Below, piece by piece: positions 1 through 45,052 of a stretch of 45,052 bases of DNA. The position numbers and the translations under genes are program-made. The notes under the pieces are model-generated. The model searched no databases. It worked only from the letters and a program-made list of their open reading frames with translations, and was not told where the DNA came from. The first letter of the stretch is position 1; every line of letters begins with the position of its first letter. The stretch is taken from positions 1 to 45,052 of IMG/VR virus record IMGVR_UViG_3300049927_000020, one strand, 5' to 3'. Source of the DNA: a virus.

Positions 1-98
1 TGACTGGCACGCTGGCGCAGACCGTTGAAGCCTTGGGCGTGGGCATCATCACGTTCGACGCGAACAACAGCGCGAACACGACCCGTCAAGATAACTAA
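1..98 (+). CDS. C-terminal end of the 190-aa structural-type protein (partial, repeated at window end)
   Basis: This is the last 31 codons of a gene cut by the window start, reading from base 3 to the TAA at 96-98. The 98 bases are identical to 44656-44753, the end of the complete 190-aa gene there, so this is the same locus seen twice rather than a separate gene. What follows it differs: here a glycosyltransferase gene, at the window end directly the 147-aa gene. See the full copy for the protein description. Confidence 0.9.
   Translation, partial: TGTLAQTVEALGVGIITFDANNSANTTRQDN
1..98. repeat. Terminal direct repeat, left copy (= 44656-44753)
   Basis: Exact match of 98 bases between the two ends of the window. 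A second, diverged repeat pair follows (994-1234 with 44812-45052). I infer a circular or terminally redundant assembly that closes through two different strain variants. Confidence 0.9.
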
Positions 99-111
99 GA
101 GTAGTTAAGTA

Positions 112-137
112 GGTGTGGCCTCGCAAGGGGCCTCACC
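112..137 (+). other. Conserved hairpin after the 190-aa gene
   Basis: GGTG-T-GGCC pairs with GGCC-T-CACC around an 8-base loop. There is no U-run, so it is not a classic terminator. The other variant of the locus keeps the same fold at 44765-44790 with a changed stem base (a G.U pair in place of the T-T mismatch), which supports selection for the fold. Confidence 0.6.
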
Positions 138-155
138 ATTTCCTGGAGGGGAAAT

Positions 156-722
156 ATGAAGAGTGTTGCAATTTCGTTACCGATGTACACAATGAAATCT
201 AGGTCCGTTGTGGCCTTGATCTCCGCGCTATTCAGCACGCCTGAGATCAATCTTCGACTACAAGTGGTTGAAGGTTCCTACATCCACAGCAACCGAACGC
301 AGTTGGCAAAGCTGGCCCTAGATCAGCAGATGGATTACATGTTCTTCATGGACCATGACGTAGTGTTCCCAGCCGATACCTTGTGCAGACTCCTTAGTCA
401 CAACAAGGATATCGTCTTCGGTAAATACAGCCGACGCGAGACGGAGCCTAAATCACTGGTCATGGGTCTGGATGGCAAACTTGTCACCGACTTTCCGTCT
501 GGATTGTTTCCCTGCGCGTCAGGTCCGGCAGGCTGCATGCTCATCAAGATGTCGGTCTTCGCCAACCTCCCAAAGCCGTGGTTTCATGTTGTTGTGAATG
601 ACGACGGCAGCGTGTCTGAGTCAGAGGATTCCTGGTTTTGTGCTCAAGCCCACTCCGTAGGCCTCTCTGTGTGGTGCGACCCATCTATTAAAGTTGACCA
701 CTACGGCGAGGCTGTCTATTAA
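156..722 (+). CDS. Glycosyltransferase, GT-A fold, family 2-like
   Basis: The 188-aa product looks like a compact GT-A glycosyltransferase of the type carried by many phages. It would transfer a sugar from a nucleotide-sugar donor, either to the phage's own proteins or DNA or to a host surface glycan. The N-terminal strand leads to a D-H-D motif at residues 66-68 inside a hydrophobic strand, the expected metal and donor site. A later S-E-D-S-W-F (156-161) and D-H-Y-G (181-184) match the acceptor-side acid and final His region of the family. It is short because it is only the catalytic domain. The start has a strong TGGAGGGG site. The gene is present at this end of the assembly but missing from the equivalent place at the right end, so it is an optional cargo gene. 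The family call is good; the substrate is unknown. Confidence 0.75.
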   Translation: MKSVAISLPMYTMKSRSVVALISALFSTPEINLRLQVVEGSYIHSNRTQLAKLALDQQMDYMFFMDHDVVFPADTLCRLLSHNKDIVFGKYSRRETEPKSLVMGLDGKLVTDFPSGLFPCASGPAGCMLIKMSVFANLPKPWFHVVVNDDGSVSESEDSWFCAQAHSVGLSVWCDPSIKVDHYGEAVY

Positions 723-733
723 AGGATTATAAC

Positions 734-982
734 ATGGCACATCTCGCCATTTTCATTTCAGCATTTGGTCAGCAAACCGCCGACGAGCCTCCCGTAGCGA
801 CTGGCTGGGCTATGTGGAATAACGGCTCAGTGGAATTCAACGCTGATACCATTTTGTGGACCGATGGCCCAAGCGAAATCAACCAGAAAATTAAAGCAGC
901 GGCTATCGCTGCGGCCTCTGCTGACTCGGCAATCGTTGTTGGCTACTTAGACACGGTTAGTCTGGTTGGCGCAGCAGTGTAA
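734..982 (+). CDS. Small hypothetical protein in the optional cassette
   Basis: An 82-aa protein I do not recognise. It begins 12 bases after the glycosyltransferase gene with an AAGGATTATAAC leader, so the two are probably translated from one message. It has an alternating hydrophobic N-terminus, a Trp-rich middle (WAMWNNG) and an Ala-rich helix (about residues 52-68) before a hydrophobic end. It has no Cys and no obvious catalytic motif. Like the glycosyltransferase it is absent from the equivalent locus at 44754-44811, so the two genes come and go together. A virion or tail accessory role is only inferred from its neighbours. Confidence 0.6.
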   Translation: MAHLAIFISAFGQQTADEPPVATGWAMWNNGSVEFNADTILWTDGPSEINQKIKAAAIAAASADSAIVVGYLDTVSLVGAAV

Positions 983-993
983 GGAACTATACC

Positions 994-1234
994 ATGGCAC
1001 AATTCGGAAGACCTTCCGTCGATACTCTCCGGGACAACTGGGTGGAAGACGACGGCACGACCACAGACATTTTCGATCAGATTGATGAGTCCGTCGCAGA
1101 CGATGCAGACTACATCAAGACCCAACTCTCACCCTCTTCAGACGTGTATGTCACCAAGCTGACCACGTTGGAAGATCCCATCTCTTCGTCAGGCCACACC
1201 GTCCGCTTCCGCTACCGCAAGGATGCGACGGGCG
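994..1234. repeat. Diverged terminal repeat, left copy (= 44812-45052)
   Basis: 241 bases aligned without gaps to the right end of the window. I count 14 differences in roughly the first 140 bases and none in the last ~118. Together with the missing cassette 138-993, this means the two ends come from different variants of the same locus. Confidence 0.9.
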
Positions 1235-1437
1235 GGGACGCTCTGGACTTACTCACGGAGCTTCGCCAGGGCTACACGAACGAGGGATCACAGGGCACGC
1301 TCATCGCTTCTCAAAACAACACCGACATTCTCGGCTCAGGATGGGTTGACGGTACGTTCACCCTCTCCGGTGGCGAAGCGGATTCCATCTCTGACTACAC
1401 GGACCTCTATCTCCGATTCGTAGCAAATAAACCGTAA
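994..1437 (+). CDS. Hypothetical virion-type protein, 147 aa
   Basis: I do not recognise the family. It is acidic at the N-terminus (WVEDDG, DESVADDADY), with beta-type sequence after residue 45 and a C-terminal strand ending LRFVANKP. Two spaced blocks, T-K-L-T-T-L-E-D-P and H-T-V-R-F-R-Y-R-K-D, suggest a small beta-sandwich. The first 80 codons recur at the right end of the window (44812-45052), with 14 base changes confined to the first ~140 bases. The changes are mostly conservative at protein level (L to T, V to T, S to T), as expected of a protein under selection. It sits in a run of likely surface or tail genes between portal and scaffold; function unknown. Confidence 0.75.
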   Translation: MAQFGRPSVDTLRDNWVEDDGTTTDIFDQIDESVADDADYIKTQLSPSSDVYVTKLTTLEDPISSSGHTVRFRYRKDATGGDALDLLTELRQGYTNEGSQGTLIASQNNTDILGSGWVDGTFTLSGGEADSISDYTDLYLRFVANKP

Positions 1438-1455
1438 GAAGGGAGTCAGTAGACT

Positions 1456-2289
1456 ATGTTAGTTCTGACTCTCACGACGGACAGCATCGAAGTTATCACA
1501 AGTTCCGGTGCAGACATTGCAGTGGTTGCGAACTACATCGACAGGGATCAGACCAGTGGAGACGTAGGCTTGGCCGATAGGAAAGTCTCTAAACCACTCA
1601 CTGCGACGACCACAACCATTGTATCCGCTCCATCTGGAAGTCCCGCTACTACTCGAAATGTGAAGTCCATTTTCATGAGGAACTTGGATACCACTCTCTC
1701 GAACGATCTGACGATTCAACTCAACGCCAACAGTGTGCTGTACGAATTATACAAGTGCACGCTACTGGCGGGAGAATCGTTGCAGTACGTGGATGGTGTT
1801 GGGTTTTTCAAATTCACCGACACGACACGCAACGATATAACACGAGTTGTGTCACCTAGCGATTCAGTTCACGCAACAGCGGCAACCTTTGCCGACATTA
1901 CCGGCCTGACGTGCCCCATGCTGTCTGGGGTCTCGTATTCATTCTTGGCCCACCTATTCCATATCAGCAACGCTACGACGACCGGCGCTCAGTTTGGGGT
2001 GAACATTGGTGCTGCTCCGACAACTCTCCGTGTTGCGACCATTGATACCGTGACTGGAAGTACAACTGCTTCTGTCCACTCCGCTGGTTCTGTCACCGCC
2101 CGAGACACGGCTATAACCGCACAAACAACTGGTTCCGCAGCCGTGACCTTAGCCATCATCTCTGGGGAAATCACGCCAAGTGCTGACGGCACATTCGCCA
2201 TGCGTGCTACTTCAGAAGTCACTGTTGCAGCAGGTCTAACCGTCAAGGTTGGTTCGTGGCTGCGCGTGTGGAAAAACGTCAACGCATAA
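1456..2289 (+). CDS. Beta-rich virion-type protein, paralog A
   Basis: The 277-aa product shares its N-terminal ~125 residues with the next gene. Common blocks are the start (ML-L--TTD-I--IT), D-R-----G-VGL-DR, T-A-T-T-T-T-I-V and N-A-N--LYELY. The N-terminal half looks like a small beta-domain. After residue 130 comes a Thr/Ser/Ala-rich domain ending in GSWLRVWKNV. Proteins built this way (constant N-domain, variable C-domain) are common in phage fibers and head decorations. I infer a virion attachment domain plus a variable exposed domain, but I recognise no named family. The leader GAAGGGAGTCAGTAGACT gives a fair ribosome site. Confidence 0.8.
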   Translation: MLVLTLTTDSIEVITSSGADIAVVANYIDRDQTSGDVGLADRKVSKPLTATTTTIVSAPSGSPATTRNVKSIFMRNLDTTLSNDLTIQLNANSVLYELYKCTLLAGESLQYVDGVGFFKFTDTTRNDITRVVSPSDSVHATAATFADITGLTCPMLSGVSYSFLAHLFHISNATTTGAQFGVNIGAAPTTLRVATIDTVTGSTTASVHSAGSVTARDTAITAQTTGSAAVTLAIISGEITPSADGTFAMRATSEVTVAAGLTVKVGSWLRVWKNVNA

Positions 2290-2299
2290 GGGAGATCGT

Positions 2300-3139
2300 A
2301 TGCTTATTCTTAATGCTACGACCGATACGATTTCCCTTATTACCAAGCAAGCATGCGATCTAGATATCACCACACATTTTACTGATAGAAATAAAAGTAC
2401 TGGCGTAGTCGGCCTTTCAGATCGACAACTCGCACATCCAACCACGGCCACCACTACGACTATTGTGGCAGCTCCTGGAGGTTCGGATGTGCGGCGAGTC
2501 CAGTCCATCACAGTTCGAAATGCGCACGCTACTGATAGCGTGGATATCATCATCCAGTATAATGCTAACGGAACCCTGTACGAACTCTACAATACACGCT
2601 TGGCGTTTGGAGATGTCGCCTCCTTTCGCGAAAAAACAGGTTTTGGGCTCTACTGCCTGAATCCTAAAATGTCTGCCACGTTTGTTGCAAAAGAACTCTT
2701 TGCCGGAGATTTAGCGACTGTAACCTCGACGGCATCCGGTGTGGCTCCAGTCTGGAAATTTGAAGTTCCGCCCCATACTGCTACCAAGAAATTTTGTTGG
2801 GAGGCGTACATTTACGTCTCGTCGGCCACCACGACAACGGGCGGACAATTTGGCATTGGCCCAGTATTGAGTGTGCAGCAATCCGGTGGTATCGGAACCG
2901 CTGTTGTCGGCGTAACTACGTCCACTCTAATGAGTGCCTGTAGTCCCGCCAGCTCACCAACGGCTTCGTTGGCTTCTGGAACTTCGCCTACAACGCCGGG
3001 ACTTCAGATTTTGACTGGCTATTTTGAACTAGCTGCTAACTCCAGTCCTGTGGCCGTAATCTTTAGTTTTAACTCGGAAGTGGCCGCAAGCTCTGTCACT
3101 TTGCTTGACGGGTCGTCCTTATGTGTCTGGGAAGTGTAG
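2300..3139 (+). CDS. Beta-rich virion-type protein, paralog B
   Basis: The 279-aa protein is a clear paralog of the gene before it: the same start (MLILNATTDTISLIT), the same D-R-N--TG-VGLSDR and YELY blocks, then a different C-terminal domain. I chose ATG 2300, eight bases after GGGAG, because it lines up with the start of the paralog. An in-frame upstream GTG at 2249 lies inside the preceding gene. The C-domain contains VSSATTTTGGQFGI, close to ISNATTTGAQFGV in paralog A, so the two share a second-domain fold as well, only more diverged. It ends S-L-C-V-W-E-V, matching the Trp-containing end of A. Function unknown; a tandem duplication followed by divergence is the simplest origin. Confidence 0.8.
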   Translation: MLILNATTDTISLITKQACDLDITTHFTDRNKSTGVVGLSDRQLAHPTTATTTTIVAAPGGSDVRRVQSITVRNAHATDSVDIIIQYNANGTLYELYNTRLAFGDVASFREKTGFGLYCLNPKMSATFVAKELFAGDLATVTSTASGVAPVWKFEVPPHTATKKFCWEAYIYVSSATTTTGGQFGIGPVLSVQQSGGIGTAVVGVTTSTLMSACSPASSPTASLASGTSPTTPGLQILTGYFELAANSSPVAVIFSFNSEVAASSVTLLDGSSLCVWEV

Positions 3140-3146
3140 GTAAACC

Positions 3147-3920
3147 ATGTCCGATGGATGGTTTGATCCAATAGTCAGACCAGCCGACTGGTTTGGCGAC
3201 ACTGACTCCGATATATGGTGGGACGACGATATGCTTGATGGAGGGATAGACCCTTCAAGACTTGTGCAAATCTCGTTTTCAGAGTTCCAAATCCCTCTCG
3301 TCCCACACCTGGCAAAGATTTCCTTTGCCGAGTTTCAGATCCCACTCGCACCGCGCAAGGCGAAAATATCGTTCACGGAATTCCAGGTTCCCAATGCTCA
3401 ACGCAAGGTTGAGGTCTCATTCAGTGAGCTGCAAATTCCGCTAGCTCCTCGACGTGCAGAGATTTCCTTTACGGAGCTGGAAGTTCCTATCCACGACCGT
3501 TTAGTCAAGGTCTCATTCTCCGAGTTGGAAGTACCGATCCACGACAGGCTGGCTAAGATCAGCTTCGCCGAGGTCGAAGTTCCAATTCACGACCGGCGTG
3601 CGGAGATTTCATTCACTGAGTTGGAGATTCCAAACACTCCAACATTTGTGAAACTCTCCTTTGCCGAATTTGAAATTCCGTCCATCGAACGACTTGCTCA
3701 AGTCTCGTTCACGGAACTCCAGATTCCCAATGCTCCTCGACGAGCAGAGGTTTCGTTCACTGAACTCGAAGTTCCAATCCGACAACGCTTGGCTCAGGTC
3801 TCCTTTGCCGAACTCGAAACACTCAGCCCACCGCCTGTGGTCACTCACATGACGACGTTGAAGCTGTTGCGAACCGTGCATAGAGCCTACATCTCCCATG
3901 CGGAGTTAGAAGTCCCATAA
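3147..3920 (+). CDS. 16-residue tandem-repeat protein
   Basis: The 257-aa protein has a 38-residue acidic, Trp-rich head (WFDPIV..WFGD..IWWDDD) followed by 12 in-register repeats of 16 residues (residues 39-230). The consensus is (L/R)A-x-(I/V)SF(T/A/S)E(L/F)(E/Q)(I/V)P-x-x-x-R. One degenerate unit ends the protein after a 15-residue spacer (TLKLLRTV). Alternating hydrophobic and polar residues followed by Pro suggest one beta-strand plus a turn per unit. The protein could be an extended solenoid or a chain of strands that add to a partner. The start follows GTAGGTAAACC, seven bases after the previous stop. Location among virion genes suggests a structural or host-contact role. I do not recognise a named family. 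Confidence 0.85.
   Translation: MSDGWFDPIVRPADWFGDTDSDIWWDDDMLDGGIDPSRLVQISFSEFQIPLVPHLAKISFAEFQIPLAPRKAKISFTEFQVPNAQRKVEVSFSELQIPLAPRRAEISFTELEVPIHDRLVKVSFSELEVPIHDRLAKISFAEVEVPIHDRRAEISFTELEIPNTPTFVKLSFAEFEIPSIERLAQVSFTELQIPNAPRRAEVSFTELEVPIRQRLAQVSFAELETLSPPPVVTHMTTLKLLRTVHRAYISHAELEVP
3261..3836 (+). repeat. Twelve 48-bp coding repeats
   Basis: Each unit codes for 16 residues with the core S-F-x-E-x-x-(I/V)-P. The DNA of the units differs more than the protein (several Ser, Leu and Glu codons are used), so the array is old or selected at the protein level rather than freshly duplicated. Confidence 0.9.
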
Positions 3921-3961
3921 CATTAACCAGAGCTGTCCTCAGCGACAGCGGAGGGGTTTTA

Positions 3962-4870
3962 ATGGCTAATGAACAAGTAGCACCGGCAGCAGGGGCAGCT
4001 CCAGTAGTGGAAGCTCCTGCTGCCGGTGCTGAACCGTTACGTGTTGATACGAATGTGGGTTCCCCGAATCCCGCTGGCGCGGGGGAACGCTCCGCTCCTC
4101 TCATGGCTCGCCCAGATTGGGTACCCGAGAAGTTCTTCAAGGATGGCATCATCGACTACAAGGGCATCGCCACTTCCTATGGTGAGTTGGAGAAGTCCAA
4201 GTCCAAAACGGTAGACCCAAAGGCCGGGGAGCCAACTCCCAAGGCCGAGTCTAAAGTCGAAGACAAACCAATCTCCGTCAGTGTTCCTGGTATTGAACAA
4301 GCCCGTGTGGACGCCTACTCCGCAGAGATCATGAAGGACGGGAAACTGTCCGACGCATCCTACGCAGAGCTGGCGGGAAAAGGCTACGGTAAAGCTACAG
4401 TAGACGTGTATCTCGCAGGGCTCACCCGCGATGCTGCCGTCTCGCAGGCCGTGACCGACTCGCAAGTCGCTGCTACGCATATCAAGGAGATCACGGACGG
4501 TATTGGAGGACAATCTGCGTTGACAGAGATGTTGACGTGGGCGAAGTCCAATCTCAGTGAAGCGGACCTGAAAGTCTACAACGACTCAGTGTCCTCGAAC
4601 GATCCAGCCAAGGTAAAGATGGCCGTCAATGGCTTGCATCACACCTTCACAGAGCTGCATGGAAAGTCCCCTAACTATCTGGAAGGGGAACGCTTGCAGA
4701 ACACTCCTGGTGGGGTTGCCCCATACGAATCGGAAGATGCCGTGACGAAGGACATAGCGACATGGGATTACAAGAACAACCAGGAGTTCCGCGATAAAGT
4801 CGCAGCTCGCCTGCGCGTATCTCCTAACGTATTCGCCCGCAGCAGAGATACCACGAAAGTTCAAAGATAA
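3962..4870 (+). CDS. Capsid scaffolding protein (T7 gp9-like)
   Basis: The 302-aa protein matches the T7 gp9 class in position, size (gp9 is 307 aa) and design. The N-terminus is low-complexity and Ala/Pro-rich. A conserved W-V-P-E-K-F-F-K-D-G-x-I-D-Y-K motif follows at about residue 50. The middle is acidic and helical, and a basic C-terminus (ARLRVSPNVFARSRD) should bind the capsid shell. Scaffolds of this family guide assembly of the prohead from major capsid protein and leave before DNA fills it. The start follows a small hairpin (GCTGTC/GACAGC, 3932-3949) and a GGAGGGG site. It lies upstream of the capsid gene as expected, but a holin gene separates the two. Confidence 0.9.
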   Translation: MANEQVAPAAGAAPVVEAPAAGAEPLRVDTNVGSPNPAGAGERSAPLMARPDWVPEKFFKDGIIDYKGIATSYGELEKSKSKTVDPKAGEPTPKAESKVEDKPISVSVPGIEQARVDAYSAEIMKDGKLSDASYAELAGKGYGKATVDVYLAGLTRDAAVSQAVTDSQVAATHIKEITDGIGGQSALTEMLTWAKSNLSEADLKVYNDSVSSNDPAKVKMAVNGLHHTFTELHGKSPNYLEGERLQNTPGGVAPYESEDAVTKDIATWDYKNNQEFRDKVAARLRVSPNVFARSRDTTKVQR

Positions 4871-5019
4871 GGCAGAGGCCCCTCGAAAGAGTATAGACCT
4901 CGCCTGAAACCGGAAGGCTCCCATGCCCCTCCCATGGGGGCCAACCGTGTCTCCCACACTTCTAACGTATCCTGACGCACCACTGGCTGCTCCCTATCTG
5001 GATACGGGTGAGTTTCACT

Positions 5020-5145
5020 ATGCTTGGTCCAGACATAACACAACTTATTCAGTGGATCGACGAAGACGCAGAGGACGACATCAAATGTGGAATCCATTCT
5101 CAGACGCCACAAAAGGCGCAGTCGAAGGCCTTGGTGAAGCGGTAA
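5020..5145 (+). CDS. Possible 41-aa acidic protein overlapping the holin start
   Basis: A short reading frame begins at ATG 5020 behind GGGTGAG and ends at 5145, overlapping the holin gene by 61 bases in another frame. The first half (Q-L-I-Q-W-I-D-E-D-A-E-D-D-I-K) looks like a real amphipathic acidic helix; the second half is Lys/Gln-rich and may simply be the shadow of the holin. It could be a small regulator such as an antiholin-type peptide, or a leader peptide that couples translation. I cannot tell it from chance with confidence. Confidence 0.3.
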   Translation: MLGPDITQLIQWIDEDAEDDIKCGIHSQTPQKAQSKALVKR

Positions 5146-5474
5146 AGGCCGCTGTTGGCGCATTCAAGGCCGACCCGACCAAGACCCTCGAACTTCAAGC
5201 GACTATTGAAGCGGCTACGCTCAAGTGTGTTGGCGAATCGCTCAACGCCGTCAACGCCACCATGCAAGCGGAAGCTAAGAGCGAGCATTGGCTACAGTGG
5301 TCCTGGCGACCATTCTTCGGGATAACTGCCTGTGCGATCCTAATCAACAATTATATCCTCCTGCCGTATCTGAAACTGGTCGGTGTGGTGCCTATCGAGG
5401 TGCCCTCTGAAGTCTGGCTCATGATCATGGCAGTCCTCGGAGTCGCCGCCTACACACGCGGGCGCGATAAGTAA
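5085..5474 (+). CDS. Holin, GTA-type (PF11351-like)
   Basis: I take ATG 5085 (MWNPFSDATKG), with GAGG about ten bases upstream; the longer frame from 4923 adds an unlikely proline- and arginine-rich head. The 129-aa product has an amphipathic helix (residues ~8-50, Ala-rich) and then the signature W-R-P-F-F-G. Two membrane helices follow (about 78-100 and 106-124), with a short charged tail R-G-R-D-K. This layout matches the 'holin of 3TMs' family used by gene transfer agents and many phages. The protein would form the inner-membrane lesion that releases the amidase. A holin between scaffold and capsid genes is not the T7 position (gp17.5); a second candidate sits there at 18659. Confidence 0.75.
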   Translation: MWNPFSDATKGAVEGLGEAVKAAVGAFKADPTKTLELQATIEAATLKCVGESLNAVNATMQAEAKSEHWLQWSWRPFFGITACAILINNYILLPYLKLVGVVPIEVPSEVWLMIMAVLGVAAYTRGRDK

Positions 5475-5534
5475 GTCCCTAGGCCCTCCCTCGCACGGCG
5501 AAAGCCAGACACGAGATTAGAGGCCCTAGGCACT

Positions 5535-5693
5535 CCCCGCCTCAACGTGGGGCGCCCGCCTGTGAGCGAATCACAGGCTCTACTTCGCACGGTTGAACAT
5601 CGTGCGATTCATGTAGACCTTCCTCCCTCATCTTCAGACTTGGCCCGCTACGGCGGACAACCCTGTAGTAGAGATAGGCCGGTTGTCGAGTCT
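5535..5693 (+). promoter_or_regulatory. Structured 5' leader of the capsid gene
   Basis: The 257 bases between holin and capsid genes hold no ORF but a chain of hairpins: CCCC/GGGG (5535-5552), GCCTGTGA/TCACAGGC with a GCGAA loop (5558-5578), TCGCACG/CGTGCGA (5585-5607), and a two-part stem AGACT + ACAACC / GGTTGT + AGTCT (5636-5693). CCCTAGGC is also repeated at 5477 and 5524. I infer an RNA that stabilises the capsid message or is a processing site. I see no copy of the candidate phage promoter here. Confidence 0.55.
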
Positions 5694-5731
5694 ACGTATT
5701 TTTCACTCCTCATTCCTCAATAGGTCTAAAC

Positions 5732-6712
5732 ATGTCCGACGCGACAGTTTCCCGTTTGGGGCAGCTCGACGGTTCAGGGTCTACACTGACTCAGAACACC
5801 GCACTGTTCCTGAAGGTATTCTCGGGCGAAGTCCTCGAAGCCTTCAAAGAAGTCAACGTAGCGATGGAACGCTCGCTTGTCCGCACCATCTCCAGCGGAA
5901 AGTCTGCTCAGTTCCCCGCCACCTGGAAAGCGGCTGCTCACTACCACACTCCCGGTGCGGAGATCGTGGGCCAAGTGATCAAGCACAACGAACGAATCAT
6001 CAACATCGACGCGCTCTTGCTCGCGGATGCCTTCATCGCCAGCATCGACGAAGCGATGAACCACTATGACGTTCGCGCTCCCTACAAGAACCAGCTCGGC
6101 TATGCGCTTTCGAACACCGCTGACAAGTTCTTGCTCCAACTCATGGTCCTTGCAGCTCGCGCCAGCGCCACGGTCTCAGGTGGAGACGGCGGAAGCGAAC
6201 TGACGAACAGCGACTATGACACTTCCGCCAACACGCTCGTCACCGGGATCTTCGATTCGGCGACAGCCTTGGACGAGAAGTCCGTACCTGACGATGGCCA
6301 GCGCAGCGGATTCTTCTCCTCAGAGTCCTACCACATGCTGATCCAATCGGATCGTGCAGTGAACCGTGACTGGAACGCGCAGGAGTCAAACGGCTCCTAC
6401 AAGAGCGGGAAGATCATGGAAGTCAGTGGCATCCAGATCGTGAAATCAAATCACGTTCCAAGCACTGACCTCAGCGCCATCACTGTTCCGTTGGTGACTG
6501 ACACGAATACCAACAACACCTACGAAGGAGACTTCTCCAACACCGTAGGCGTTGTGACGCACAAGACAGCGGTTGGTACCGTGAAGCTCCTCGATGTCGC
6601 CTTCGAAATGGAATACGACATCCGCAGACAGGGCACGCTCATGGTTGCGAAGATGGCAGTAGGCCACGGCATCCTGCGTCCTGAGTGCGCAGTCGAGCTG
6701 AACGTCGCGTAA
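5732..6712 (+). CDS. Major capsid protein (T7 gp10A-like)
   Basis: The 326-aa protein is the HK97-fold shell subunit of T7-like phages (T7 gp10A is 345 aa). Recognisable family stretches are the N-arm followed by A-L-F-L-K-V-F-S-G-E-V-L-x-A-F, R-T-I-S-S-G-K-S-A-Q-F-P, the axial region D-D-G-Q-R-S-G-F-F-S, and the C-terminal L-M-V-A-K-M-A-V-G-H-G-I-L-R-P-E. The gene has a long structured leader and is followed at once by a hairpin, a branched RNA element and a strong terminator. That resembles T7, where the main late terminator follows gene 10. I see no sign of the slippery site used by T7 to make a 10B form. Confidence 0.95.
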   Translation: MSDATVSRLGQLDGSGSTLTQNTALFLKVFSGEVLEAFKEVNVAMERSLVRTISSGKSAQFPATWKAAAHYHTPGAEIVGQVIKHNERIINIDALLLADAFIASIDEAMNHYDVRAPYKNQLGYALSNTADKFLLQLMVLAARASATVSGGDGGSELTNSDYDTSANTLVTGIFDSATALDEKSVPDDGQRSGFFSSESYHMLIQSDRAVNRDWNAQESNGSYKSGKIMEVSGIQIVKSNHVPSTDLSAITVPLVTDTNTNNTYEGDFSNTVGVVTHKTAVGTVKLLDVAFEMEYDIRRQGTLMVAKMAVGHGILRPECAVELNVA

Positions 6713-6716
6713 TACT

Positions 6717-6754
6717 GTTTACAGGATAAATTCGAACAGATTTATACTGTAAAC
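6717..6754 (+). other. AT-rich hairpin after the capsid gene
   Basis: GTTTACAG and ATAAAT pair with ATTTAT and CTGTAAAC (8 + 6 bp with one mismatch, loop of 8). It starts five bases after the stop codon and has no U-run, so it is more likely a 3'-end stabiliser or nuclease processing site than a terminator. Confidence 0.6.
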
Positions 6755-6761
6755 GATATGG

Positions 6762-6851
6762 ACTGAGTGTGATGTCCTTGCCAGTGAGTGCACCACTCCT
6801 AAAGCAAGGACCAGTTAACGGTTCGCTACCGACACGACTACATCACTCAGT
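6762..6851 (+). ncRNA. Three-way-junction RNA element
   Basis: A closing stem of 12 bp (ACTGAGTG + ATGT with ACAT + CACTCAGT, two-base bulge) encloses two arms. One arm is CCTTGC/GCAAGG with an inner GAGTG/CACTC; the other is CGGT/ACCG. The region has no ORF and lies between the capsid stop and a strong terminator. It is not a tRNA: arm lengths, anticodon arm and CCA end do not fit. I infer a small structured RNA or 3'UTR element cut from the abundant capsid message. Confidence 0.5.
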
Positions 6852-6860
6852 ACCTTCACG

Positions 6861-6895
6861 GGGGGACATGGCCACAAGCTGTGTCCCCCTTTTTT
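6861..6895 (+). terminator. Rho-independent terminator after the capsid gene
   Basis: GGGGGACA pairs with TGTCCCCC around a 13-base loop and is followed by six T. Its place downstream of the major capsid gene equals that of the T7 late terminator. Confidence 0.9.
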
Positions 6896-6910
6896 CCTTT
6901 AGGAGCCTCC

Positions 6911-7516
6911 ATGCCATCGCAAGAACGGATGACCACGGACCTTGAAGCCGTGAATACAATGCTCGCCTGCGTCGGTGAATCCCCCATCGAATCGCTGCTT
7001 GGCGACCTCACCGCAAATGTTCAGATTGCCGTGGACCTACTGAGGAAAACCAGCCGGGGCATCCAAGCTGCTGGCTACCACTTCAACTCAGAAGAAGACT
7101 TTGAACTTTCCCGTGCGACTGACGGCACCGTCACCCTTCCTGGAAATACTCTCGACGTAGACCTCACTGTTGAGGAAGGTCAAGTAGATCTGGTGCAACG
7201 CGGCCTGAAGTTGTACGACCGTAAAAATCACACCTATACCTTCTCGTTCAACCCCCATGTGGACATCATCTTCTTTTTGGCATGGGACGAACTCAACGAG
7301 CCAAGCCGCCAGTACATCATGATCACTGCGGCCCGACTCTATCAAGACCAGACGGTTGGCTCACAGGAGCACCACCAGTTTGCACTTCTCGACGAGCAGA
7401 AGGCCCAGATCGTATTTGAGCAATCGGACGCCCGCAATGAAGACGCCAACATCTTCGACAGCGAGGACATGGCCAGCATCGTTCGCCGCCGACGCCCCCG
7501 CCTTCTCAACTTCTAA
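6911..7516 (+). CDS. Tail tubular protein A (T7 gp11-like adaptor)
   Basis: The 201-aa protein (T7 gp11: 196 aa) forms the ring that joins the portal to the tail nozzle. Family features are the start A-V-N-T-M-L-A-C-V-G-E-S-P-I, the G-I-Q-A-A-G-Y-H-F-N segment, D-V-D-L-T-V-E-E in the beta region and the helix S-R-Q-Y-I-M-I-T-A-A-R-L-Y-Q. I use ATG 6911 after AGGAGCCTCC; an in-frame upstream start at 6881 would lie inside the terminator. It is the first gene after the capsid terminator and leads directly, nine bases on, into tail tubular protein B. Confidence 0.93.
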   Translation: MPSQERMTTDLEAVNTMLACVGESPIESLLGDLTANVQIAVDLLRKTSRGIQAAGYHFNSEEDFELSRATDGTVTLPGNTLDVDLTVEEGQVDLVQRGLKLYDRKNHTYTFSFNPHVDIIFFLAWDELNEPSRQYIMITAARLYQDQTVGSQEHHQFALLDEQKAQIVFEQSDARNEDANIFDSEDMASIVRRRRPRLLNF

Positions 7517-7525
7517 GGAGCCATA

Positions 7526-10201
7526 ATGTCTCTGGTATCTGACAGCATCCCGAATCTGATCCAGGGCATTAGCCAACAGGCCGACTCTCTGCGATCCAGC
7601 ACACAGCTCGAACTACAAGAGAATTGCTACTCCTCTCCGGTCGAAGGGCTCACTCACCGTCCCCCGATTGAACACCTGGCGAAAGTCTCCGACACGCCAC
7701 TCGACGATGCCTTCATGCACACCATCGACCGGACGGCTACGCAGCGGTACAAGATGATCTTGACCGATGGTGCAGTTCGCGTATTTGACCTGACTGGCGA
7801 CGAGAAGACGATCAACTACAATGACGAGACTCAAGTTCTGATCAGTGATGGAGACGCTGTAGCCAACGGGCAAGTGTACATCCTCTCACCGGCTCCCGGT
7901 GAAACGTCCATCGACTTCACAGCCTCCGGTATCGGAACGGCTCAGGTGAAGCTCCAAGGATGGGATGGCGTGGCCTGGAACGATCTGACCACGCGAACTA
8001 GTAATGGGACTACCACAGGCGTAGCCTTTGGCAGCTCGATCTGGATTCGTGGAGCCATCACCGCCTACACCTCTGGCACGATCACGCTCACAGCCACCTA
8101 CAAAGACACTCGCTATCTCCTCTCTAGCAGTCCTAAGTCTCTCATGCGGGCAGTCACAGTCGCGGACTTCACATTCATTGTCAACACCGAAAAAATCCCG
8201 GCCTTTACCGTCAACCTCTCTCCAGTGCGCAACCACGAGGGTCTGGTCTTTATCAAGAAGGGCGAGTACGGCAGCACGTATGAAGTGTGGATCAACGATG
8301 TTAAGAAGGCCACGTACACAACCAGCGCAACGGTTGTCGGCACACTGGCGACAACGAACATTGCGACGGAACTGTACAACGATCTGGTCGCCGCCTCGAT
8401 CCCAAACTTCACGTTCGCGTTGAAGGGTTCAGTGATCTGGGCTCAGAACACGGTTGCGGACTTCAAACTCCGAACCGTGGACGCACAGGCCGGGAACTCC
8501 CTGCAAGTATTCAAAGACAAGACGGCCCTGTTCTCAGAACTGCCAGCCGAATCCCCAGATGGGTTCCTCATTGCTATCGACGCGGACACCACGAACGACA
8601 AGGGGCAGTACTTCGTCGAAGCCGTCGTGAACCAAATCGGCGAAACCTTTGGTCCAGTGACCTGGCAAGAGTCATTGTCAGCAGGTATTCCCTACGCCCT
8701 CGACGACCACACAATGCCTTACGCCTTAGTGCGTGAGGAAGATGGGACGTTCACCTACCGCTCCATAGATTGGGGCGACCGCGCCTGTGGAGACGAGAAT
8801 ACGAACACCGATCCATCGTTCGTTGGCGTGACGATCAACGCCGTGTGCTTCTACAAGAACCGGCTTGGATTCCTCGCTGACGAGAACTTCATCTTTAGTG
8901 AAGTAGGCGAGTACTTCAACTTCTTCAGAACGACCGTCACACAGGTACTCGACTCCGATCCTGTGGACTCTCGACCGACGACCACGAAGGTCTCTATCCT
9001 CAAGCGCGTGGTTCCCTACAACAAGAACCTGGTGCTGTTCTCTGATACGACGCAATTCCTGATCCCTAGTGATACGCCTATGACGCCGAAGACCGTTCGG
9101 TGTGACGTGGTGTCCAACTACGGCGGACTCATGGATGTGCAGCCTGTGGACTCGGGGAAGTCCCTCTACTTCATGTTCAGCCGCGATAGTTATGAGGGTA
9201 TGAACTCCCTGGAAGTCAGCTCAACGAACCAGGACAAATACGAAGCGGAAGAAGTCACCGCGCACGTACCGGCCTACATCCCAGCAGGGGTGTTCTCTCT
9301 GTCGTGTTCAACCCTCGCCCACGTCTCGTGTATCTTGACGACGGGCGATCCTGATTCGATCTACGTCTACAAGACGGAGTACTCAGGAGACAAGAGGGCG
9401 CAGAACGCTTGGTTCCGCTGGAACCTCAATGATGATACGGCTTCGGCTGTGTCCATCTTGAGTGCAGACTTCATCGACTCCACCTTGTACCTGCTCACGC
9501 AGCGCAACGGTGAAGTGTTCCTTGAAAAGATCCAACTCATTCCGAAGCGAGTCGATCCGTTCCACACCTACGTAACCTTCCTCGACAGGCGCATTACAGA
9601 TGCAGAGCTGGTGAGTGCCGTGTACGACCTTCCAACAAACCGGACGGCACTGACGCTTCCCTACGACATTACTTCCACATCTACTGTGGTAGTGACACGC
9701 AGCGTATCCGACAACACTCCGTATGCCCTACCGGGGGCTCAACTCACGGTGACATCGGCAGTGGTGGGGCAACCCATCGTCTACGTGCGGGGGAACTTCT
9801 CGTCCAATCCATTATGGATCGGCCAGCGTTTCCTGGGCGAAGCACAGCTTAGTAAGATCTACGTGCGGAAGCAGTCCCCAACTGGCGGGACGACCATCGA
9901 AGCCGCCAGTATCCTTCAGCTCCTCAAGGGCTGGGTTGTCTACACAAACTCCGGGCCGTTTACTGTCAGAGTCACCCCTGAAGGGCGATCCTTTAGCGAT
10001 TACATCTTCACAGGGCGAGTCGTTGGTGACATTAACAACGTACTAGGACAAGTGGCTTTACGTAGCGGGCGGTTCCAGTTCTCCATCCTCTCGTCTAACG
10101 AGCGGGTGTTGATCAGTTTCCGTAGCAACTCTTTCCTCCCCTTTCAGTTGGCCTCGGTCGATTGGGAGGGGAACTATACCAAGCGAAGCCAAAGCCGATA
10201 A
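7526..10201 (+). CDS. Tail tubular protein B (T7 gp12-like nozzle)
   Basis: The 891-aa product is the nozzle that the genome passes through. The N-terminus is diagnostic: S-I-P-N-L-I-Q-G-I-S-Q-Q followed by L-R---Q-L-E-L-Q-E-N-C. So are the central A-V-C-F-Y-K-N-R-L-G-F-L and the S-E-V-G-E-Y-F-N-F-F-R-T-T-V motif at about residues 450-475. It is roughly 100 residues longer than T7 gp12 (794 aa). The extra length seems to fall in residues ~110-300, a Thr-rich beta region that may be an added domain. It follows gp11 with AAGGAGCCATA as ribosome site. Confidence 0.93.
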   Translation: MSLVSDSIPNLIQGISQQADSLRSSTQLELQENCYSSPVEGLTHRPPIEHLAKVSDTPLDDAFMHTIDRTATQRYKMILTDGAVRVFDLTGDEKTINYNDETQVLISDGDAVANGQVYILSPAPGETSIDFTASGIGTAQVKLQGWDGVAWNDLTTRTSNGTTTGVAFGSSIWIRGAITAYTSGTITLTATYKDTRYLLSSSPKSLMRAVTVADFTFIVNTEKIPAFTVNLSPVRNHEGLVFIKKGEYGSTYEVWINDVKKATYTTSATVVGTLATTNIATELYNDLVAASIPNFTFALKGSVIWAQNTVADFKLRTVDAQAGNSLQVFKDKTALFSELPAESPDGFLIAIDADTTNDKGQYFVEAVVNQIGETFGPVTWQESLSAGIPYALDDHTMPYALVREEDGTFTYRSIDWGDRACGDENTNTDPSFVGVTINAVCFYKNRLGFLADENFIFSEVGEYFNFFRTTVTQVLDSDPVDSRPTTTKVSILKRVVPYNKNLVLFSDTTQFLIPSDTPMTPKTVRCDVVSNYGGLMDVQPVDSGKSLYFMFSRDSYEGMNSLEVSSTNQDKYEAEEVTAHVPAYIPAGVFSLSCSTLAHVSCILTTGDPDSIYVYKTEYSGDKRAQNAWFRWNLNDDTASAVSILSADFIDSTLYLLTQRNGEVFLEKIQLIPKRVDPFHTYVTFLDRRITDAELVSAVYDLPTNRTALTLPYDITSTSTVVVTRSVSDNTPYALPGAQLTVTSAVVGQPIVYVRGNFSSNPLWIGQRFLGEAQLSKIYVRKQSPTGGTTIEAASILQLLKGWVVYTNSGPFTVRVTPEGRSFSDYIFTGRVVGDINNVLGQVALRSGRFQFSILSSNERVLISFRSNSFLPFQLASVDWEGNYTKRSQSR

Positions 10202-10212
10202 GGAGATCCCTC

Positions 10213-10683
10213 ATGGGTTTTGTACGGGCATACCGTTCTGGGGACGAATCAGATCTTGTCCCCAGACTTCGACGTGCAGACCTTCAGGAAATTCAGGCTG
10301 GCAGTGGACAAGATCCTCTGTCAGTCCTTGCAGCGGGGGCAGCGCAATCTGCCCTCGCCTGTACTGTGATAGGAAACTACGGCTACGTAGCCGCAATGTT
10401 TGGCATCGTAGACGAGGGAGAGTTCGGAAGAGTGTGGCTAGTTGGCTCGGACGAACTAGTCACCAAACCTTTAGTCCGTCAATTTTTGAGAGAGTGCCCC
10501 AAGTTCCTCGACGTGATGTGCCGTCCCTACAAGACCGTAGGTAACGTCATACTCGCTAGTAACTACGTCCACATTCGATGGCTAGCCTATATGGGCTTCA
10601 CCTTTCACAGGAGGTTAGAGAATTATGGCCTCCGAGGGGAAGCCTTTATCGAGTTTAGAAAAGACGTGCAAGCGCTGCCATGA
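10213..10683 (+). CDS. gp13-like virion protein (DUF2833 / acetyltransferase-like)
   Basis: The 156-aa product resembles the DUF2833 family of T7-like phages, a degenerate N-acetyltransferase fold found where T7 has gp13, a minor protein needed for virion assembly or ejection. Typical blocks are R-x-A-D-L-Q-E-I at residue ~20, A-M-F-G-I, V-W-L-V-G-S-D-E-L, R-Q-F-L-R-E-C and N-Y-V-H-I-R-W-L-A-Y-M-G-F. ATG 10213 follows AAGGAGATCCCTC. An upstream in-frame start at 10162 lies inside the nozzle gene. The last 59 bases overlap the next gene, an endonuclease. Confidence 0.8.
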   Translation: MGFVRAYRSGDESDLVPRLRRADLQEIQAGSGQDPLSVLAAGAAQSALACTVIGNYGYVAAMFGIVDEGEFGRVWLVGSDELVTKPLVRQFLRECPKFLDVMCRPYKTVGNVILASNYVHIRWLAYMGFTFHRRLENYGLRGEAFIEFRKDVQALP

Positions 10684-11062
10684 ATCGAAGAGCTTCTCGC
10701 AGTTCAATAAAGAGAAGCGACGATCTGACGGCTTCCATGGTGAATGTCGCCCCTGCCAGCGTATTCGTTGGAAGGCCCGCCCAAAAAATTCCACGGAGCA
10801 ATGCAGAGAACGTCACTTGAAAGAGTACGGACTAACACACGAAACATTTAAAGAACTGTTCGAAAAACAGGACGGAAAGTGCGCCATCTGTAAAACGTCG
10901 TCCTTTAGCGGACGTTCAGTGCATCCACATGTGGATCACGATCACTCAACTGGCAGAGTCCGCGGGCTCCTGTGTTCCAACTGCAATACGGCTCTCGGTA
11001 AATTTAGGGACTCCAGAGACATGTTACGAGCAGCCATCCAATACTTAGAAAGAGCAGGGTAA
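10625..11062 (+). CDS. Endonuclease VII-type HNH nuclease
   Basis: The 145-aa protein belongs to the recombination endonuclease VII / HNH group (PF02945-like). It has two zinc-type Cys pairs (C-K-R-C near residue 15, C-R-P-C near 42) and then Y-G-L-T-x-E-x-F-x-x-L. The catalytic unit is C-A-I-C ... H-V-D-H-D-H-S-T-G-R-V-R-G-L-L-C-S-N-C-N. In T4 this enzyme resolves DNA branches, while free-standing copies in other phages often act as homing nucleases. Here it is wedged between gp13 and gp14 genes, overlapping the former by 59 bases, with its own AGGAGG site. As the phage already has endonuclease I for branch resolution, I favour a homing or marker-exclusion role. Confidence 0.85.
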   Translation: MASEGKPLSSLEKTCKRCHESKSFSQFNKEKRRSDGFHGECRPCQRIRWKARPKNSTEQCRERHLKEYGLTHETFKELFEKQDGKCAICKTSSFSGRSVHPHVDHDHSTGRVRGLLCSNCNTALGKFRDSRDMLRAAIQYLERAG

Positions 11063-11084
11063 CTATACGTGTGAGCCAATAACC

Positions 11085-11654
11085 ATGGCGACGGTGATGG
11101 GCGGTGCAGCTATGGGGGGAGCGGTGACAAATATAATTGGAGCCAACACCACACGCCAGATGAACAAGGGCTACGAGAACGCCCAGAAGAATGCCCAGGA
11201 CGATCTGATCATCGAGAACCGTAAACGCGCCACGCACGACTATCTTCGTGAGGTACGCCTTGAACAACTTCAAGAATCCCAAGAGACCTCCTCTGTCTCC
11301 GAACAGTCGCAGGACGTTGCTAAGCAAGCTACTGCTGCTAAGGGACAAGCGGTGGCGTCTGCAGCAGAACGAGGTGTCGCCGGAAGAAGTCTTGATACGG
11401 TCCTGTCTGACTACGAGTTCCAACAGAACCAAGAGGTCGGGCGACTCCGCGTGAACCAAGAGATGAAGAACGAACAGCACGCCGAACAGATTGCCGGATT
11501 CAAAGACCAGTTCGATTACCGCGTAGCCTCCGTGAAACCCTACGTGCCCCGCGTCCAGCCCCCTGTCAATTACTTCGGCCCAATCTTTGGCGCCGTGAGC
11601 AGCATCGGACAAGGCGCAATGGGCGCAGGTGTCGGCAAACCCCCAGTACCATAA
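11085..11654 (+). CDS. Internal virion protein B (T7 gp14-like)
   Basis: The 189-aa protein (T7 gp14: 196 aa) is the smallest of the three proteins that leave the head and build the trans-envelope channel. The family look is clear: a Gly/Ala-rich N-terminal membrane-type segment (GGAAMGGAVTNIIGA), then a long charged, Gln-rich helix with A-A-E-R-G-V-A-G-R-S-L, and a Pro-rich end P-Y-V-P-R-V-Q-P-P. The ribosome site is weak (only GTGTGAG nearby). Next gene follows after 12 bases. Confidence 0.88.
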   Translation: MATVMGGAAMGGAVTNIIGANTTRQMNKGYENAQKNAQDDLIIENRKRATHDYLREVRLEQLQESQETSSVSEQSQDVAKQATAAKGQAVASAAERGVAGRSLDTVLSDYEFQQNQEVGRLRVNQEMKNEQHAEQIAGFKDQFDYRVASVKPYVPRVQPPVNYFGPIFGAVSSIGQGAMGAGVGKPPVP

Positions 11655-11666
11655 AGGATAACTCCC

Positions 11667-13682
11667 ATGGCAAGTTTGCCGACTCCAGACTCGATAGGGT
11701 CTCTTCCTAGGTCACGCACGGAATTGATTCCAGGTGCGCAGAACGTCTCCGTCTATCAGGGCGGCACGAAGGCCGATGTTCCTGAGCCTCCTCAAGAGAA
11801 CAGCCTGAGCCAACTTGCTGGTGCGCTTGCGCACATTCAGCCTACGCTGAACCAAGCCACAGGCTACGTCTCGGACATCAAGAAGCAGAAGGACTTGTCT
11901 GAGGGCGAGATCGCTGGGCAGAAACTCGCGCAAGACAAGAACGTCAAGGACATCAACGAAGCGGTATCAAAGGGGCTCCTGCCGGAAGGTGCGAGCCCGA
12001 CATTCAACTTCGCGGCCACGACCAATTTCCTCAAACTCCGTGGCGAACAGTCGCAGATGCGAGCACGCGAGGACTACTACGCCAACGCCGACCTTCGCAA
12101 CAGCGATGATCCCGCAGCGTTTGACAAGTGGTCTTCGAAGTGGGCATCCGACAACGCAACGGCCACTCTCACAAACGAGGATGGCACACCAAAGTACTCC
12201 GCACTCGAACTAAGTAAGTCCAACTTCAACGAGAGAGTTATCGATGGCCTGCGTGGAATCCACTCTGAGCATATTGCGCACAGAGTCTCCGAGAGAGAGA
12301 AGTTTGCCGAAGAGACCGCTGGCAACCTCGGAACCACGCGCCTCGAAAATCTACTCGGTACTGGAGACAATCTTATCGCACCGGAACAGCGAAACTACGC
12401 CAGCGTAGGACGCGCGCTCCAAGACGTGTACTACAACGCCACGACCGGCCAAGCTGCCTACGGCGGAATGAACAAGAGCAAGGCGAGTGTCGCCATGGCA
12501 GACATTATTCTGACCAAGGCGATCACCGAGAACGATCCTGGCATCCTCCAGATCGCGCAGCACATTCAGACTCCGGGTGGAAACCTCGCTGGCACCAAGT
12601 ACTTCAAGGACAAAGCGGACGATGCCCAACTCAAGATCGCTGGCACCGTCTACTCCAATGCGATTCGGAAGGATCAGATAGGGAAGATGAACGTCGAGGG
12701 CACCTTCGACCAGCGGATGGAAACCCATCGCACCAACTTCGAGTACACACAGAACGAGACACAGAAGAAGCGATACGTGGAAGCCGGAACAGCCAAGGCG
12801 CTGAACTACACCGATCTGAACCACATGACGCCGCAGCAACTTCAAGAGCAGACGGCAACCCTCAATATGATTCGCACCGTCGATCCAGACTCAGCCATGC
12901 AGTTAGAGAATAAAATCTCAGCGGCCCGCGATCACTCACGCACCACGGAGAACAAAGACAAGTTCCCGTTGGCTGAGATGGACACGTGGAACGCGATGCT
13001 GACAGATCCAGGGTCGCCGTCCACGAACAAGATGATCGACCAAGGACTCACGGACAAGCGATACGGCGGCGAGGAGTGGAGACGCCTACGCGCAGAGTCA
13101 GACAAGATGGGCCAAGATAAGATGAAGTTCGCGCACATCCTTGGCAACAAGCTGTACACGAACCTGGAAGAGAACGTCGGCAAGTCCGTCTACAAAGATC
13201 CTGAGCATCCAATGGGGGCCGAATCGGTGTACGCAGGCCAAGCCATGTTCGAATTTCGCATGAAGGCCATCGAGTACGCCACGAAGAACCCGAACGCCAA
13301 CGCAGTGGAAGTGGCGACCGTCATGGAGCCGCAGCTCGAATCTATCGCCAAGCGGTACAACCAAACTGCTGCTGGCCTCATTGATCAAGAACATGAGATG
13401 CAGAAGGGCCGACAGGCTGTCATAGACAACGCCCTCAACGATTCCAAGCCTGAAGTGAAGGCCGCACAAGCTGAACAAGTCAAGAAGGCAACAGTGCAGA
13501 CGGCTGCGATAAAGGCCCTCGACAAGGGGAAGGCCCCTTCTCCAGAAGCCGAAGTCAAGTTTGCATCATCGAAGAACGAGGCGAGTTATCAGTCGTGGAA
13601 GAAACGGTACGCCGGATCAATCCTCACCGATGCCGAGCTTCGGAAGACATTCAAAGAAGGTAAAACACCTACCTTCCAATAA
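11667..13682 (+). CDS. Internal virion protein C (T7 gp15-like)
   Basis: The 671-aa, largely helical, charged protein sits between gp14- and gp16-like genes and corresponds to T7 gp15 (747 aa), the periplasmic tube of the ejection machine. Order, size and the typical start (a short polar tail, then helices rich in Ala, Gln and Lys) support the call. It has no membrane segment, and I see no lysozyme or transglycosylase motif. The start has AAAGGATAACTCCC upstream. Confidence 0.82.
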   Translation: MASLPTPDSIGSLPRSRTELIPGAQNVSVYQGGTKADVPEPPQENSLSQLAGALAHIQPTLNQATGYVSDIKKQKDLSEGEIAGQKLAQDKNVKDINEAVSKGLLPEGASPTFNFAATTNFLKLRGEQSQMRAREDYYANADLRNSDDPAAFDKWSSKWASDNATATLTNEDGTPKYSALELSKSNFNERVIDGLRGIHSEHIAHRVSEREKFAEETAGNLGTTRLENLLGTGDNLIAPEQRNYASVGRALQDVYYNATTGQAAYGGMNKSKASVAMADIILTKAITENDPGILQIAQHIQTPGGNLAGTKYFKDKADDAQLKIAGTVYSNAIRKDQIGKMNVEGTFDQRMETHRTNFEYTQNETQKKRYVEAGTAKALNYTDLNHMTPQQLQEQTATLNMIRTVDPDSAMQLENKISAARDHSRTTENKDKFPLAEMDTWNAMLTDPGSPSTNKMIDQGLTDKRYGGEEWRRLRAESDKMGQDKMKFAHILGNKLYTNLEENVGKSVYKDPEHPMGAESVYAGQAMFEFRMKAIEYATKNPNANAVEVATVMEPQLESIAKRYNQTAAGLIDQEHEMQKGRQAVIDNALNDSKPEVKAAQAEQVKKATVQTAAIKALDKGKAPSPEAEVKFASSKNEASYQSWKKRYAGSILTDAELRKTFKEGKTPTFQ

Positions 13683-13691
13683 AGGAAGTCA

Positions 13692-16600
13692 ATGGACACG
13701 TCCAAAGAAACTCCCATGGAGAAGTTCGATCCGACGTTAGAGACTACACCGTCAGCACCGGGGACATCCCCGGCTCCTGCCGTCACCCCAGATACCTCAG
13801 ACAACAGTGCTGGCGTCCTCGACACTCTCAAGGATGCTGGCAAGGGTGTCTTGGCCGGTGCCGAAGGTGCAGTGGCCGGTGTCAGACAGACAGCGCGAGG
13901 CATTGCGGATGCAACGGGCCTCTCTGATCTGATGGACGACCGTGAGACCAACGCTCAGCCTTTGGAGTCGAAGGCTCCGCAGCCGGAAGGCATCGCGGGA
14001 CAGTTGACTGCCAGCGTGACACAGGCCGCGCTTGGCTACGCAGTCGGCGGGGTTGCGCTACGTGCAGCCAAGCTCCCAGGCGTAGCTGGAGCCATGGCAC
14101 AGTCCGCAGTGGGAACTCCCCTCGTGGCGAACGCTGACCAAGAACGTCTCTCGAACACGCTCATGCAGTTCCCGTTTCTTGCACCCATCGTGTCTCCGCT
14201 CGCACAAGATCCCACAGACTCCGTGCTGACTTCTAAGGTGAAGGCCGGTCTGGAAGATGTGCTGGCCACAGGTGCAGCCGCTTCGGTGTTCAAGGGCCTG
14301 CAGCTCTTATATCTCAAGGCCGCTGGCAAAGGGGCGACCCCCTCTGCCGTGAAGTTGGAGAAGGAAGTTGCCGCCGAAGCTGCGACTCCCGCTTCTAAAG
14401 ACCTCACCCTCGACCAGGCCATTCCTACGAAGACAATCGAAACGCCAGGACAGAAGGTCCAAGGCTTCGAACAAGTCAAGCTGAACGACCTCTCATTCAA
14501 ACCGAAGGAGCACGCTGGCCCTATCAATCCAGCGAAGACGGCACAGATCGGCGAAGCGATTCAAACTGACACATCTAAGATGTCGCCTATCACCGTCGAG
14601 AAGAACCCTGATGGTTCATTGAACATTATCGACGGGAGACACCGAGTTGAAGCGGCCAAGGCACAAGGCTTCGATACGATTACCGCCAAGATGGTGGGAC
14701 AAGCCGACGCCCCAACCGCTGTGAAGCCTATCACGCTACAGACCTCGCCCACGGGCGACTCAGGTGTAACCCTGACGCCTGCGGCCTCTGCGAAGTTTCA
14801 GAATATCATGGAGAAGTTGGTGATCAAGGATGCCGTCCAAGGCATCTCGAAGCCAACTGTGGGTGTAGGGGAGAGTGCCGCGAAAGTCGGTGCTCCTCTC
14901 CGACAAGAGTTCAACCAATCCCCGGCCAACGTCCTCGAATCCCTCGCGCAGCTTGGGAAGTTGACGAAGACTGAACTGTCAAAAGCCAGCCCCGCGTATC
15001 GCTCCGTCGATGAGACGAAAGAGTTGGCCGCAATCATGGGCCAGGACCACGCCGAACTCTTGGCGAATCTCAAAGCCTCAAACGCGGGTCTCGAAAACAT
15101 AGACGCTATCGCCACTGGTGCGCGGCAGTACCTTCAGGTGAAGGGCGCCGAAATGTGGGCGACGGCGAGGAAGTCTACGATTTCTGGAGATCCAGAATCC
15201 AAGGCTCTCTTTGCGCAGCAGTTCACACACTTGTCCGAGTTTCAAGCGCAGCTCTCCGAAGTCACGACTCGATTGGGGCGCGGGCTCCGATCCTTTGGTG
15301 AAAGCGTAGGACCGTTCGATCCCAAGGCGATTGCCGCCAAGATGAACGATCCTGAGCAGGCTGCGAACCTGGCACGCATCATCCACGCCACAGACGGAAA
15401 CGTGGATCAGATCGCTCACGTCCTTAAGATGCAACAGTTATCCTGGTTTCAAAAAGCCGTGGGCACGCACAACGAATACTGGACCGGCCTCGGTCTCCTT
15501 TCGCGCTTGGCTACACAGACCGTCAACCTGTCGTCTACGGCTCTCAACAGCCTGATGGAACCGGCAGCGATGGTGGTTGGTGGAGTCGAACGAGGCATCA
15601 CCGGCAGTGGTTGGGCGGAAGCACGCGAAGGTGTAGCAATCTACAGTGGTATGCGCACGGCCTTCTTCGACTCAATGCACATGGCATGGCAAGCAGCCAA
15701 GACCGAACATGCGATCATCTCGCAGTCAGGGACGATGGAGCAGCCGACTAAGTATATCTCTGCCCTCACGTACAACATGAACCCCGCGAACATGCCGGGG
15801 AAGTTCATCGACCTCATGGGCAACATCACTCGTGCGTCCTTCCGTGGACTCACAGCGGGTGACGAATTCTTCAAGCAGTTGTCCTACCGCGCCAAAGTTT
15901 CAGCCACAGCCGCACGCGAAGCCGCAGACATGGTGAAGGCGGGCACGCTGGACAAGACGGGCATTGCTGATCATGTGGCGAAGGCTCTGCAAGCATCTAT
16001 TGATGAGCAGGGTGTTGCCAGAAGTTCCGACGCGCTCAAGTACGCGGAGAAGGCGTCATTCGTCAATGACCTGAAGGGCTCCACATGGGGCGACTACACG
16101 TCGATGGGCGAAGCGATGGCGCGACTCTCTAGTGCCAATCCCCTTATCCGTGGAGTCATCCTTCCGTTCATCAAGACTCCTACCAACGTCACTCGCACGA
16201 CGTTCGAGTACACTCCCTTGATTGGGCAACTGCGGAAGCAGTTCTACACGGACGTTGCGGCTGGTGGTGAAAAGCAAGCGATGGCGCTTGGTAAACTCAC
16301 GATTGGCTCAGGTATGTACATCGGTGCCGGTATGCTGGCCCTCGAAGGTCGCATTACAGGGGCTCCTCCAGCTCCCGGCGTAGTGGTGCCTGCCGGTTGG
16401 AAACCGTACTCGGTCCGCTTCCAAGGCATAGGCCAAGACGGGGGAGACCTTTTCTTGTCCTACCAACGTATGCAACCGTTCGGGGACATCCTCGGACTCA
16501 CCGCAGACTTTGCGAAGTCCACAGGCATGCTCGATGTTGATACACGGGAAGGCTTGGCTCACTCAATGAGTCTGGCTATTTCTAAACTTATGACGGCAGA

Positions 16601-17441
16601 CGGCGACACACTCGGCAAGGCCGCGTTGGGCGCTTCGGCTGCCTACGGGAAATCCCTGATCAGTAAGACATACTACAGAAACATGACTGAGTTCTTCTCC
16701 ACGTTCAGCGGGTACAACAATGAAGCAGCCCTTGTCCGCTGGTTCCAAAATTACACGGCATCCCATGTGCCGGGTGTGCTCTCGCAATTCAACTCGGATG
16801 ATACGGTGCGCGAAGTGAGATCTACTCTGGATGCAATCATGGCTCGCATACCAGGGCTCTCCCAACAGCTCCCCGCCAAGCGCGACTACTTCGGAAACAT
16901 CCACGACACCAAAGTAGGATTTCCATGGTCCATCATCCAACCCCTCGCTGCAAGCGAGACTAAGGTTGATCCTGTGATGAACGAACTGAATCGACTGAGC
17001 GTGTCCAACGCGCAGACGAAGTTCGACGAACCTGAGCACCTCATGACGATTGCTGGGAAGAAGGTAGATCTCAAGACGGTGAAGAACGCAGACGGAGTAA
17101 CCGCCTACGACCGTATGAACGAGCTGATGAAGACGGTGAAGCCTGCCGGGAAGACTAGAAACTTCCATGATGAGCTGGATCACGTCATGAGTCAACCTCG
17201 CTATCAACTTGGGAAGGACAACGACACGCTGGATGGAAGTCCCTTGTTCGTTGGCTACCGCACTCAGGCTGTCAAGAAGGAAGAAGGCGAGTACCGCAAA
17301 GCCGCTCTGGACGCGGTGAAGAACGAGTTCAAGGGACCGCTCGGCATCGAGTCGGCTATGAAGGATCGTATCAACTCGCAGATAGGACGGAAGAAGGTTG
17401 GAGCCGGTCTTTGGGACAAGGTGCTCGAACTCAATAAGTAA
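13692..17441 (+). CDS. Internal virion protein D (T7 gp16-like) with ParB-like domain
   Basis: The 1249-aa protein is the largest ejection protein by position and size (T7 gp16: 1318 aa). The first 60 residues are Pro/Thr-rich, followed by Gly/Ala hydrophobic helices (~95-150). Residues ~258-335 look like a ParB/Srx-type domain: F-E-Q-V-K-L-N-D-L, then I-G-E-A-I-Q ... S-P-I-T-V and I-I-D-G-R-H-R-V-E-A-A-K-A-Q-G, the ParB nuclease/CTPase signature. Long helical stretches follow, including a hydrophobic stretch around 880-910, and the end is basic. T7 gp16 starts with a lytic transglycosylase domain; I see no E-S-x-x and G-x-M-Q type transglycosylase motif here. How the phage opens the cell wall on entry is therefore unclear. 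Confidence 0.85.
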   Translation: MDTSKETPMEKFDPTLETTPSAPGTSPAPAVTPDTSDNSAGVLDTLKDAGKGVLAGAEGAVAGVRQTARGIADATGLSDLMDDRETNAQPLESKAPQPEGIAGQLTASVTQAALGYAVGGVALRAAKLPGVAGAMAQSAVGTPLVANADQERLSNTLMQFPFLAPIVSPLAQDPTDSVLTSKVKAGLEDVLATGAAASVFKGLQLLYLKAAGKGATPSAVKLEKEVAAEAATPASKDLTLDQAIPTKTIETPGQKVQGFEQVKLNDLSFKPKEHAGPINPAKTAQIGEAIQTDTSKMSPITVEKNPDGSLNIIDGRHRVEAAKAQGFDTITAKMVGQADAPTAVKPITLQTSPTGDSGVTLTPAASAKFQNIMEKLVIKDAVQGISKPTVGVGESAAKVGAPLRQEFNQSPANVLESLAQLGKLTKTELSKASPAYRSVDETKELAAIMGQDHAELLANLKASNAGLENIDAIATGARQYLQVKGAEMWATARKSTISGDPESKALFAQQFTHLSEFQAQLSEVTTRLGRGLRSFGESVGPFDPKAIAAKMNDPEQAANLARIIHATDGNVDQIAHVLKMQQLSWFQKAVGTHNEYWTGLGLLSRLATQTVNLSSTALNSLMEPAAMVVGGVERGITGSGWAEAREGVAIYSGMRTAFFDSMHMAWQAAKTEHAIISQSGTMEQPTKYISALTYNMNPANMPGKFIDLMGNITRASFRGLTAGDEFFKQLSYRAKVSATAAREAADMVKAGTLDKTGIADHVAKALQASIDEQGVARSSDALKYAEKASFVNDLKGSTWGDYTSMGEAMARLSSANPLIRGVILPFIKTPTNVTRTTFEYTPLIGQLRKQFYTDVAAGGEKQAMALGKLTIGSGMYIGAGMLALEGRITGAPPAPGVVVPAGWKPYSVRFQGIGQDGGDLFLSYQRMQPFGDILGLTADFAKSTGMLDVDTREGLAHSMSLAISKLMTADGDTLGKAALGASAAYGKSLISKTYYRNMTEFFSTFSGYNNEAALVRWFQNYTASHVPGVLSQFNSDDTVREVRSTLDAIMARIPGLSQQLPAKRDYFGNIHDTKVGFPWSIIQPLAASETKVDPVMNELNRLSVSNAQTKFDEPEHLMTIAGKKVDLKTVKNADGVTAYDRMNELMKTVKPAGKTRNFHDELDHVMSQPRYQLGKDNDTLDGSPLFVGYRTQAVKKEEGEYRKAALDAVKNEFKGPLGIESAMKDRINSQIGRKKVGAGLWDKVLELNK

Positions 17442-17448
17442 AACCTCT

Positions 17449-17472
17449 GGCGGGAGCATACGTGTTCCCGCC
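17449..17472 (+). other. GC-rich hairpin before the tail fiber gene
   Basis: GGCGGGA pairs with TCCCGCC around a ten-base loop, eight bases after the gp16-like stop. There is no U-run. It may attenuate read-through or mark a processing site. Confidence 0.55.
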
Positions 17473-17489
17473 ACGTAAAGGAACCTAGC

Positions 17490-18659
17490 ATGTATTCTAT
17501 CGTTGACCTTGTTGGCACAGCAGGGCAATCGAACTTCACGTTCGGATTCCCGTACCTGAGCCAAGATCACATTCACATGTACATAGACGGCATCGAGACA
17601 ACGGACTTCACCTTCCTCTCAGAGTTCATTGTCACGCTCGATACGCCACTCGTTGCCGACGCCACTGTACGTGTGCGGCGACTCACGCCTATCGCCGAAC
17701 CAGCGGTAGACTTCACCAACGGCTCGGTCCTTGGTGAGAGTGACTTGGATGCCAGCGCCCTCCAACTTCTGTATGTCGTACAGGAGACGGTTGACATTGC
17801 CGATTCCACGATCCAAGCCAACAACGACTTTAACTACGATGCCAAGGGGCACCGAATTGTCAACCTGGCAGATCCCATCGACCTTCAAGACGCAGTGACC
17901 AAGCGATACGCGGATGAGCAATCAGGCACTCAAGCGCAGAACGACGCTGTGGAACGTGCAGAAGCCGCCGCAGCAGAGGCCACGCTCGACCTGACTGAGA
18001 TCCAAGCTATCGACCTCACGAACGTCTCTGAATACATGCGAACCGTATTGGCCGCAGAAGACGCAGCCGCCGCACGAGGCCTACTGGCCGCGCTCACTGG
18101 TGTCAGTCCAGTGTTAGAGAACCCGACGATTGTAGGCACGCTCGGTGGATCTGGTTATTTCATTCAAGATGCGACATTAACTGGAACCTTCGACGGGACT
18201 TACGAACTGGTAGCACCAACCGTCACTGATCCAGTTGTGACTGCTCCCGAAATTAATGGCAACATCACGGGTACCCCAAACTTCTCCGTGACTCCGACGT
18301 TTACCACGCCACTTCCCGGCACGCTCACTGCCGGTACACAGCTAGTGCAAAACCCCTACGCAGTCAGCGCGCAGCCGTCACAAGCTCACGGTCTTGGCGC
18401 TGCTCCCAAGTTCATCACGTGGTATCTCGAATGTCTCGTAACCGATCTGGGCTATGCAGCAGGTGATCGAATTGAGCAGATGCCCGACATCGACAACGGC
18501 ACCACGGTTCGTGGATTCACCGTCAGCTACGACGCGACAACGTGTAGGATCTCAACGCCCGCCACCGCTCCCATAGCGGGAAACAAGGCGTCCAACGTCA
18601 CGGGAACCATCACAGTGGCCAAATGGAAACTGGTGGTCACGCCATATAGGTTGAACTAA
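17490..18659 (+). CDS. Tail fiber protein (T7 gp17 N-domain)
   Basis: The 389-aa protein carries the T7 tail-fiber attachment domain (PF03906 type) in residues ~1-150. It has Q-S-N-F-T-F-G-F-P-Y-L, a D-G-I-E-T-T-D-F-T-F strand, V-x-V-R-R-L-T-P-I, then L-Q-L-L-Y-V-V-Q-E and the N-L-A-D-P-I-D-L-Q-D-A-V-T-K-R-Y-A-D rod-joint motif common to fibers. An Ala-rich coiled coil (~155-205) and a beta-rich shaft (~210-280) lead to a C-terminal receptor-side domain (~285-389). It is shorter than T7 gp17 (553 aa), so the receptor domain is small. The stop overlaps the next start (TAATG). Confidence 0.9.
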   Translation: MYSIVDLVGTAGQSNFTFGFPYLSQDHIHMYIDGIETTDFTFLSEFIVTLDTPLVADATVRVRRLTPIAEPAVDFTNGSVLGESDLDASALQLLYVVQETVDIADSTIQANNDFNYDAKGHRIVNLADPIDLQDAVTKRYADEQSGTQAQNDAVERAEAAAAEATLDLTEIQAIDLTNVSEYMRTVLAAEDAAAARGLLAALTGVSPVLENPTIVGTLGGSGYFIQDATLTGTFDGTYELVAPTVTDPVVTAPEINGNITGTPNFSVTPTFTTPLPGTLTAGTQLVQNPYAVSAQPSQAHGLGAAPKFITWYLECLVTDLGYAAGDRIEQMPDIDNGTTVRGFTVSYDATTCRISTPATAPIAGNKASNVTGTITVAKWKLVVTPYRLN

Positions 18660-18919
18660 TGGCACCCCGTAAACGAAAACAGGCCGTCTCGTCACGCACG
18701 CAAGGTGGCGTCAACGATCAAACCTTCGACCTCATCATGGCGCGATTCGACACACTCGAACATCAGAATCAAACCCAACTAGACCTTCTGGAGAAACATG
18801 TGGAGAAAGACGACGCTGTTCATAAAGTGGTTGAACGACACGCGGCCTATTGGAAACTTTTTCTTGTGGGCATCCCTCTCGCTGGTAGTGCATTAGGCAA
18901 GAAAATGGGGTGGATTTAA
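18659..18919 (+). CDS. Small coiled-coil/membrane protein, second holin candidate
   Basis: The 86-aa protein has a basic start, a predicted coiled coil (D-L-I-M-A-R-F-D-T-L-E-H-Q-N-Q-T...), a conserved-looking K-D-D-A-V-H-K-V-V-E-R-H, and one C-terminal hydrophobic helix (W-K-L-F-L-V-G-I-P-L-A-G). It occupies the T7 gp17.5 holin position, directly between tail fiber and small terminase, joined to both by TAATG overlaps. The layout also resembles XhlA-type lysis proteins (coiled coil plus one membrane helix). Holin or holin accessory is a position-based inference. Confidence 0.6.
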   Translation: MAPRKRKQAVSSRTQGGVNDQTFDLIMARFDTLEHQNQTQLDLLEKHVEKDDAVHKVVERHAAYWKLFLVGIPLAGSALGKKMGWI

Positions 18920-19215
18920 TGAGCGCACCGAAGAAAAACTCTGCATTGGCTGGCATCCATGCTGGCCTCTGCAAGCAGTACGTAGAACTTCTCAAGGGTG
19001 AACCTGTGCGGGATGAAGATGGACACGTCGTCATGCTGAACGGGGAGCCCTTGATGCAGATTCCCACGGCTGCTCACCTGAAAGAGGTCCGAGAGTTCCT
19101 GAAGGACAACGGGATTGATGAGGAGCCCACCGAAGGCTCTGAGGTCATGAACGTCGCCAAGGCTATTCGGAAGTACGACGACGCGCCAGATCCGTTCCTG
19201 CTCGAAACCACATAA
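18919..19215 (+). CDS. Terminase small subunit (T7 gp18-like)
   Basis: The 98-aa protein (T7 gp18: 89 aa) is the DNA-recognition partner of the packaging motor. Evidence is its place just before the large subunit and its size, with an A-x-x-x-L-C-K-Q-Y-V-E-L-L-K helix near the N-terminus and I-P-T-A-A-H-L-K-E-V-R-E-F-L-K-D-N at about residues 47-63, typical of T7-like small terminases. I start at ATG 18919, which overlaps the previous stop; a GTG at 18910 is also in frame but less likely. A nuclease gene separates it from the large subunit. Confidence 0.85.
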   Translation: MSAPKKNSALAGIHAGLCKQYVELLKGEPVRDEDGHVVMLNGEPLMQIPTAAHLKEVREFLKDNGIDEEPTEGSEVMNVAKAIRKYDDAPDPFLLETT

Positions 19216-19226
19216 CTAGGAGAACT

Positions 19227-19784
19227 ATGCTTATCATGGAGGGTGTTGAGCCTTGTACCTATTGCGGTGTTGCCGCCGATTCCATCGACCACATTCCATC
19301 CCGGTGCATGCGAGCCAAACTTATTGCCCTGGGAGAGTACAGTGGGGTTTGGAAAGAAGTCCCAGCTTGTCGATGGTGCAATTCGACCCTAGGCCGATTG
19401 GCCCTACTGACGATAGATGCCCGCAGACAGCACATAAAGGCATCACTTCGTCGCAAGTTTAGGAGGCTCCTGAAGGCCCCGATGTGGTCGGAACCTGACA
19501 TTGCAGAACTAGGAGTTGGGATGCAAGGCTATATGCGCGAAAACATGGAACAATCTAGAGTCATACGCGCTAGGCTGGCCTGGGAGGGGCAAAGGCAGGT
19601 GACTTCAGCAGGTGGACCTAAGGCTCCTGACTCAACTGAGAGGCAGCCAGAGGCCTTAAAGAGGCCTTCTCGTACAACATTTGTGGTCAACCATCCAGCA
19701 GTGGGTGTTTCCCACATCCAATTCCAACCAGCCGAATGTTGGAACGAGAGGTATCGGCATGGCTGCCATCGACTCGACGGCTAA
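19227..19784 (+). CDS. HNH-type endonuclease between terminase genes
   Basis: The 185-aa protein has a compact zinc/HNH core at the N-terminus: P-C-T-Y-C-G ... D-S-I-D-H-I-P-S-R-C ... V-P-A-C-R-W-C-N-S-T-L-G, then a basic helix region and a poorly conserved tail. The D-H pair with the downstream C-N-S matches HNH nucleases of the free-standing phage type. The gene follows ACTAGGAGAACT and runs 26 bases into the large terminase gene. Its final ~25 residues are therefore partly a shadow of that start. Insertion between terminase genes is a well-known seat for HNH genes, used for homing or for a packaging-related nick. I cannot choose between these. Confidence 0.72.
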   Translation: MLIMEGVEPCTYCGVAADSIDHIPSRCMRAKLIALGEYSGVWKEVPACRWCNSTLGRLALLTIDARRQHIKASLRRKFRRLLKAPMWSEPDIAELGVGMQGYMRENMEQSRVIRARLAWEGQRQVTSAGGPKAPDSTERQPEALKRPSRTTFVVNHPAVGVSHIQFQPAECWNERYRHGCHRLDG

Positions 19785-21471
19785 GTTCCAAGCTGAGTAC
19801 CCCGACTTTCGAGACTTCCTAGCCGAAGTCTGGGCCTATCTCATGCTCCCCGAACCGAGCTGGATTCAGAACGACATTGCCCGCACGCTCCAGATCGCCC
19901 CGAAGCGATTCATCTTGGAAGCCTTCCGTGGAATCGGCAAGAGTTGGATGACGGTTGCCTTCGTCTGCTGGCTCCTCGGTACGAACCCCGACTGGAAGAT
20001 CCTCGTAGTCTCAGCCTCAAAGTCTCTAGCCGATGAGTTCAGCACGTTCTGCCTTCGTCTCATTCGTGAGATGCCAAACCTTACCTGGCTCTCTCCAGAC
20101 GATGAGGGCCGTGACTCGAAGATCGCCTTCGACGTGAAGCCCGCTCGCCCTGATAAAGCCCCTAGCGTGAAGTCCCTAGGCATTGGCTCACAGCTCACCG
20201 GCTCTCGTGCAGACTATATCATTTGCGATGACTGTGAGATCCCTTCGAACAGCCTGACTCCCGGTATGCGTGAGAAACTGAGCGAACAGGTGAAAGAGTT
20301 CGACGCCATCCTGAAACCAGAACCGCATTGCCGTGTGGTGTTCCTGGGGACGCCGCAGACTGAAGACAGCATCTACAACAAGCTACAAGCGCGTGGCTAC
20401 ATCTGCCGTATCTGGCCCGCCCGATACCCGGATGCCAGCGAGAGGGAGGAATATGGAACCCGACTTGCACCGGCTATCGCGGCAAGACTTGAAGCAGCTC
20501 ACGATCAGCTTGTTGGAAGCCCGACTGATGCAGACCGTTTTACAGAACTGGATCTACGAGAGCGTGCCCTCAGTTATGGAAAAGCAGGCTTCGCACGTCA
20601 GTTTCAACTGAGGACTCGACTCTCTGACGCAGAGCGGTATCCGATCAAGATCCACGACCTCATGGTCATGGACTGCGACAAAGAGAAGGCTCCTGAGAAA
20701 GTTGTGTGGTGCAACGATCCTGCATTCCTCCTGAACATCGCCAACAACCTGGCCATGGCTGGAGACTTCTTCTACAGACCTATGGCTCTGGTCGGACAGT
20801 GGATCGACTACACCGGAATCGTCATGACCATCGACCCTGCCGGAAGAGGCAAGGACGAGACAGGCTATGCAGTCGTCGCGATGCTCAACGGCTATCTCTA
20901 CGTCTTAGCCTGTGGAGGCATGCAGGGAGGGTATGAGGAACACGTCCTCACAGCCCTTGCAGAGATCGCCAAGAAGTACAGAGTCAAGCAGATCCTCATC
21001 GAAGCCAACTTCGGAGACGGGATGTATACGTCTCTCTTCAAACCAGTCCTCGCTAAGTCCTGGGATGTGACAGTCGAAGAAGTCAAGCACTCTGTACAGA
21101 AAGAGAAGAGACTCTGTGACTCTCTCGAACCTGTCTTCGCTCAGAAGAGAGTTGTCTTAGACACCTCTCTGATCGACTATGACTACAAGAGTCTGACTCA
21201 GTACTCAGGAGAGACAGCGTATCAGTACTCCCTCATACATCAACTGACGAGACTGACGAGAGAGAAGGGTGCTCTTGTCCATGACGATAGAGCTGATGCT
21301 CTCTCTATGGCATTCATGTACTGGACAGAGTTACTTGCTGCTGATGCTGATACAGAACAGAGAGACTACAGAGCCATGGCTCTTGATAAAGAACTAGAGA
21401 AGTTCATGGATGACACTCTTGGGATCAAAGAAGGAAGTAGCACTCCTCTGTGGTCTACACACATGAGATAG
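19759..21471 (+). CDS. Terminase large subunit (T7 gp19-like)
   Basis: The 570-aa packaging ATPase-nuclease (T7 gp19: 586 aa). ATPase: Walker A-type E-A-F-R-G-I-G-K-S-W (residues ~54-63), Walker B I-I-C-D-D near 150, coupling motif V-F-L-G-T-P near 195. Nuclease: M-T-I-D-P-A-G-R-G-K-D-E-T (~357), I-L-I-E-A-N-F-G-D-G (~415) and D-D-R-A-D-A-L-S (~517), the three acidic sites of the RNase H-like fold. I choose ATG 19759 with GAGAGG nine bases before; a longer frame to 19681 lies in the nuclease gene. The last ~400 bases shift to an AGAG/CTCT-rich composition shared with the region downstream. Confidence 0.95.
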   Translation: MAAIDSTAKFQAEYPDFRDFLAEVWAYLMLPEPSWIQNDIARTLQIAPKRFILEAFRGIGKSWMTVAFVCWLLGTNPDWKILVVSASKSLADEFSTFCLRLIREMPNLTWLSPDDEGRDSKIAFDVKPARPDKAPSVKSLGIGSQLTGSRADYIICDDCEIPSNSLTPGMREKLSEQVKEFDAILKPEPHCRVVFLGTPQTEDSIYNKLQARGYICRIWPARYPDASEREEYGTRLAPAIAARLEAAHDQLVGSPTDADRFTELDLRERALSYGKAGFARQFQLRTRLSDAERYPIKIHDLMVMDCDKEKAPEKVVWCNDPAFLLNIANNLAMAGDFFYRPMALVGQWIDYTGIVMTIDPAGRGKDETGYAVVAMLNGYLYVLACGGMQGGYEEHVLTALAEIAKKYRVKQILIEANFGDGMYTSLFKPVLAKSWDVTVEEVKHSVQKEKRLCDSLEPVFAQKRVVLDTSLIDYDYKSLTQYSGETAYQYSLIHQLTRLTREKGALVHDDRADALSMAFMYWTELLAADADTEQRDYRAMALDKELEKFMDDTLGIKEGSSTPLWSTHMR

Positions 21472-21777
21472 TCTAGCTACTCATGATCCGTAGAGAGTCG
21501 AGGCAGAGCCGTAGACTCTTGTAGACATTCCTTCGGATCTCGGCTCTGTCAAGGCTCTGTGCTCATGTAGAGAGGTTGGTTAATAACTTAGGCAGAGTAC
21601 TCTGCTTTGTCTCTGTTGGTATCTCTGTCTACAGAGTCTATAGACTTTAGACAGAGTCCTTACAGAGTTCTTATAGAGTCTATTCATAGTCTTATTCTTC
21701 GCGCGTGCGCGAATAGAGTAGAGGGAGAATGGATGATCTGATCTCTTCTCTTCTCTTCTCTCTCAGAGGAGATAGTC
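21472..21777. other. Noncoding AGAGTC-rich region after terminase
   Basis: I find no credible gene in these 306 bases. They hold five AGAGTC/GACTCT hexamers (about 0.15 expected by chance for both strands), a stem CAGAGCCG/CGGCTCTG (about 21511-21550), a GC palindrome TTCGCGCGTGCGCGAA (21698-21713) and a TCTTC pyrimidine tract just before the next ribosome site. In T7 the region after the large terminase gene leads to the genome end, so this may be where packaging cuts are made. That is inference. Confidence 0.5.
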
Positions 21778-21933
21778 ATGCCAGCCTCATTAGAAAAATG
21801 CGTCTCTGACGTACAAAAGAAGGGTCATTCCCTATCCAGTGCGTGGGCCATTTGCCGGGCCTCTATGGGCACTGATGTCCAAATACTGGCCAAGGAAAAG
21901 AAGAAGAAAAAGAATCCACTTCGAGCCGACTAA
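21778..21933 (+). CDS. Small hypothetical protein, 51 aa
   Basis: A short gene with an excellent ribosome site (AGAGGAGATAGTC). The product has a compact S-A-W-A-I-C-R-A-S helix motif and a Lys-rich tail (KEKKKKK). Two Cys are present (in EKCVSDV and AICRAS). Short proteins with the pattern C-V-x-D-V ... S-A-W-A-I-C recur in phage genomes, but I know no function. It opens the run of small genes between terminase and the early control region, and the next gene begins 20 bases on. Confidence 0.65.
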   Translation: MPASLEKCVSDVQKKGHSLSSAWAICRASMGTDVQILAKEKKKKKNPLRAD

Positions 21934-21953
21934 CAGTCAGAAGGAGGTGCTTT

Positions 21954-22232
21954 ATTCCTATTTATGATTTCAAGTGTAGGACGTGCCATGGGGTCTTCGA
22001 GAAGATAGTCAAGTCAGACGTGACCGTCTTAGCCTGCGAACTCTGTCCAGGACACCGCCTGGTCCTGAACCTGGATGAATCGGTTGTGATCCCACAACTC
22101 GCAGACAGACAGCTCTCAGTCCCGGCAGCCTTCCGCTTCCCGGACATGGTGACGTTGACCAAGAAAAGGCAGCGAATCAAGGAGCCGATCTGGAGATACC
22201 CCGATGGTTCCTATGAGCCGGTGAACCCGTAA
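21954..22232 (+). CDS. FmdB-like zinc-ribbon protein with an ATT start
   Basis: Read from ATT 21954 the product is 92 aa and starts (M)P-I-Y-D-F-K-C-R-T-C-H-G-V-F-E, almost the standard opening of FmdB-type zinc ribbons (MPIYEYRC..CG..FE). A second Cys pair, C-E-L-C-P-G-H, closes the ribbon at residues ~28-33. AAGGAGGTG lies five bases before the ATT, the right spacing for a start, and no ATG or GTG is available there; the first in-frame GTG (22020) would cut off half the ribbon. A basic, Pro-rich tail follows. Its role in phages is unknown; a small nucleic-acid- or protein-binding adaptor is likely. The stop overlaps the next start (TAATG). Confidence 0.72.
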   Translation: MPIYDFKCRTCHGVFEKIVKSDVTVLACELCPGHRLVLNLDESVVIPQLADRQLSVPAAFRFPDMVTLTKKRQRIKEPIWRYPDGSYEPVNP

Positions 22233-22429
22233 TGTGGATGCTATTTCTGATCATGACAGGTCTGGTCCAGTCCATGACCTACCTAGAGAAATACCCGACC
22301 CTTGAACAGTGTGAGACCGAGAAGGTGCGCATCAAGTCAGAGTTCGACAAGTCGTATCCCAATGACCACGATTATCGCTTCGAATGTATCGAGCGCAAGG
22401 TGACCCATGAGCGAACAAATGTTTACTGA
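22232..22429 (+). CDS. Small secreted or membrane-anchored protein, Cys pair (family member 1)
   Basis: A 65-aa protein beginning with a hydrophobic segment (M-W-M-L-F-L-I-M-T-G-L) and then a short polar domain with Y-P-T-L-E-Q-C-E-T-E-K and F-E-C-I-E-R. The two Cys could form a disulfide in the periplasm. A related protein occurs at 32372 (M-W-I-L-L-A-L-F-L, F-S-T-E-A-E-C-Q, M-C-I-E-L), so the phage has two members of one family. Start overlaps the previous stop and the last 23 bases overlap the next gene. Function unknown. Confidence 0.7.
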   Translation: MWMLFLIMTGLVQSMTYLEKYPTLEQCETEKVRIKSEFDKSYPNDHDYRFECIERKVTHERTNVY

Positions 22430-22520
22430 CATCCTCTACTCCATCCTCGTCGGAGCCGCTCTGGGCTGGGCGACGGGGCATGCGTGGTTGTGGATCAAGA
22501 CTAAGACAGGGAGGAAATAA
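22407..22520 (+). CDS. Very small membrane protein, 37 aa
   Basis: A short reading frame nested between two others, with ATG overlapping the end of the previous gene and TAATG overlap to the next. The product is a single membrane helix (I-L-Y-S-I-L-V-G-A-A-L-G-W-A-T-G-H-A-W-L-W) with a basic tail K-T-K-T-G-R-K, so N-out/C-in is expected. The Gly/Ala-rich helix face suits helix packing. It may belong to a lysis or membrane-altering cluster with the following gene; I do not recognise it. Confidence 0.6.
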   Translation: MSEQMFTDILYSILVGAALGWATGHAWLWIKTKTGRK

Positions 22521-22714
22521 TGCGAGATCAGGAGCAAGCGATCACGACATTTCGAATTGGTGCGATCCTCATTCTGGGTTTCCTCATGGGCTCGTTGCTC
22601 ATGCTTGGACTCCTTGTGGCTAGTGCCTTCAGTGAGCCTCTTCCGTTCAGAACTGATCAGTATATTCCCCCGGCGGTCGCGGCCCCACAGACCCCCTGCT
22701 ATCAACCTAAGTAA
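22520..22714 (+). CDS. Small single-pass membrane protein, 64 aa
   Basis: The product has a charged N-terminus (MRDQEQAITTFR), one membrane helix of about 24 residues (I-G-A-I-L-I-L-G-F-L-M-G-S-L-L-M-L...), and a Pro-rich periplasmic-type tail with one Cys (P-C-Y-Q-P-K). Its ATG shares bases with the previous stop. Size and layout allow a spanin-type or holin-accessory role, but nothing in the sequence decides this. Confidence 0.62.
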   Translation: MRDQEQAITTFRIGAILILGFLMGSLLMLGLLVASAFSEPLPFRTDQYIPPAVAAPQTPCYQPK

Positions 22715-22720
22715 AATCCC

Positions 22721-23044
22721 ATGGCGAGTATTAACCAAATACGACAAGACCTGACGATCCAGAACCCGAAGAACGAGAGTCCAGAGTTCATGTCGCAGAA
22801 CGCGACAACGCAAGTCACCAAGGATGCACAGGCCGCGAACTCGCCCCTCGACCAGCTCGCTCAGATCATGAAGATCCCGATGCCTGCCCCGACAAACCCG
22901 TTCTACGTCCCTACCGCACAGGGCACGGCGGTTACGCAGCAGAGCGGGTCTACGCAGGCCGTTGACTCCGTTCGGAAGAACAGAAACCCGTTCGTTGTCC
23001 CTTCGGATGAGACCCAGACATACGGACTTCAGATACCGCAGTAG
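22721..23044 (+). CDS. Hypothetical protein, 107 aa
   Basis: A polar, Asn/Gln/Thr/Pro-rich protein (N-A-T-T-Q-V-T, P-M-P-A-P-T-N-P-F-Y-V-P) with one possible helix at residues 30-50 (A-N-S-P-L-D-Q-L-A-Q-I-M-K-I). It has no Cys and no membrane segment, and looks partly disordered. There is no clear ribosome site, but it begins six bases after the previous stop, so translation may be coupled. It ends just before a strong hairpin (23052-23084). Function unknown. Confidence 0.6.
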   Translation: MASINQIRQDLTIQNPKNESPEFMSQNATTQVTKDAQAANSPLDQLAQIMKIPMPAPTNPFYVPTAQGTAVTQQSGSTQAVDSVRKNRNPFVVPSDETQTYGLQIPQ

Positions 23045-23051
23045 GTGTACA

Positions 23052-23084
23052 CCCCTCGCCTGTGGGATAGACCCACAGGTGGGG
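23052..23084 (+). other. Strong hairpin between early genes
   Basis: CCTGTGGG pairs perfectly with CCCACAGG around an ATAGA loop, extended by CCCC/GGGG. There is no U-run. It could be an RNase III-type processing site or a weak terminator ahead of the HAD gene. Confidence 0.65.
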
Positions 23085-23115
23085 CAATGGTAGACTTAGG
23101 CATAAGGAGGACACT

Positions 23116-23562
23116 ATGCCAAAACCAATTCTCTTCCACGACATCGACGGTGTGCTCTTCAGTGACTACGGACCACGTGAGACCTTTCAACTGCGCCCTG
23201 GCGTAAGGGATTGGCTCGACTGGGCACACGCGAATTTTGATGTTGTGTGGTTGACCTCATGGGAGGAACCTAAGATCAAGACACTACTGACTATGATCTA
23301 TGCTGACGTAGGCGTCCCCGGTCCACTAGTGAAGTTCCAGTGTGCTCACTGGATGAACTACTTAGACAAGACGGTATGGCTGGCGCGTGCTGTGCCCAAA
23401 CTGGATGGTCGTGAGTGGTTCTGGATAGACGACATCATCCCGAAGGATCTCAACGGACTCGACCCTGAGAGGTGTGTGTACGTCGAACCGTTCGGTGAAC
23501 ATGCCTTGGTAGATCTCCAATCGTTCTTCAGTGCAAAAGTTTTCCAAGAAAAAATGTCTTAG
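23116..23562 (+). CDS. HAD-superfamily hydrolase
   Basis: The 148-aa protein starts I-L-F-H-D-I-D-G-V-L (nucleophile Asp9 and general acid Asp11 of HAD motif I), with W-L-T-S-W as motif II near residue 50 and W-I-D-D near 98 as the metal-binding motif IV. It has no cap domain, as in small phosphatases that act on polymers or nucleotides. It resembles the stand-alone HAD domain seen in RNA-repair contexts (PF18143 type). A 5' or 3' end phosphatase or nucleotidase role is likely; substrate unknown. It has a very good ribosome site (AAGGAGGACACT) and is the last gene before the noncoding control region. Confidence 0.8.
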   Translation: MPKPILFHDIDGVLFSDYGPRETFQLRPGVRDWLDWAHANFDVVWLTSWEEPKIKTLLTMIYADVGVPGPLVKFQCAHWMNYLDKTVWLARAVPKLDGREWFWIDDIIPKDLNGLDPERCVYVEPFGEHALVDLQSFFSAKVFQEKMS

Positions 23563-23742
23563 GGTAGGCGTGGATGGTCCCACGACTGGTTCCCCCATGG
23601 CCGGTGGCCGATTGTCGGCAACCCATGGCCGGTCTGAGGGCCACGGACACGTCCTGAGACAGTGGGGATGCCTCGTCTCTTGCCTCAAGCGCGGTATAAG
23701 TGGGCGCAATCACAGCCTAGTCCTAGGGATTATATATCCCTT

Positions 23743-23790
23743 GTGCGATGAATAGCGGGCTATTCGCCTCAACTCGTGCGATGAATAGCG
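23743..23790 (+). repeat. 15-bp direct repeat, two copies
   Basis: GTGCGATGAATAGCG occurs at 23743-23757 and 23776-23790, 33 bases apart (about three DNA turns), next to the TATATA-centred palindrome. Protein-binding sites on one face of the DNA would look like this. Confidence 0.7.
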
Positions 23791-23886
23791 CGTGCTGAAT
23801 CTTTTGCGTGTCTCTGTCTTAGTCCCTGTATCCTTATTTTTTTTTCGAGGTCAGAGCCTTGACAGAGCGGCGTACAGAGCCCTCGC

Positions 23887-23992
23887 CAAGTGTGCGACAT
23901 TAGACACGCGAACTGCTACGTACTCAATTCCAACACACTTGTGGGTTATATGCACGTGTGGAAACACACTTGAGGCATAATCAACACACTTG
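23887..23992. repeat. Iteron-like CACACTTG repeats
   Basis: AACACACTTG occurs at 23932, 23963 and 23983 in the same orientation, spaced 31 and 20 bases (near three and two helical turns). A further copy in reverse (CAAGTGTG) lies at 23887-23894. The second copy continues into TTGAGGCATA, close to the integrase-site motif near attP. Confidence 0.65.
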
Positions 23993-24133
23993 TCGATGGG
24001 CTCTGCCCTAGCTCTATCCAATCAATTCAAGCGCTTGCATTGTGCCAAGCCTTTGGCACGCGCCCTGCAATAGCTAGGCATCGAAAGCGTTGAATGATCC
24101 ACTAACGGGAGTCAACCATAGGAGGAAGGTATC

Positions 24134-24244
24134 ATGTTTAACTTACTAGCTGCAGCAACCTTTGCAGTGCTGTTGTGGGGCTCATTGCTGGCGAGTGTTG
24201 GGTTATCTTTTGTTCTTTTAACGTGCCAGGAAGAGGAGGGCTAG
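24134..24244 (+). CDS. Tiny membrane protein, 36 aa
   Basis: A short frame behind an ideal site (AGGAGGAAGGTATC). The product is one long hydrophobic helix (L-L-A-A-A-T-F-A-V-L-L-W-G-S-L-L-A-S-V-G-L-S-F) with a single Cys and an acidic tail C-Q-E-E-E-G. It is the first gene after the control region and thus probably among the earliest expressed. Small early membrane peptides often inhibit host functions or superinfection; that is inference only. Confidence 0.55.
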   Translation: MFNLLAAATFAVLLWGSLLASVGLSFVLLTCQEEEG

Positions 24245-24247
24245 ACC

Positions 24248-24325
24248 ATGAGCGACCTTAGAGACGCATTCTGGGCAGTCATCGGGTTTGCAGTGTCGGC
24301 TCTGTTAGTTGCCTGTTCAATGTAG
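24248..24325 (+). CDS. Tiny membrane peptide, 25 aa
   Basis: A 25-codon frame four bases after the previous stop, sharing its GAGGAGGGCTAG region as ribosome site. The peptide has a charged head (M-S-D-L-R-D-A-F-W) and one hydrophobic stretch (A-V-I-G-F-A-V-S-A-L-L-V-A-C-S-M). Two such frames in tandem, each with a good ribosome site, make chance less likely, but the evidence is thin. Confidence 0.42.
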   Translation: MSDLRDAFWAVIGFAVSALLVACSM

Positions 24326-24344
24326 AGGGCCATTATTTTAACCG

Positions 24345-24363
24345 CAACCATCCACATGTAGGA
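24345..24363 (+). promoter_or_regulatory. Shared leader motif, copy 1
   Basis: CAACCATCCACATGTAGGA, 30 bases before the DUF932 start. The same 19 bases with one change precede the gene at 26112. Shorter forms (AACCAT-AGGAGG) precede the genes at 24134 and 25228. Its core TCCACATGT is half of a palindrome seen whole near 29147. Confidence 0.55.
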
Positions 24364-24392
24364 AGGTTGCACACCTAGAGGAGGGCGCGACG

Positions 24393-25175
24393 ATGTTACA
24401 ACTCAACCAGTTGCCAGCAAGTGTCCACGCAGAGCACGCATGGGCAGGAGTCAGCGACAAGTATAGTTTTCTCTCAACGGCTCATGTGGTAGAGGCCTTG
24501 GGGTCGAAGGGCATTCATCCTTATACCTGCAAGGAAAGCTACCCGAGGATAGAGGGCAAGCGTGGATTCACAAAGCACATGCTCCGCTTTAGGCCTGCCA
24601 ACGTGCCTAAGATTGTTGGCGGGGTACATCCTGAAGTAGTCATTACCAATGCGCACGATACCGCCTCTAGCTTCGCTATTGAGCTGGGCCTGTTCCGCTT
24701 GGTGTGTAGCAATGGGATGGTAGTCAGCGCGGGGGCTTTCGAGTCCTTCAGAGTCAGACACGTTGGCGCAACCATTGACAGTGTGTTAGAGGCCACCTAT
24801 CGAATCATAGACCAGTTCCCGCAAGTTGAGTCAACGGTACAGCGCTTCCAATCCATTCAGTTGACCGACCCTCAACGTGAAGCCATGGCGCAGTTAGCTA
24901 TGGGTTTACGTTGGGATGCAGACAAGGTGCCGTTCGAGTCGGCGCGGTTGCTGGCCACACGGCGCACGGAAGACCAGGGAAAAGACCTGTGGTCAACGTA
25001 CAACGTGATTCAGGAAAACCTCTTGAAAGGTCAGAGCATGCGCTATCGTGGCCGATTCTACCACGATGGCGCCTCGCGTAATCCGCGCAGCTCAAGAGAG
25101 GTGAAGTCTATCGACTCAGACTTGACTCTGAATCGGGGGCTGTGGGCGATAGCAGAGCAATACGCCACAGCCTAG
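24393..25175 (+). CDS. DUF932 protein
   Basis: The 260-aa protein belongs to the DUF932 phage/plasmid family by its middle: F-R-P-A-N-V-P-K-I-V-G-G-V-H-P-E-V-V-I-T-N-A-H-D, the core G-L-F-R-L-V-C-S-N-G-M-V-V, then S-F-R-V-R-H, and the C-terminal W-S-T-Y-N-V-I-Q-E-N-L-L-K-G in which the last segment is family-typical. Members are common in mobile elements next to early genes; their biochemical role is not established to my knowledge. It has a strong site (AGAGGAGGGCGCGACG) and is the largest early gene here. The end L-W-A-I-A-E-Q-Y-A matches the usual length. Confidence 0.82.
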   Translation: MLQLNQLPASVHAEHAWAGVSDKYSFLSTAHVVEALGSKGIHPYTCKESYPRIEGKRGFTKHMLRFRPANVPKIVGGVHPEVVITNAHDTASSFAIELGLFRLVCSNGMVVSAGAFESFRVRHVGATIDSVLEATYRIIDQFPQVESTVQRFQSIQLTDPQREAMAQLAMGLRWDADKVPFESARLLATRRTEDQGKDLWSTYNVIQENLLKGQSMRYRGRFYHDGASRNPRSSREVKSIDSDLTLNRGLWAIAEQYATA

Positions 25176-25227
25176 TGAGTGTGCCTCAGTCAGTCAATGT
25201 GCGCAAACCATAGGAGGGCTTTATATC

Positions 25228-25533
25228 ATGGCAGCAAAGAAAAAGACATGGCATCAACACATAGCCGATGCTAAGGCGAATAAGGGCGTATTCAGCTTGG
25301 CAGCAAGAGCCAAAGCAAACCGCTGGCCGACGTGCGCAGTGGGGGAGAATGTCCCACAATTGGCATCTTTTGAGATAGGAATGTCTCAGTTCCGTGATAC
25401 TAGGGGAGCGGTTGGGGTAGTCATCGAATCCCTGGGCTATGCCTTTAACCACGCAGTCCAGCAAGGCAAACCTTACAGCGCAGCACAGTTATACAAGGTA
25501 ATCAAAAAGCTGATTCGCGACTCCGCAGCTTGA
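25228..25533 (+). CDS. Hypothetical early protein, 101 aa
   Basis: A basic protein (MAAKKKTWHQH, then Lys/Arg-rich helices) with predicted helices at ~8-32 and ~60-98 and no Cys pairs beyond one Cys. It starts behind ATAGGAGGGCTTTATATC, one of the shared AACCAT-AGGAGG leaders. Basic charge and small size would suit a nucleic-acid-binding or host-inhibitor protein, but I do not recognise it. A 13-bp hairpin follows its stop. Confidence 0.7.
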   Translation: MAAKKKTWHQHIADAKANKGVFSLAARAKANRWPTCAVGENVPQLASFEIGMSQFRDTRGAVGVVIESLGYAFNHAVQQGKPYSAAQLYKVIKKLIRDSAA

Positions 25534-25541
25534 GCCTTGCT

Positions 25542-25579
25542 AGGTTGGCTTAGGACTAGACAGGAGCCTAGGCCAACTT
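25542..25579 (+). other. 13-bp hairpin between early genes
   Basis: AGGTTGGCTTAGG pairs with CCTAGGCCAACTT (two G.U wobbles, no mismatch) around a 12-base loop. No U-run follows, so I favour an RNA processing or stability element over termination. Confidence 0.7.
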
Positions 25580-25615
25580 GTGGAAGGGTAGAGGGCAGTT
25601 AACCAAGGGGGGTCT

Positions 25616-25801
25616 ATGACATATTACACGTTTCACAATGTAACTGTCTCGATTCGAGCGGAGAACGGAAAACAGGCCTATACCAAGCTGTGCGATATGT
25701 TAGTGCAAAATAATGACGGGGACTGGTACACGGACACGTTTTCAGAAGAGGATAGTCAGCCGAGATCGACACGGGAATTGTTTCCTGAGCCAACCATCTA
25801 G
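25616..25801 (+). CDS. Hypothetical early protein, 61 aa
   Basis: An acidic protein with a beta-type start (M-T-Y-Y-T-F-H-N-V-T-V-S-I-R-A), an N-G-K-Q-A-Y-T-K-L-C-D-M-L helix and then N-N-D-G-D-W-Y-T-D-T-F. The strand-helix-strand order looks like a small ferredoxin-like or host-mimic fold. The start follows AAGGGGGGTCT. Function unknown. Confidence 0.65.
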   Translation: MTYYTFHNVTVSIRAENGKQAYTKLCDMLVQNNDGDWYTDTFSEEDSQPRSTRELFPEPTI

Positions 25802-25838
25802 GGGAGTTTCTAGAGATATGCAAGAAAGAGGGGATACT

Positions 25839-26063
25839 ATGATCGCACCTGAGACCTTTTGTGAAGTCTGCAAGCGCGTTAAGTGGGGGCAGTGGCAAGT
25901 CCTCCCTTTTGGGAAATGGCGCCATGCCGAATGCTACGCCGGGTCGAAGGAATGGCTAGCCTACTATGCGACCCTCACAGCTCCGACTAATGAGCAGAAG
26001 TATATTTTCAACGCGCAGCAAGTCAAGACAGAGCCGGAGACAGAGCCTATAGCAGAGGAGTAG
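25839..26063 (+). CDS. Small zinc-finger-like protein, 74 aa
   Basis: I use ATG 25839 after AGAGGGGATACT; a longer frame back to 25713 only shadows the previous gene. The product has F-C-E-V-C-K-R-V-K-W-G-Q-W ... W-R-H-A-E-C, a C-x2-C plus H-x2-C set likely to bind zinc. A Tyr/Trp helix follows, and the tail is Glu/Pro-rich (E-P-E-T-E-P-I-A-E-E). Such small early zinc proteins often bind nucleic acid or host enzymes; this one is unassigned. Confidence 0.68.
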   Translation: MIAPETFCEVCKRVKWGQWQVLPFGKWRHAECYAGSKEWLAYYATLTAPTNEQKYIFNAQQVKTEPETEPIAEE

Positions 26064-26081
26064 TCAGAGTTTTTTTGTTCT

Positions 26082-26100
26082 CAACCATCCACCTGTAGGA
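26082..26100 (+). promoter_or_regulatory. Shared leader motif, copy 2
   Basis: CAACCATCCACCTGTAGGA, one base different from the copy at 24345-24363, here running straight into the AGGAGG ribosome site of the next gene. A T7 run precedes it at 26070-26076. Confidence 0.55.
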
Positions 26101-26111
26101 GGCATGCAATC

Positions 26112-26318
26112 ATGACTAAGAAAGACTTCATTGAACTCGCCAATGCGATACAGGACCACAACCGGTTCGCCTCGAATGGTTACGGAGAAACGGCGTTCAC
26201 CTCGGATCAACTGCATACTATCGCTAAGTTCTGTAAGTGTATGAACGCGCAGTTTATGGAAGATCGTTGGCTAGGGTACATCCAGGGGACTAATAGGCCT
26301 AACGTAGGGAGAATCTAA
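26112..26318 (+). CDS. Small conserved-looking phage protein, 68 aa
   Basis: The start M-T-K-K-D-F-I-E-L-A-N-A-I and later F-T-S-D-Q-L-H-T-I-A-K-F-C-K-C-M-N-A-Q-F are a pattern I have seen in short helical early proteins of many phages, function unknown. It is helical throughout, with a C-K-C pair. Ribosome site AGGAGGCATGCAATC overlaps the shared leader motif, so the motif may act at the RNA level. Confidence 0.7.
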   Translation: MTKKDFIELANAIQDHNRFASNGYGETAFTSDQLHTIAKFCKCMNAQFMEDRWLGYIQGTNRPNVGRI

Positions 26319-26320
26319 TC

Positions 26321-26455
26321 ATGGTGATCGACTGCGAATGTAGGAGCGACTTTGACGAACCTTGCACGGCTTGTGCGCAGGAAAACCTCGAACGAGGAGT
26401 AGAGGCGGCCATGCTGCGGGCAGAGTTAGAAATGGACCTAGAGGAAGTCTACTAA
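26321..26455 (+). CDS. Tiny four-cysteine protein, 44 aa
   Basis: Begins two bases after the previous stop (GGGAGAATCTAATC as weak site). Cys residues at 5, 7, 15 and 18 (C-E-C ... C-T-A-C) would bind one zinc; the rest is an acidic helix (L-E-M-D-L-E-E-V-Y). Probably a real small zinc protein co-expressed with the gene before it. Function unknown. Confidence 0.58.
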   Translation: MVIDCECRSDFDEPCTACAQENLERGVEAAMLRAELEMDLEEVY

Positions 26456-26578
26456 AGGGAATTAACAACGCGCCACTGAAGTAGCAACACCCCGTTCGAA
26501 GGGCATGCTCTCACCCTTCGGTAGGATAGCGGGACAACCAGGGAGCGGGGTATAATGCAGTACCAGGAGGCATGCACC
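26456..26578. other. Gap before the broken gene
   Basis: No gene. It contains a perfect TATAAT hexamer at 26551-26556, but no -35 box at a usable distance (GGGACA is 14 bases away), so I would not call a promoter from this alone. Confidence 0.4.
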
Positions 26579-26786
26579 ATGAAGCGATCTAGCAAACCAT
26601 AGAGAGCCGAATACAGAGTCCGTTGGGAGATTGTGGTGAGAGCTAACAACCCACGGCACGCCGCGCACATAGCCCAAGGGGGTACAGCGGCAGATCGATG
26701 GAACAGCCGGAACATTCACGGTCCAAGAGATTGGCACGGCCAACTTGGTAGACCTGAATGACCGGGAGAACGACGAAGCAATCTAG
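26579..26786 (+). pseudogene. Broken small early gene (amber stop plus frameshift)
   Basis: Behind a perfect AGGAGG site the frame reads M-K-R-S-S-K-P, meets a TAG at 26600-26602, and continues R-A-E-Y-R-V-R-W-E-I-V-V-R-A-N-N-P with an A-A-H-I-A-Q helix. The frame is then lost at a run of five G (26678-26682). If one G is removed, it reads on as G-V-Q-R-Q-I-D-G-T-A-G, F-T-V-Q-E-I and N-L-V-D-L to a TAG at 26784-26786. The restored ~68-aa protein resembles a small phage family (V-R-W-E-I ... A-A ... F-x-V ... V-D-L). Two independent lesions argue for decay. A sequencing error at the G run plus amber readthrough is the alternative. A TATAAT box lies at 26551-26556. Confidence 0.65.
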
Positions 26787-26864
26787 TCCAGCACAGAGCC
26801 CTGGACCTGGGAAGCAGAATGTAGCCGCCAGTGGGCGGGCACGCCAGGGCTCGATGGTAGACTA
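26784..26864 (+). ncRNA. Structured RNA element before the lipoprotein gene
   Basis: TAGTC (26784-26788) pairs with GACTA (26860-26864), and GAGCCCTGG (26796-26804) with CCAGGGCTC (26844-26852), with a 7-by-7 internal loop between. An inner GC-rich part (GCCGCC with GGGCGGGC) closes the top. No U-run and no ORF. The element lies between the broken gene and the lipoprotein gene and may control the latter. Riboswitch-like or small-RNA function is speculation. Confidence 0.5.
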
Positions 26865-26901
26865 GAGCAGCAAAATGTCGTCACCAAAAGGAGGTAGCCC
26901 T

Positions 26902-27192
26902 ATGGAATTAGCAAGGACTCAACGGGTTGCATCGCTCGCGTGTGCAGGTCTTATCCTTGCAGTGGTGACCGGCTGCGCCACGCCAGGGCGCTTGGCAGAG
27001 ATCGACGCGAAGTATGATCGGATTCTGGCGGTTGACTGTGGCGGGAGCAAGCAAGTCTGTGGACTCCAAGAGCAGAACCGACTCAAGGAGAAAGAATACG
27101 CCAACAGCCCAATGCACCGGCTGCGGAATTGGCTTGGAATGGGAGGAGGTGGAACAGGTAGCTCAACGAGCTACATCTACATCGTGAACTAG
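26902..27192 (+). CDS. Lipoprotein, possible outer-membrane spanin
   Basis: From ATG 26902 (AAAGGAGGTAGCCCT site) the 96-aa product has a basic start (MELARTQR), a hydrophobic signal (V-A-S-L-A-C-A-G-L-I-L-A-V) and a lipobox V-V-T-G-C (Cys at about residue 24). The mature part contains two further Cys (V-D-C-G ... Q-V-C-G), a charged helix (L-Q-E-Q-N-R-L-K-E-K-E) and a Gly/Ser-rich tail. A short lipoprotein like this is typical of outer spanins, but no inner spanin is next to it, and exclusion lipoproteins look similar. A starter GTG/ATG further up (26875) is less likely. Confidence 0.72.
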   Translation: MELARTQRVASLACAGLILAVVTGCATPGRLAEIDAKYDRILAVDCGGSKQVCGLQEQNRLKEKEYANSPMHRLRNWLGMGGGGTGSSTSYIYIVN

Positions 27193-27258
27193 CTAGTGAG
27201 GGGAGTCTGACCGGGCCGCACGCCGTCACGCGGTAGTGAGTACAGCGTAACAGCCTGG

Positions 27259-27289
27259 AAGCTCAACGCGAGGAAACCACGTTGAACTT
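27259..27289 (+). promoter_or_regulatory. Inverted repeat before the regulator gene
   Basis: AAG-C-TCAACG pairs with CGTTGA-A-CTT around an 11-base spacer, just upstream of the ribosome site of the winged-helix gene. This could be an operator for self-regulation or an RNA hairpin. Confidence 0.45.
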
Positions 27290-27308
27290 TAGGAAAAGGA
27301 ATAAACCC

Positions 27309-27773
27309 ATGAACGCAGCACCTAGACAGGATGACCACGTTCAGGTACAAAGTCTCCCAGCAGCTCAACCTGGGAGTACTGACATCATGCAGCAAGAAGA
27401 AATCGCAGCTCTTAAACGGTTGGCTAAGGTGATAGAGGCCATGCGAGCAATCGACGAACAGCTCCCTATTCAGACGTTGGGCGCATTGTTAGCAATCGCC
27501 CTCAAGGAAGGGCAGAGCGTGTCAGAGCTAGAGAAGGCGCTCGGCATGGCGCAATCTAGCATGAGCCGCAACATCGCCTATTTGTCCGATTGGAAAGCGA
27601 CGAAGAACGCAGCGGGCCAACATCTTCCAGGTCTGAAACTTGTCGAGTACCGGCAGGATCTTGAAAACTTCACCAAGAAGAATGTCTATCTGAAAAAACT
27701 AGGCCGCAGTGCCATCGAGCATGTGGTCTATATTTTACTAGGAGGCGACAAGCCGCATGGACACAGCACGTAA
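27309..27773 (+). CDS. MarR-like winged-helix regulator
   Basis: ATG 27309 follows AGGAAAAGGAATAAACCC; a TTG at 27282 is also in frame. The 154-aa product has a polar N-terminus, a helix (I-A-A-L-K-R-L-A-K-V-I-E-A-M-R), then the winged-helix part: L-P-I-Q-T-L-G-A-L-L-A-I-A, V-S-E-L-E-K-A-L-G-M-A-Q-S-S-M-S-R-N-I-A-Y-L (recognition helix) and a wing ending L-K-L-V-E-Y. Such proteins are common in phages beside integrases and may set lysogeny or int expression. The last 17 bases overlap the integrase gene, so the two are translationally coupled. The family is likely; the target is unknown. Confidence 0.8.
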   Translation: MNAAPRQDDHVQVQSLPAAQPGSTDIMQQEEIAALKRLAKVIEAMRAIDEQLPIQTLGALLAIALKEGQSVSELEKALGMAQSSMSRNIAYLSDWKATKNAAGQHLPGLKLVEYRQDLENFTKKNVYLKKLGRSAIEHVVYILLGGDKPHGHST

Positions 27774-28752
27774 CATCCACTCACGAGGAACTGGGAAGGG
27801 CTACCAAGTCAGCTTGATGAAGAACGGCGTGCGCCAACGAGTAAGCTGCAAGTCCATCGAAGAGGCCATGAGCGTGCGGGCGAAGCTGGAATTAACAACG
27901 GACGCAATGCCCGCCGATCAGTGGACGCTCAAGCATGCCTTCGAGACGGTCTACACGAAAGTCTGGGCGAAGGGGAAGAATGCCACGCACAGCTACCGCC
28001 ATGGGCACGAAGCGGTTTTGTTCTTCGGTTCGAGCACGCTACTCGACGCCATCTCAACTGACAAGGTGGATGCGTGGATCGCCAGGTTGGAGCAGATAGG
28101 AAACAGCAACGCGACAATTAACCGGAAGCTGGCGACACTATCCAAGATATTCTCTTTCGCGCACCACAGGAATAAGGTGGCTAACAAGCCGCACTTCGAA
28201 CGGCAGTCGGAGCAGGGCAACGGGCGCGTTCGGTTCCTGACTCAGGAGGAAGAGGCACAAGTGTTGGAGCTGCTGAGTCGGCGCGGGAAGGACTGCCATG
28301 CTGAGGCCGTGTGTGTGCTGGTCGATACCGGAATGCGCCCCTCAGAGCTGTGGCGCTTGGAGGGCCGGGACTGCGACCTGGACAGAGGCGTAGTCGTGAT
28401 CTGCCAAACGAAGAACGGCAAGCCGCGCTCAGTCCCTATGACGCAGCGCGTGAAGGACATTCTTCGTCGCCGTAGTGAGTGGAAAAAGGTTGGTCCTCTG
28501 TTCCCCCACGACAACCACTGGATGGAGCAGCAATGGGACAGAGCCAAGTCAGAGATGGGCCTGTCCGCTGACAAGCAGTTCGTCCCCTATGCCCTTCGGC
28601 ACACATGCGCGAGCCGCCTTGTCCAACGGCGTGTTCCGTTCCTGGTAGTCAAGCAGTGGATGGGCCATGAGTCTATCCAGATGACAGAGCGGTACAGCCA
28701 CTTGAGTCCAGACAACCTGTTCGATGCAGTCAAAGTCTTGGAGGCTTGCTAA
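27757..28752 (+). CDS. int: Tyrosine integrase
   Basis: The 331-aa tyrosine recombinase has an N-terminal arm/core-binding part (A-T-H-S-Y-R-H-G-H-E ... N-R-K-L-A-T-L-S-K-I-F) and a catalytic domain. The catalytic Arg is in D-T-G-M-R-P-S-E-L (~193), followed by a K-N-G-K-P-R hairpin (~220), L-R-H-T-C-A-S-R (~280), G-H-E-S-I (~303) and the nucleophile Tyr in M-T-E-R-Y-S-H-L (~312). All active residues appear intact. It would recombine the attP just downstream, at the tRNA-Leu gene, with a host copy of that gene. Integrases are rare but known in T7-like phages, mostly cyanophages and pelagiphages. A temperate or pseudo-temperate life is therefore likely. Confidence 0.93.
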   Translation: MDTARNIHSRGTGKGYQVSLMKNGVRQRVSCKSIEEAMSVRAKLELTTDAMPADQWTLKHAFETVYTKVWAKGKNATHSYRHGHEAVLFFGSSTLLDAISTDKVDAWIARLEQIGNSNATINRKLATLSKIFSFAHHRNKVANKPHFERQSEQGNGRVRFLTQEEEAQVLELLSRRGKDCHAEAVCVLVDTGMRPSELWRLEGRDCDLDRGVVVICQTKNGKPRSVPMTQRVKDILRRRSEWKKVGPLFPHDNHWMEQQWDRAKSEMGLSADKQFVPYALRHTCASRLVQRRVPFLVVKQWMGHESIQMTERYSHLSPDNLFDAVKVLEAC

Positions 28753-28753
28753 C

Positions 28754-28924
28754 ATGGCTATTTGTCCACGTTGTTCTTACAACATCCTCACGCCCAGCCT
28801 GACGCCTAGTAAGGAAATTGTGTGTTCGGCGTGTTACTATCTCGAACTCGTGCAGCGGCTTAAAACGCATCCAGAGAAGGACGCAGGGACTAATATCCCT
28901 TCGGGATTCTTGAGGCAAACTTGA
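28754..28924 (+). CDS. Small zinc-ribbon protein after the integrase
   Basis: ATG 28754 sits one base after the integrase stop, with GGAGG nine bases upstream. The 56-aa product has two Cys pairs (C-P-R-C-S-Y-N ... C-S-A-C-Y-Y-L-E), a classic zinc ribbon, and a basic C-terminus. The last codons run into the first of the repeated integrase-type motifs. It might be an excisionase-like helper because of its place, but its sequence does not resemble the winged-helix Xis proteins I know; a generic zinc ribbon is all I can support. Confidence 0.6.
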   Translation: MAICPRCSYNILTPSLTPSKEIVCSACYYLELVQRLKTHPEKDAGTNIPSGFLRQT

Positions 28925-29204
28925 GACAAATGAGGCAGAAAATGAGTGCAGGCGTGGCGGAACTGGTATACGCAAGGGTCTTAAAAACCCTTACCTCTCA
29001 AGGGTTTGCGAGTTCGACTCTCGTCGCCTGCACCAGCGGGAACGGTCTTAAAATCCCCACGGTTCTGCATGCACATGTAGGGGAGTCACGTAACTGGTTG
29101 TTATCCAACTGGTTCAGTGGCTCTCCTTTGTTTTGTCCGCACTCATCCACATGTGGATCGCGTCAGAGCGTGAGGCAAAAGTTGAGGCAATGGTTTGCCT
29201 CAAA
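28910..29204. other. attP: Predicted phage attachment site (attP) with arm motifs
   Basis: Copies of TTGAGGCAAA lie on both sides of a tRNA-Leu gene. On the left are TTGAGGCAAA (28910), TTGAGACAAA (28921) and ATGAGGCAGA (28930); on the right GTGAGGCAAA (29170), TTGAGGCAAT (29182) and a perfect reverse copy (29194-29203), the last two forming an inverted repeat. The left copies are 9-11 bases apart, one DNA turn. This is the layout of integrase arm sites around a core, here the tRNA gene, with the integrase gene next door. The exact crossover cannot be read from one sequence. Confidence 0.7.
28948..29035 (+). tRNA. tRNA-Leu (anticodon UAA), complete with CCA
   Basis: The 88 bases fold as a class II tRNA: acceptor GCAGGCG/CGCCTGC, D arm with GGTATACGC, anticodon stem AGGGT/ACCCT around CTTAAAA (anticodon TAA), a short variable arm and T arm GCGAG-TTCGACT-CTCGT. 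It ends ACCA, with CCA in the DNA. It lies just after the integrase. P-SSP7 and relatives carry only part of a host tRNA-Leu as their attachment site, whereas here the gene looks whole. It could serve as the attP core, supply leucine tRNA, or both. Confidence 0.92.
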
Positions 29205-29224
29205 TTAACAAAGGAGGGTTCGCC

Positions 29225-29413
29225 ATGACACCAGAACAGGAGGCATTTTACAGCAAGGAAAATCTGGAGAAACTACGCAAACAGTTAGCAGTGGAGCAAC
29301 GACGTTGGGAGAACTACAGCGGGAACAATCCCAACTTCAACCGCTCCGAGATTCGGGGACTTCGGGACATGATTGCAGTTATCGAATCGGTTTTGAAACG
29401 GCAAGGTGTGTGA
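29225..29413 (+). CDS. Small coiled-coil protein, 62 aa
   Basis: The start follows AAGGAGGGTTCGCC. The product is a highly charged helix (E-N-L-E-K-L-R-K-Q-L-A-V-E-Q-R-R-W), a polar turn (N-Y-S-G-N-N-P-N-F-N), and a second helix (E-I-R-G-L-R-D-M-I-A-V-I-E-S-V-L), a helical hairpin. It lies between the attachment site and the RNA polymerase promoter. Unknown function. Confidence 0.65.
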   Translation: MTPEQEAFYSKENLEKLRKQLAVEQRRWENYSGNNPNFNRSEIRGLRDMIAVIESVLKRQGV

Positions 29414-29423
29414 TTTATACAAT

Positions 29424-29461
29424 GTGTGCCGCTTATAGACTACTCAAACTTTTCTAAGGAG
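29424..29461 (+). promoter_or_regulatory. Candidate phage RNA polymerase promoter, copy 1
   Basis: GTGTGCC-N10-TACTCAAAC-N-TTTCT lies just upstream of the RNA polymerase gene. The same element is found at 41816-41847 just after a terminator and before the structural genes; 26 of 32 positions agree. Two copies in front of the two main gene blocks is what a self-promoted T7-type system would show. No T7-consensus promoter was seen. Confidence 0.6.
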
Positions 29462-29468
29462 ACCAGCC

Positions 29469-31973
29469 ATGGACGACTTTGAAAGAGAACTCATCCTCGA
29501 AGCAGAGATGATTGGCCTAGGCCGCTCTCGGATGTGGTCCGCCGTCTCCAAGGCCAGGGAGGACGAGGCCGAGAGTCAGACCAAATATGCACACCGCATG
29601 ATGAGCGGCGATGGCAAGACGCCTGGGGACCTGGAATTTTTTATTGTAGCTGTCACTAAGTTTTTGAAAGATGCCAAGGGTACACCTGGTCGGCATCATT
29701 CACTGGTACCAGTTCTGGAGCAATTTGACAGCCCTGCTGTGGTGGCCTTCATTGCTCTCAAGGAGATTTTTGACTGCATCACGAAGCGAAAAGATCTGAC
29801 GCACACGGCAATCAAGGTAGGGAAAGTCCTGGAAGATGAGCTTCGGTTCAAGAAGTTCGAGACCGAAAATCCTGCCTTGTGGGGCACGCTCAAGCGCGAT
29901 CTTCATGAACGAAACGTCACCAATCTTCAGCGGAGACGAGGCATTCTAATTCATGAGATGTTGAAGGACGCTAAACAACGTGAGGCGATGGTGTGGCAAA
30001 AGTGGACGGTGGAAACTCACCTTATTCTTGGCCTTCGTTGCATCGACCTCTTGGAGCACTCAACGAATCTGATTCACACGCGCCTACGTCGCAAAGGCAA
30101 AAAGACCATTGGAAAGATTGAGGCTACGACTGAAACGCTGGAGTGGATTGCGGGATTCATGGAGCGTGGTGGCATTATCGCACCCTGCTTTCTGCCAACT
30201 GTGATCACGCCTCGTCGCTGGAAATCTCCAGTTGGTGGTGGGTATCACTTGAAGACCCTCAACTCCCTTAGACTGGTCAAGGTAATGGGGGAGCGAGGCA
30301 ATGACTACCTGAAGATGTTGGCGCAGAAGCCAGAGCAGATGCGTGGAGTCTATAACGCTGTCAACACAGTCCAGTCTACTCCTTGGACAATCAACAAACC
30401 AGTTTTGGCTGTGATGCAGCAAGCGATGAAGGCACAACTAGAAATTGGGAAAGCGCCTATGTGTCTCGCATCAAAGGATGCTCAGGACGCCGATCTGGAT
30501 GCGAAGATGCCACTTCCTAGTAAGCCAGCAGACATTAAAACAAACGAGGACGCCCGTAAGGCGTGGTCACGCGAGGCCGCAAAGATGTACGAAAAGCGCG
30601 TAAAGGCGCTAAGTAAGTCGCTGCAACACGTTCAGCTCATGTGGCTGGCTGAGAAGTTTCAGGACGAGCCGACCATCTACTTCCCCATGCAGCTAGACTT
30701 CAGAGGGCGCATGTATGCGGTGCCGTCGAACCTGAATCCGCAGGGCACAGACTGTGCGAAAGGACTGTTGCAGTTTGCGCGGGGTTGCAAGCTGGGGAAG
30801 TCCGGCTGGCGCTGGCTGCATATTCACCTGGCTAACATGTGGGGAGAGGACAAGATCAGTTTCGATGAGCGGGAGCAGTGGGCCGTGGAGAATTATCACT
30901 GGATTGTTGATTGCGTTCATGAGCCGTTCGAGCATCGTGAGTGGATGAAGGCTGACAAAGGGGAGAAGGCGTGGCAATTCCTGGCCGGTGCTATCGAGTT
31001 GGTAGCCGCAGTAGAAAGTGGGGACTATGAGAATTTCTTCTCACATCTTCCAGTCACAGTGGACGGTACGTGTAACGGGCTACAACATTTCTCGGCCTTG
31101 CTTCTGGACGAAGATGGCGCTATTTCTGTCAATCTAAAACCATCGGACCTTCCGCACGACATTTATCAGATTGTGGCCGATAAGGTTCGGATGCGGTTTA
31201 TGGGTATGGCAGACAACACGCTTGCGAAACTATGGCTAGCATGGGGCTTCGATCGGAAGGCAACGAAACGCGCCGTGATGATTGTGCCCTACAGCGGGAC
31301 CATCTTCGCTGCTAAGGATTATACCTTAGAGTATCTTCAGAGTCGCCCGAACTGCCCGTTCGAGGAGGACGATGAGATCGAAGCCGCAGACTTCTTTGCC
31401 TTACATGTGTGGTCGGCCATCGCAGAGACCGTTGTGTCAGCGCGGCAAGCGATGGACTGGTTTCGTAAGTTAGCCCAAGCAGTCACTGCGAAGAATCAAC
31501 CCATGCAATGGACAACACCCATTGGGTTTCCAGTACAGCAAGACTACCGGGACTCCGAGCAGTATCGAGTCCACACTCGGTTAGGTGAGGGAGTAACTTT
31601 TCGTCCGGTGCTGCTCAGGGAGACTGACCTTCTCGATAAACGTAAGTCAGCCCAAGGGATTTCTCCTAACGTCATCCATTCCCTTGATGCTAACTGTCTC
31701 ATGCTGACGGTGAACCGATGTAAGGACGAAGGAGTAGAAGACTTTGCTATGGTCCACGATAGCTACGGGGTATTGGCGGGCCATATGGAGACTATGTATA
31801 TGGCCTTACGGCAAGCCTTTGTAGACAGCTACCAGCATGACGTGATGTCCGCATTCGCTAAGTCCAGCACGGCGCGACTCACGGATAAACAGCGGGGGAA
31901 GTTACCAGTAGCGCCCGCCAAGGGCAGCTTCGAACTCGAATCGGTGAAGGAGAGTAAGTATTTTTTTGCGTGA
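29469..31973 (+). CDS. Single-subunit DNA-directed RNA polymerase (T7 gp1-like)
   Basis: The 834-aa enzyme (T7: 883 aa) would transcribe the middle and late genes from phage promoters. Conserved parts: D-F-R-G-R-M-Y-A-V-P (~415); motif A V-D-G-T-C-N-G-L-Q-H-F-S (Asp at ~532, metal); motif B R-K-A-T-K-R-A-V-M-I-V-P-Y-S-G-T (Lys and Tyr of the nucleotide site, ~595-612); motif C M-V-H-D-S-Y-G (second metal Asp, ~763); and the C-terminal region ending K-Y-F-F-A, where T7 has an essential FAFA foot. In motif B 'YSGT' replaces the more usual 'YGS'. It starts behind AAGGAGACCAGCC, right after the candidate promoter, so it likely drives its own expression. Confidence 0.95.
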   Translation: MDDFERELILEAEMIGLGRSRMWSAVSKAREDEAESQTKYAHRMMSGDGKTPGDLEFFIVAVTKFLKDAKGTPGRHHSLVPVLEQFDSPAVVAFIALKEIFDCITKRKDLTHTAIKVGKVLEDELRFKKFETENPALWGTLKRDLHERNVTNLQRRRGILIHEMLKDAKQREAMVWQKWTVETHLILGLRCIDLLEHSTNLIHTRLRRKGKKTIGKIEATTETLEWIAGFMERGGIIAPCFLPTVITPRRWKSPVGGGYHLKTLNSLRLVKVMGERGNDYLKMLAQKPEQMRGVYNAVNTVQSTPWTINKPVLAVMQQAMKAQLEIGKAPMCLASKDAQDADLDAKMPLPSKPADIKTNEDARKAWSREAAKMYEKRVKALSKSLQHVQLMWLAEKFQDEPTIYFPMQLDFRGRMYAVPSNLNPQGTDCAKGLLQFARGCKLGKSGWRWLHIHLANMWGEDKISFDEREQWAVENYHWIVDCVHEPFEHREWMKADKGEKAWQFLAGAIELVAAVESGDYENFFSHLPVTVDGTCNGLQHFSALLLDEDGAISVNLKPSDLPHDIYQIVADKVRMRFMGMADNTLAKLWLAWGFDRKATKRAVMIVPYSGTIFAAKDYTLEYLQSRPNCPFEEDDEIEAADFFALHVWSAIAETVVSARQAMDWFRKLAQAVTAKNQPMQWTTPIGFPVQQDYRDSEQYRVHTRLGEGVTFRPVLLRETDLLDKRKSAQGISPNVIHSLDANCLMLTVNRCKDEGVEDFAMVHDSYGVLAGHMETMYMALRQAFVDSYQHDVMSAFAKSSTARLTDKQRGKLPVAPAKGSFELESVKESKYFFA

Positions 31974-32011
31974 GATCATCCACATGTGACATCAACCCAC
32001 AGGAGGAACCT

Positions 32012-32203
32012 ATGACAGTATTTCTGGGAAACTTCATGTACGCCGAGTTCATCCGTAGCAAGCACGGCAATCTCGTCAAGCTGACAGACACCGATGGCTG
32101 TGGCCGCGTGCTCGATACCATCCAGCTTAATGCTGAGCAGGTGATGCAAGTGATTAAGGGCTGGGGCGAGGCGGACCACGTAAAGATCGGAGGGACCGAC
32201 TGA
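32012..32203 (+). CDS. Small hypothetical protein, 63 aa
   Basis: Behind an ideal site (AGGAGGAACCT) following a TCCACATGT leader motif (31979-31987). The product is acidic at the end, with a beta-type start (F-L-G-N-F-M-Y-A-E-F-I-R) and an L-N-A-E-Q-V-M-Q-V-I-K-G-W-G helix. Its stop overlaps the next start. First of a string of small genes between RNA polymerase and SSB, the region where T7 has its class II host-takeover genes. Function unknown. Confidence 0.68.
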   Translation: MTVFLGNFMYAEFIRSKHGNLVKLTDTDGCGRVLDTIQLNAEQVMQVIKGWGEADHVKIGGTD

Positions 32204-32370
32204 TGACCTCTAGGACACCGGAGCAGGCCCTCCAAAATCGAGTGTGGGAACTCGAAACTCGCGTGAAGGATCAAGCCAAGATCATTTACGTGTTGAATAA
32301 ACTCGTAGTGGATCTTCAGAACTTAGCCAAGCGGCATTCATGTGTTCTACCACGAAAGGACTCTGACTAG
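32203..32370 (+). CDS. Small coiled-coil protein, 55 aa
   Basis: Start overlaps the previous stop (TGATG). The product is almost one helix with a heptad look (L-Q-N-R-V-W-E-L-E-T-R-V-K-D-Q-A-K-I-I-Y-V-L-N-K-L-V-V-D...) and a basic tail with one Cys. Probably a dimerising small protein; function unknown. The next gene starts one base after its stop. Confidence 0.62.
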   Translation: MTSRTPEQALQNRVWELETRVKDQAKIIYVLNKLVVDLQNLAKRHSCVLPRKDSD

Positions 32371-32371
32371 C

Positions 32372-32575
32372 ATGTGGATCTTACTCGCCCTGTTTTTGAA
32401 TGCGATGCAGACAGAGATCGTAGCCGTCCCCATGGACGTGTTTTCAACCGAAGCCGAGTGCCAAGTGAAGTACGAAGTAGCCAATGCCCAGATAGCGGAC
32501 CATGTCTTGAAGACCAATGAGTCCGTGCGCGTCATGTGTATCGAACTTCAACCTACCAAAAAGAAGGTGATCTGA
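32372..32575 (+). CDS. Small secreted or membrane-anchored protein, Cys pair (family member 2)
   Basis: The 67-aa protein is related to that at 22232: a hydrophobic start M-W-I-L-L-A-L-F-L-N-A, a short beta segment (E-I-V-A-V-P-M), F-S-T-E-A-E-C-Q and V-R-V-M-C-I-E-L. The hydrophobic start is a short signal or anchor, and the two Cys may pair in the periplasm. Two copies in different gene blocks suggest separate uses or an old duplication. Unknown function. Confidence 0.7.
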   Translation: MWILLALFLNAMQTEIVAVPMDVFSTEAECQVKYEVANAQIADHVLKTNESVRVMCIELQPTKKKVI

Positions 32576-32576
32576 C

Positions 32577-32921
32577 ATGGCACGAGTAAGTACCCCTCAT
32601 AGAGTCGTGGACGAAGGCCGCACTGGTCGAATCGTAGCTCGACGTGCATTACGCCGTGGCCTAGGCAACCCGAAGAAGCGAGCGCGTGATCTAGCCGAGC
32701 TGCTTCAGGAAATGTTCTTCAAAGGCGTTTTACAAGGGAGGCAACTTGAAAATATCCGAATCACCTATGCGACGGCGGGGATGGAGTATGGGTCAGACTA
32801 TCCTATGGCTGATTCTGGTCTTTCTAGCACTCTTACTCATGTTGATCCCGCTGTGGCGACTGCATACGAACCTCCAACCCTGGACTATCCAAGCGGAGAA
32901 TCTGAATCCACCCCTGCCTAA
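32577..32921 (+). CDS. Arg-rich hypothetical protein, 114 aa
   Basis: The first ~60 residues look real: strongly basic (H-R-V-V-D-E-G-R-T-G-R-I-V-A-R-R-A-L-R-R-G-L-G-N-P-K-K-R-A-R-D) then a helix (L-A-E-L-L-Q-E-M-F-F-K-G-V-L-Q-G-R-Q-L). The last ~58 residues lie over the next gene in another frame and have no clear pattern. It starts one base after the previous stop. A DNA- or RNA-binding function would fit the charge but is not shown. Confidence 0.6.
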   Translation: MARVSTPHRVVDEGRTGRIVARRALRRGLGNPKKRARDLAELLQEMFFKGVLQGRQLENIRITYATAGMEYGSDYPMADSGLSSTLTHVDPAVATAYEPPTLDYPSGESESTPA

Positions 32922-33165
32922 GTTTTCTGTGCGCGACTGCTTCCAACACAACGGTATCCGTGAACCATGGGAGACCAGTCTCCCTGACGGGATAGTCGTG
33001 CTCAAAGGCTACAACAAATACCTAGTCATGTTTCAGCGCGAAGCTGAGAGGTCTGGAGGAGGGACCAAGTTGGGAACTGACATTACATTCGAAACACTGG
33101 ACCGCGACTTTCATCCTATCGCGTGTCCGCAAGCCTGGAGGACTCATGGCCGTAAAACACATTGA
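32746..33165 (+). CDS. Membrane-anchored protein with periplasmic domain
   Basis: The product has one membrane helix (I-L-W-L-I-L-V-F-L-A-L-L-L-M-L-I) followed by a ~95-residue outside domain with two Cys (V-R-D-C-F-Q ... I-A-C-P-Q) and beta-type strands. Three starts are possible: TTG 32746 with a strong GGGAGG site (139 aa), ATG 32767 without one, and ATG 32788 just before the helix (125 aa) with a weak GGATGGAG. I give the longest because of its ribosome site. It overlaps the basic protein gene by up to 176 bases. Role unknown; superinfection exclusion or lysis are options. Confidence 0.65.
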   Translation: MKISESPMRRRGWSMGQTILWLILVFLALLLMLIPLWRLHTNLQPWTIQAENLNPPLPKFSVRDCFQHNGIREPWETSLPDGIVVLKGYNKYLVMFQREAERSGGGTKLGTDITFETLDRDFHPIACPQAWRTHGRKTH

Positions 33166-33352
33166 GGCGTTTCAGCGCTACTTCACTGTCCACAAATGCA
33201 CCCTGTATCACGACGATATACGCACGCTGTTCGGCCTGCCCCGACGTAAGGGCTCGATCACTGCCGTCGAAAATCAGTACGGTAACATTTCGATCACGTT
33301 CGAAATCAAGAGCAACAAGTTCACCAAATACAAACTCACTGGAGGAAAATAA
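33146..33352 (+). CDS. Small hypothetical protein, 68 aa
   Basis: Begins inside the end of the previous gene with a GGAGGACTC site. The protein is basic, with Y-F-T-V-H-K and then L-F-G-L-P-R-R-K-G-S and a strand pair (G-N-I-S-I-T-F-E-I-K ... K-Y-K-L-T). Short beta protein just upstream of SSB; it may be a replication accessory factor. Not recognised. Confidence 0.65.
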   Translation: MAVKHIEAFQRYFTVHKCTLYHDDIRTLFGLPRRKGSITAVENQYGNISITFEIKSNKFTKYKLTGGK

Positions 33353-33354
33353 CC

Positions 33355-34032
33355 ATGGCAGAGAAGAAGAAATATCCGATCTACACGAGCCCCAAGGGTG
33401 TCGCCAAGTACGTCAACCTCAACAATCCTCAGACTTCTATCAACATCAACGGGGAAGCGAAGCCGGTTGATCCCAACTACAGCGTTACGCTGCTGGTTGA
33501 TCCGAGCGATGCGACCACGATTGAGTTCGTGGAGACCATCATGAAGATGCACACCGACGCCTTGGCTGCGGAGCGCAAAGCAAACCCGAAGAAGAAGTAC
33601 AAGGACGAGGGGATCGTCAACATGATCTCGGACGAAACTGACAAGGACGGTTCGCCTACTGGTAAGACCGCTCTGAAGTTCAAGCACAAGGCATCCGGTG
33701 AGCGCCGGGACAAGTCCGTCTGGACCTACAAACCAGCCTTGTTCGACGCAGCCGGAAAGCCATTGCCTTCTGGCGTGGTGATCTTCGGTGGCAGCGTGCT
33801 GAAGGTGGCCTACGGAGTGAAGCACACCCCGATGCCAACTGGCTCCTTCTACACCAGCTTGCAGTTACAAGCAGTGCAGGTACTAGACCTCAAGTCTGAG
33901 TACGTCAAGGAGGCCTCTGCTTACGGATTCTCGTCTGAGGAAGGGTACATGGGCGAAGGACAAGAGAACGCTTTCGGTGAGCAGGCTACGACTGACGAGG
34001 CTGCAAGTGCGGCGGCGTCCACAGACTTCTAA
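33355..34032 (+). CDS. Single-stranded DNA-binding protein (T7 gp2.5-like)
   Basis: The 225-aa product (T7 gp2.5: 232 aa) coats ssDNA during replication and recombination. It has the T7-type OB-fold blocks (T-S-P-K-G-V-A-K-Y-V-N-L, Y-S-V-T-L-L-V-D, P-L-P-S-G-V-V-I-F-G-G-S-V-L-K-V). The acidic C-terminal tail ends in Phe (A-A-S-T-D-F), the aromatic residue that in T7 contacts the polymerase and helicase. The start has a GGAGGAAAATAACC site. The 3' end overlaps the endonuclease I gene. Confidence 0.9.
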   Translation: MAEKKKYPIYTSPKGVAKYVNLNNPQTSININGEAKPVDPNYSVTLLVDPSDATTIEFVETIMKMHTDALAAERKANPKKKYKDEGIVNMISDETDKDGSPTGKTALKFKHKASGERRDKSVWTYKPALFDAAGKPLPSGVVIFGGSVLKVAYGVKHTPMPTGSFYTSLQLQAVQVLDLKSEYVKEASAYGFSSEEGYMGEGQENAFGEQATTDEAASAAASTDF

Positions 34033-34435
34033 CCCCTATCGACATATCAAACGTGAGGGAGGGAAACGTAGCGGCTTGGAAACCCAGGTCGCTGCGGACC
34101 TCACGCTTTGTCATGTCGAGTTCAAGGGGGAGAAGGATATCGATCTCATCGAGTATCGCAACAACCTCGTCAAGAAATATCACCCTGACTTCGAGTTGCC
34201 GAATGGCATCCTCGTGGAATGCAAAGGGTGGTTCCGGGTTGACGACCGGACCAAGCATCTCTGCATCAAGGCGCAGCACCCGGAGAAAGACATACGGTTT
34301 GTCTTCTCTAATCCCAATGCCAAGATCACGAAAGGATCAACGACAACCTATTCCATGTGGTGCGACAAACACGGCTTCAAGTGGGCCAAGAAGTTTGTCC
34401 CTACGGAATGGTTTGGACCAAAGGAAACGCTATGA
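34007..34435 (+). CDS. Endonuclease I, Holliday junction resolvase (T7 gp3-like)
   Basis: The protein cuts branched DNA and helps break host DNA. Active residues match T7 gp3 with nearly identical spacing: Glu in R-S-G-L-E (residue 25), Asp in H-P-D-F-E-L-P-N-G (61), and Glu/Lys in V-E-C-K-G (71 and 73); T7 has E20, D55, E65, K67. Later W-C-D-K-H-G-F-K-W-A-K-K-F-V-P-x-E-W also matches. No ATG is available at the N-terminus. I use GTG 34007 (142 aa; T7: 149), with GAGG upstream; GTG 33977 is the alternative. Either start lies inside the SSB gene. The stop overlaps the amidase start (ATGA). Confidence 0.88.
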   Translation: MRRRPQTSNPYRHIKREGGKRSGLETQVAADLTLCHVEFKGEKDIDLIEYRNNLVKKYHPDFELPNGILVECKGWFRVDDRTKHLCIKAQHPEKDIRFVFSNPNAKITKGSTTTYSMWCDKHGFKWAKKFVPTEWFGPKETL

Positions 34436-34869
34436 GAACAGCAACAGACTACATCGTAATCCACTGTGCCGCCACGCCTCCTCAGATGGACGTGGACATT
34501 GCCACCATCGCGGAATGGCATAAGGCACGTGGATTCGCAACCGTTGGCTACCACTTCTTCATCAAGAGGGAGGGTACACGGCAAACAGGGAGGCCGATCA
34601 ATGAAGTTGGCGCTCACGTTGTTGGCTACAACCACAATTCGGTGGGCGTCTGCATGGCGGGCGGCATGGACAAAGATATGCAGAAGCCAGAAGACAACTT
34701 CACCCCAGCCCAGTGGACCACGCTCCTTATCACTCTGCGTGAGCTGCACGCAGATTATCCTAGGGCAGTCGTTGTCGGTCATAGAGACCTCAACCCTGAC
34801 AAGGCTTGTCCATCATTTTCAGTCAGCGAATACGTTGGCGATAAACCCGAACTGTCACCAGAAGTTTAG
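34432..34869 (+). CDS. N-acetylmuramoyl-L-alanine amidase, T7 lysozyme-like (gp3.5)
   Basis: The 145-aa zinc amidase (T7: 151 aa) cuts the peptide from the glycan in peptidoglycan at lysis, and in T7 also binds and restrains the phage RNA polymerase. Zinc ligands match: His11 (V-I-H-C), His117 (G-H-R-D-L) and Cys126 (K-A-C-P), with catalytic Tyr40 (V-G-Y-H-F-F-I) and Lys124 also in place. The N-terminal tail used by T7 lysozyme for polymerase binding is very short here, so that second function is uncertain. ATG 34432 overlaps the resolvase stop; the longer frame from 34357 is only a shadow. Confidence 0.93.
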   Translation: MRTATDYIVIHCAATPPQMDVDIATIAEWHKARGFATVGYHFFIKREGTRQTGRPINEVGAHVVGYNHNSVGVCMAGGMDKDMQKPEDNFTPAQWTTLLITLRELHADYPRAVVVGHRDLNPDKACPSFSVSEYVGDKPELSPEV

Positions 34870-34902
34870 ACAGTTCCTACCAAACTTCAAGGAGGGGAAA
34901 TC

Positions 34903-35145
34903 ATGAGTATGTCCAGAGTCATTGCAGAAGCCATTGCACCTACCATCAACGCCGCCAGTCAGAACGGGAAGATCCTCTTGCACCTTCTCAAGAATGGCAG
35001 CATCACGCAGGTAGAAGCGCATGAACTCTACCGAGTCTATCGCCTCGCCTCACGCATGACCGACCTCAAGAACCTGGGTCTCTCTGTGATGAAGAATCAC
35101 AAGATCGACAACACGGGTGTCCGCTATGTCGAATACTCCTTATAG
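34903..35145 (+). CDS. Helix-turn-helix protein (PF14090-like)
   Basis: The 80-aa product shows the small phage winged-helix pattern: I-L-L-H-L-L-K-N-G-S-I-T-Q-V-E-A-H-E-L-Y, then Y-R-L-A-S-R-M-T-D-L-K-N-L-G (recognition helix) and a wing V-R-Y-V-E-Y-S-L. Members are frequent in phage replication blocks and are thought to bind DNA as regulators. An excellent site (AAGGAGGGGAAATC) precedes it. ATG 34909 is a second possible start. Confidence 0.78.
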   Translation: MSMSRVIAEAIAPTINAASQNGKILLHLLKNGSITQVEAHELYRVYRLASRMTDLKNLGLSVMKNHKIDNTGVRYVEYSL

Positions 35146-35317
35146 CCCGACGACACAACCACGTAGGGAAATCCTCGTGATGTACCTTCGACTAAAGGTG
35201 GACGAGGAGGACTGGCACGGCGTAGCAGACGCGGCAATGGATCTGCGTGACATGGATTCCGAACGACTCGGTTACAAGAGAGGATGGAAGGATGCCAGAA
35301 AACAAGGAGGAGTCTGA
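35126..35317 (+). CDS. Small conserved-looking protein, 63 aa
   Basis: Starts in the end of the previous gene (20-base overlap) and ends inside the primase gene. The core M-Y-L-R-L-K-V-D-E-E-D-W-H-G-V-A-D-A-A-M-D-L-R-D-M-D is a pattern I have seen in short proteins of other phages, always of unknown role. The start at 35126 could instead be the ATG at 35180 (MYLRLK) with AGGG upstream. Acidic-helical. Confidence 0.62.
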   Translation: MSNTPYSPTTQPRREILVMYLRLKVDEEDWHGVADAAMDLRDMDSERLGYKRGWKDARKQGGV

Positions 35318-36920
35318 GTTCGTCGCACATGAACCGTGTCCTGAATGTGGGAGCAGCGATAACCTCGCCCGCTACACCGATGGACACGGCTTTTGTTTTG
35401 GGTGCAACTACTACGATCACGCCGATGGCGCGACTGGTGGTGGTTTAGCCCCTTCACAAAATGTAAACCCTGAGTTGATCCATGGTGAATATCTTGAACT
35501 GAAGAAGAGAGGGATCAATGAGAAGACAGTTCGTAAATTCGGATACATGGTGGGATCTTTTAACGGGTCGCCAGTCCACATCGCGCCCTTCCATGACGAG
35601 AAGGGAGTCATTTGTGCTCAACACATCCGGTTCCCGAACAAGGATTTCATCTGGCTTGGTGATCCTAAGTCAGCAGGTCTTTGGGGGCAACAACTCTGGC
35701 GTGACACGGGGAAGATGGTGGTTGTTACTGAGGGCGAAATTGACGCTATGTCCATTTCACAGCTTCAAGACAACCGTTGGCCTGTGGTATCGCTTCGAAG
35801 CGGAGCAGCAGGCGGAAAGAAGGACATTGCTAAGGCGATTTCTTGGCTTGAGGGATTCGAACAAGTCGTGTTTGCCTTTGATATGGACGAGCCAGGAAAG
35901 AAGGCTATGGCAGAGTGTGCCGTCCTCATCACTCCCGGCAAAGCAAAAATCTGGAACCTGCCCCTCAAAGACGCCAACGAGATGTTGGTTGCCGGAAGAG
36001 CGAAGGAACTACTCGATGCCATTTGGGGAGCCAAGGTGTACCGACCTGATGGAATCGTCAGTGCCGAAGATACCTGGGATCTCCTCATGGCAGACGACCC
36101 AAATGGAGGAGTGCCTTATCCCTGGCGGGAACTTCAGGAGAAGACCACCGGCATGCGGATCGGGGAAATTGTCACCATTTGCGCAGGCAGCGGAGTCGGC
36201 AAGTCCCAAGTCTGCCGAGAACTCGCAGCTCACCTGGTTTGTCATGGGGAGAAGGTGGGTTATATCGCCCTCGAAGAAAGCGTCAAGCGATCCATCCGTG
36301 GCCTCGTCAGCATCTTCGTGAACGCACCGTTGCACCTACCGAACGTGCGCCAATCCATAGCCGTAGACGACCTCAAGGCCGCGTGGGACAAACTCGCGTC
36401 CAAGGTCTACTTCTATGATCACTGGGGGAGCCTCGATGGAGACAATCTGTTCCATCGTATTCGCTATCTCTCTGTGGCTTGTGGTTGCCGTTGGATTGTG
36501 CTGGACCATATTAGCATCGTGGTCAGCGGTGATAAGGAAGGGGACGAGCGGCGGAACATCGACAACCTTATGACCACGCTTCGGTCGATGGTGGAGGAGT
36601 TAGAGATTGGCATGCTGTTGGTGTCGCACTTGAAACGGCCAGATGGCAAGCCATTGGAAGAGGGCGGGAAGACTTCGCTGGCGTTACTCAGAGGGAGCGG
36701 CAGCATCGGCCAGCTCTCCGACATTGTGATTGGACAAGAGCGTGATCAGCAAGACGAGGAACGCTCGCACATCACGACGCTCCGCATTCTGAAAGATCGC
36801 TTCGCTGGCAGCACCGGATTGGCCGGGGAGCTGCACTACAACCGCATGACCGGGAGACTGGTCGAAGGAGAATCAGATGGAGCACCAGGAATCCAAGTCG
36901 CTGGAAGCTCTGACTACTGA
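35292..36920 (+). CDS. DNA primase-helicase (T7 gp4-like)
   Basis: The 542-aa bifunctional enzyme (T7 gp4A: 566 aa) unwinds DNA and makes primers at the fork. An N-terminal zinc finger C-P-E-C-G-S ... C-F-G-C (residues ~16-40) reads the primer site. The TOPRIM domain shows V-T-E-G-E-I-D-A-M-S (~148) and F-D-M-D-E-P-G (~200). The RecA-like helicase has Walker A G-S-G-V-G-K-S (299-305), E-E-S near 330, Walker B W-I-V-L-D-H-I-S (~400) and the arginine-finger region near L-K-R-P-D-G-K-P. ATG 35292 with GGATGGAAGG is the natural start. The zinc finger is present, so the primase half should be active. The end overlaps the next gene by 44 bases. Confidence 0.95.
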   Translation: MPENKEESEFVAHEPCPECGSSDNLARYTDGHGFCFGCNYYDHADGATGGGLAPSQNVNPELIHGEYLELKKRGINEKTVRKFGYMVGSFNGSPVHIAPFHDEKGVICAQHIRFPNKDFIWLGDPKSAGLWGQQLWRDTGKMVVVTEGEIDAMSISQLQDNRWPVVSLRSGAAGGKKDIAKAISWLEGFEQVVFAFDMDEPGKKAMAECAVLITPGKAKIWNLPLKDANEMLVAGRAKELLDAIWGAKVYRPDGIVSAEDTWDLLMADDPNGGVPYPWRELQEKTTGMRIGEIVTICAGSGVGKSQVCRELAAHLVCHGEKVGYIALEESVKRSIRGLVSIFVNAPLHLPNVRQSIAVDDLKAAWDKLASKVYFYDHWGSLDGDNLFHRIRYLSVACGCRWIVLDHISIVVSGDKEGDERRNIDNLMTTLRSMVEELEIGMLLVSHLKRPDGKPLEEGGKTSLALLRGSGSIGQLSDIVIGQERDQQDEERSHITTLRILKDRFAGSTGLAGELHYNRMTGRLVEGESDGAPGIQVAGSSDY

Positions 36921-37242
36921 GATCACGATGAAGGCTACCGCTAAGGTCTGCCAGGGCTTTACGCCTTGGCGGATCGAGGCGATTGCTGTCCCTCTGGCCG
37001 AAGCCTTGGTGGATATTGTGATCAGTCAAGGCAACACAGCGCTGAAACATCCACCCGTGACAGTCTCGAACTACATCACGTTCGAACTGTGGAACCAAAT
37101 CCTCGACGAGATCGCCAAGGAGATCCCTTGTGCCGACACAATAGAGATCATAGGGCGCGACCTCACCCGTGCCCAACGTGCCAGGTTCCTTGCAGGAGAA
37201 TGGAGGGCCAATGGTCAAGCCAACGACGACCCTCGCCGTTAG
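36877..37242 (+). CDS. Hypothetical helical protein, 121 aa
   Basis: Starts inside the end of the helicase gene (GGAGAATCAG site). The protein has a segment with C-Q-G-F-T-P-W-R-I-E-A-I-A-V-P-L-A-E-A-L-V-D, a middle strand, and a helical C-terminus ending R-A-R-F-L-A-G-E-W-R-A-N-G. It lies in the replication block between helicase and polymerase. Not recognised. Confidence 0.65.
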   Translation: MEHQESKSLEALTTEITMKATAKVCQGFTPWRIEAIAVPLAEALVDIVISQGNTALKHPPVTVSNYITFELWNQILDEIAKEIPCADTIEIIGRDLTRAQRARFLAGEWRANGQANDDPRR

Positions 37243-37384
37243 AGACATTCAATCCCACGTTCTTCAGCTCTGCGACTACGTAGACGACATTTACTCAGCG
37301 AGAGCGCACGACATGCTCATAGATTGGAGCACCGTTCGTGCAAAGGCAAACCAAGTTCGAACCATCATCTTGGAGGGCAAATGA
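37211..37384 (+). CDS. Small helical protein, 57 aa
   Basis: Overlaps the previous gene by 32 bases and the next by four; TGGAGGGCCA gives the ribosome site. A single run of helices (A-V-R-D-I-Q-S-H-V-L-Q-L-C-D-Y-V-D-D-I ... V-R-A-K-A-N-Q-V-R-T-I-I). Likely a small protein-binding factor; unknown. Confidence 0.6.
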   Translation: MVKPTTTLAVRDIQSHVLQLCDYVDDIYSARAHDMLIDWSTVRAKANQVRTIILEGK

Positions 37385-37551
37385 TATTCCACATTCTCAC
37401 TGCGGTTTTGTTCCTGCTGAAGATCCTCGACGTTATCAGTATCTCATGGTGGCTGGTGCTCGCACCGTCACTTGTGATGTTCACCCTCTCTGGGCTCGTG
37501 ATCGGCGGCGTCTTCATTCTCTCATTGTGGGCCGCTTGGGGAAAAAATTAA
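37381..37551 (+). CDS. Small two-helix membrane protein, 56 aa
   Basis: The product has two membrane segments (F-H-I-L-T-A-V-L-F-L-L-K-I-L and V-L-A-P-S-L-V-M-F-T-L-S-G-L-V-I-G-G-V-F-I-L), joined by D-V-I-S-I-S-W-W-L. The S-W-W-L-V-L-x-P pattern is common in tiny phage membrane proteins often labelled 'transmembrane Fragile-X-F'. Their role is not known to me. It starts with a TTGGAGGGCAA site on the end of the previous gene. Confidence 0.68.
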   Translation: MIFHILTAVLFLLKILDVISISWWLVLAPSLVMFTLSGLVIGGVFILSLWAAWGKN

Positions 37552-37565
37552 CTGGAGGAAACACC

Positions 37566-37778
37566 ATGAGCTGGCACTACCAAATTCGTCGAAAGAGCGT
37601 GAAGGGCTCGACTTCGACCACGCCGTACTACGAGATCGTCGAAGTCTACAACCGTCCTTATGGTTACACAGAAGGACCGAGTAGTCCGCTAGGTGAGTCC
37701 CGTAGAGGGTTGATTAGAGACCTAGAAATGATGCTGCACGACGCTAAGAAATATCGAACTTTAATTGTAAAGAGGTGA
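37566..37778 (+). CDS. Small conserved-looking protein, 70 aa
   Basis: A beta-type protein with the pattern M-S-W-H-Y-Q-I-R ... Y-Y-E-I-V-E-V-Y-N ... T-E-G-P-S-S-P-L-G-E-S, then a helix L-I-R-D-L-E-M-M-L-H-D-A, familiar from many phages beside replication genes. No function is known. A good GGAGGAAACACC site precedes it, and the polymerase follows three bases on. Confidence 0.7.
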   Translation: MSWHYQIRRKSVKGSTSTTPYYEIVEVYNRPYGYTEGPSSPLGESRRGLIRDLEMMLHDAKKYRTLIVKR

Positions 37779-37781
37779 CAC

Positions 37782-39596
37782 ATGGCAGGGTTAATCTTCG
37801 ACATCGAATGCAACGGCTTTCTCGATACCGTGACAAAGGTTCACTGCGTTGCGGTGATGGATGAAGCTGGCGGGGAAGTCCGTTCGTTCGGTGGGAAGAC
37901 TGACGAGAAGATTCGAAATCTACTCACCCACCTGGAGGACGCGCCGGTCCTCATCGGCCACAACATCATCGAATTCGACATCCCTGTGCTCAAGAAGGTG
38001 TATCCGTCCTTCAACCCGAAGGGGGCGTTGTGGGACACACTCCTTGATTCGCAGACGATCTGGCCCGACTTACGCGACAGAGACTTCCACACGCGACGGA
38101 AGAATCCAGACTTCCCCGCGAAGATGGTAGGTATGCACAAGTTAGAGGCGTGGGGCTTCCGACTAGGCATGTTGAAGGGCACTTACGCGCAGAACGCACC
38201 GAAGGGGGCCGATGTCTGGGCTGAATGGTCCCAAGAAATGCAAAGCTATTGTGAACAGGACGTGAGGGTCAACCATAAGTTGTACCAAACGATTCGTGGT
38301 TCAGAGAAGTTCAGCCAAGCTGCCCACGACTGCGAAATGGAATTCAAGCAGTATCTCCTGGATCAGGAAAAGGAAGGATTTCCATTCGATGTCAAAGCGG
38401 CAACCGAACTCTACACTGAACTTGCAGCAGAGCGTGCCGGTTTGGAAGCAGAACTTGCCGGAGTATTTCAGCCGTGGACTCAGACCATCGACTTCACCCC
38501 GAAGCGTACCAACAAGACGAAGGGATACGTGGCTGGAGTCGTATTTAAGAAGACCAAACTTGTCACGTTCAACCCTCGTAGCCATAAGCACATTGCTGAT
38601 CGGTTGACAGTGGTACGTGGCTGGAAACCGGAGGACTTCACAGAGACCGGTGCACCTGCAACGGACGCTGATGTTCTTGAAGTGCTTGGCAAACAGTGGC
38701 CGGAATGCGCGACGTTGGCTAGACACGCTGAGGTACAAAAGATCATCGGCATGGTTGCTGAGGGGAAGAGTGCCTACCTCAAGAAGGTCTCTCCTGACGG
38801 CAGACTACGCGGGCGCGTGAGTACGTGCGGCACGGTCACAGGCCGGTGCTCCCACAAGGAACCAAACTTAGGCAATATCCCTAGACGCTCTACTCTCGGA
38901 AAGCGGGTGAGGAAATTGTTTACGACTATCCCTGGCTACAAGTTAGTGGGGTGCGATGCGAAAGGTTTGGAGATACGAATGCTAGCCCACTTCTTGACGC
39001 CGTTCGACGGAGGTAAATACGCGAAGCTGGCAGTGGAAGGAGATCCACACTTGTTTCACATGGAGCTAACAGGTCTTCCAGACAAGGACACGACAAAGAC
39101 CTTCTTCTACGGCTGGCTGTACGGCGCGGGTGACGGAAAGATTGGGTTGATAATTTCCAAGGGAGCAGCGGCAGGTAAAAAGTTGCGGCTCATGTTCATG
39201 AAGCGGTTCCCGGCGTTGTCGAAACTGAAGGACGCGGTGAGCCACAAGGCTACGATGGCTGGCTACATTAAGGGACTAGACGGGCGGCACATCCAAGTGC
39301 GGGCTGTCTACAGTTCTCTGAATTACCTCTTGCAGTCAGCAGGAGCTTTAGTGATCAAAGAGGCAACGTGCATTTTCAATCGTGAACTGAGAGCGCGTGG
39401 CTACTACCAATCGGGTGTGGCTCGCATGGTCGTTCACGTTCACGATGAGTGGCAGACTTTAGTGAAGGAGGGTCATGAAGAAGAGATTGGAAAACTTGCA
39501 GCCGATAGTATCAGACTCGCAGGAGAACACTTCCATCTTCGGTGCCCACTCGCAGGAGACTTTAAGTCGGGTGCAACGTGGGGTGACACGCATTGA
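37782..39596 (+). CDS. DNA polymerase, family A (T7 gp5-like)
   Basis: The 604-aa enzyme (T7 gp5: 704 aa) replicates the genome. The proofreading 3'-5' exonuclease looks intact: Exo I F-D-I-E-C-N-G (residues 6-12), Exo II G-H-N-I-I-E-F-D, Exo III Y-C-E-Q-D-V. The polymerase has motif A V-G-C-D-A-K-G-L-E-I-R-M-L (~390), the O-helix region T-F-F-Y-G-W-L-Y-G-A-G (~440) and motif C V-H-V-H-D-E-W-Q (~551). It is about 100 residues shorter than T7's, probably in the thumb, where T7 holds host thioredoxin; use of thioredoxin is therefore doubtful. A nuclease gene overlaps its end. Confidence 0.95.
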   Translation: MAGLIFDIECNGFLDTVTKVHCVAVMDEAGGEVRSFGGKTDEKIRNLLTHLEDAPVLIGHNIIEFDIPVLKKVYPSFNPKGALWDTLLDSQTIWPDLRDRDFHTRRKNPDFPAKMVGMHKLEAWGFRLGMLKGTYAQNAPKGADVWAEWSQEMQSYCEQDVRVNHKLYQTIRGSEKFSQAAHDCEMEFKQYLLDQEKEGFPFDVKAATELYTELAAERAGLEAELAGVFQPWTQTIDFTPKRTNKTKGYVAGVVFKKTKLVTFNPRSHKHIADRLTVVRGWKPEDFTETGAPATDADVLEVLGKQWPECATLARHAEVQKIIGMVAEGKSAYLKKVSPDGRLRGRVSTCGTVTGRCSHKEPNLGNIPRRSTLGKRVRKLFTTIPGYKLVGCDAKGLEIRMLAHFLTPFDGGKYAKLAVEGDPHLFHMELTGLPDKDTTKTFFYGWLYGAGDGKIGLIISKGAAAGKKLRLMFMKRFPALSKLKDAVSHKATMAGYIKGLDGRHIQVRAVYSSLNYLLQSAGALVIKEATCIFNRELRARGYYQSGVARMVVHVHDEWQTLVKEGHEEEIGKLAADSIRLAGEHFHLRCPLAGDFKSGATWGDTH

Positions 39597-40125
39597 TAAG
39601 AAGGGAGTGGAGCGCTATGTGGGCAACGGGTATAGCGTAGAGAAGGCCAAAGTCTCCTCTAGAAATCATTATGTTAACAATCGAGAGTCCGTTATTTCGA
39701 GAACGAAGTCCTACAACAAAACCCACATGGATCAGACTCGAAGGATAAACAGAAATTGCAAGAGTCGGGTAAGGGCTTACTGCGTCCAGAACTTGGGGGA
39801 TAAGTGCCTACACTGTGGTAGTGAAAGCAATCTAGAGTTTGACCACTGGTTTGATAATGGTTCTTCTCATCGTAAAGCTTATGGAGGAAATAATCGAACG
39901 GAGGCCATAGTACGCTGGATGCTGGACACCCCTCTCTCAGAAGTCCTCCACGGCAAGTACGCCATCCGTCTTCTCTGCAACGAGTGTCACCGAACCAAAG
40001 ACAAGTGGGCCTATCCGTTGGCCCTCAATGATCCACTAACAGGAGGTATGCAGAAATGCGCGAAGGATATTTCCCCTGCTTCACACGAATCCAACAACGT
40101 GTCTTCCGCACTGGAGGCCGCGTAA
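39475..40125 (+). CDS. HNH endonuclease wedged behind the polymerase gene
   Basis: The core has Y-S-V-E-K-A-K-V-S-S-R-N-H-Y-V-N-N-R-E-S-V, a basic stretch, then the HNH domain L-G-D-K-C-L-H-C-G-S-E-S-N-L-E-F-D-H-W ... Y-A-I-R-L-L-C-N-E-C-H. This is the 'group I' free-standing phage HNH type. ATG 39475 has a strong AAGGAGGG site but lies 122 bases inside the polymerase. GTG 39619, just after the polymerase stop, would give a 168-aa protein starting near the conserved part and is a serious alternative. The last ~24 codons overlap the next gene. Both ends running into neighbours fits an invading homing nuclease. Its function is inferred. Confidence 0.75.
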   Translation: MKKRLENLQPIVSDSQENTSIFGAHSQETLSRVQRGVTRIDKKGVERYVGNGYSVEKAKVSSRNHYVNNRESVISRTKSYNKTHMDQTRRINRNCKSRVRAYCVQNLGDKCLHCGSESNLEFDHWFDNGSSHRKAYGGNNRTEAIVRWMLDTPLSEVLHGKYAIRLLCNECHRTKDKWAYPLALNDPLTGGMQKCAKDISPASHESNNVSSALEAA

Positions 40126-40265
40126 CAAACCGCTGCTTCACAGACTCCGTACTCCCGCGTGATCCACAGGTGAAGAGGAAGAGGAAGGCTATGACCGAAG
40201 CGGAAGCCCAGGCCGTGATCAAGTTGACCGGCCACAAGTGCTTCCTGGAAGAGAGGTTCGTCTAA
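40056..40265 (+). CDS. Small basic protein, 69 aa
   Basis: Starts inside the HNH gene with AACAGGAGGTATGCAGAA upstream and ends on the next start (TAATG). The product is basic, with F-R-T-G-G-R-V-T-N-R-C-F-T and a helix M-T-E-A-E-A-Q-A-V-I-K-L-T-G. The good ribosome site and tight junction support it. It was probably the polymerase's direct neighbour before the nuclease came in. Unknown function. Confidence 0.62.
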   Translation: MREGYFPCFTRIQQRVFRTGGRVTNRCFTDSVLPRDPQVKRKRKAMTEAEAQAVIKLTGHKCFLEERFV

Positions 40266-40519
40266 TGGACCATGACTTCACCTTCGAAGAAATCCAGCTT
40301 GGTTCTACCGTGACGTACCGGGGAGCTGGCGGGTTCATGAAGGACGGCAGAGTCGTAGCGAAGAAGCAGGCACTCATTAGGGTGTGGGCTCCACTAGCTA
40401 GTGGCCAACATGGAATCATCGAGAAGTTGCGCGTCAGCATCACACTCAAACAAAAGACCGCATACGGTACGACTCGCGTGACCCTCACGCAGTTCAAGAA
40501 TGTGAGGTCAGTCGTATGA
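40265..40519 (+). CDS. Hypothetical beta-type protein, 84 aa
   Basis: ATG 40265 overlaps the previous stop. The protein has alternating strands: I-Q-L-G-S-T-V-T-Y-R-G ... F-M-K-D-G-R-V-V-A-K-K-Q-A-L-I-R-V-W ... L-R-V-S-I-T-L-K-Q-K, a small beta-barrel (SH3- or KOW-like look). It overlaps the exonuclease start by four bases (ATGA), so the two are coupled. Not recognised. Confidence 0.65.
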   Translation: MDHDFTFEEIQLGSTVTYRGAGGFMKDGRVVAKKQALIRVWAPLASGQHGIIEKLRVSITLKQKTAYGTTRVTLTQFKNVRSVV

Positions 40520-41295
40520 AAAAGATTCTGCTCATCGACGGCGACGTGCTTGTCTATAAGACAGCCTTCGCCTCGGAGCGCGTCATAGACTGGGGCGACG
40601 GCCTTCATACGCTGGACTCCAACTCGGAGGAAGCGTGCCAATCGGTGGATGCGCAACTCGCATCTATAAAGCAACTACTAAAAGCTGACGAATTAGTAGT
40701 TGCACTCACCTGCCACGACACGGTGAATTTCCGCAAGTCGTTCTTCCCCACCTACAAAGATAACCGAACGGTGAAACGCAAGCCAATCTGTTGGAAGGCT
40801 CTACGCGAGCACCTTGTCTCGAAGTGGGACGCGAAGATCAAGCCCAATCTAGAAGCGGATGACGTTCTAGGGATAATGAGTACGATGTCTCACCTTGGCC
40901 AACAACGCATCATCGTCTCCATCGACAAGGACTTCCGCACCATCCCCGGTCTGTTCTACAACCTTAAGGATGGGAAGTCAGGCCAGGTGCAGGAGATCAC
41001 AGAGATTGAGGCCGACTACAACTTCCTTATGCAGACGTTGACCGGCGACGTGGTGGATAACTACCCCGGATGCCAGGGGATCGGGCCAAAGACCGCTGCA
41101 AAGATCCTGGCTGTGGCTAGCTGCAAAGGGGACGGTGGGTTCCCGGCAATGTGGAAGGGTGTTGTCGAAGCCTACGCTAAGGCAGGGTTCGGCGCAGAGT
41201 ACGTGCTGAACCAGGCGCGGTGCGCTCGCATCCTTCGCGCCAGTGACTACGATTTCAAAACCAAGCAACCAATCTTATGGAGCCCGCCAGCATGA
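40516..41295 (+). CDS. 5'-3' exonuclease (T7 gp6-like, FEN family)
   Basis: The 259-aa FEN-type nuclease removes primers and chews host and phage DNA ends. Motifs: L-I-D-G-D-V-L-V-Y-K (metal Asp, 7-16), F-R-K-S-F-F-P-T-Y-K-D-N-R, P-N-L-E-A-D-D-V-L-G-I-M (metal cluster, ~113-124), V-S-I-D-K-D-F-R-T-I (~138-147) and the helix-hairpin-helix G-C-Q-G-I-G-P-K-T-A-A-K-I-L (~188-201). T7 gp6 is about 300 aa. Its end overlaps the next gene by ATGA. Confidence 0.93.
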   Translation: MKKILLIDGDVLVYKTAFASERVIDWGDGLHTLDSNSEEACQSVDAQLASIKQLLKADELVVALTCHDTVNFRKSFFPTYKDNRTVKRKPICWKALREHLVSKWDAKIKPNLEADDVLGIMSTMSHLGQQRIIVSIDKDFRTIPGLFYNLKDGKSGQVQEITEIEADYNFLMQTLTGDVVDNYPGCQGIGPKTAAKILAVASCKGDGGFPAMWKGVVEAYAKAGFGAEYVLNQARCARILRASDYDFKTKQPILWSPPA

Positions 41296-41645
41296 TCAGA
41301 CCAAACCGAAACGCGAAAGTCAGAGAGTTCAAGACAGGAGCCACTCGCAGTTCAGATGAAGGCAAGTTGGACTTCGAAGGCTTCTTCTCTCCGCTAGTCC
41401 TGGAACGCTTTGCCCTGTACATGCACAAGCACCGACTCCAGCCTGATGGCAAGCTGCGCGACAGTGACAACTGGCAGAAGGGGATGCCGCAGTCGGCCTA
41501 CATGAAGTCCATGTGGCGCCACTTCTTTGACGTGTGGAAGCAACATCGAGCGATCCCTACGGAAATGGATCAGGAGGAAAATCTATGTGCGCTGATGTTC
41601 AACGTCATGGGGATGCTGCATCAACAGATCTTGGAGGAGAAGTAA
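41292..41645 (+). CDS. dATP/dGTP diphosphohydrolase-like protein
   Basis: The 117-aa product matches the N-terminal domain family called dATP/dGTP diphosphohydrolase (PF18909): F-K-T-G-A-T-R-S-S-D-E-G-K-L-D, then G-F-F-S-P-L-V-L-E-R-F-A-x-Y-M-H-K-H-R, D-S-D-N-W-Q-K-G and Y-M-K-S-M-W-R-H-F-F-D-V-W, ending L-C-A-L-M-F-N-V-M-G-M-L-H. The domain is frequent in phages; in 2-aminoadenine phages a relative cleans the dATP pool, but I see no PurZ here. A nucleotide-pool role is likely. Coupled to the exonuclease by a four-base overlap. Confidence 0.78.
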   Translation: MIRPNRNAKVREFKTGATRSSDEGKLDFEGFFSPLVLERFALYMHKHRLQPDGKLRDSDNWQKGMPQSAYMKSMWRHFFDVWKQHRAIPTEMDQEENLCALMFNVMGMLHQQILEEK

Positions 41646-41761
41646 GGCCCTGTCTTCACTGCCAGGCACCTACAGAGTACCAATATCTGTGTCCTCACTG
41701 TTCGGAACTGTTCCTAATCGAGATGCTCGACGGAGCCAGAGAGCACGGGTTGAAGTGCTGA
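41585..41761 (+). CDS. Small zinc-ribbon protein, 58 aa
   Basis: ATG 41585 with an ideal ATCAGGAGGAAAATCT site lies inside the previous gene. The product has P-C-L-H-C-Q ... Y-L-C-P-H-C, a four-Cys zinc ribbon, then an acidic helix (F-L-I-E-M-L-D-G-A-R) and an end Cys. The first ~20 residues are read over the previous gene. It is the last gene of the DNA-metabolism block; a terminator follows five bases on. Confidence 0.7.
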   Translation: MCADVQRHGDAASTDLGGEVRPCLHCQAPTEYQYLCPHCSELFLIEMLDGAREHGLKC

Positions 41762-41765
41762 AGAT

Positions 41766-41802
41766 AAGGAGGTCGGCCATACGGCTGGCCTCCTTATTTT
41801 TT
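41766..41802 (+). terminator. Rho-independent terminator between middle and late genes
   Basis: A 13-bp stem (AAGGAGGTCGGCC with GGCTGGCCTCCTT, two G.U wobbles), ATAC loop, and ATTTTTT. It ends the DNA-metabolism block; a candidate phage promoter starts 14 bases later. Confidence 0.92.
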
Positions 41803-41815
41803 CGACACCTATATT

Positions 41816-41847
41816 GTGTGCCTCTTTTGACCTACTCAAACATTTCT
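41816..41847 (+). promoter_or_regulatory. Candidate phage RNA polymerase promoter, copy 2
   Basis: GTGTGCC-N10-TACTCAAAC-N-TTTCT, with the same spacing as in front of the RNA polymerase gene (29424). It sits between a terminator and the first late gene, where a T7-type late promoter is expected. Confidence 0.65.
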
Positions 41848-41861
41848 CTGGAGGGAGATCT

Positions 41862-42059
41862 ATGCCATACGAACCTGAAGACGAGAACGACGATTTCCCC
41901 TTAGTTCCTAACGACCTCCTAACCGCTCTTGAGCAACGCTTTCCAGACCGCCTGCCTACGGACCTGAATACTTCAGACAAGGCGATCTGGGCTGCTATCG
42001 GTGCCGCACAAGTGGTGCGATTCCTACGGGAAATGCGCCAACGAGTTTCACGCCACTAA
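41862..42059 (+). CDS. Small acidic protein at the start of the late block
   Basis: From ATG 41862 (CTGGAGGGAGATCT site) the 65-aa product has an acidic start (Y-E-P-E-D-E-N-D-D-F), L-L-T-A-L-E-Q-R-F-P-D-R-L and a helix K-A-I-W-A-A-I-G-A-A-Q-V-V-R-F-L-R. Short proteins of this sort sit just before the head genes in many T7-like phages (near T7 gp6.7/7.3). A minor virion or assembly role is possible. Unknown. Confidence 0.7.
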   Translation: MPYEPEDENDDFPLVPNDLLTALEQRFPDRLPTDLNTSDKAIWAAIGAAQVVRFLREMRQRVSRH

Positions 42060-42073
42060 AGGACACTACCAAT

Positions 42074-42298
42074 ATGTGTATGCCCGCACCGAAAATGCCA
42101 GCTCCAGTTCCGTTTGTGCCGCCCCCGGCTCCCGTGGCGCCTCCGCCTGCCGCCGCCACCGCCGCGACCGTAACCCAATCCTCGGCGACCGCCGCCGTTG
42201 CTCCCCCTAAGAAGGCGGGCCGCAATCCGTTGCGAACCGACTCTGGCTCCTACATGGACCAAGCCGTCGCCGGTAGCGGACTCAATATTCCGTCATAA
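42074..42298 (+). CDS. Pro/Ala-rich small protein before the portal
   Basis: A 74-aa protein that starts M-C-M-P-A-P-K-M and is almost all Pro, Ala and Val for 45 residues, then K-K-A-G-R-N-P-L-R-T-D and a short polar end. It resembles the short, low-complexity virion proteins located just before the portal in T7-like phages (T7 gp7.3 position, a tail assembly protein), including the Cys near the start. That assignment is by position only. Confidence 0.65.
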   Translation: MCMPAPKMPAPVPFVPPPAPVAPPPAAATAATVTQSSATAAVAPPKKAGRNPLRTDSGSYMDQAVAGSGLNIPS

Positions 42299-42307
42299 GG
42301 TGGGGCC

Positions 42308-43975
42308 ATGGAAGACCAGAACAAGTCCAATGCCCCCGCTCCTTCCGATAGCGTTACGATGCCATCGGTAGAGAGTCGCTATGACCAACTCGCAACCTAC
42401 CGCAATCCCTATCTCAATCGAGGCTATGATTGCTCAGAGCTGACGCTCCCCGCGATCCTTCCTCGATTCGGCCACAACTCGACTACGGTGCTCCCGACTC
42501 CCTTCCAATCTGTTGGCGCCCGTGGCGTGAACCACTTATCCTCGAAGCTCTTGATGACGCTGTTCCCACCGAACACGCCGATCTTCAAACTTCAGATGGA
42601 TGAAGGGCTTATTGCCGAGATGGAAGCAAAGCATGGAGACGACTCTACTGCTGCTAAGAATCTCTCGACTGAGTTCAATAAAGCCTTCAGTAAGATGGAA
42701 CGCATCGTCATGTCCGACGTGGAAGCCTCTGGAGACCGCACGGTGCTCTCTGAGATCCTTCAGCACACGTTGGTAGTCGGCAACGTCCTCTTCCACCAGG
42801 CCAAAGAAGGCGCTCGCGCATTCCCACTCAATCAGTTCGTCGTTCGCCGCGACACTGCTGGCAACACGCTGGAGATCATCCTCAAAGAGGAGGTTGATCC
42901 TATCGTTGTGCCGCAAGCCATACGCGATGCCATGACTGAAGGCGACACGAAGAAGTCCTACGCCGCTAAGAAGTCCCTCTCACTCTACACCTACGTTGCA
43001 CGCCGGAAGACGGACTGGGTGACGTATCAAGAGGTCTGCGGACAGATCATCGAATCTACACGAGGAACCTATCCCCTGGACCGTTGCCCATGGATTGCCC
43101 TTCGATTCAAACGAATCAACGGTGAAGACTATGGGCGCGGGTACGTCGAGGAGTACATCGGAGACTTTACTTCACTTGAGAACCTGACCGCTGCCATCGT
43201 GCAGGGGTCGGCTGCCGCCGCGAAGGTGCTGTTCTTAGTGAAGCCGAATTCCACCACAAAAGTCAAAGTGCTGGCTAAGACACCGAACGGTGGCTTCGCC
43301 AGTGGAAACGCAGAAGATGTAACGGTACTGCATTTGGATAAGGCTCAGGACTTCCAAACGGCCAAGCAGCTCCGAGACGATTTCATCTCTCAGCTTTCCT
43401 ACGCCTTCTTGCTCAACACTGCGATCCAGCGTGAAGCGGAGCGCGTGACAGCCGAAGAGATTCGATACATGGCCGAAGAGTTAGAGCAGACGCTCGGTGG
43501 ATTCTACTCCATCATGAGCGTGGAACTCCAGCTCCCATACATCCGCATCAAGATGGATGGGCTCCAGCGAAAGGGCAAACTCCCGAAGTTGCCTAAAGGA
43601 TCTGTCCGACCTGTGATCGTCACTGGGTTGGAAGCGTTGGGGAGGGGAAATGACCGGAACAAACTGGTGCGATTCATACAGACACTTTCTACTGCACTTG
43701 GACCGGAAGCGGTTCAAATGTACATCAATGTGTCGGAAGCGGTTGAACGTCTAGCTATTGCAGACGGCATCGACACGAAGAATCTCATCAAGTCTGACGA
43801 CGAAGTTCAAGCAGCGCAACAGAGGCAACAACTCATGGCAGCCGCCAGTAAGATGGGACCAAATGTGGTCAACGCTTTCGGTGGTGCCGCAAAGGAGAGG
43901 ATCAAACAAGATGGACAGCAAGCCAGCCCAGTCGCAGGAAACCCCCAACCAACCGCAACCCAAGCCGGTAGTTAA
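42308..43975 (+). CDS. Portal (head-tail connector) protein (T7 gp8-like)
   Basis: The 555-aa protein (T7 gp8: 536 aa) forms the 12-subunit ring through which DNA enters and leaves. Family blocks: S-R-Y-D-Q-L-A-T-Y-R-N-P-Y-L-N-R-G, L-P-T-P-F-Q-S-V-G-A-R-G-V-N-H-L-S-S-K-L-L-M-T-L-F-P-P-N, N-Q-F-V-V-R-R-D-T-A-G-N, Y-G-R-G-Y-V-E-E-Y-I-G-D and R-V-T-A-E-E-I-R-Y-M-A-E-E-L-E. A polar, Gln-rich tail follows. Start behind AAGGTGGGGCC. In T7 the scaffold gene follows at once; here about seven other genes intervene. Confidence 0.95.
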   Translation: MEDQNKSNAPAPSDSVTMPSVESRYDQLATYRNPYLNRGYDCSELTLPAILPRFGHNSTTVLPTPFQSVGARGVNHLSSKLLMTLFPPNTPIFKLQMDEGLIAEMEAKHGDDSTAAKNLSTEFNKAFSKMERIVMSDVEASGDRTVLSEILQHTLVVGNVLFHQAKEGARAFPLNQFVVRRDTAGNTLEIILKEEVDPIVVPQAIRDAMTEGDTKKSYAAKKSLSLYTYVARRKTDWVTYQEVCGQIIESTRGTYPLDRCPWIALRFKRINGEDYGRGYVEEYIGDFTSLENLTAAIVQGSAAAAKVLFLVKPNSTTKVKVLAKTPNGGFASGNAEDVTVLHLDKAQDFQTAKQLRDDFISQLSYAFLLNTAIQREAERVTAEEIRYMAEELEQTLGGFYSIMSVELQLPYIRIKMDGLQRKGKLPKLPKGSVRPVIVTGLEALGRGNDRNKLVRFIQTLSTALGPEAVQMYINVSEAVERLAIADGIDTKNLIKSDDEVQAAQQRQQLMAAASKMGPNVVNAFGGAAKERIKQDGQQASPVAGNPQPTATQAGS

Positions 43976-44147
43976 GCCGAAGCGTAACCGGAGATTCTCG
44001 AAGGAGATCATCTCTGAAACCAGTAAAGAACTCATCCTGAGAGTCAAGCACACTCCCTACAAAGGGGAGAAGCTGAGCGATACCATTCGAAAGGATCGGA
44101 AGTACGATCCTACGCAGAAGTTCTACGCTGGCACCAGACCGCTGTAA
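43911..44147 (+). CDS. Small basic protein after the portal, 78 aa
   Basis: ATG 43911 with AGGAGAGG nine bases upstream overlaps the portal end by 65 bases. The product is polar and Pro/Gln-rich at first (the shadow part), then strongly basic: K-P-K-R-N-R-R-F-S-K-E-I-I-S-E-T-S-K-E-L, R-V-K-H-T-P-Y-K-G-E-K-L-S, R-K-D-R-K-Y-D-P-T. The basic half looks like a real nucleic-acid- or capsid-binding segment. Not recognised. Confidence 0.65.
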   Translation: MDSKPAQSQETPNQPQPKPVVKPKRNRRFSKEIISETSKELILRVKHTPYKGEKLSDTIRKDRKYDPTQKFYAGTRPL

Positions 44148-44180
44148 TCAATCATCTCACGATCATAAGGATACTCCATC

Positions 44181-44753
44181 ATGGCAGATATGTTTCACAG
44201 CTCGCGCACGTCAACCGTTTTGACCGGCTCTACGAGCAAGTCGTTCTTCATCGAAATTGTCACCTCAGTCGGCGCCCCCGCCACTGGTCTCGCATTCGGC
44301 ACTGTTGGTCTTATCGCATCCTACGCCGGGACGAAGTTGGCCCGTGTAGCGATTACTCCCGCTGACTTGGCCGCAATCACGACCGCGTGGTCAAGTGGCG
44401 GATTCAAGGAAGTCGATGCCACGAACATGCCCGGTGTCTACCGGATCGACGTACCGGACGCCGCTCTCGCCTTGGCCGTCCCGGAAGTCAACGTGGTGAT
44501 CTGGAAGGGTTCGACCTTCCACGGTTCACTCACGATCCCCTTGGCCACGATCACGGATGCAACCATCGAAGCTAAAGTTGACACAGCCAATACCTCTATT
44601 GGCGCTGGCCTTGGGGCCGCCGTGTCCGACTTGGCCGGTGACGTAGGCGAGCCTCTGACTGGCACGCTGGCGCAGACCGTTGAAGCCTTGGGCGTGGGCA
44701 TCATCACGTTCGACGCGAACAACAGCGCGAACACGACCCGTCAAGATAACTAA
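44181..44753 (+). CDS. Structural-type protein, 190 aa (complete copy)
   Basis: The protein has F-H-S-S-R-T-S-T-V-L-T-G-S-T-S-K-S-F at the start, K-L-A-R-V-A-I-T-P-A-D, then W-S-S-G-G-F-K-E-V-D-A-T-N-M-P-G-V-Y-R-I-D and D-A-A-L-A. The last block is a pattern I have met in many phage structural proteins of unclear role, a beta-domain likely to be part of a surface or tail appendage. The tail (~125-190) is Ala/Thr-rich. Its last 98 bases are repeated exactly at the window start. A start site AAGGATACTCCATC is present. Confidence 0.78.
   Translation: MADMFHSSRTSTVLTGSTSKSFFIEIVTSVGAPATGLAFGTVGLIASYAGTKLARVAITPADLAAITTAWSSGGFKEVDATNMPGVYRIDVPDAALALAVPEVNVVIWKGSTFHGSLTIPLATITDATIEAKVDTANTSIGAGLGAAVSDLAGDVGEPLTGTLAQTVEALGVGIITFDANNSANTTRQDN
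44656..44753. repeat. Terminal direct repeat, right copy (= 1-98)
   Basis: Exact 98-base match to the window start, ending at the stop of the 190-aa gene. Confidence 0.9.
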
Positions 44754-44764
44754 TCATTGAGTCA

Positions 44765-44790
44765 GGTGGGGCCTCGAAAGGGGCTCCACC
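44765..44790 (+). other. Conserved hairpin after the 190-aa gene (right copy)
   Basis: GGTGGGGCC pairs with GGCTCCACC (one G.U) around an 8-base loop. It is equivalent to 112-137 with base changes that keep the fold. Here the 147-aa gene follows directly, 21 bases on. Confidence 0.6.
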
Positions 44791-44811
44791 ATTCTCTGAG
44801 GAACATCACAC

Positions 44812-45052
44812 ATGGCACAATTCGGAAGACCTTCCGTTGACACCACACGGGACAACTGGACCGAGGACGACGGCACGACCACAGACATTTTCGATCAGAT
44901 TGATGAGACGGTTGCAGACGATGCCGACTACATCAAGACCCAACTCTCACCCTCTTCAGACGTGTATGTCACCAAGCTGACCACGTTGGAAGATCCCATC
45001 TCTTCGTCAGGCCACACCGTCCGCTTCCGCTACCGCAAGGATGCGACGGGCG
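44812..45052 (+). CDS. 147-aa hypothetical protein, variant copy (partial)
   Basis: The first 80 codons of the gene found complete at 994-1437, cut by the window end. It differs at 14 bases in its first part (L to T, V to T, S to T at protein level) and is identical afterwards. Here the gene directly follows the 190-aa gene and hairpin, without glycosyltransferase and 82-aa genes. The ribosome site GAGGAACATCACAC is moderate. See the full-length entry for its features. Confidence 0.85.
   Translation, partial: MAQFGRPSVDTTRDNWTEDDGTTTDIFDQIDETVADDADYIKTQLSPSSDVYVTKLTTLEDPISSSGHTVRFRYRKDATG

Follow-up and report, generated by a model that had tools for sequence, protein, structure and literature searches.

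A phage array of detached jelly-roll strands, paired with a truncated domain, as a putative polyvalent donor-strand scaffold

As judged from sequence comparison, the phage gene at 3,147-3,920 encodes thirteen copies of one β-strand, and that strand is the C-terminal strand missing from the domain encoded at 994-1,437 of the same window (the whole 45,052-nucleotide stretch analysed here, from IMG/VR virus record IMGVR_UViG_3300049927_000020). We read the array protein as a polyvalent donor-strand scaffold for this truncated partner, and put the probability of that reading at about 0.77, because the two genes co-occur, homologues of the partner carry the unit in cis, AlphaFold2 models of a cis form (L213) and of a natural fusion (L152) place the unit accordingly, partner and unit co-vary, and the linkers between units are variable. 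Each unit (xxVS[FW]xExExP) would enter one truncated partner as its missing last strand and so complete the jelly roll, and up to 13 copies of the partner could be threaded on the array chain like beads, separated by short linkers such as NAPRR and IHDRL. A Trp/Asp-rich head would anchor the chain to the phage particle. The CBM-like fold of the partner may bind glycans or other surface polymers, and the array might thereby set the valency of a virion appendage. We think it somewhat probable that the pair forms a split-domain display system that is natural and widespread among uncultured phages, with repeat number setting the number of domains per chain.

The array protein (3,147-3,920, + strand; 257 aa) begins with the Trp/Asp-rich head (aa 1-38; 3,147-3,260, +), a probable anchor, whose profile matches four T7-like array proteins only (E 1e-17 to 1e-21). 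There follow twelve putative 16-residue donor-strand units in exact register (aa 39-230; 3,261-3,836, +), a 15-residue spacer, VVTHMTTLKLLRTVH (aa 231-245; 3,837-3,881, +), whose counterpart in relatives lies around MVHLRAK, and a terminal unit 13, RAYISHAELEVP (3,882-3,917, +), with the stop codon immediately after it. The strands start at residues 42, 58, 74, 90, 106, 122, 138, 154, 170, 186, 202, 218, and 249, giving eleven steps of exactly 16 and one of 31, and this bears out an earlier sequence-only reading of twelve periodic units plus a last unit after a spacer. The twelve periodic units all have S2, F3, and E5, and 11/12 have P9. Identity between units by codon position is 0.60/0.74/0.35, different codons are used at 63% of aligned equal residues, and even the best unit pair in the window array is only 75% identical as DNA. 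From the codon-position identities and synonymous codon differences, the units are old and selected as protein rather than recent DNA duplications, and the earlier view that the period is under selection agrees with this. Among full-length homologues, the nearest (L090, L111, and L127) share the head, the spacer, and a terminal unit placed likewise before the stop codon, with five units before the spacer. Position 3 of the terminal unit is His (ISHAELEVP) in the window (3,882-3,917), L090, and L111, but Phe or Trp in the other units; the target of this His-bearing unit may be something other than the partner.

The unit is not confined to the window. A degenerate two-unit DNA pattern retrieved 53 virus contigs, and 54 distinct arrays from environmental phages of several kinds are built of the unit, whose consensus is RRAQVSWAELEVPNAP. 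Short spacings between units equal 16 residues in 320 of 362 cases (51 arrays), the others being 14, 15, 17, 18, 19, or 20; for arrays retrieved without the 16-spaced DNA pattern, the spacing is 16 in 55/62. The 16-residue period is therefore not rigid among relatives. Arrays mostly hold 4-25 units in the counted set. The sequence-only reading had proposed a comparison of unit number between relatives, and held that absence of the protein, random change in unit number, and a broken frame would speak against it; the number does vary, from 4 to 25, but it varies in frame and the partner gene accompanies the array. The context of the array also differs, since it stands after a short head or forms the C-terminal part of larger multi-domain proteins (L094, L119, L130, and L132). 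One such protein of 1049 residues (L094:3430-6579 and L109:5848-8997, both on the - strand) has two arrays about 550 residues apart, and the region between them gives the impression of a β-helix or pectate-lyase type sequence.

Neither Pfam nor PHROGs contains a family for the array (the best match, to an unnamed PHROG, has E 0.009), in keeping with the original remark that it belongs to no named family, and a related-locus search queried with the whole array gave no match. Searches of isolate phages by tblastn with the array, the unit consensus, the partner, and a cis homologue found no match, although it is doubtful how sensitive they are to queries that are short and repetitive, as not even chance matches were returned at E<=10. 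The strict unit pattern matched only once among 84,980 bacterial and archaeal species genomes, in Arsenicicoccus (L135), and this match was rejected as out of frame and due to chance. Within the limits of the library searched, neither this repeat nor a phage system of the kind was found in the open literature. The principle of strand complementation is known; the protein system is absent from every library searched.

The window is a T7-like virus record, with a Gp10A-like major capsid protein (5,732-6,712, +; PF21703, E 1.6e-78) and a T7-type scaffold/capsid assembly protein (3,962-4,870, +; PF05396, E 3.8e-7; phrog_1052, E 2e-32). Upstream of the partner module lies a glycosyltransferase-like protein (156-722) that matches PF00535 with E 0.007, short of the cut-off, and phrog_1574, of unknown function, with E 1.7e-18. 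A tRNA-Leu (anticodon taa; 28,948-29,035) is the sole tRNA found in the window. The partner gene (994-1,437, +) encodes 147 aa, and its homologues near arrays, its cis homologues, and AlphaFold2 and Foldseek analysis of a cis homologue together suggest a CBM-like jelly roll that stops just before the last strand (..SDYTDLYLRFVANKP, then the stop codon). Pfam gave no meaningful match for any of 42 members of the partner family, the best E against PHROGs and Pfam profiles was 0.01, for one member each, and PDB sequences gave no match to the partner, FNI included.

The partner gene recurs beside arrays in phages that mostly have no other similarity to the window, and on these comparisons the association is very strong. 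After removal of duplicates, a partner homologue lies upstream on the same strand for 39/39 arrays preceded by 3 kb or more of sequence, and the array is downstream of the partner in all 41 unique pairs, at a distance of 48-2982 nt (median 1280). In two contigs that apparently have no partner (L084 and L124), the contig is cut inside the partner gene. Both pairing and gene order are strict in the contigs compared. The phages with the pair differ in kind, some being T7-like and others having different terminases, head protease, or tape measure protein. Partner and array are both absent from 80 loci retrieved via the capsid protein (L002-L081), and since these capsid-protein relatives have neither gene, the pair is an accessory module. 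Between partner and array in the window are a gene for a 277-aa protein (1,456-2,289, +) and its paralogue (35% identity) at 2,297-3,139 (+; ATG at 2,297, with the ORF listing starting at TTG 2,249). This order is kept in L151, L153, and L155, and as the two genes are seen with these three arrays but with no others, they are probably outside the core of the system. The four-gene block is downstream of the scaffold gene in L153 and L155 and upstream of it in the window, and from its position on opposite sides of that gene it appears to move as a block.

How does the partner domain end when no array is present? A search with the partner alignment retrieved 79 loci. Stand-alone partners end in ..ITDYxDLYLRFVANKP, whereas 12 distant homologues run on for 10-15 residues past this usual end and then have one unit, as in L213 (..DLRLRFDITAIQNSQTSGQVSWAELEVP); three or four of these cis forms (L195, L203, L209, and L210) have a divergent unit. 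Arrays are absent from the loci of all cis forms (0/12) but accompany 41 of 65 truncated domains (Fisher p=3e-5), and if loci with few or single nearby units are counted, the figures are 0/12 and 47/65 (p=2e-6). For the other 18 of the 65 truncated domains no unit was found within the available locus sequence; some of these are near a contig edge (L141, L148, L166, and L193) and others are away from it (L177, L187, L197, L201, L196, and others), and these domains count against the donor-strand reading. By alignment with the 12 cis homologues, the array-associated partners are without a strand that the fold normally contains. The sequence-only reading had raised a strand-donating polymer as one possibility, and the cis homologues, in which the unit is predicted to be the last strand, favour that suggestion, with the upstream phage protein (994-1,437 in the window) as the likely acceptor. 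Its other suggestion, a binding scaffold for a host surface target, finds no support as far as a direct target of the array itself is concerned.

To see where the unit lies in the folded domain, we turn to the structure predictions. The AlphaFold2 model of the cis form L213, built with 42 aligned sequences, has a mean pLDDT of 94.9 and a pTM of 0.90, and the unit is its last strand (residues 137-146). Foldseek with this model retrieved jelly rolls of CBM16 (2zex, E 1.3e-4), CBM4, CBM6, and CBM36, with 3p6b, 1uxz, and 7ay3 also among the matches. By predicted fold, the partner family is a CBM-like jelly roll, and this fold is what it has in common with the CBM families; the matches have E of about 1e-4 to 1e-3, a TM score of only about 0.5, and 8-18% identity, with no Pfam or PDB sequence match, and sugar binding is putative. 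Foldseek also retrieved phage tail proteins or proteins of unknown function, including Pas29 of phiAsp2 (TM 0.74), which is annotated as a possible receptor-recognising protein. Pas29 was rejected as a member of the system: it is a structural neighbour that lacks the unit, and its profile match is only marginal.

In a natural fusion, L152, one protein contains a truncated partner at residues 240-382 and, 224 residues further on, a single unit. The alignment for its model consisted of truncated partners only, and the unit was absent from every other row. In the AlphaFold2 model the partner has pLDDT of 95-98, the middle region mostly 30-50, and the last block about 90, and the unit is modelled as strand 378-387, which spans the ten unit positions that are also strand in the cis model. 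We infer that the unit docks on the L152 partner, because no other part of the model is well folded, and from confidence and strand extent it probably occupies the slot that the cis strand fills. Together with L213, the model supports completion of the partner fold by the unit, and on sequence and modelling the donor-strand mechanism is well supported; display of array and partner on the virion would be a further step.

Could the array instead fold on its own, as a β-solenoid, whose consecutive units pile up in a single continuous coil, or as a β-meander rod, with the partner merely a nearby virion protein? A β-solenoid had been among the first suggestions, the strand-turn pattern of the window array has an exact 16-residue period, and ice nucleation proteins are proposed to form a 16-residue β-solenoid (PMC9418140). 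We nevertheless consider self-folding improbable: a single unit is predicted to be the last jelly-roll strand in 12 homologous proteins, the linkers vary in length, and a self-sufficient rod leaves the strict co-occurrence with a truncated partner without explanation. AlphaFold2 has itself been reported to produce confident false solenoids for repeats (PMC11795689). Slightly better placed, but still unlikely, is the idea that the units add a strand outside an already complete partner in the style of a tandem β-zipper; β-strand addition is a known binding mode of disordered chains of short motifs (PMC4412574), but in cis the strand is integral to the domain, and the partner ends just before it. 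The least probable reading, which we regard as very doubtful, makes the array protein a non-virion assembly factor, a chaperone that keeps partner subunits until their delivery to the particle. The array and partner genes do adjoin scaffold and capsid genes, and pilus systems use donor strands as chaperones. However, in many phages the array ends a larger multi-domain protein, which looks like display, and up to 25 units would be odd in a chaperone.

Partner and unit also co-vary, in favour of array units as donor strands for the partner. Partner distances and unit-profile distances are correlated (Mantel r=0.38, p=0.0005; 0.26 among distant pairs), and shared ancestry must be part of this signal. 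An early loop carries an insert in the long partners L184, L186, and L189 (151-152 aa), and the arrays found with them show Ala rather than Trp or Phe at position 3; it is possible that loop insert and altered motif are a compensating pair of changes. The insert subtype (L184, L186, L187, and L189) has ..PGSIGAGDD.. in the early loop, and its arrays read VSA[FV]E in place of VS[WF]AE; none was found for L187.

The predicted arrangement is reminiscent of donor-strand complementation and exchange in chaperone-usher pili and TasA fibres, where another chain supplies the strand that a β-sandwich lacks and so completes it (PMC9674648, PMC10104325). In pili and TasA each subunit has one donor strand, for its neighbour, whereas the phage donors would be 4-25 similar strands on a separate chain, and the CBM-like partner fold differs from the incomplete Ig-like pilin with its N-terminal donor extension in the chaperone-usher system. 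No pilin, usher, or chaperone gene was matched among the neighbouring proteins scanned. Fibronectin-binding adhesins offer a second parallel, the tandem β-zipper, in which disordered repeated motifs bind successive β domains by strand addition (PMC4412574). The predicted phage complex would likewise have a chain of repeated short motifs binding successive β domains; the β-zipper acceptors are complete, linked modules of host fibronectin, whereas the phage acceptors are separate single-domain proteins without the strand. On FNI modules, the adhesin motifs attach at the E-strand edge.

Engineered tandem GFP11 arrays with GFP1-10 (PMC4802074) come close in logic, as a tandem missing strand recruits many truncated domains, which is what we predict for the phage array; that system is a man-made β-barrel, whereas the phage split is natural. 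None of the pili, the β-zipper, or the GFP11 arrays is a natural many-donor chain for a separately encoded truncated domain. T4 Hoc-type capsid fibres are strings of β-sandwich domains on the phage head that have been called an environment-sensing device (PMC10385173). The phage array would similarly display a string of β-sandwich domains, but Hoc domains are covalently joined in one chain, and each bead of the putative phage string would be a protein of its own, mounted on an array of strands.

Phage proteins commonly contain short tandem repeats, most of which lack an explanation. In this case the repeat gains a concrete, testable meaning, with the unit as the detached strand of a domain encoded next door. 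If this is true, the pair would be the first equivalent of split-GFP tandem arrays known to us from nature, multivalent display on the virion could be achieved by repeat number alone, a change in unit number would be a quick genetic means of tuning appendage valency, and protein engineering would gain a new non-covalent scaffolding pair. A rule suggested for other orphan phage repeats is to seek a neighbour without the strand. Further short-period arrays, built on other motifs, are frequent in phages with the partner domain (L203:8808-, L204:9344-, L205:4279-, L209:5950-, L196:8705-, and L201:460-), and these may be strand arrays for other domains. The array of L203 has a 21-aa period (SFSQVVISAPVIVENSLKGQP), those of L204 and L205 have a 14-aa period (TSKSAYIRGKNTGV), and that of L209 has a 20-aa period (LNLTIYPDGLASTTALGSPQ).
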